Positions 1-20,317 of a DNA stretch of 20,317 bases are shown here, piece by piece. Positions within the stretch are counted from its first letter, which is position 1, and each line of letters begins with the position of its first letter. This DNA comes from a virus, in the IMG/VR virus record IMGVR_UViG_3300050015_000226, positions 1-20,317 of that record; one strand, given 5' to 3'. Both the position numbers and the translations under genes were made by a program. The notes under the pieces are model-generated. The model was not told the DNA's origin and did no database searches. It worked only from the letters and a program-made list of their open reading frames with translations.

Positions 1-2
1 CT

Positions 3-527
3 TTAGATCCAGATCCTGATGATATTGATATCATGGATATAGCACATGCATTAAGTAATTCTTGCCGATGGACTGGGCATGTATCTCAATTTTATTCTGT
101 GGCACAACATTGTGTCCTAGTGAGTCAAAATTGTAAACCAGAAAATGCTTTAGGTGGTCTTTTACATGATGCGACAGAAGCATATTTATCAGATATTTCA
201 CGACCAGTTAAATATTCGGAGAAGATGGATGGATATAGAGATATTGAAGCTAATTTAGAAAAGGTAATTTCCGAGAAATATAATCTACCATATCCAATGA
301 CTATTGATGTTAAAAAAGCTGATGATGATTTACTGTTGAGTGAAGCATTTACATTTTTTCGTCCTGTTCCTGAGTGGGCTAGTAATCGCATTAAAGATTT
401 AGGTTTAGAAAAGCCTTCTATTGTAATAGATGGTGGATACCAACCTGCTATTGCTAAAGGATTATTCTTGAGAAGATTTTTTGAATTAAATGGAGTTAAT
501 ATAAGTGCCAAGACCGAAGAAAATTAA
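3..527 (+). CDS. HD-domain phosphohydrolase, YfbR-like (5' end cut by window)
   Basis: The reading frame is open to the window edge, so the ATG at 33 is internal. The residues encoded before it (LDPDPDDIDI) match the N-terminal lead-in of YfbR-type HD proteins, which precedes the 'IAHALS..CR..GH' signature seen here. The metal-binding set is visible: a His in 'FYSVAQHCVLVS', the HD pair in 'GLLHDATEAYL', and a downstream Asp in 'KKADDDLLLSEA'. Family members are metal-dependent nucleotidases or phosphohydrolases acting on deoxynucleoside monophosphates. In a phage this fits nucleotide-pool control alongside the deaminase and reductase further on (inference). The end overlaps the next gene by 23 bases, suggesting translational coupling. 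Family assignment is fairly sure; the exact substrate cannot be read. Confidence 0.85.
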   Translation, partial: LDPDPDDIDIMDIAHALSNSCRWTGHVSQFYSVAQHCVLVSQNCKPENALGGLLHDATEAYLSDISRPVKYSEKMDGYRDIEANLEKVISEKYNLPYPMTIDVKKADDDLLLSEAFTFFRPVPEWASNRIKDLGLEKPSIVIDGGYQPAIAKGLFLRRFFELNGVNISAKTEEN

Positions 528-1566
528 AGCTGAGAAGAACCAAAGAGTTAAGAAGGAAAAGAAACCAAAACAAGAAGGAAATATATCTTTTTTCCAAAAG
601 TTAGTAAAGGCGACCGGAAATGAATTAGCTAAAGCGGCGTCTAATGGAATTGTATCTGGTGACATACACGGATGGATTGATACTGGTGTTTATATTTTAA
701 ATGCTCAATTATCAGGATCATTATTTGGTGGTATTCCAGATAATAAGATTGTAGTATTTGCTGGTCCGGAAGCAACAGGAAAAACATTTTTTATTTTGAG
801 TGTATTGAAGTTTTTCTTAAAATGTAATCCTACAGGTGCGGCATTTCTATTTGAAAGTGAAAGTGCCATATCCAGAGATATGTTAGTAGAACGTGGAATT
901 GATGTTACTCGTGTATTCGTTGTTCCTGTTTCTACCATTCAAGAATGGAAAACACAATCTCTTAAAGTACTTAGAGGATATAAAGATGATGGTGAAAATA
1001 GACCTCCAATGATGTTTATTTTGGATTCATTGGGAATGTTATCTACTAATAAGGAAATGGAAGATTCAGAATCTGGAAGTGACAAAGCAGATATGACACG
1101 TACCAGATTAATTAAAGCGGCATTCAGAACACTAACATTAAAATTAGGTGTTCTTGGTGTTCCATTTTTAATCACAAACCATACATATGAAACTCAAGGT
1201 ATGTTTGCCACAAAAGTAATGTCAGGTGGATGTTTAATAAAAGGAACAAAAATTATTACTTCAACAGACGGAAAAACAAAAAATATAGATGAAATGTGTA
1301 TAGGTGATAAGGTACAGACGTTATTTGGCGAAAAAAATGTCACCAACACTTTTAATTTTAATGATAAGGATATTTTCAAAATTAACTTAGAAGATGGTAA
1401 CATTATTGAATGTTCAGGAAATCACAAATTTCTTGTAAATGGTAAATGGGTTGATGTTTATACTTTATTTGATGACCTGAAAGTGAACCAAAATATAAAT
1501 GTTTCCGATATCAAAACAGGAGATATTGATGTTTTTAGACAACAAATACAGGAAAATTTATTATAA
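505..1566 (+). CDS. uvsX-N: UvsX recombinase N-terminal piece fused to split-intein N-half
   Basis: Starts at GTG 505 with GGAG at 492-495. Residues 1-242 are the front of a T4 UvsX/RecA-type strand-exchange ATPase: a Lys-rich tail (about 1-24), Walker A GPEATGKT (87-94), Walker B MMFILDSLG (169-177) and the UvsX signature DMTR....FR then NHTYETQ.MF ending KVMSGG (237-242). T4 UvsX continues from this point with Gly/Thr-Gly-x-x-Tyr-x-x-(Asp/Asn); here the next residue is Cys243 and intein sequence begins. Block A (CLIKGTKI) is at 243-250 and block B (CSGNHKFL) at 303-310. The last 20 or so residues are an unassigned tail. The recombinase C-terminal piece is a separate gene at 1622, so the product should be active only after protein trans-splicing. 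It filaments on ssDNA in recombination-dependent replication (family knowledge). Confidence 0.93.
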   Translation: MPRPKKIKAEKNQRVKKEKKPKQEGNISFFQKLVKATGNELAKAASNGIVSGDIHGWIDTGVYILNAQLSGSLFGGIPDNKIVVFAGPEATGKTFFILSVLKFFLKCNPTGAAFLFESESAISRDMLVERGIDVTRVFVVPVSTIQEWKTQSLKVLRGYKDDGENRPPMMFILDSLGMLSTNKEMEDSESGSDKADMTRTRLIKAAFRTLTLKLGVLGVPFLITNHTYETQGMFATKVMSGGCLIKGTKIITSTDGKTKNIDEMCIGDKVQTLFGEKNVTNTFNFNDKDIFKINLEDGNIIECSGNHKFLVNGKWVDVYTLFDDLKVNQNINVSDIKTGDIDVFRQQIQENLL

Positions 1567-1726
1567 AATTATATACCGTATCTTTGGGAAAAATACAATA
1601 TAAAAAATATTTGGAGTTTAAATGAAAATCTTGACGATAGAAAAAATTAATTCAAAACCAGTTTACGATATAGAAGTTGAGGATGTTGGTCATTATATTT
1701 TAGAAAATGGAATTATCTCCCATAAT
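1231..1726 (+). mobile_element. Split intein in UvsX (Int-N 1231-1566, Int-C 1622-1726)
   Basis: Int-N starts at Cys (codon 1231-1233) directly after SGG and is 111 residues long. Int-C is 35 residues from the ATG at 1622 to His-Asn at 1721-1726, followed by Ser (+1 nucleophile) of the extein sequence SGVKYANS. The halves sum to a mini-intein size of about 146 residues with no endonuclease domain. A 55-base spacer separates the halves. The C-half has its own GGAG at 1613-1616 and its own ATG, which argues for genuine separate translation rather than a sequencing frameshift. Splicing competence is inferred from intact Cys1, block B His, C-terminal His-Asn and +1 Ser. Confidence 0.9.
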
Positions 1727-2149
1727 TCTGGAGTTAAATATGCAAATTCAATGACTGTTTTCTTAGGTAAGTCCAAAGAAAAAGAAGGTGATGAAGTTGT
1801 TGGATCGTTACTTCGTAGTGTGTTGAAAAAGGGCAGATTAACACGTGAGAATACGCAAGTAGAAATGAAATTATATTATGATAAAGGTTTGGATAGATAT
1901 TATGGTTTATTAGAATTAGCTATAGAATATGGTATCGCTACTAAGGCAAAAGACAAAGAAAAAGGATACCGTATCGGTGGCCAAGTTGCATCTGAGAAGG
2001 TAATTTATAGTAATCCTGAAAAGTATTTTACTGAGGAAGTAATGAAAGAATTAGAAGTCGCCGCAGGCAAGAAATTTAAGTATGGTAGTGCCGTAACAAT
2101 TTCTCCTGAAGATCTTTTAGATGGTGAGGAAATAGAAACTGATGAATAG
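1622..2149 (+). CDS. uvsX-C: Split-intein C-half fused to UvsX C-terminal piece
   Basis: Residues 1-35 are an intein C-half with block F/G residues (YDIEVED.GHYILENGIISHN). Residue 36 (Ser) begins the UvsX C-terminal extein of 140 residues. Its start SGVKYANSMTVFLGK aligns with the T4 UvsX sequence just after the conserved GG, and 'YYGLLELAIEYGIATK' matches the UvsX C-terminal core. The joined host protein would be 242 + 140 = 382 residues, close to T4 UvsX (391), so nothing of the recombinase is missing. The Shine-Dalgarno GGAG lies 5 bases before the ATG. The C-terminus is acidic (EDLLDGEEIETDE), as in UvsX. The stop overlaps the next start by 8 bases. It would act only after trans-splicing with the product of the gene at 505. 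Confidence 0.93.
   Translation: MKILTIEKINSKPVYDIEVEDVGHYILENGIISHNSGVKYANSMTVFLGKSKEKEGDEVVGSLLRSVLKKGRLTRENTQVEMKLYYDKGLDRYYGLLELAIEYGIATKAKDKEKGYRIGGQVASEKVIYSNPEKYFTEEVMKELEVAAGKKFKYGSAVTISPEDLLDGEEIETDE
1692..1710 (+). repeat. 19-bp direct repeat, copy 1 (Int-C of UvsX)
   Basis: ATTATATTTTAGAAAATGG occurs here and identically at 17397-17415, inside the C-half of the first NrdJ intein. Both encode (H/N)YILENG. Protein constraint explains part of the match, but perfect synonymous identity over 19 bases suggests recent common ancestry of the two Int-C segments or gene conversion. Confidence 0.85.
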
Positions 2150-2471
2150 TGGAAGAATACTACCATTAGGTTATTATACTCAGAATGAAGCAAATCCACA
2201 CCTTATACGGATTGACCAAGGTCCGTATAAGGGTCTTTCAATTCAAATTTCTGAAGATATTAAAATTAGAGAAGATGCATTGACATCCAACCCTAATCTA
2301 TTGTATAATTATAGAATACTTCATTATGCAGATTTAAACCCCCGCGAATGTGAGTCTTCAGTACAATTGTCAAGAATTATTGGTGCCATTGCGGTAGAAT
2401 TATTATATGACGAAATCCAAAATGGTGGAATAATAGAAAGTGTACCGTGTCGGAATCTAGGATCGAAATAA
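2142..2471 (+). CDS. Small protein in the gene 40 position (unknown function)
   Basis: A 109-residue soluble protein whose ATG overlaps the uvsX-C stop by 8 bases and whose end overlaps the helicase start. I do not recognise a domain. The visible features are 'LIRIDQGPYKGLSIQISEDIKI' near residues 21-42, a mixed alpha/beta composition, no signal peptide and no transmembrane segment. In T4 the gene between uvsX and 41 is gene 40 (114 residues, linked to head-vertex assembly). This gene has the same position and nearly the same size, so it is the positional counterpart, but I cannot claim sequence homology. Tight overlaps on both sides imply co-translation with recombinase and helicase. Confidence 0.75.
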   Translation: MNSGRILPLGYYTQNEANPHLIRIDQGPYKGLSIQISEDIKIREDALTSNPNLLYNYRILHYADLNPRECESSVQLSRIIGAIAVELLYDEIQNGGIIESVPCRNLGSK

Positions 2472-3904
2472 TCATTTTAAAGAATTTATTTCATAATGAA
2501 GATTTTACGAGAAAGGTTTCTCCTTATCTTAAAGAGGAATATTTCCGTAATGAAGAAAAGATTATTTTCCAACATTCAGCTAAATTTCTTTCCGAGTATA
2601 ATAAATTACCTACAGTATCTAGTATAGCCGTTTCTATAGATGGTGATAAAAAAATAAGTGAAGACACTTACAAGGAAGTTTTAGTTGCATTAGAGAAATT
2701 GGAAACCAATGAAGTTGTTGATTTGGAATGGTTAGTTAATAAAACCGAAGATTTTTGTAAAGACCAAGCACTGGCAAATGCCGCATTCAAAGCTGTTAAT
2801 ATTTTAGAAGGTAATGATAAGAAATTAGATAAGGGAGCAATTCCACAAATATTTGAAGATGCTCTTTCCATTTCATTTGATGCATCTATTGGTCATAATT
2901 ATTTTGATGATGCTGAATACCGCTTTGATAAGTTACATGCTGTTGAATATAAGTTGCCATTTGATATTGATATTTGTAATAAAGTAACAAAAGGTGGTGT
3001 GGCTGCTAAGACTTTAAACCTAATTGCCGGCGGCGTTTATATTGGTAAGACATTGGCACTATGTCATTTAGCAAAGTCTTACATGTGTGCTGGTAAAAAT
3101 CCGTTATTCATAGCATTAGAAATTAGTGAAGAGAATATTGCATTACGTGTTGATTGTAATCTTTTAGATATATCCATTGATACTGTGGATAGTATTCCAA
3201 AAGATGTTTTCATGAAGCGCGTAGAAAAGGTAAGAGAAAGAACTACAGGTAAATTAGTAGTAAAGGAATATCCTGCTGGTTCAGTTCATGTAAATAATTT
3301 TAGAGCATTGTTACATGAATTGCGATTAAAAAAGAATTTTGTACCAGATGTTATATTGGTAGATTATTTGAATCTTATGGCGTCTTGTAGAGTTAAAGCT
3401 AGTGACAAAACATATATTACTATATTGGCAATTGCTGAGGAATTAAGAGCACTAGCACAAGAATTTGGAATACCTATTTGGTCAGCCACACAATTGAATG
3501 CTGAAGGGATGGAAAGTTCTGATCCCGGTATGACAGATATTTCAGGATCCAAAGTTGGATTGGCAGCTACTTGTGATTTATTGTGGATGATTGTCAGTAG
3601 TGATAAATTACGCCAATTAGGACAACTATTAGTAATACAACATAAAAATCGTTATAAGGATGCCTCCGATCATAAGAAGTTTTATATTGGTTTAGATCGT
3701 AAGAAGTTCCGGTGGTTTAATGTGGAGCAAAAGGGACAGACCGAACCGGATCCTTTAGATCAAGAAGATGAAGAGGCAAATATTAAAGCTGCCGTAAGTA
3801 AGAAATATGGAACAGAAGCGTATCAATCTGGTTATAAACAAACACAATTAGCAAAGAAATTTGGTCCAAGAGGAAAACCATCATTTAAAGATTTTACTGT
3901 ATAA
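2447..3904 (+). CDS. 41: Replicative DNA helicase, T4 gp41 / DnaB type
   Basis: A 485-residue RecA-fold hexameric helicase, close to T4 gp41 (475). The N-terminal domain pattern 'IEIIILKNLFHNEDFTRKV.PYL..EYF' matches gp41. Walker A GGVYIGKT is at 195-202, followed by the gp41-like 'ALCHLAK'. The acidic 'ALEISEE' is at 223-229, and Walker B DVILVDYLNLM is at 301-311. The start is GTG 2447, inside the preceding gene; there is no earlier ATG that keeps the N-terminal motif and only a weak purine-rich sequence upstream. It unwinds the fork 5'-3' and pairs with the primase at 13766 (family knowledge). The reading frame is uninterrupted, unlike gp41 genes broken by split inteins reported from marine metagenomes. 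Confidence 0.93.
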   Translation: MSESRIEIIILKNLFHNEDFTRKVSPYLKEEYFRNEEKIIFQHSAKFLSEYNKLPTVSSIAVSIDGDKKISEDTYKEVLVALEKLETNEVVDLEWLVNKTEDFCKDQALANAAFKAVNILEGNDKKLDKGAIPQIFEDALSISFDASIGHNYFDDAEYRFDKLHAVEYKLPFDIDICNKVTKGGVAAKTLNLIAGGVYIGKTLALCHLAKSYMCAGKNPLFIALEISEENIALRVDCNLLDISIDTVDSIPKDVFMKRVEKVRERTTGKLVVKEYPAGSVHVNNFRALLHELRLKKNFVPDVILVDYLNLMASCRVKASDKTYITILAIAEELRALAQEFGIPIWSATQLNAEGMESSDPGMTDISGSKVGLAATCDLLWMIVSSDKLRQLGQLLVIQHKNRYKDASDHKKFYIGLDRKKFRWFNVEQKGQTEPDPLDQEDEEANIKAAVSKKYGTEAYQSGYKQTQLAKKFGPRGKPSFKDFTV

Positions 3905-3905
3905 A

Positions 3906-3913
3906 GATAAATA
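3906..3913 (+). promoter_or_regulatory. T4-late-like promoter motif GATAAATA (weak candidate)
   Basis: Matches 7 of 8 bases of the T4 late promoter TATAAATA and lies between the helicase stop and the ATG at 3920. Only 6 bases separate motif and ATG, so a transcript from it would have almost no leader. Confidence 0.25.
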
Positions 3914-3919
3914 TGGTAT

Positions 3920-4900
3920 ATGTCTACTCTATCTGTACCGGCTCTTAAATCCATTATTGTTGGGTTAGGTTATCCTGAGATACAAAATGTTAATACTACT
4001 ACTTTTAATGTGTTCGTAAAAACACCAAAAGAAGTATTAGCCGTACCACCAATTATTTTTAGAGCTATTAAGCCTTTTGAACCGAAATTTGTTTCTTCCA
4101 ATAAGAAGCCATATAATAATCCAGAAGATTCGTATATTGAAGTTGGTAATTTAAAAGTATACGTTAAGCATCAGAAGAATAAAAAGATCCCTAAAAAATT
4201 AACTCTTGGAAGAAATAATGAACAGAATTTTTATATTATAATAAAAGAACATCTAAAGATATATGAAAAATTCAATATAGAATTTCAAGAAAATGGCGGA
4301 ACACAATTTTTGGTAAAAGATGTTGTAAATGTTGTGAAGACTGGTAAGAATATTAAAGACCGTAAAAAAGGTGACATTAATTTAGTAACGTCAACTCATA
4401 GGAAGATTCCGATATCATTGAAACAATCTGATGCTCCTTATTGGGAAACTCCAGATACATATTGGGGTGAAACTGCAAAGAATGTTTTAGAATATGCCCT
4501 TGCAAAAGGTAAGATAAATTTAGTACCATATAATAATGTTTATCGTTTGAGTAATGAAATTGCAATTATGGCAACAAAGGAAGAAGCGCACGATTTGATT
4601 TTTGGAAATGATATTTATGGACAAGGAGCAATAATCAAACAGACTTGGAATTATGGATATGTTAGATGGGACGATGCATTTAAGACTTTGTTTTTACAAT
4701 GTAAATCGGTTATTCTAGAAGTAGAAGATGTTCCACCTGAAGATAAACCATATTTTCAGATTAGAAATCATAAAGACAAGAACTCAAAGTATTTATATCC
4801 AGGTTTGATGTTACTAGCAGTACGAAAAGAATTAACTAAAAAGAATCAGATACTTCCAGAAGAAGCACGTCCATACCAAGAATGGAAAAAGGTTATATGA
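3920..4900 (+). CDS. Putative PD-(D/E)XK nuclease-like protein (unknown phage family)
   Basis: A 326-residue soluble protein. The best functional hint is 'KGDINLVTST...KIPISLKQSDA': Asp152 followed 14-16 residues later by Ser166-Leu-Lys168. This reproduces the D...(D/E/S)xK core of PD-(D/E)XK nucleases, where a metal-binding Asp precedes a beta strand ending in x-x-K. An upstream Glu110 in a helix-like stretch could be the additional acidic residue. No helicase or methylase motifs are present. It starts 15 bases after the helicase stop with no strong Shine-Dalgarno. The core helicase neighbourhood suggests a role in DNA processing or attack on host or competitor DNA (inference). The fold is inferred from one motif, so confidence in function is low, but the gene itself is secure. 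Confidence 0.65.
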   Translation: MSTLSVPALKSIIVGLGYPEIQNVNTTTFNVFVKTPKEVLAVPPIIFRAIKPFEPKFVSSNKKPYNNPEDSYIEVGNLKVYVKHQKNKKIPKKLTLGRNNEQNFYIIIKEHLKIYEKFNIEFQENGGTQFLVKDVVNVVKTGKNIKDRKKGDINLVTSTHRKIPISLKQSDAPYWETPDTYWGETAKNVLEYALAKGKINLVPYNNVYRLSNEIAIMATKEEAHDLIFGNDIYGQGAIIKQTWNYGYVRWDDAFKTLFLQCKSVILEVEDVPPEDKPYFQIRNHKDKNSKYLYPGLMLLAVRKELTKKNQILPEEARPYQEWKKVI

Positions 4901-4956
4901 AAATCTTTCGCTGGAACAGTTACAAAGAATTAAAATTACATAAATGAAATATTTTG

Positions 4957-4965
4957 TGTTATAAT
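4957..4965 (+). promoter_or_regulatory. Extended -10 promoter TGTTATAAT before deaminase
   Basis: TGnTATAAT is a perfect extended -10 (TATAAT at 4960-4965). The -35 is poor (ATTACA at 4935-4940, 19-base spacer). The predicted start of transcription falls at about 4972, which is the ATG itself, and no Shine-Dalgarno is present. The stretch 4957-4973 is nearly identical to 13746-13762 (15 of 17 bases). Confidence 0.5.
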
Positions 4966-4971
4966 TATATT

Positions 4972-5379
4972 ATGCGACATGATAGATTTTTGAATACTAC
5001 ATTCCAGATTGCTAAAGAAGTACCTAGAGCCTCTGATAATAAAATTGCGGCATTGGTAGTTTGTAAGAACAATATAATTTCTGTTGGTATGAACCAAATG
5101 AAAACTCATCCGATGGTTGCATCCTGTAAACAAAATGAGTGGTCGGAATATCTTCATGCGGAATCTAGTGCAATTATAAATGCACTTCGCCAGATTAGTT
5201 CCTCTAAATTGGCAAAATGTACCTTGTATATTTGTAGAGCAAAAATATCGGGAGTGGTAGGTAATTACGTGTGGGGTATGTGTAAACCGTGCCCGACTTG
5301 TAGGAAATTCATAGAAAATTATCCAGTGAATAGTTGTTATTATACTGTAGAGAATGGAGTATACGAAAAGCTTGAGTGA
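4972..5379 (+). CDS. cd: Deoxycytidylate deaminase-like zinc deaminase
   Basis: A 135-residue protein from ATG 4972. The zinc and catalytic signature is complete: HAE at 62-64 ('YLHAESSAIINAL') and PCPTC at 106-110 ('MCKPCPTCRKFI'). The family converts dCMP to dUMP, feeding dTMP synthesis. It belongs with the HD phosphohydrolase and ribonucleotide reductase as phage nucleotide-supply functions. An upstream in-frame TTG at 4954 would add six residues, but it lies within the candidate promoter and has no family support, so I use the ATG. The 70 bases before it hold an extended -10 promoter. The gene is short compared with T4 Cd (193), and other CMP/dCMP-family deaminases remain possible. Confidence 0.85.
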   Translation: MRHDRFLNTTFQIAKEVPRASDNKIAALVVCKNNIISVGMNQMKTHPMVASCKQNEWSEYLHAESSAIINALRQISSSKLAKCTLYICRAKISGVVGNYVWGMCKPCPTCRKFIENYPVNSCYYTVENGVYEKLE

Positions 5380-6079
5380 AAGAAAAACAAAAAATTGCAT
5401 TACCCAATTGGCCGGATCAAGTAATAGCAAGCAACATCCCAGCAGAACCCAGCAAACGTGGTTAAAGAAACAGACAAAGTTAATTTTAGAAGATAAAAAG
5501 CATACCGAAAAACATTGTGCTGAATATGATTTATATGTTCAGGATAATAACCTCGATATAGAACAAATCAAAAATCCCTATTTCTCCAACCGTTTAAATG
5601 AATTTGAGAGATCTATTTTTTCCAATCTAACATTAGGTAGTGGTGGTGGCGGTGGTCCCGATACTCGTGAAGGATATGAGATCAAACATGCCAACTATAA
5701 TGGATTAAATCAAAGGACAAATAAATTGAATCAAATTACATTTTGGTTTAATACGGTTAAATATGAAACATGGGAACAACAAAAAGAATATCTGACAGAT
5801 CATTTAGATTCCATTACAGGACTAAAGATTGCTATTAGATGTCCTAATGGTGAATATTTAAATTTGAAATCTGATATGGATTTAGCAACTTCTGATATAT
5901 TAATGCAGAATGCCAAACAACGGTATGATGCCATTGGTAGAGGTATATTGGATAGTAAAATGAGAACTACAATCAATACAACTGAATTATTATCAATTGA
6001 AAATTTTAAATTAGAAAAAGGTAATAATTTAACAATCGCAAAGAAGTATCTTGGAGAAACATACCACGATGTTATTTAA
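5354..6079 (+). CDS. Unknown phage protein with Gly-rich hinge
   Basis: A 241-residue protein overlapping the deaminase end by 26 bases. An alternative TTG start at 5372 would give an 8-base overlap and also has GGAG upstream (5356-5359). The N-terminal 70 residues are basic and polar. A run GSGGGGGPDTREGYEIKHA sits at about residues 95-113. 'PD......EIK' in that run superficially resembles a PD-(D/E)XK active site, but the spacing of six residues is too short to be convincing. The C-terminal half looks alpha/beta and ends 'KKYLGETYHDVI'. No signal peptide or membrane segment. I do not recognise the family. Its overlap with the deaminase suggests it is made from the same transcript. Confidence 0.6.
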   Translation: MEYTKSLSERKTKNCITQLAGSSNSKQHPSRTQQTWLKKQTKLILEDKKHTEKHCAEYDLYVQDNNLDIEQIKNPYFSNRLNEFERSIFSNLTLGSGGGGGPDTREGYEIKHANYNGLNQRTNKLNQITFWFNTVKYETWEQQKEYLTDHLDSITGLKIAIRCPNGEYLNLKSDMDLATSDILMQNAKQRYDAIGRGILDSKMRTTINTTELLSIENFKLEKGNNLTIAKKYLGETYHDVI

Positions 6080-6080
6080 C

Positions 6081-6109
6081 TTGTTATCCTGAATAGTACA
6101 TGTTAAAAT
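6081..6109 (+). promoter_or_regulatory. Sigma70-like promoter before ligase-like gene
   Basis: TTGTTA (6081-6086), 17-base spacer, TAAAAT (6104-6109) with an extended TGT just before it. Predicted transcription start is about 6116, three bases before the ATG at 6119, and there is no Shine-Dalgarno. The layout matches the promoters at 4957 and 13726. Confidence 0.55.
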
Positions 6110-6118
6110 AATATTGAA

Positions 6119-7237
6119 ATGATAAACAAACATTTAGAGCATGTAGAAGATTTACTATTTACTGAAGAGGATCCATTAGTTCCTCTTCAGATCTTAGAAA
6201 AGACTTTCCAGTTTTTATGTGGTGACGTTGTAGACGATTATACAATATCAACAAAATGGGATGGTTCTCCTGCATTTATATGTGGTAAAGATCCTGAAAA
6301 TGGTAAGTTCTTTTTAGGTACTAAAAGTGTATTTTCTGGTAAAGTAAATTATGATTATGGTGACATCGTTAAGAATCATGAAGATATTGGACTAAGAAGA
6401 AAATTACAACATCTATATTCTAGACTTAAATATTATCCTTGGTCTGGAATATATCAAGGTGATTTATTATGGAATGGAATTGAAGGTTATTATTTAACTG
6501 GAGAAAATCAATTCAAACCTAATATCTTAAAATATAAAATACCTTCTAACGGAATATTTTCATTTTTAGGTGTTGTGTTCCATACCAAATATTCTGGTAC
6601 TAAATTATCAAAATTAGAAGCATCTTTAGTTTCCAAAAGCCCAATAGAATATCCAAATACACTATATCTCTCAGTTATTAATCCTTCAATCAAATCTTTA
6701 AAAGAACCTATTGTTAGTGAATTGGAAATTAATAAAGTTTCTGATTTAAATTATGCGTTGGAGTTTATAAAATATCTTCCTATTGATGTTCTAAAAGAAT
6801 TTCAAACGAATAAAAAATTATTAGCTTTATTCCATAAATATCGTAACATCTTAATCAAGTTTAGAACCCCAACTAGTGTGAATCATCTAGCCTTCATAAA
6901 TTTTTTGAAGGAAGAATTTGCGATTCATCGTTTTGTATTAAAGACACAAAAAGGTAAACTTAAGTGTGATGCAGAATTGGATAATATATTAAAAATATTA
7001 AATCCATTTTATTTGGATTTAATATTTGAATATTATTTCCTTCTAGATACAATTAAATTACGTTTAGTGTCTTATTTGGATAGGTTAGACACAACAACGA
7101 AAATTGAATTACCTGATGGTACTATATGTGGTCATGAAGGATATGTTGTGGAATATAAAGGTACATTGTGTAAGCTAGTTAATAGAAATATTTTTTCTAG
7201 ATACAATTTCAATACTGTGAAAGATTGGCAAGTATGA
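6119..7237 (+). CDS. Ligase-like covalent nucleotidyltransferase (KxDG motif)
   Basis: A 372-residue protein with the hallmark of the DNA/RNA ligase and capping-enzyme superfamily. Motif I is K46-W-D-G in 'ISTKWDGSPAF', where the Lys would carry AMP or GMP. A motif IV-like EGYVV lies at 340-344 and a motif V-like Lys352 in 'TLCKLVNR'. The middle contains a long divergent helical insert (about 200-320) rather than a standard OB domain, and the motif IV/V pair sits at the extreme C-terminus, so it is not an ordinary replicative ligase. The stop overlaps the next gene by ATGA, so the two are almost certainly co-translated. A role in nucleic-acid or nucleotide repair is an inference; the substrate cannot be read. 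Confidence 0.7.
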   Translation: MINKHLEHVEDLLFTEEDPLVPLQILEKTFQFLCGDVVDDYTISTKWDGSPAFICGKDPENGKFFLGTKSVFSGKVNYDYGDIVKNHEDIGLRRKLQHLYSRLKYYPWSGIYQGDLLWNGIEGYYLTGENQFKPNILKYKIPSNGIFSFLGVVFHTKYSGTKLSKLEASLVSKSPIEYPNTLYLSVINPSIKSLKEPIVSELEINKVSDLNYALEFIKYLPIDVLKEFQTNKKLLALFHKYRNILIKFRTPTSVNHLAFINFLKEEFAIHRFVLKTQKGKLKCDAELDNILKILNPFYLDLIFEYYFLLDTIKLRLVSYLDRLDTTTKIELPDGTICGHEGYVVEYKGTLCKLVNRNIFSRYNFNTVKDWQV

Positions 7238-7809
7238 TAGAATTCAAAGAAACTGCATATATGATGTTTGGTAGGTTCCAACCACCTACAATCGGACATC
7301 AGGCAATATTACAAGAATTTTATGAAAAAATAGAGTATTCATACTGGACATATGTTTTTATTTCTCCAACAGTAGATAAAAAGACTAATCCCTTAACTTT
7401 AGAATATCGTGAAGATATTTTACGTGAATTATTTCCTTCTATAAACTTTGTAGCGGATGAAACATTGCGGAATCCCTTCGACGCGGTATGTTTTTTGGGT
7501 ACATTAGGATTCACAAAAATTGCAATTGGAATTGGGGCTGATAGACTTAAGAAGTTCCAATCGTTCAAGAATTACATTAATCATCCAGATTCAACTAAAA
7601 CTATTCCAAATGTTCAGGAAATTGAATTGATGGAATTAGGACATAGGTCTGGAGAATCATCTAATATTTTAGACTATGTTAGTTCTACAATGGTAAGAAA
7701 AGCTGTAGTGGAAAATGATTATGATAAATTTTTTAAATTGATCCCAAAATGTAGTAAGGAAAAGGTTCAAGACTTGTTCAATTCTGTATCTGCCGGAATG
7801 ACTAAATAG
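7234..7809 (+). CDS. NMN adenylyltransferase-like nucleotidyltransferase (HxGH family)
   Basis: A 191-residue Rossmann-like cytidylyltransferase-superfamily protein from ATG 7234, which overlaps the previous stop as ATGA. A TTG at 7225 would add three residues and is less likely. 'MFGRFQPPTIGH' (11-22) is the ATP-binding (T/H)xGH motif, and 'SSTMVR' (150-155) is the second signature (ISSTxxR) binding the nucleotide phosphate. Family enzymes make NAD from NMN and ATP, or transfer AMP/CMP to similar acceptors. The pairing with a KxDG ligase-like protein suggests the two act in one pathway, for example NAD or AMP-dependent nucleic-acid repair (inference). The superfamily is well supported; the exact acceptor is not known. 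Confidence 0.82.
   Translation: MIEFKETAYMMFGRFQPPTIGHQAILQEFYEKIEYSYWTYVFISPTVDKKTNPLTLEYREDILRELFPSINFVADETLRNPFDAVCFLGTLGFTKIAIGIGADRLKKFQSFKNYINHPDSTKTIPNVQEIELMELGHRSGESSNILDYVSSTMVRKAVVENDYDKFFKLIPKCSKEKVQDLFNSVSAGMTK
7802..7808 (+). promoter_or_regulatory. Late-type promoter motif CTAAATA before endonuclease remnant
   Basis: CTAAATA overlaps the last codons of the previous gene, in the longer match ACTAAATAG that recurs exactly at 18888-18896 before the HNH gene. CTAAATA is a variant of the T4 late box TATAAATA that, from memory, has been proposed for marine T4-like phages. It overlaps the left arm of a 9-bp inverted repeat (7804-7812 / 7840-7848). Confidence 0.35.
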
Positions 7810-7848
7810 TATAAGTGTATATAATTTACAAACATACCAATACTATTT
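7804..7848 (+). other. Inverted repeat AAATAGTAT / ATACTATTT
   Basis: A perfect 9-bp AT-rich inverted repeat with a further GTAT/ATAC pair inside (7817-7820 / 7834-7837). It could fold as an RNA hairpin ahead of the endonuclease remnant. A T-run of four overlaps the right arm, so a weak terminator is also possible. AT-richness makes chance a serious alternative. Confidence 0.35.
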
Positions 7849-8049
7849 TCTGAAGAAGCCATTTATAAATTAGCAAAGGATTATATTTTTGTTGATCCGC
7901 ACGGAAATAAAATAGAAATTCACAATCTCAACAGATTTTGTAACGAACATGTTCCCCAACTAAATCAAGGATCTATGTGTAGTGTTATTTCTGGAAAAGT
8001 TAAACACCACGGATATACAAAATACATAAATAGTAATATAATCATTTAG
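7825..8049 (+). pseudogene. Start-less remnant of a homing-endonuclease DNA-binding module
   Basis: Frame 7825-8049 is open for 74 codons and has no ATG, GTG or TTG before an internal ATG at about 7975, so an ORF finder would miss it. The translation contains 'DYIFVDPHGNKIEIHNLNRF', then 'CNEHVPQL....MCSVISGKVKHHGYTKY'. That is the small helical module (phage 'x-dP-G-...NL..FC.eh.L....m..V..Gk.khH.Gw' pattern) attached to phage HNH/GIY-YIG homing endonucleases. No catalytic domain is present. I infer the leftover 3' end of a degraded homing endonuclease gene. The coding-like composition and intact frame argue for recent decay, or for use of an unusual AUA/AUU start. A late-type motif (7802) and a hairpin precede it. 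Confidence 0.6.
8025..8032 (+). promoter_or_regulatory. Late-type promoter motif CATAAATA before 8064 gene
   Basis: 7 of 8 bases of T4 TATAAATA, 31 bases before the ATG at 8064. The surrounding 13 bases AATACATAAATAG (8021-8033) recur exactly at 9751-9763, before another late-type gene. Confidence 0.45.
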
Positions 8050-8063
8050 ATAAGGAATATTAC

Positions 8064-9251
8064 ATGCAATTACAAAAAGAATTACTTCCAAATTTCAAAA
8101 CCGCAAATGAGGGTGTAAATGAGAATGTTCATACTTATGCCCCATTTCATATTTACTGTGAATCCAAAGAAAAGGAAAAATCAAAAAAATATTTTGATGA
8201 AGAATTCAATCTAACTGAGTGCCGTTATGATATCTTTGGCCCGGATAATCATTGCGATGATTGCTCCGGTACTGGATGGGTTCCATGTTCTAAAGCAAAC
8301 ATGGATGAACCTCTCTGTTCTTTATGGGTTCAAGCCGAAACTGATGTTCCTTCCCAAGATGGATTTCATTTAGTTCCATGTCCTAAATGTGATCCACTTC
8401 CAACAGTAAATGGTGTTCCTGAATTAGATGAACACATTGTTAAGCAAGGTTCCTCATTTGAATTAAAGAGCAAGAAAACTGGTAAAAATTTAGGTAAATA
8501 TAAAAGTAAAGCTGGTGCGGTAAAACGCGAACGTCAAGTGGAGTATTTTAAACATCTACATGAGGATGAAAATGGTACTCTGAAAGGTACAGATAATGGA
8601 AAACCTTTACCTTGGCGTTTGCATGAAGATGAAGTTTTACCAGGACATCCACCTGATACAGGACATTCTAATTATCATCCAAAAAATAATCAAAAAGATG
8701 TTAATGAAGATAAGCTTCCTAGTGAATATAATAAGACAAAGAGCCAAGCTGAGAAGGATGAAAAAAAGAAATCTGATGCTGAGAAGATGGCAAAAGATCC
8801 AAACGCTTCTAAAGAAAATAAGCAAGAACGCGAAAAACAAGTAAGACAAGCAAAAGAAAAAGAGCGTCAAAGTAAAAAACTTTTGCCATATGAATTCACA
8901 GACCAAAAAGATGCTGAACTTGCCGGAAAACATTTAGGAATTAATGGTGCTCATGCTACTGGTAATGGAATTTATAAGCCCGGGTCTTCTGATTTTTCTT
9001 TACGTGATGCTGTAGCACGTAAAAAATCCAAACAAAGGATGCGTGGTGGTTTCCACGAAGATAGAGATTTTGATAAGGGGTCTTCAGCATTACGTGGAGA
9101 TTCTCATGATGCATACGCCTTAGATAAGGCAAATTGTCATGAAGATAGAGATTATATGCATGATGAAGATCCAAAACCAGAAGGTAATAAATTACCTGAA
9201 ATGGTCAAAGCAATAAAGGAAAGCGTACATCGCCAGATTTATAGTTGGTAA
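8064..9251 (+). CDS. Cys-rich, highly charged phage protein (probable virion or assembly protein)
   Basis: A 395-residue protein with TAAGGA 7 bases before the ATG. Residues 60-110 hold a Cys cluster (C64, C67, C75, C85, C106, C109). It includes CDDCSGTGWVPC, which resembles the CxxCxGxG zinc-binding motif of DnaJ, and CPKC. Residues about 130-165 ('SKKTGKNLGKYKSKAGAVKR...QVEYFKH') match a short basic module seen in various phage proteins. Residues 215-290 are an almost uncharged-free Lys/Glu coiled region, and the C-terminus repeats 'HEDRD' (FHEDRDF, CHEDRDY). There is no enzymatic motif. The late-type promoter and position ahead of the Ig-like virion protein suggest a structural or assembly role (inference). 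I do not recognise the family as a whole. Confidence 0.75.
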   Translation: MQLQKELLPNFKTANEGVNENVHTYAPFHIYCESKEKEKSKKYFDEEFNLTECRYDIFGPDNHCDDCSGTGWVPCSKANMDEPLCSLWVQAETDVPSQDGFHLVPCPKCDPLPTVNGVPELDEHIVKQGSSFELKSKKTGKNLGKYKSKAGAVKRERQVEYFKHLHEDENGTLKGTDNGKPLPWRLHEDEVLPGHPPDTGHSNYHPKNNQKDVNEDKLPSEYNKTKSQAEKDEKKKSDAEKMAKDPNASKENKQEREKQVRQAKEKERQSKKLLPYEFTDQKDAELAGKHLGINGAHATGNGIYKPGSSDFSLRDAVARKKSKQRMRGGFHEDRDFDKGSSALRGDSHDAYALDKANCHEDRDYMHDEDPKPEGNKLPEMVKAIKESVHRQIYSW

Positions 9252-9255
9252 TAAC

Positions 9256-9759
9256 ATGAAAACTCTAAAGAGGATTCATGAATGTATTCAAGAATCTACT
9301 GAACTGTTGGTGCCTAGAGGACAAGTAAATATTCCTAGGCACCAAATGCCTCAGATAGCACGTGAATATTATTCTGATTTTATTAAATTTTTGAATTTAC
9401 GCCATGTTGCGGTTGTTAAATGGTTAATTCCCGCTAACATGTTACGTGCGGCACAAAATGAAATCAATAAAGAGAAAGTATTTAAATGGATTCATTCTAT
9501 GCCTCCAGGGGCTAAAGAGAAGCCTTGTATAGTTTCTGCTGATAGATATATTATAGATGGCAATCATACATGGTTGGCACAATTAAATAAAGATCCAGAA
9601 ACCTTAATTAACTGTTTACAAATTGGTTTAGATTTAATTGAACTTTTGAATACAATAAAATTATTTGATAAAGTGACTTATAAAACTGTAAATGAATCGA
9701 AAGATTCAATTTTCTGGGATTCTCCGGATCATCCATTTCCGTTATTAAGGAATACATAA
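9256..9759 (+). CDS. ParB-like nuclease-fold phage protein
   Basis: A 167-residue protein starting 4 bases after the previous stop. 'VSADRYIIDGNHTWLAQL' (about 93-110) carries the D-G-N-H-x-x-x-A signature of the ParB/sulfiredoxin fold, where it forms the nucleotide-binding pocket. Upstream 'VVKWLIPANML' fits the preceding strand-helix element ('v.v..i.p..l'). ParB proteins bind CTP; phage relatives include nucleases and kinase-like enzymes, so the activity here is open. There is no helix-turn-helix partner domain, so it is not a partition protein. An 11-bp perfect inverted repeat lies within codons 18-30. It is embedded among late-type genes, so a packaging or virion-DNA role is possible (inference). 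Confidence 0.78.
   Translation: MKTLKRIHECIQESTELLVPRGQVNIPRHQMPQIAREYYSDFIKFLNLRHVAVVKWLIPANMLRAAQNEINKEKVFKWIHSMPPGAKEKPCIVSADRYIIDGNHTWLAQLNKDPETLINCLQIGLDLIELLNTIKLFDKVTYKTVNESKDSIFWDSPDHPFPLLRNT
9307..9345 (+). other. Intragenic hairpin, 11-bp perfect stem
   Basis: TTGGTGCCTAG (9307-9317) pairs perfectly with CTAGGCACCAA (9335-9345) across a 17-base loop, and three more inner pairs are possible with one bulged base. It lies inside the ParB-like gene, near its 5' end. No T-run follows, so it is not an intrinsic terminator. Confidence 0.7.
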
Positions 9760-9762
9760 ATA
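9755..9762 (+). promoter_or_regulatory. Late-type promoter motif CATAAATA before 9781 gene
   Basis: Part of AATACATAAATAG (9751-9763), identical over 13 bases to 8021-8033. It overlaps the stop codon of the preceding gene and lies 18 bases before the ATG at 9781, with AAAGGA between. Confidence 0.45.
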
Positions 9763-9780
9763 GAGGTAAAGGATAATTAA

Positions 9781-10158
9781 ATGTCACTTGAAGTATTTGA
9801 TATACCAAAAAGCTTATTAGATAAAGTAAAGAATGTTTTATCTGAAAGTGAAAACCGAGGGGAAGAGTCCCCTGAACGGTCTCCCTTACATGAAGTTTCC
9901 GCGCCAGGCCAAGAGCATTGGATAAAAGCGAATAAAGAACGATTTGAAAAAGAATATGGTCCTGAAAAAGGAAAAGAAGTTCTTTACGCCAAGGCATGGA
10001 AAATGCATGAGGAAGCAGAAGAAAAGAAAAAGCTTTTAGTAGAAAAAGGAAAGAAAAAGGAAGAAATCAACGAGAAGGAAAAAGAAACAATAATCTTAAA
10101 TCCCGTTGTGCATCCTGATCGGATTACAGAACCCGACAAAAATCAAAAAACTGTTTAA
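9781..10158 (+). CDS. Small charged phage protein, unknown function
   Basis: A 125-residue protein with AAAGGATAATTAA just before the ATG. The middle (residues about 43-78: 'GQEHWIKANKERFEKEYG', then 'KGKEVLYAKAWKMHEEA') is a helical module like those in many phage proteins in which a Trp/Lys-rich helix is followed by 'YG....vlyA.A.K'. From residue 79 on it is Lys/Glu-rich and probably coiled or disordered. No membrane segment. Codons 25-33 form a GC-rich hairpin (9854-9880) using codons rare for this genome (CGA, GGG, CGG, CCC). Context suggests a late, virion-associated product. The family name is unknown to me. Confidence 0.65.
   Translation: MSLEVFDIPKSLLDKVKNVLSESENRGEESPERSPLHEVSAPGQEHWIKANKERFEKEYGPEKGKEVLYAKAWKMHEEAEEKKKLLVEKGKKKEEINEKEKETIILNPVVHPDRITEPDKNQKTV
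9854..9880 (+). other. Intragenic GC-rich hairpin
   Basis: AGGGGA (9858-9863) pairs with TCCCCT (9868-9873) over a tetraloop AGAG. An outer ACCG (9854-9857) pairs with CGGT (9877-9880), leaving a 3-base bulge GAA. Strongly GC-rich against the AT-rich background, inside a coding region, with no T-run after it. Confidence 0.65.
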
Positions 10159-10168
10159 GGAGAAAAAT

Positions 10169-11647
10169 ATGAGTTTATGGACTAGAACTTCAAAGCCTCA
10201 CTGGGTACCAAATGCAGTGGTAGGAAAAGATGGATGGACTCACCCCGTAACTAATGAAACTCTTGTTTCATTTGATACCAAAGGTGGGGCTACAATTACA
10301 TTATCAGGCATTACTGGTACTTTTTTGGCCGCAGAAACCGTTACAGGTGGAACAAGCAGTGCAACTGGTGTAGTTGCAACTTATAGCGCATCTACTAAAA
10401 CATTAGTATTAAATGCAATTTCTGGAACATTCCAGGTAGCAGAAACATTAACCGGTGGAACAAGTGCTGCAAGAGCAACTTCCGTTACCATTGTTCTCGG
10501 TCCTGGAATTGTTACCACACCAACAATCAATAATGTTAAATTGTATAAGGGATTCGTTTCAGCAAGTGGAGAAACAATTGTAAGTACCAAAACAGCATAC
10601 ACAACTTATGACTATTTGGTATTCTCAGTACAATTTAATACTCAAGTTGTGGTAACAGGACAACCTTATTTACCATTAACAATTAATGGAGTATCAAGAC
10701 AAGCATTATATTTACATAAGGCTGGTTTTGACATTGGAGAAAATACAACTGCTACTACTGGTGGAACAGCAACATTATTGTTTTCCTATAGAATTCAGCC
10801 TTCTGATGTGGCTACAGCTAGTGAAGTATCAATGTCTAGCCCGATTAATTTAAATAGCGGAACAATTAAGAGCTATTTGAATTCCACAAATGCAACTTGC
10901 ACATTTACACCTCCTACATTATCAGCAATTTCAATAACATCTGGTGTTGCCGGTAGTATGCTAACCATAGCATTTGATAACACTGTATATAAGTTAGGCG
11001 CCGTTGTTACTCTTACAACTACATGGGATCGTCCTATTACAATTTCAGGATCTCCTGAAATAGAATTGGATATTAATGGTGTAGATGCTTACGCTACTTA
11101 CGCTTCCGGTTCTGGTACAAGCACATTAACATTTACATATACAGTTACATCTTCCGTGTCTGGTACCGCTGGTGAAGTTTCAGTAATTCCTGAGATACAA
11201 TTAAATAGTGGATCATTAGAAGACGCTAATGGTGTCCCTGTTAATTTGTTCTTTACTGGTCCTGCCGGTGCAAGTACTGTTGCTATTGATGGTGTGGTTC
11301 CTCATTTCACAAGTGTTTCTGGTATCACAAATGGAACTCATTTAGTAACATCCAATATCGTTACATTAACTGCGGTATTTAATAAACCAGTAATTGTTAC
11401 TGGTTCACCTGAAATTACCTTAGCAATACACTTAACTAATAGAGAAGCTGTTTATGCTACTGGTTCAGGCACAAATACATTAACATTTACATATACAATT
11501 GTCGGTGGTGATTCTTGTACCTCCGGACAATTTGCTGTAGATTCTCCTGCATTATTAAATTCAGGTACATTGTTAGATGAAGTTGGTAATGCAGTTAGTC
11601 CATTAACTTTTACACCACCTACTACAACTACAGTATACGTTAACTAA
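10169..11647 (+). CDS. Ig-like repeat virion surface/tail protein
   Basis: Starts at ATG 10169 with AAGGAG at 10157-10162; an upstream in-frame ATG at 10106 lies inside the previous gene and lacks support. The 492 residues are almost all beta-type. Two copies of 'SGTF..AET.TGGTS.A' occupy about 47-70 and 83-106, a motif found in phage tail and decoration proteins. Then come three bacterial-Ig-like domains of about 100 residues. Each has 'V(T/S)GSPE(I/L).L.I' early, 'YASGSGT.TLTFTYT' in the middle and 'LNSG(T/S)L.D..G' near the end; the first copy is more diverged. At DNA level ACATTAACATTTACATATAC recurs at 11123 and 11477. Such domains sit on the outside of capsids or tails and bind surfaces. 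It probably contributes to host or particle adhesion (inference). Confidence 0.8.
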   Translation: MSLWTRTSKPHWVPNAVVGKDGWTHPVTNETLVSFDTKGGATITLSGITGTFLAAETVTGGTSSATGVVATYSASTKTLVLNAISGTFQVAETLTGGTSAARATSVTIVLGPGIVTTPTINNVKLYKGFVSASGETIVSTKTAYTTYDYLVFSVQFNTQVVVTGQPYLPLTINGVSRQALYLHKAGFDIGENTTATTGGTATLLFSYRIQPSDVATASEVSMSSPINLNSGTIKSYLNSTNATCTFTPPTLSAISITSGVAGSMLTIAFDNTVYKLGAVVTLTTTWDRPITISGSPEIELDINGVDAYATYASGSGTSTLTFTYTVTSSVSGTAGEVSVIPEIQLNSGSLEDANGVPVNLFFTGPAGASTVAIDGVVPHFTSVSGITNGTHLVTSNIVTLTAVFNKPVIVTGSPEITLAIHLTNREAVYATGSGTNTLTFTYTIVGGDSCTSGQFAVDSPALLNSGTLLDEVGNAVSPLTFTPPTTTTVYVN

Positions 11648-11654
11648 GGATAAT

Positions 11655-12128
11655 ATGACTCTTGATAAAAAATTTCAATCCTTTATTACGGAAGATAATA
11701 CCAATCCTACAATACCATCACCGGGTAATGTATTGGTTGGATTAAATTCTGGAGAACAGGATAGATTATTAGAAGAAATCAATAGTGTGCTGGTGGTCCT
11801 AACGGACACACCAGCACTTAATCCTTATTATATTCTTGAACGGATTAAAACTCGTTTGAAATTGATGTTGGGATTAACTTTTGATGATAGTTATTTTTTA
11901 AGTGATGTCGGATCATTTGAAAAATACCTAGTTCCTGTGAATTCATTACACGCACATACCCACGGTATAACGGGACAAGAAGTTGTTGATAATGGTTGGG
12001 CAAATAAGTTTCCAAACGGATTAGGTATTAAAATACAGTTTTTAAAGAGTGGTCCATTATACCATTTAAATGCTCAGATCTTCGCGTGCCCCGATCCTCA
12101 AACGCCACCACCTATTTCTGAAAACTAA
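11655..12128 (+). CDS. Conserved-looking phage protein, unknown function
   Basis: A 157-residue soluble protein with TAAGGA 4 bases before the ATG, following the Ig-like protein with a 7-base gap. The N-terminus is helical and acidic ('SFITEDNT'); residues about 34-60 ('EQDRLLEEINSVL') look like a helix. A His-rich loop 'LHAHTHG' (about 98-104) could bind metal but lacks other ligands to name an enzyme. The end is Pro-rich. Codons 45-54 build the strongest hairpin in the window, with unusually GC-rich codons. The neighbourhood suggests a late, virion-related role. I do not recognise the family. Confidence 0.65.
   Translation: MTLDKKFQSFITEDNTNPTIPSPGNVLVGLNSGEQDRLLEEINSVLVVLTDTPALNPYYILERIKTRLKLMLGLTFDDSYFLSDVGSFEKYLVPVNSLHAHTHGITGQEVVDNGWANKFPNGLGIKIQFLKSGPLYHLNAQIFACPDPQTPPPISEN
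11787..11817 (+). other. Strong intragenic hairpin (13 bp, one bulge, tetraloop)
   Basis: GTGCTGGTG (11787-11795) pairs with CACCAGCAC (11809-11817). After a single bulged A (11808), GTCC (11796-11799) pairs with GGAC (11804-11807) over loop TAAC. This is the most stable structure I see in the window. It lies in frame within codons for VLVVLTDTPA and is not followed by a T-run. Confidence 0.75.
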
Positions 12129-12131
12129 ATA
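12125..12131 (+). promoter_or_regulatory. Late-type promoter motif CTAAATA before 12139 gene
   Basis: AACTAAATA overlaps the preceding stop codon and lies 7 bases before ATG 12139. The same AACTAAATA is found at 18887-18895. Confidence 0.35.
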
Positions 12132-12138
12132 CTAATGA

Positions 12139-12537
12139 ATGATTGCTAACTTATCTGAATCTAATTTTATTAATTTTGCCGTTGCTGCATACACAAACAT
12201 TCATTGTCATGGAATAGATGAATTTTATGATGATTTACTTTTATTAAAGTATATCAAAAGATTATTCAGAAAATATAAAGAAACTGGTGAAATAGATCAA
12301 ACTAGGTTACGGTTAGCTCTCAATCATTTAATAATTTTCTATAACGTCTTTGAAATGGAATCAGCCACGCGAATATTATTCTTTCGCATGGAACCTCAAT
12401 TGTATCCCATTTTAAAGACGTTTTTAGTTTTCCTTAATTTTATGCCTGCCATAATTCACGGTATTAATAATAAAGATATTGATGGATCCAAAATCAAACC
12501 AATCAAATCAATTTTAGAAAGATTAAAATACTTATGA
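12139..12537 (+). CDS. Small helical phage protein, unknown function
   Basis: A 132-residue mostly alpha-helical protein. The central stretch 'LNHLIIFYNVFEMESATRIL', followed by 'FFRMEPQLYPILKTFLVFLNFMP', looks like a family I associate with T4-like phages of marine bacteria (pattern 'N...y NvFg.ea..r.Lf.k.....w..lKtfLvfL.ymp'), but I cannot name a function. Hydrophobic helices are amphipathic rather than clear membrane spans. The end overlaps the next start by ATGA. A hairpin with an 8-of-9-bp stem (12365-12391) lies within the gene. Confidence 0.7.
   Translation: MIANLSESNFINFAVAAYTNIHCHGIDEFYDDLLLLKYIKRLFRKYKETGEIDQTRLRLALNHLIIFYNVFEMESATRILFFRMEPQLYPILKTFLVFLNFMPAIIHGINNKDIDGSKIKPIKSILERLKYL
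12365..12391 (+). other. Intragenic hairpin
   Basis: CCACGCGAA (12365-12373) pairs with TTCGCATGG (12383-12391) at 8 of 9 positions across a 9-base loop. Coding context; no T-run. Confidence 0.5.
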
Positions 12538-12896
12538 GCATCCTAGAATTATTGGTAATGAATAAGTTAATAGACTTATTGACGAAACCATGGATTGAAT
12601 TACCAGCATACAAATTCGGAATAATTGATAAAAATGGAAAACAATTAAGAACCACATATCAATTAAAAACGTCTCAGGAGAAAAATGCTTACGGGACATT
12701 ACAGAAATTTGCATTTAACTTACGTAGATTAATTGAAAAGTTACCTGGTGGTAAATCTCAGTTAGCAAAATATTTGTCTGTATATGCTCTATTTAAAGAG
12801 GATACGGATCTAAATGATAAATTTTTGGAGAATTTTGAAAACATAAATAGTATTGATACTCTCTTTGAGGAGCACTTTCCGGATGAAAACATATAG
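12534..12896 (+). CDS. Small phage protein ('KPW.E.PAYK.GIID..G' family)
   Basis: A 120-residue protein overlapping the previous gene by ATGA. 'KPWIELPAYKFGIIDKNGKQ' (18-37), then 'QEKNAYGTLQKFAFNLRRLI' (48-67) and 'KLPGGKSQLAKYLSVYALFKED' match a pattern I recall from small conserved proteins of T4-like and other phages, where a PGG-containing helical region precedes 'ala.ylikE'. No function is known to me. It is soluble, has no signal peptide, and its C-terminus is acidic. It is probably translated coupled with the genes on both sides. Position within the late block suggests assembly or virion use (inference). Confidence 0.7.
   Translation: MSILELLVMNKLIDLLTKPWIELPAYKFGIIDKNGKQLRTTYQLKTSQEKNAYGTLQKFAFNLRRLIEKLPGGKSQLAKYLSVYALFKEDTDLNDKFLENFENINSIDTLFEEHFPDENI
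12842..12849 (+). promoter_or_regulatory. Late-type promoter motif CATAAATA before 12883 gene
   Basis: ACATAAATAG (12841-12850) is the third exact copy of this 10-mer (others at 8024 and 9754) and lies 33 bases before the ATG at 12883. It shares ACATAAATAGTA with the 8024 copy. Confidence 0.4.
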
Positions 12897-13131
12897 AACC
12901 ATAAAAGAGGATATTGGGCTTTCAACTGGAGTAGGATTAGCAAATATAGATTTACCTTTAGGTAATCCTCCATTAAAACGGAGATATAATGGTTATAATA
13001 ATGATGTCTCTCTAGCGCATAATATTAAAAAGAATGTATTTGAAGCATTAGGAATTTGTGAAGATTGTATGGAAGCCATGGTATTTAAAGATGGCAAATT
13101 GACTTGTCGTAAATGTAAAAAATCACGTTAA
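12883..13131 (+). CDS. Small zinc-ribbon protein
   Basis: An 82-residue protein starting at ATG 12883 with GAGGAG at 12867-12872; an in-frame upstream ATG at 12853 would add ten residues without a ribosome site. The C-terminus has CEDC and CRKC (about residues 59-62 and 75-78), a four-Cys zinc ribbon with a 12-residue knuckle spacing. The N-terminal half contains 'LPLGNPPLKRRY', a basic Pro-rich linker. Overlaps the previous gene by 14 bases. A small DNA- or protein-binding regulator or structural component is possible; I cannot name it. Confidence 0.7.
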   Translation: MKTYRTIKEDIGLSTGVGLANIDLPLGNPPLKRRYNGYNNDVSLAHNIKKNVFEALGICEDCMEAMVFKDGKLTCRKCKKSR

Positions 13132-13144
13132 GGAATTTGTCACC

Positions 13145-13723
13145 TTGCCAGATAATCCACCAGAACACTGTCCATTAGCAGAATTTGATTTACCTTCTAT
13201 GATTAGTAAAGAAACTCAAAACCAAATTTTTGATATCAGATCAGAGGTAAATTTAATTAAACATGATGTATCCATTTTCAATAAATATTTTGAAAAAATT
13301 GATGTTACTATAAACAAATTAGGTGAAATAACAGAACAGATGCATCGTTTGGTTTCTTTACATGATGACCGCATTGAAATATATCGGCAGGATACAAACC
13401 AAATAAAAATTTTAATGGAAGAAAGGCGCGCCGAAACTTTCCATGCACTTAATGAATTGGAAAAGAAATTTGATGACCAAGGTACGAAAATCACCACCGC
13501 GTTATCTGCATTAAAAATAGAAATCATTGAAAAAATTAATTCTGACCAAATTGTTGCTAATAATAAAATCCACAAATTAGATGTATGGAAATCATTGATA
13601 ATTGGTGGCGCAATAGTTGCTGGATTTCTGATAAATGAAGTTATAGGAAATACAATACATAAAGTAATAAATCCACAACAGACAACGGTACAAATCCAAC
13701 CATTATATCCACAAACAAAATAA
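13145..13723 (+). CDS. Coiled-coil protein with one C-terminal membrane helix
   Basis: A 192-residue protein. The likely start is TTG 13145 with AGGA at 13131-13134; the next in-frame ATG (13199) would remove 18 residues. Residues about 22-145 are a long coiled coil rich in Ile, Leu, Glu and Lys. Residues 150-168 (SLIIGGAIVAGFLINEVIG) are a single hydrophobic segment after a Trp-Lys, with a short tail of 20 or so residues. The coiled-coil-then-membrane-helix layout is common in small phage proteins placed near lysis or tail genes. A lysis-accessory or membrane-tether role is a guess. It ends the late block; the next gene has its own promoter. Confidence 0.7.
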   Translation: MPDNPPEHCPLAEFDLPSMISKETQNQIFDIRSEVNLIKHDVSIFNKYFEKIDVTINKLGEITEQMHRLVSLHDDRIEIYRQDTNQIKILMEERRAETFHALNELEKKFDDQGTKITTALSALKIEIIEKINSDQIVANNKIHKLDVWKSLIIGGAIVAGFLINEVIGNTIHKVINPQQTTVQIQPLYPQTK

Positions 13724-13725
13724 AT

Positions 13726-13754
13726 TTGATTTTCAATGAAAAATATGATATAAT
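13726..13754 (+). promoter_or_regulatory. Sigma70-like promoter before primase
   Basis: TTGATT (13726-13731), 17-base spacer, TATAAT (13749-13754) with extended TGA in front (TGATATAAT). Predicted start of transcription is about 13761, five bases before ATG 13766, and no Shine-Dalgarno is present. The spacer holds a small dyad TTTTCA-A-TGAAAA (13730-13742) that could be an operator. The best promoter match in the window. Confidence 0.65.
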
Positions 13755-13765
13755 GATATTATTGA

Positions 13766-14782
13766 ATGTCACTATTTATAGATCAAAACTTTGTTTCACA
13801 AGTAAGTCCTCGGCTAGAAAAATTCAAAAGAAAAAACCAAAAGACATATAATTTTCGGTGTCCTTTATGTGGTGACTCGGCAAAGAGTAAGATAAAATGC
13901 CGAGGTTACTTTTATGTCAAGAATGATTCTATCAGTTTTTATTGTCATAACTGTTTACGAAGCTTTCCATTAGGTACATTTTTAAAAGAATTTGCCTTTG
14001 ATTTATATGAACAATATATATTTGAAAGGTATAAAGAAAGTGGGGGTCATCACCATAAGGTAATTAAAGATGATTACTCTGAATTTGATTTTAAGTATGT
14101 TTCTAACCCTTCTATATTTGATCCTTATTTCTCCATAAGTAAATTATCGGACGATCATTTCGCAAAACAATATATTATCAAAAGAAAAATACCAAAGAAA
14201 TTCTGGAAAGATCTATATTTTGTTCCAGATTTTAAAGAATTGGTAGATAAATTAGAACCGGAAAATCAATATGGACTTAAATCTGGCGATCAACGAATTG
14301 TCATCCCGTTTAGAGACAAGGAAAAAAGAATTATCGCAATCCAAGGAAGGTCTTTCGAGAACCGAGGTTTGCGCTACATTACTATTAAGTTATGCAAAGA
14401 TAGTCCAAAGATTTTTGGTTTGGACAGAGTTTGCCCCAAAAATCGAGTATACGTGGTGGAAGGGTGCATTGACAGTTTTTTCCTTACTAATTCTATTGCT
14501 GCCGCTGGATCCAACCTTAACTCTGATATTTTATCCCTTTTTGATGATATGGTTTTTATATATGATTCTGAACCGAGAAACAAAACAATAGTACATGCAA
14601 TGAAAACAGTTGCGGATAGTTGTAAGAAATTATGTGTTTGGCCTGATGATATGCCAGGAAAAGATATCAATGATTTTATTTTAAGTGGTATGAGTTCCAA
14701 AGAAATTAAAGCTATTATAGATAATAATACTTATGATGGATTGTCTGCAAGAATTGCAATTAATAGATGGAAAAGGTGTTAA
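13766..14782 (+). CDS. 61: DNA primase, T4 gp61 / DnaG type
   Basis: A 338-residue primase, the size of T4 gp61 (342). The N-terminal zinc finger has C32, C35 and C60, C63 ('FRCPLCGDSAKSKIKCRGY', then 'FYCHNC'), with Cys45 between. The Toprim domain is seen as 'RVYVVEGCIDSFFLT' with E232 and D236, then 'MVFIYDSEP' with D267, binding catalytic metals. It makes RNA primers at the fork with the gp41 helicase encoded at 2447. It is expressed from its own promoter immediately upstream with no Shine-Dalgarno. 'GKDINDFIL' near the C-terminus fits the DnaG-family C-terminal Toprim region. Confidence 0.93.
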   Translation: MSLFIDQNFVSQVSPRLEKFKRKNQKTYNFRCPLCGDSAKSKIKCRGYFYVKNDSISFYCHNCLRSFPLGTFLKEFAFDLYEQYIFERYKESGGHHHKVIKDDYSEFDFKYVSNPSIFDPYFSISKLSDDHFAKQYIIKRKIPKKFWKDLYFVPDFKELVDKLEPENQYGLKSGDQRIVIPFRDKEKRIIAIQGRSFENRGLRYITIKLCKDSPKIFGLDRVCPKNRVYVVEGCIDSFFLTNSIAAAGSNLNSDILSLFDDMVFIYDSEPRNKTIVHAMKTVADSCKKLCVWPDDMPGKDINDFILSGMSSKEIKAIIDNNTYDGLSARIAINRWKRC

Positions 14783-14786
14783 ATGA

Positions 14787-16064
14787 GTGAACCGAACAGC
14801 TAAGATTATTTGTGATTCTATTAGTCCTGTAAGAACAAAAAACGTCGAGCCAGAATTGCTGTCAATGAATGGAAAAATGTTAATACTTCTATTTTTTTTA
14901 TTTCAAATCAATATATCACGAGTAATTTATCCTACCGATTATAATACCTTTGTACCACCCAATGTCTTGGATTCATATAAAGATCCAAATTTTCATACAA
15001 CAATTAAACGTATTACGGATGCTATCAACACTCATAATGCTACCGATGATGATAATTTATCCTGGATTGAAAATGAATATTCAACTATCAATTCTTTCAA
15101 TTGTGATAGTTCGGAATTTATTTTGATACATGAAAGTTATTTTGGTCTTTATGATATTTCTGGAACCTTTCTAGGAAATCTTCCAATGGAAATAAATTCA
15201 TCAAGTGAGCCAAGGTGGTCTAAAACCAATAATGCATTGATATATTATCATTATGGTAATCAGTTTAGAACATATAATCTATTGAGTAAAATGATTTCTA
15301 CCTTACACACATTCACACAATTTACAACTGTGAATGGTACAGGAGAATCGGATATATCCAAAGACGGCAATCATTTTGTATTTGTAGGAGATAACCAAAA
15401 TATATTTGTATATCAATTGGATAATGACCACATTTATGACATTTGGCATACAGATGAACCATTAGATAGTGTTTATATTACTCCTGATAATAATGTGCTG
15501 GTTAGTTGGATTCAATCTGGAACAACAAGATATACAGGAGAAGAATTATTTGATATCAATATGAATTTTCTCCGACAGATAGCTCATTCTGATGGACACA
15601 AAGATATCACGCGAGATATAAATGGTAATGAAGTTTTGATTTGGGAAAATTCTAATGATCCTTTTCCTATACCAAATTGTCAAAATGGTATTGTAAGAAT
15701 TAGATTGTATGACGGTCTACAAACTTGTTTGCTCCAATTAGATTGGAGTTTAGCGGTTCATATATCAGCACCGGATAATAATGATATGGTATATATTGAT
15801 ACTGAATCTCCAAGTAATCCAGAACCCGGTGAATATTGGGCGAAATATACAAATGAAATTTTGTGTTTATCTCTGGATGGAAAAAGAATAGCGCATATTG
15901 CTTTTCACCGGAGCAGGCCAATAAATAGTTACAATTGGCAACCAAAAGTTTCTTGTAATAATGATGGAACAAAATTATTGTTTTCCAGTAATTTTGATTT
16001 GAATGTAATAGAAAATTATCCGAAAGAATATTCGGATACTTATTTGATAAATTTTAGAATGTGA
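14787..16064 (+). CDS. Beta-propeller protein with N-terminal hydrophobic segment (moron-like)
   Basis: 425 residues from GTG 14787. ATGs at 14865 and 14877 would start just before the hydrophobic run LILLFFLFQI (residues about 32-41), which could be a signal peptide or anchor. The rest is a repeated four-strand pattern typical of TolB/WD-like propellers: 'RWSKTNNALIYYHY', 'DISKDGNHFVFVGD', 'ITPDNNVLVSWI', 'VSCNNDGTKLLFSSNF'. An N-terminal 'DPNFHTTIKRITDA' resembles a family of bacterial and metagenomic secreted propellers. No catalytic residues are assignable. It sits between primase and reductase, where no core T4 gene is expected, so I infer an acquired gene. Polysaccharide binding or a surface role is plausible. 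There is no promoter that I can see; it is probably read through from the primase. Confidence 0.7.
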   Translation: MNRTAKIICDSISPVRTKNVEPELLSMNGKMLILLFFLFQINISRVIYPTDYNTFVPPNVLDSYKDPNFHTTIKRITDAINTHNATDDDNLSWIENEYSTINSFNCDSSEFILIHESYFGLYDISGTFLGNLPMEINSSSEPRWSKTNNALIYYHYGNQFRTYNLLSKMISTLHTFTQFTTVNGTGESDISKDGNHFVFVGDNQNIFVYQLDNDHIYDIWHTDEPLDSVYITPDNNVLVSWIQSGTTRYTGEELFDINMNFLRQIAHSDGHKDITRDINGNEVLIWENSNDPFPIPNCQNGIVRIRLYDGLQTCLLQLDWSLAVHISAPDNNDMVYIDTESPSNPEPGEYWAKYTNEILCLSLDGKRIAHIAFHRSRPINSYNWQPKVSCNNDGTKLLFSSNFDLNVIENYPKEYSDTYLINFRM

Positions 16065-16080
16065 AATAAAAGAAGGATAA

Positions 16081-17337
16081 ATGCTCCCTACCAGTTACCA
16101 AAATTATATACATCTTTCCCGTTACGCCCGTTGGAGAGATGATTTACAGAGAAGAGAAACGTGGGAAGAAACAATACAGAGATATTTTGATTTTTTTATA
16201 AAAAGAATACCTGATAATGAAAATGTACTTAATAAATTCAATGATGTTAAAAAAGCAGTTTTAAACTTAGAAGTTATGCCTTCTATGCGTGCGGTTATGA
16301 CCGCTGGAGAGGCATTAGAAAAAGATAATTGTGCCGGGTATAATTGCGCCTTCGTAGCGATTGATAAGCCACATACCTTTGATGAAATTATGTATATTTT
16401 AATGTGTTTTCATCCTAATACAAAAATTCAAACTAAAAATGGACCCAAAAGAATTTCAGAAATAACAAAAGAAGATTTGGTACTATCCTTTGATGGTGAA
16501 AAATTTTTATATAAGAATCCAGATAAAATTATTTGTAATCCCACTTCCAAAGAAGAAAAATTGCAATTAACTTTTGATGATGGTAGTATAATATGTTGTA
16601 CAAAAACCCATAAATTTTTTACTAAAAATAGGGGTGAGGTTAAAGCTATAGATTTAAATGAAACTGATGAGTTGTTAGAAAATCCATATAAATTTATAGT
16701 ATATAAAATTACTAATAAAATTAATGGAAAAGTGTATATAGGATATACATCTAAATCTATACAAAAAAGATTCCAAGAACATATTAATTGGGCTAAAAGT
16801 AATAAAAAATTACAATTAATTCATAAATCTATTAATAAATATGGTAAAGAAAATTTTAAAATTGAACCTTTAATTATTTGTTATGATTTTGATACGGCTT
16901 TAGAAAAAGAAAAATATTATATACAAAAATATAATTCTTATTTTAAAGGAGGATTTGGTTATAACATGACATATGGTGGTGAAGGATCTTTTGGATATAA
17001 ATGGTCCAAAAAACAAAAAGAATATGCCCATAATCATGCTTATGTAAGAACAAAAAAACATAAAGAAAACCAAAAAAATATTTTAAGAAAAAATTTTGAA
17101 AAAATTAATAAAACACGACAAACCAAAAAATATAAAGAAGAACAACGAATTCGTAATTTAGGAGAAAAAAATCCCAGATATGGTAAAAAACATACAATAA
17201 AATGGAAAAAAGAAATGTCTTTAAGAAATTCAGGTAAAAATAATCCATTTTATCATAAAAAACATACCTCGGAAACAATTAATAAAATAAAAGAAACCAA
17301 AAGAAAAAATCAGGAATTAAAAAATGCGATTAATTAA
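16081..17337 (+). CDS. nrdJ-N: NrdJ N-terminal piece + split-intein N-half + GIY-YIG endonuclease
   Basis: Starts at ATG 16081 with AAGGA 3 bases before. Residues 1-108 are the front of a class II ribonucleotide reductase: 'MPSMRAVMTAGEAL', 'NCAGYNCAFVAID' (the Cys of NCAF corresponds to the N-terminal redox Cys) and 'FDEIMYILM'. Intein begins at Cys109 (16405): block A 'CFHPNTKIQT', block B 'CCTKTHKFF' (172-180). From about 203 a GIY-YIG nuclease follows: 'VYKITNKINGKVYIGYT' (207-223), Arg230, the Glu of 'EKYYI' (277-281), and 'GYNMTYGGEG' (293-302). It is followed by NUMOD3-like DNA-binding motifs ('GEKNPRYGKKHT', 'GKNNPFYHKKHT'). So one polypeptide carries extein, Int-N and homing nuclease. 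The gene overlaps the next by 14 bases. Confidence 0.92.
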   Translation: MLPTSYQNYIHLSRYARWRDDLQRRETWEETIQRYFDFFIKRIPDNENVLNKFNDVKKAVLNLEVMPSMRAVMTAGEALEKDNCAGYNCAFVAIDKPHTFDEIMYILMCFHPNTKIQTKNGPKRISEITKEDLVLSFDGEKFLYKNPDKIICNPTSKEEKLQLTFDDGSIICCTKTHKFFTKNRGEVKAIDLNETDELLENPYKFIVYKITNKINGKVYIGYTSKSIQKRFQEHINWAKSNKKLQLIHKSINKYGKENFKIEPLIICYDFDTALEKEKYYIQKYNSYFKGGFGYNMTYGGEGSFGYKWSKKQKEYAHNHAYVRTKKHKENQKNILRKNFEKINKTRQTKKYKEEQRIRNLGEKNPRYGKKHTIKWKKEMSLRNSGKNNPFYHKKHTSETINKIKETKRKNQELKNAIN

Positions 17338-17431
17338 AAAAGAAAACATTAAAGATAATTTAAATTATTATGATCTTTCTATTCCTGAAACACATAATTA
17401 TATTTTAGAAAATGGTATAATAGTTCATAAT
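16405..17431 (+). mobile_element. Split intein 1 in NrdJ, with fused GIY-YIG endonuclease
   Basis: Int-N begins at Cys (16405-16407) after ILM. Int-C is 36 residues (17324-17431) ending HN, with +1 Cys of CGTGVGFSVE. The halves overlap: the N-gene stop (17335-17337) lies 14 bases inside the C-gene, in a different frame (+1). AGGA at 17312-17315, 8 bases before the C-half ATG, supports separate translation. The insertion lies in the highly conserved GTGVGFS loop of the reductase. The homing nuclease (about residues 203-410 of the N-gene) is attached to the N-half. Confidence 0.9.
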
Positions 17432-18862
17432 TGTGGTACAGGCGTTGGATTTTCAGTAGAAAAGAAATATGTTAACCAATTACCTACTATTAATTCAAAG
17501 ATGTACAGTACTAATACAACTATTGTAGTGGAAGATAGTAAAATTGGTTGGGCATCGTCATATCGTGAAATGCTTGCGTTATTATGGACCGGAAAGATTC
17601 CTAAGTGGGATGTAAGTAAGATACGTCCGGCTGGTGCGCGATTAATAACTTTTGGTGGTAGAGCATCTGGACCAGAACCTCTAGAAGGATTATTTAAGTT
17701 TACTGTAGCTTTATTTAAGAATGCAGCCGGAAGAAAATTAACTACATTAGAGTGCCATGACTTGGTCTGTAAGATTGCTGATATTGTGGTTGTAGGTGGT
17801 GTTCGTAGAAGTGCATTAATTTCCTTATCTGATTTAGAAGATCTCCGAATGCGGGATGCTAAATCTGGTGAATGGTGGAAAACAAACGGGCAAAGAAGAC
17901 TTGCTAATAATAGTGCCGTATATACCGAAAAACCTCCAATTGGTGTTTTTATGGATGAATGGCTTTCAGTATTTAAAAGTAATTCAGGTGAACGTGGTAT
18001 CATTAATCAAGTGGCGAGTACAAAACAAGCTGGTAAGAATGGAAGAAGAAAAATACAAAATGAGGATAAAACAATTATTAGTTTTGGTACAAACCCATGT
18101 GGTGAAATTATATTACGTAATAGTGAGCATTGCAACCTTTCAGAAGTTATTATCCGACCTGATGATACATTTGAAACCCTATCAGCAAAAGTAATAAATG
18201 CCACAATTTTAGGAACGTTACAATCTACATTAACTGATTTCCGTTATCTTTCTGATGATTGGGAAAAGAATACAAAAGAGGAACATCTATTAGGAGTATC
18301 CTTAACTGGTATCATGGAGCATCCATTCTTTTCTGGTAAATCAAAGATAATGTATGATGCACCGAATACATGTTACGGAAAACAATCTAGTGGTTTTGAT
18401 GATCCTACAGAATGTAAATTACCTGAAGTTCTCCAAGCATTAAAACAAATAGCAATTGATACTAATAAATTATGGGCAGAAACATTAGGAATCAATTCTT
18501 CAGTTGCTATCACATGTATTAAACCTAGCGGTTGTGTATCTTTAGATACTCGTATCAAATCTAATGTTGGTTTAATCTCAATGTTAGGATTGTTTACATT
18601 ATGTGGATATGAATATGAAACTTTAATAAACTATCCAAACGATACTTGGTTGGAATTAAATAAAAATATTAGTGTGTGGGATGAAAACAATAAAGAACAA
18701 CAGATAACAAAATTATATATCAATGGATTTCAAGAATTATTTGAACTGGAATTTGAAGATGGAAATCTTTATAAATTTACCGGTAACCACAAATTAAAAA
18801 CCAACGATGGATTTAAAAGAGTTGATGAATTAACTATCGATGATGAAATAATTTCATTTTAA
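17324..18862 (+). CDS. nrdJ-M: Int-C half + NrdJ catalytic middle + second Int-N half
   Basis: Residues 1-36 are the C-half of intein 1. Residues 37-403 (367) are the catalytic middle of the reductase: 'CGTGVGFSVEKKY', 'PAGARLITFGGRASGPEPL', 'GGVRRSALISL', 'NNSAVY', 'TNPCGEI......EHCNL' (the Cys pair that holds the thiyl radical and a redox Cys in class II enzymes), 'VSLTGIMEHPFF' and 'AITCIKPSG'. At Cys404 (18533) intein 2 begins: 'CVSLDTRI', block B 'TGNHKLKT', ending 'DELTIDDEIISF' at the stop. This one polypeptide has intein halves at both ends, so it must be spliced on both sides. Class II identity means adenosylcobalamin-dependent with no separate small subunit. Shine-Dalgarno AGGA is at 17312. 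Confidence 0.92.
   Translation: MRLIKKENIKDNLNYYDLSIPETHNYILENGIIVHNCGTGVGFSVEKKYVNQLPTINSKMYSTNTTIVVEDSKIGWASSYREMLALLWTGKIPKWDVSKIRPAGARLITFGGRASGPEPLEGLFKFTVALFKNAAGRKLTTLECHDLVCKIADIVVVGGVRRSALISLSDLEDLRMRDAKSGEWWKTNGQRRLANNSAVYTEKPPIGVFMDEWLSVFKSNSGERGIINQVASTKQAGKNGRRKIQNEDKTIISFGTNPCGEIILRNSEHCNLSEVIIRPDDTFETLSAKVINATILGTLQSTLTDFRYLSDDWEKNTKEEHLLGVSLTGIMEHPFFSGKSKIMYDAPNTCYGKQSSGFDDPTECKLPEVLQALKQIAIDTNKLWAETLGINSSVAITCIKPSGCVSLDTRIKSNVGLISMLGLFTLCGYEYETLINYPNDTWLELNKNISVWDENNKEQQITKLYINGFQELFELEFEDGNLYKFTGNHKLKTNDGFKRVDELTIDDEIISF
17397..17415 (+). repeat. 19-bp direct repeat, copy 2 (Int-C of NrdJ intein 1)
   Basis: Identical to 1692-1710 (ATTATATTTTAGAAAATGG). It encodes NYILENG in the intein C-half. 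Confidence 0.85.
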
Positions 18863-18873
18863 AGTACTAATTG

Positions 18874-18907
18874 TACCTCTAGGTTTAACTAAATAGATTT
18901 AGAGGTA
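18874..18907 (+). promoter_or_regulatory. Hairpin sequestering the HNH ribosome-binding site
   Basis: TACCTCTA (18874-18881) pairs with TAGAGGTA (18900-18907). Six further inner pairs (three of them G-U) extend the stem to 14 bp, with loop 18888-18893. The right arm contains AGAGGT, the Shine-Dalgarno 7-8 bases before the TTG start at 18914. Read-through transcripts should therefore hide the ribosome site. Confidence 0.7.
18889..18895 (+). promoter_or_regulatory. Late-type promoter motif CTAAATA in hairpin loop region
   Basis: ACTAAATAG (18888-18896) sits in the loop and inner stem of the hairpin. A transcript starting a few bases downstream (about 18900) would lack the left arm, freeing the ribosome-binding site. 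T4 late box is TATAAATA; the match is 6 of 8, and identical to the motif at 7801-7809. Confidence 0.5.
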
Positions 18908-18913
18908 TATATT

Positions 18914-19549
18914 TTGAAAACTGCTAGAAGATTATATGAATATATTCACGGAAAAGTACCAGAACAAATGGAAGTTCATCACATAATACCTGTACATGCC
19001 GGTGGAGAAACTGTAATAGAAAATTTAGTTGCTTTAACCAAAAGAGACCATAAATTGGAACATTTATTTCGTTACGTGAAATATGGTAACTTTAGAGATT
19101 TATGTTCTTACTTTATGATCGATTATAATTTTACCGAAGCACATAAAATTTCATCTTCAATTGGTGGTAAAATAGGTGGAAATAAAGTTAAAAATTTAGA
19201 AGTTGGAATATGTACCAAAGATACGGAAAAAAGAAAAACTTGGGCTAGTATGGGTGGTAAAATAGGTGGAAAAGTCCAAGCAGAAAGAGGAGAAGGTTTT
19301 CACCAATTTCACCATTTTGATAAAACTAAACATCTTGAAATATGTTCTGCTGGTGGAAAGGCTAGTCCGGTTTTTAAAGATCCTAAAAGACAAAGTGAGT
19401 TTGGAAAAATCGGAGGACCTAAAAATAAAGGTTTTATTTGGTATACAGATGGTATTAAAATGTACAAGTATACAAAGGTAGAACAAGAAAACCTCTCCTT
19501 TGAGAACTTTTTGAAAAATAATAAACAATTTAAAAAAGGTAGGAAATGA
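18914..19549 (+). CDS. HNH homing endonuclease in the NrdJ split-intein gap
   Basis: A 211-residue protein from TTG 18914 with AGAGGT upstream. The HNH core is clear: 'MEVHHIIPVHAGGETVIENLVALTKRDHKLEH', with His22-His23 metal/catalytic, Asn37, and His46 and His50. Then come repeated 'IGGKIGG' motifs (about 83-117) and a C-terminal 'FIWYTDGIKMYKYTKVEQEN', a DNA-recognition-type tail also seen in phage HNH enzymes. It would cut an uninterrupted nrdJ allele near KPSG/TVSQ and promote copying of the split intein (inference from location). It is free-standing rather than fused to either intein half. The end overlaps the C-half start by 4 bases. Expression is probably late and gated by the upstream hairpin. 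Confidence 0.9.
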   Translation: MKTARRLYEYIHGKVPEQMEVHHIIPVHAGGETVIENLVALTKRDHKLEHLFRYVKYGNFRDLCSYFMIDYNFTEAHKISSSIGGKIGGNKVKNLEVGICTKDTEKRKTWASMGGKIGGKVQAERGEGFHQFHHFDKTKHLEICSAGGKASPVFKDPKRQSEFGKIGGPKNKGFIWYTDGIKMYKYTKVEQENLSFENFLKNNKQFKKGRK

Positions 19550-20202
19550 AATTAAAATCCATCAAAAAAGTTGATCCAGAAATTACAGTAGATATAGAAA
19601 CGGAAAATACACACACATATCAATTGTCAAATGGTATTGTTTCTCATAATACAGTTTCACAATTAGTTAATTCATCTAGTGGAATTCATCCTAGATATTC
19701 ATCATATTTTATCCGTAGAGTCCGTGCAGATAAGAAAGATCCAGTTTCTAAATTGATGCGGGACTCTGGAGTTCCTGTTGAAGATGATATTACAAGTCCT
19801 CAACAAACTGATGTATTTTCCTTCCCGATTAAATCTCCTGATAATGCCATTTTACGTGATGATATGTCTGCATTAGATCAATTAAGATTGGCAATGATTT
19901 ATCAAAAGAATTGGTGTGAACATAAACCTTCAGTTACAATTTATGTAAAAGAACATGAATGGTTAGATGTTGGTGCATATGTATATAAAAATTTCGATGA
20001 TATCAATGGGGTAACATTCCTTCCATTTGATAATGGAACATATAGGCAGGCGCCCTATGAAGAAATTACAAAGGAACAATATGAAACTTTAATTAAACAA
20101 ATGCCTACAGTTGATTGGAGTTTAATTAGTAAATATGAAACTGACGATCAAACTACAAATTCTAAAGAATTAGCTTGTAGTTCCGGGCATTGTGATTTAT
20201 AA
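19546..20202 (+). CDS. nrdJ-C: Int-C half + NrdJ C-terminal piece
   Basis: Residues 1-35 are the C-half of intein 2 ('DIETENTHTYQLSNGIVSHN'). Thr36 opens the C-terminal reductase extein of 183 residues: 'TVSQLVNSSSGIHPRYSSYFIRRVR' continues the KPSG motif of the middle piece exactly as in unbroken class II enzymes. The tail 'LACSSGHCDL' is the C-terminal CX4C redox pair that re-reduces the active site. The full reductase would be 108 + 367 + 183 = 658 residues, so all parts are present. Start ATG is embedded in the HNH stop (ATGA) with AGGA at 19541-19544 close by. It needs trans-splicing with nrdJ-M to work. Confidence 0.93.
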   Translation: MKLKSIKKVDPEITVDIETENTHTYQLSNGIVSHNTVSQLVNSSSGIHPRYSSYFIRRVRADKKDPVSKLMRDSGVPVEDDITSPQQTDVFSFPIKSPDNAILRDDMSALDQLRLAMIYQKNWCEHKPSVTIYVKEHEWLDVGAYVYKNFDDINGVTFLPFDNGTYRQAPYEEITKEQYETLIKQMPTVDWSLISKYETDDQTTNSKELACSSGHCDL

Positions 20203-20203
20203 T
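20175..20203 (+). promoter_or_regulatory. Possible sigma70-like promoter inside nrdJ-C end
   Basis: TTGTAG (20175-20180), 17-base spacer, TATAAT (20198-20203), about 34 bases before the ATG at 20237. The -35 is weak and there is no extended -10. Confidence 0.35.
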
Positions 20204-20236
20204 ATAAAGTAGAAAGAGAGTTGTCAGCAAATTAAA

Positions 20237-20317
20237 ATGAATTTGATTGATCTATATGAGGAGCCGGTTGATCCGACTCCTCCTACTGAAACCGATTTAG
20301 ATGAAGATTCAATGGTA
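20237..20317 (+). CDS. Start of an unidentified gene (3' end outside window)
   Basis: ATG at 20237 opens a frame to the window edge: 'MNLIDLYEEPVDPTPPTETD' followed by 'LDEDSMV'. The 27 visible residues are acidic and Pro/Thr-rich, a disordered leader. There is no strong ribosome site (AGAGAG lies 17-24 bases upstream). Codons 8-16 form a GC-rich hairpin. Too little is visible to assign a function. Confidence 0.5.
   Translation, partial: MNLIDLYEEPVDPTPPTETDLDEDSMV
20258..20282 (+). other. GC-rich hairpin near the start of the last gene
   Basis: GAGGAG (20258-20263) pairs with CTCCTC (20277-20282). After one C-A mismatch CGG (20265-20267) pairs with CCG (20273-20275) over loop TTGAT. No T-run follows, so not an intrinsic terminator. 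Confidence 0.5.

What the first reader, a model, noticed from the sequence alone, without database searches (positions are those of the whole stretch)
16081..20202. Ribonucleotide reductase made in three pieces, needing two protein trans-splicing events
Class II NrdJ is encoded by three genes whose exteins add up to a complete 658-residue enzyme with all expected Cys motifs. The middle piece has an intein C-half at its front and an intein N-half at its end. Split inteins in phage-like 'fractured genes' are known from marine metagenomes, but one enzyme requiring two ordered or parallel trans-splicing reactions across three polypeptides is striking.
Basis: partly seen in the sequence, partly recalled or inferred. 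Interest (0 to 1): 0.93.

Follow-up and report, generated by a model that had tools for sequence, protein, structure and literature searches.

The report
Phage enzyme spliced from three proteins
This uncultured phage encodes its DNA-building-block enzyme (a B12-dependent ribonucleotide reductase) as three separate proteins that carry matching halves of two self-splicing inteins, so two separate protein-joining reactions must be needed to make the one enzyme; related phages show that the arrangement recurs and is not a sequencing error.

Summary
NrdJ is encoded by three genes (16081-17337, 17324-18862, 19546-20202). Their exteins join without gap or overlap (LM|CGTGVG and KPSG|TVSQL) into a 658-aa class II reductase that matches intein-free phage NrdJ along its whole length. 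Both junctions carry class 1 split-intein halves with intact catalytic residues. A GIY-YIG nuclease is fused behind the first N-half. A free HNH nuclease gene lies inside the second split.

Assembly error is excluded in practice. Four IMG/VR records of the nearest relative keep the second split, and five other contigs keep the first. L123 (a 108-kb contig) has the same three-piece layout. NrdJ in three pieces also occurs with other site combinations: L121 (site 1 + the NrdJ-1 site) and L145 and L169 (NrdJ-1 site + site 2). L130 probably has four pieces.

The best reading is a twice-fractured gene: two homing-endonuclease-associated split inteins, non-allelic and probably orthogonal, assemble one enzyme by two trans-splicing reactions. 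Splicing itself is inferred, but the NPC-site intein of L121 belongs to the family of NrdJ-1, a proven fast trans-splicer. This is a new variant of a known kind. The window also has a third split intein, in UvsX/RecA.

The parts
16081..17337 (+). NrdJ piece 1: N-extein (1-108), IntN1, GIY-YIG nuclease + NUMOD3
16081..16404 (+). N-extein, 108 aa, ends ...YILM; holds C89 (=C119 of RTPR)
16405..16689 (+). IntN1: Cys1, block B TKTH; end approximate
   Evidence: TIGR01445 30.7 bits, above its cut-off
16693..16938 (+). GIY-YIG nuclease domain fused in frame behind IntN1
   Evidence: PF01541 E=2e-11, TIGR01453 E=7.8e-24; alignment A3
17206..17289 (+). NUMOD3 DNA-binding motif, best stretch
   Evidence: PF07460
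17324..18862 (+). NrdJ piece 2: IntC1, middle extein, IntN2; start overlaps the end of piece 1 by 14 nt, AGGA upstream
17324..17431 (+). IntC1, 36 aa, ends IIVHN, +1 residue Cys109
   Evidence: TIGR01443 34.1 bits
17432..18532 (+). Middle extein, 367 aa (residues 109-475); C331, E333, C342
   Evidence: TIGR02505 E=2.2e-48, PHROG 367 136-523
18533..18859 (+). IntN2, 109 aa, Cys1, block B TGNH; ORF stop at 18860-18862
18914..19549 (+). Free-standing HNH homing-type endonuclease gene (TTG start) inside split intein 2
   Evidence: PF01844 E=1.8e-8; 69% identical in L014, L015, L022, L023
19546..20202 (+). NrdJ piece 3: IntC2 + C-extein, ATGA overlap with the HNH gene
19546..19650 (+). IntC2, 35 aa, ends IVSHN, +1 residue Thr476
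   Evidence: TIGR01443 21.9 bits
19651..20199 (+). C-extein, 183 aa (476-658), C651/C656 tail pair
   Evidence: TIGR02505 positions 517-722
505..1566 (+). UvsX/RecA piece 1: 242-aa N-extein + IntN (111 aa); third split intein of the same phage
   Evidence: PHROG 97, TIGR01445
1622..2149 (+). UvsX/RecA piece 2: IntC (35 aa) + 140-aa C-extein, own ribosome-binding site, no nuclease
   Evidence: TIGR01443 32.6 bits; 100% identical DNA in L212

Best explanation
A twice-fractured nrdJ gene. Two non-allelic, naturally split class 1 inteins sit at sites 1 (LM|C109) and 2 (KPSG|T476) of an RTPR-type B12-dependent ribonucleotide reductase. Three co-directional, overlapping or closely packed genes give NrdJ(1-108)-IntN1-GIY-YIG, IntC1-NrdJ(109-475)-IntN2 and IntC2-NrdJ(476-658). 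IntN1 pairs with IntC1 (+1 Cys) and IntN2 with IntC2 (+1 Thr). Each pair folds into a Hint domain and ligates its flanks, in either order, giving the 658-aa enzyme; the inteins are released, the first with its nuclease still attached. The nucleases (GIY-YIG at site 1, HNH at site 2) cut intein-free nrdJ in co-infecting phages and so spread the insertions. The middle piece has the IntC-extein-IntN order that would cyclise itself if IntC1 and IntN2 could pair, so the two inteins should be orthogonal. Shown: the anatomy, conservation and recurrence. Inferred: splicing, orthogonality, homing.
For: Exact extein joins against intein-free relatives. Intein motifs over curated cut-offs; Cys1, TxxH and HN kept in all NrdJ inteins compared across sites and phages. 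The same three-piece layout in L123, three pieces by other site pairs in L121, L145, L169, and at least three in L130. Window's sister L014 has only the site-2 intein, and L123's clade holds intein-free L068, so the double split arose more than once. Inteins group by site, not by genome; within the window site 1 and site 2 share 21% (IntN) and 37% (IntC) identity. dN/dS of 0.00-0.26 for exteins, IntC2, NPC-site halves and nucleases where dS could be estimated. The NPC-site intein in L121 matches NrdJ-1 (8ubs, E=9.5e-29), a proven trans-splicer with native junction NPC/SEI (PMC13123727). A natural fused allele of intein 2 (L132) models as a Hint fold; the 50 listed Foldseek hits are inteins or intein-like domains. 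Between L145 and L130 the nuclease and NPC-intein DNA is 86-97% identical while exteins are 70-74%, as expected of recent homing. No group I intron or other Rfam family.
Against: No splicing, expression or enzyme data exist for this locus. Window IntN2 against L014 has dN/dS 0.59 (51% identity), and IntC1 between window and L123 0.33, so selection on those halves is less clear. The window's own site-1 junction is in a single assembly (L212 covers only 1-3919). IntC halves match between sites 1 and 2 up to 57%, so orthogonality is not proven. AlphaFold of piece 1 was poor (pLDDT 56).
Confidence: 0.88

Rival explanations
1. Non-covalent assembly: the three pieces fold together into a working enzyme without ligation, as reported for a phage ribonucleotide reductase split by a homing nuclease gene.
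For: Precedent of a split phage RNR working as two peptides (cited in PMC10448857). Each piece covers a discrete stretch of the enzyme.
Against: Both breaks carry complete, conserved intein halves with all catalytic residues, which a non-covalent complex would not preserve. The splits lie beside invariant residues.
Confidence: 0.06
2. Assembly or sequencing error: a continuous gene with cis-inteins looks broken because of indels.
For: The 17324-17337 break is next to an A-run, and one indel could fuse the frames.
Against: The same split exists in L119, L120, L121, L122 and L123 in different registers, some with ATGA or TAATG overlaps. Site 2 has a separate nuclease gene with its own start in many contigs.
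Confidence: 0.02
3. Decaying gene: inactive relics of inteins in a gene no longer needed.
For: Campylobacter phage nrdA with two inteins was suggested to be degenerating (PMC3653736). Window IntN2 dN/dS is 0.59.
Against: Exteins keep all catalytic residues and dN/dS of 0.03-0.2; reading frames are open in the relatives; in the 108-kb L123 record the split NrdJ is the only place hit by the large RNR subunit family.
Confidence: 0.03
4. Group I introns or programmed frameshifting join the pieces at RNA or ribosome level.
For: GIY-YIG nucleases are common in phage introns; the piece 1 nuclease scores best with a group I intron endonuclease model.
Against: No Rfam match in the window; stops and starts lie inside intein halves; the HNH gene interrupts site 2; a -1 shift at the A-run would not reach the frame of piece 2.
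Confidence: 0.01

Closest known systems
Fractured genes of Dassa et al. 2009 (split intein with free-standing endonuclease between the halves)
   Same: Phage DNA-metabolism gene, split intein, nuclease at the break, NrdJ among the hosts (PMC3653736 cites 2 nrdJ cases).
   Different: From memory of its abstract, genes broken in two; here one gene is broken twice. At site 1 the nuclease is fused to IntN rather than free-standing. The paper's text was not available, so its individual loci could not be checked.
NrdJ-1 split intein (PDB 8ubs; PMC13123727)
   Same: Split intein in the same kind of enzyme; the same site (NPC|SEI) is occupied in L121, L145, L130, L169.
   Different: The window's two inteins are at other sites (LM|C and KPSG|T) and match NrdJ-1 only weakly.
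AceL NrdHF split intein (PMC7891396)
   Same: Phage-like RNR gene split by an intein with a GIY-YIG nuclease at the break.
   Different: Class 3 intein, RNR beta subunit, two pieces, intervening nuclease.
Synthetic multi-piece assembly with orthogonal split inteins (PMC7090010)
   Same: One chain built from three or more pieces by two or more orthogonal inteins.
   Different: Engineered; here the arrangement is natural.
Campylobacter phage IBB_35 nrdA with two putative inteins; Brochothrix phage A9 nrdE in four ORFs (PMC3653736)
   Same: Phage RNR gene interrupted more than once.
   Different: Not described there as two split inteins in trans; A9 is described as interrupted by three introns and an intein-encoded nuclease.

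Membership tests
Class 1 split intein | Cys1 and block A/B (TxxH) in IntN | tested here: met
   Both IntN halves; TIGR01445 over cut-off for site 1. Site 2 IntN found with PF14890 (E=2.0e-6, below the curated cut-off) and PDB inteins.
Class 1 split intein | Block F/G ending His-Asn, then Cys/Ser/Thr as +1 | tested here: met
   IIVHN|C and IVSHN|T; TIGR01443 over cut-off twice.
Class 1 split intein | Halves on separate polypeptides | tested here: met
   Stops and independent starts at both sites, conserved in relatives.
Class 1 split intein | Ligates its exteins in trans | not testable with these tools
   No wet data; inferred from motifs and the NrdJ-1 precedent.
Fractured gene (Dassa type) | Free-standing nuclease gene between the two halves, site 2 | tested here: met
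   HNH gene 18914-19549.
Fractured gene (Dassa type) | Free-standing nuclease gene between the two halves, site 1 | tested here: not met
   GIY-YIG is fused to IntN1 in the window, L119, L120, L123; free-standing in L121 and L122.
Fractured gene (Dassa type) | Gene broken in two | tested here: not met
   Broken in three here: a variant.
Monomeric class II RNR (RTPR, TIGR02505) | Curated model score | tested here: inconclusive
   Joined exteins 317.6 bits against a cut-off of 340; intein-free phage relatives score 327 and 312, so the phage branch falls just short.
Monomeric class II RNR (RTPR) | Catalytic Cys set and tail CxxxxC | tested here: met
   C89, C331, E333, C342, C651/C656, conserved in about 150 relatives.

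The most novel reading that the evidence does not exclude
Phage NrdJ assembly extends beyond three pieces. L130 (6.4-kb contig, 5' end cut) shows IntC1 at its edge, split inteins at NPC and site 2 and a cis intein before C342, so the enzyme would come from four polypeptides by three trans-splicing reactions plus one cis-splicing reaction, needing three orthogonal split inteins in one protein.
Probability: 0.5. Interest if true: 0.85.

Novelty: new variant of a known kind. Interest (0 to 1): 0.75.

Why it matters
To the extent the literature could be searched here (5.39 million open-licence papers; the Dassa text not held), no natural protein made of three separately translated pieces by two trans-splicing events was found. 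The recurrence in several phage lineages, with at least three sites in several combinations, gives natural experiments on how mobile nucleases break important genes repeatedly without destroying them, and how often split inteins re-fuse. It also supplies sets of split inteins that must work side by side in one protein, with an IntC-extein-IntN middle piece that punishes cross-talk by self-cyclisation: a natural test of orthogonality and a source of matched pairs for protein engineering.

Tried and rejected
Rfam search for introns: nothing. Cultured phages: 1188 records have NrdJ, but no intein half of this kind appeared among the best hits listed for the pieces; two records with two-part RNR hits (CRP-118, RHph_N3_13) were not opened. 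GTDB genomes: no match to the site-1 IntC|extein pattern. A looser site-1 pattern gave two further NrdJ contigs, L130 and L196, both cut or unclear at their 5' side. Searching with IntN1+GIY-YIG gave only nuclease-domain matches. First idea that C109 is the redox Cys was dropped: the 1l1l alignment puts C119 at C89. AlphaFold of piece 1: poor model, not used. Automatic site calling missed several splits because alignments ran over junctions; states for the tree were corrected by hand. The bootstrap of that tree had not settled.

Full report
What is there. The window is a complete IMG/VR virus record of 20,317 bases. Three same-strand ORFs at 16081-17337, 17324-18862 and 19546-20202 encode consecutive parts of one RTPR-type class II ribonucleotide reductase. 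On PHROG 367 they cover 33-136, 136-523 and 520-695; on TIGR02505 pieces 2 and 3 cover 174-521 and 517-722. Cutting at the intein motifs gives exteins of 108, 367 and 183 aa, 658 aa in all. Aligned to a site-2-only relative and six intein-free phage NrdJ, the joined protein has no gap at either junction and scores like the intein-free ones (317.6 against 327 and 312 bits). Alignment with Lactobacillus RTPR (1l1l, E=2e-48) and between phages places C89 (=C119) in piece 1, C331 (=C408), E333 and C342 (=C419 by its 11-residue spacing from C331) in piece 2, and C651/C656 in piece 3 (RTPR residue roles from general knowledge). No piece should be active alone.

Inteins. Piece 1 continues after M108 with IntN1 (C1, TKTH) and then, in frame, a GIY-YIG domain and NUMOD3 motifs. 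Piece 2 begins with IntC1 (...IIVHN|C109) and ends with IntN2 (C1, TGNH). Piece 3 begins with IntC2 (...IVSHN|T476). The models TIGR01445 (piece 1) and TIGR01443 (pieces 2 and 3) pass their cut-offs. Joined halves match solved inteins such as NpuDnaE and DnaB (E about 1e-6). Between pieces 2 and 3 is a separate HNH gene, 18914-19549. Ribosome-binding-like sequences precede each start and the genes overlap or nearly abut, as for translational coupling (inference).

Is it real? Seen alone, the 17324-17337 break could be a one-base error. A scan of IMG/VR for HN|CGTGVGF found five contigs, all with the site-1 intein split and a GIY-YIG nuclease. In L119, L120 and L123 the nuclease is fused to IntN as in the window, and the two ORFs overlap by ATGA or TAATG; in L121 and L122 it is a separate ORF. 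L123, a 108-kb contig, repeats the whole three-piece layout (986-2170, 2167-3642, HNH gene, 4420-5076), with exteins 54-65% identical to the window. The site-2 split with its HNH gene is in the nearest relative, NrdJ 75% identical, in four records from different samples (L014, L015, L022, L023); in the three that reach it, site 1 is empty.

Wider pattern. A scan for HN|TVSQLV[DN] gave 36 contigs and one for VHN|SEIILR 40. Split or cis inteins occupy five sites in phage NrdJ: before C89, before C109, after C331 (NPC|SEI), before C342, and at KPSG|T. Three-piece genes: window and L123 (site 1 + site 2), L121 (site 1 + NPC), L145 (NPC + site 2, complete gene, with two intervening nuclease-like genes), L169 (NPC + site 2, 5' cut). 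L130 has NPC and site 2 split, a cis intein before C342, and IntC1 at the contig edge: at least three pieces, probably four. On a tree of 64 NrdJ (bootstrap not settled) the window pairs with L014 (site 2 only), L123 and L145 sit in a clade with an intein-free member (L068) and a site-2-only member (L157), and L121 and L169 lie elsewhere; so multiple splitting arose several times.

Movement and fission/fusion. Inteins group by insertion site rather than by phage. Between L145 and L130 the NPC intein and both nucleases are 86-97% identical in DNA, the exteins 70-74%: the mobile parts moved more recently than the genes diverged. Site 2 exists as split with nuclease (most), split with a gap too short for one (L140, L143) and as fused mini-intein (L132, L139, L154, L156); NPC exists split with long and short gaps but near-identical halves (L193/L174; L168/L182). 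A natural fused allele of intein 2 (L132) gives a Hint-fold model whose listed fold matches are inteins or intein-like domains.

Mechanism. The best account is two trans-splicing reactions by two split inteins that differ strongly (21% identity in IntN, 37% in IntC within the window). Order is not fixed by anything seen. Because the middle piece is IntC1-extein-IntN2, cross-pairing would cyclise it, so orthogonality is expected. Support from experiment is indirect: the NPC intein of L121 is in the NrdJ-1 family (8ubs, E=9.5e-29), which splices fast in trans at its native NPC/SEI junction (PMC13123727).

Rivals. Non-covalent assembly, assembly error, decay and RNA-level joining are weighed in their field; none accounts for the conserved intein halves and the relatives. 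dN/dS is well below 1 in most parts, but window IntN2 against L014 is 0.59, and many dS values are saturated, so selection on that half is not firmly shown.

Novelty. Fractured genes with split inteins are known, including NrdJ, and GIY-YIG at such a break is known from AceL NrdHF (PMC7891396). Repeatedly interrupted phage RNR genes are known (PMC3653736). Building one chain from several pieces with orthogonal split inteins is known as engineering (PMC7090010). A natural enzyme split twice by split inteins, in three pieces, was not found in nine literature searches, with the limit that the 2009 paper could not be read. I file it as a new variant of a known kind.

Noticed in passing
505-1566 and 1622-2149: UvsX/RecA is also split by an intein (VMSGG|C...HN|SGVKYAN), with a 55-bp gap, an own ribosome-binding site and no nuclease. 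L212 repeats it at 100% identity; L213 (69%) matches as one stretch without the intein. PHROG 18112 (positions 1-111 matched by the C-part) suggests other phages have the same split.
   Followed up: partly
L169 reverse strand 2478-3188, versus window 18914-19549: At the same site 2 the nuclease looks GIY-YIG-like in L169 and is HNH in the window, both with a similar glycine-rich repeat tail: the catalytic head seems to have been swapped.
   Followed up: no
L193/L174; L168/L182: Near-identical NPC split inteins with and without room for the intervening nuclease: nuclease loss seems to leave a stable split intein.
   Followed up: partly
L132, L139, L154/L156 site 2: Fused mini-intein alleles of a usually split intein: fission looks reversible.
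   Followed up: partly
L130 1939-2922, L171: A cis intein directly before the redox Cys C342; in L130 it lies between a split NPC and a split site-2 intein.
   Followed up: partly
L122 225-5058: NrdJ with a cis intein before C89, a split intein at site 1 and a large cis intein at site 2: three inteins, two pieces.
   Followed up: partly
L130 5028-5866: Behind nrdJ: a GIY-YIG-like gene and a 74-aa ORF repeating the C-terminal end of NrdJ, perhaps debris of recombination.
   Followed up: no
14787-16064: 425-aa ORF directly upstream of nrdJ, beta-propeller-like in appearance, no PHROG match.
   Followed up: no
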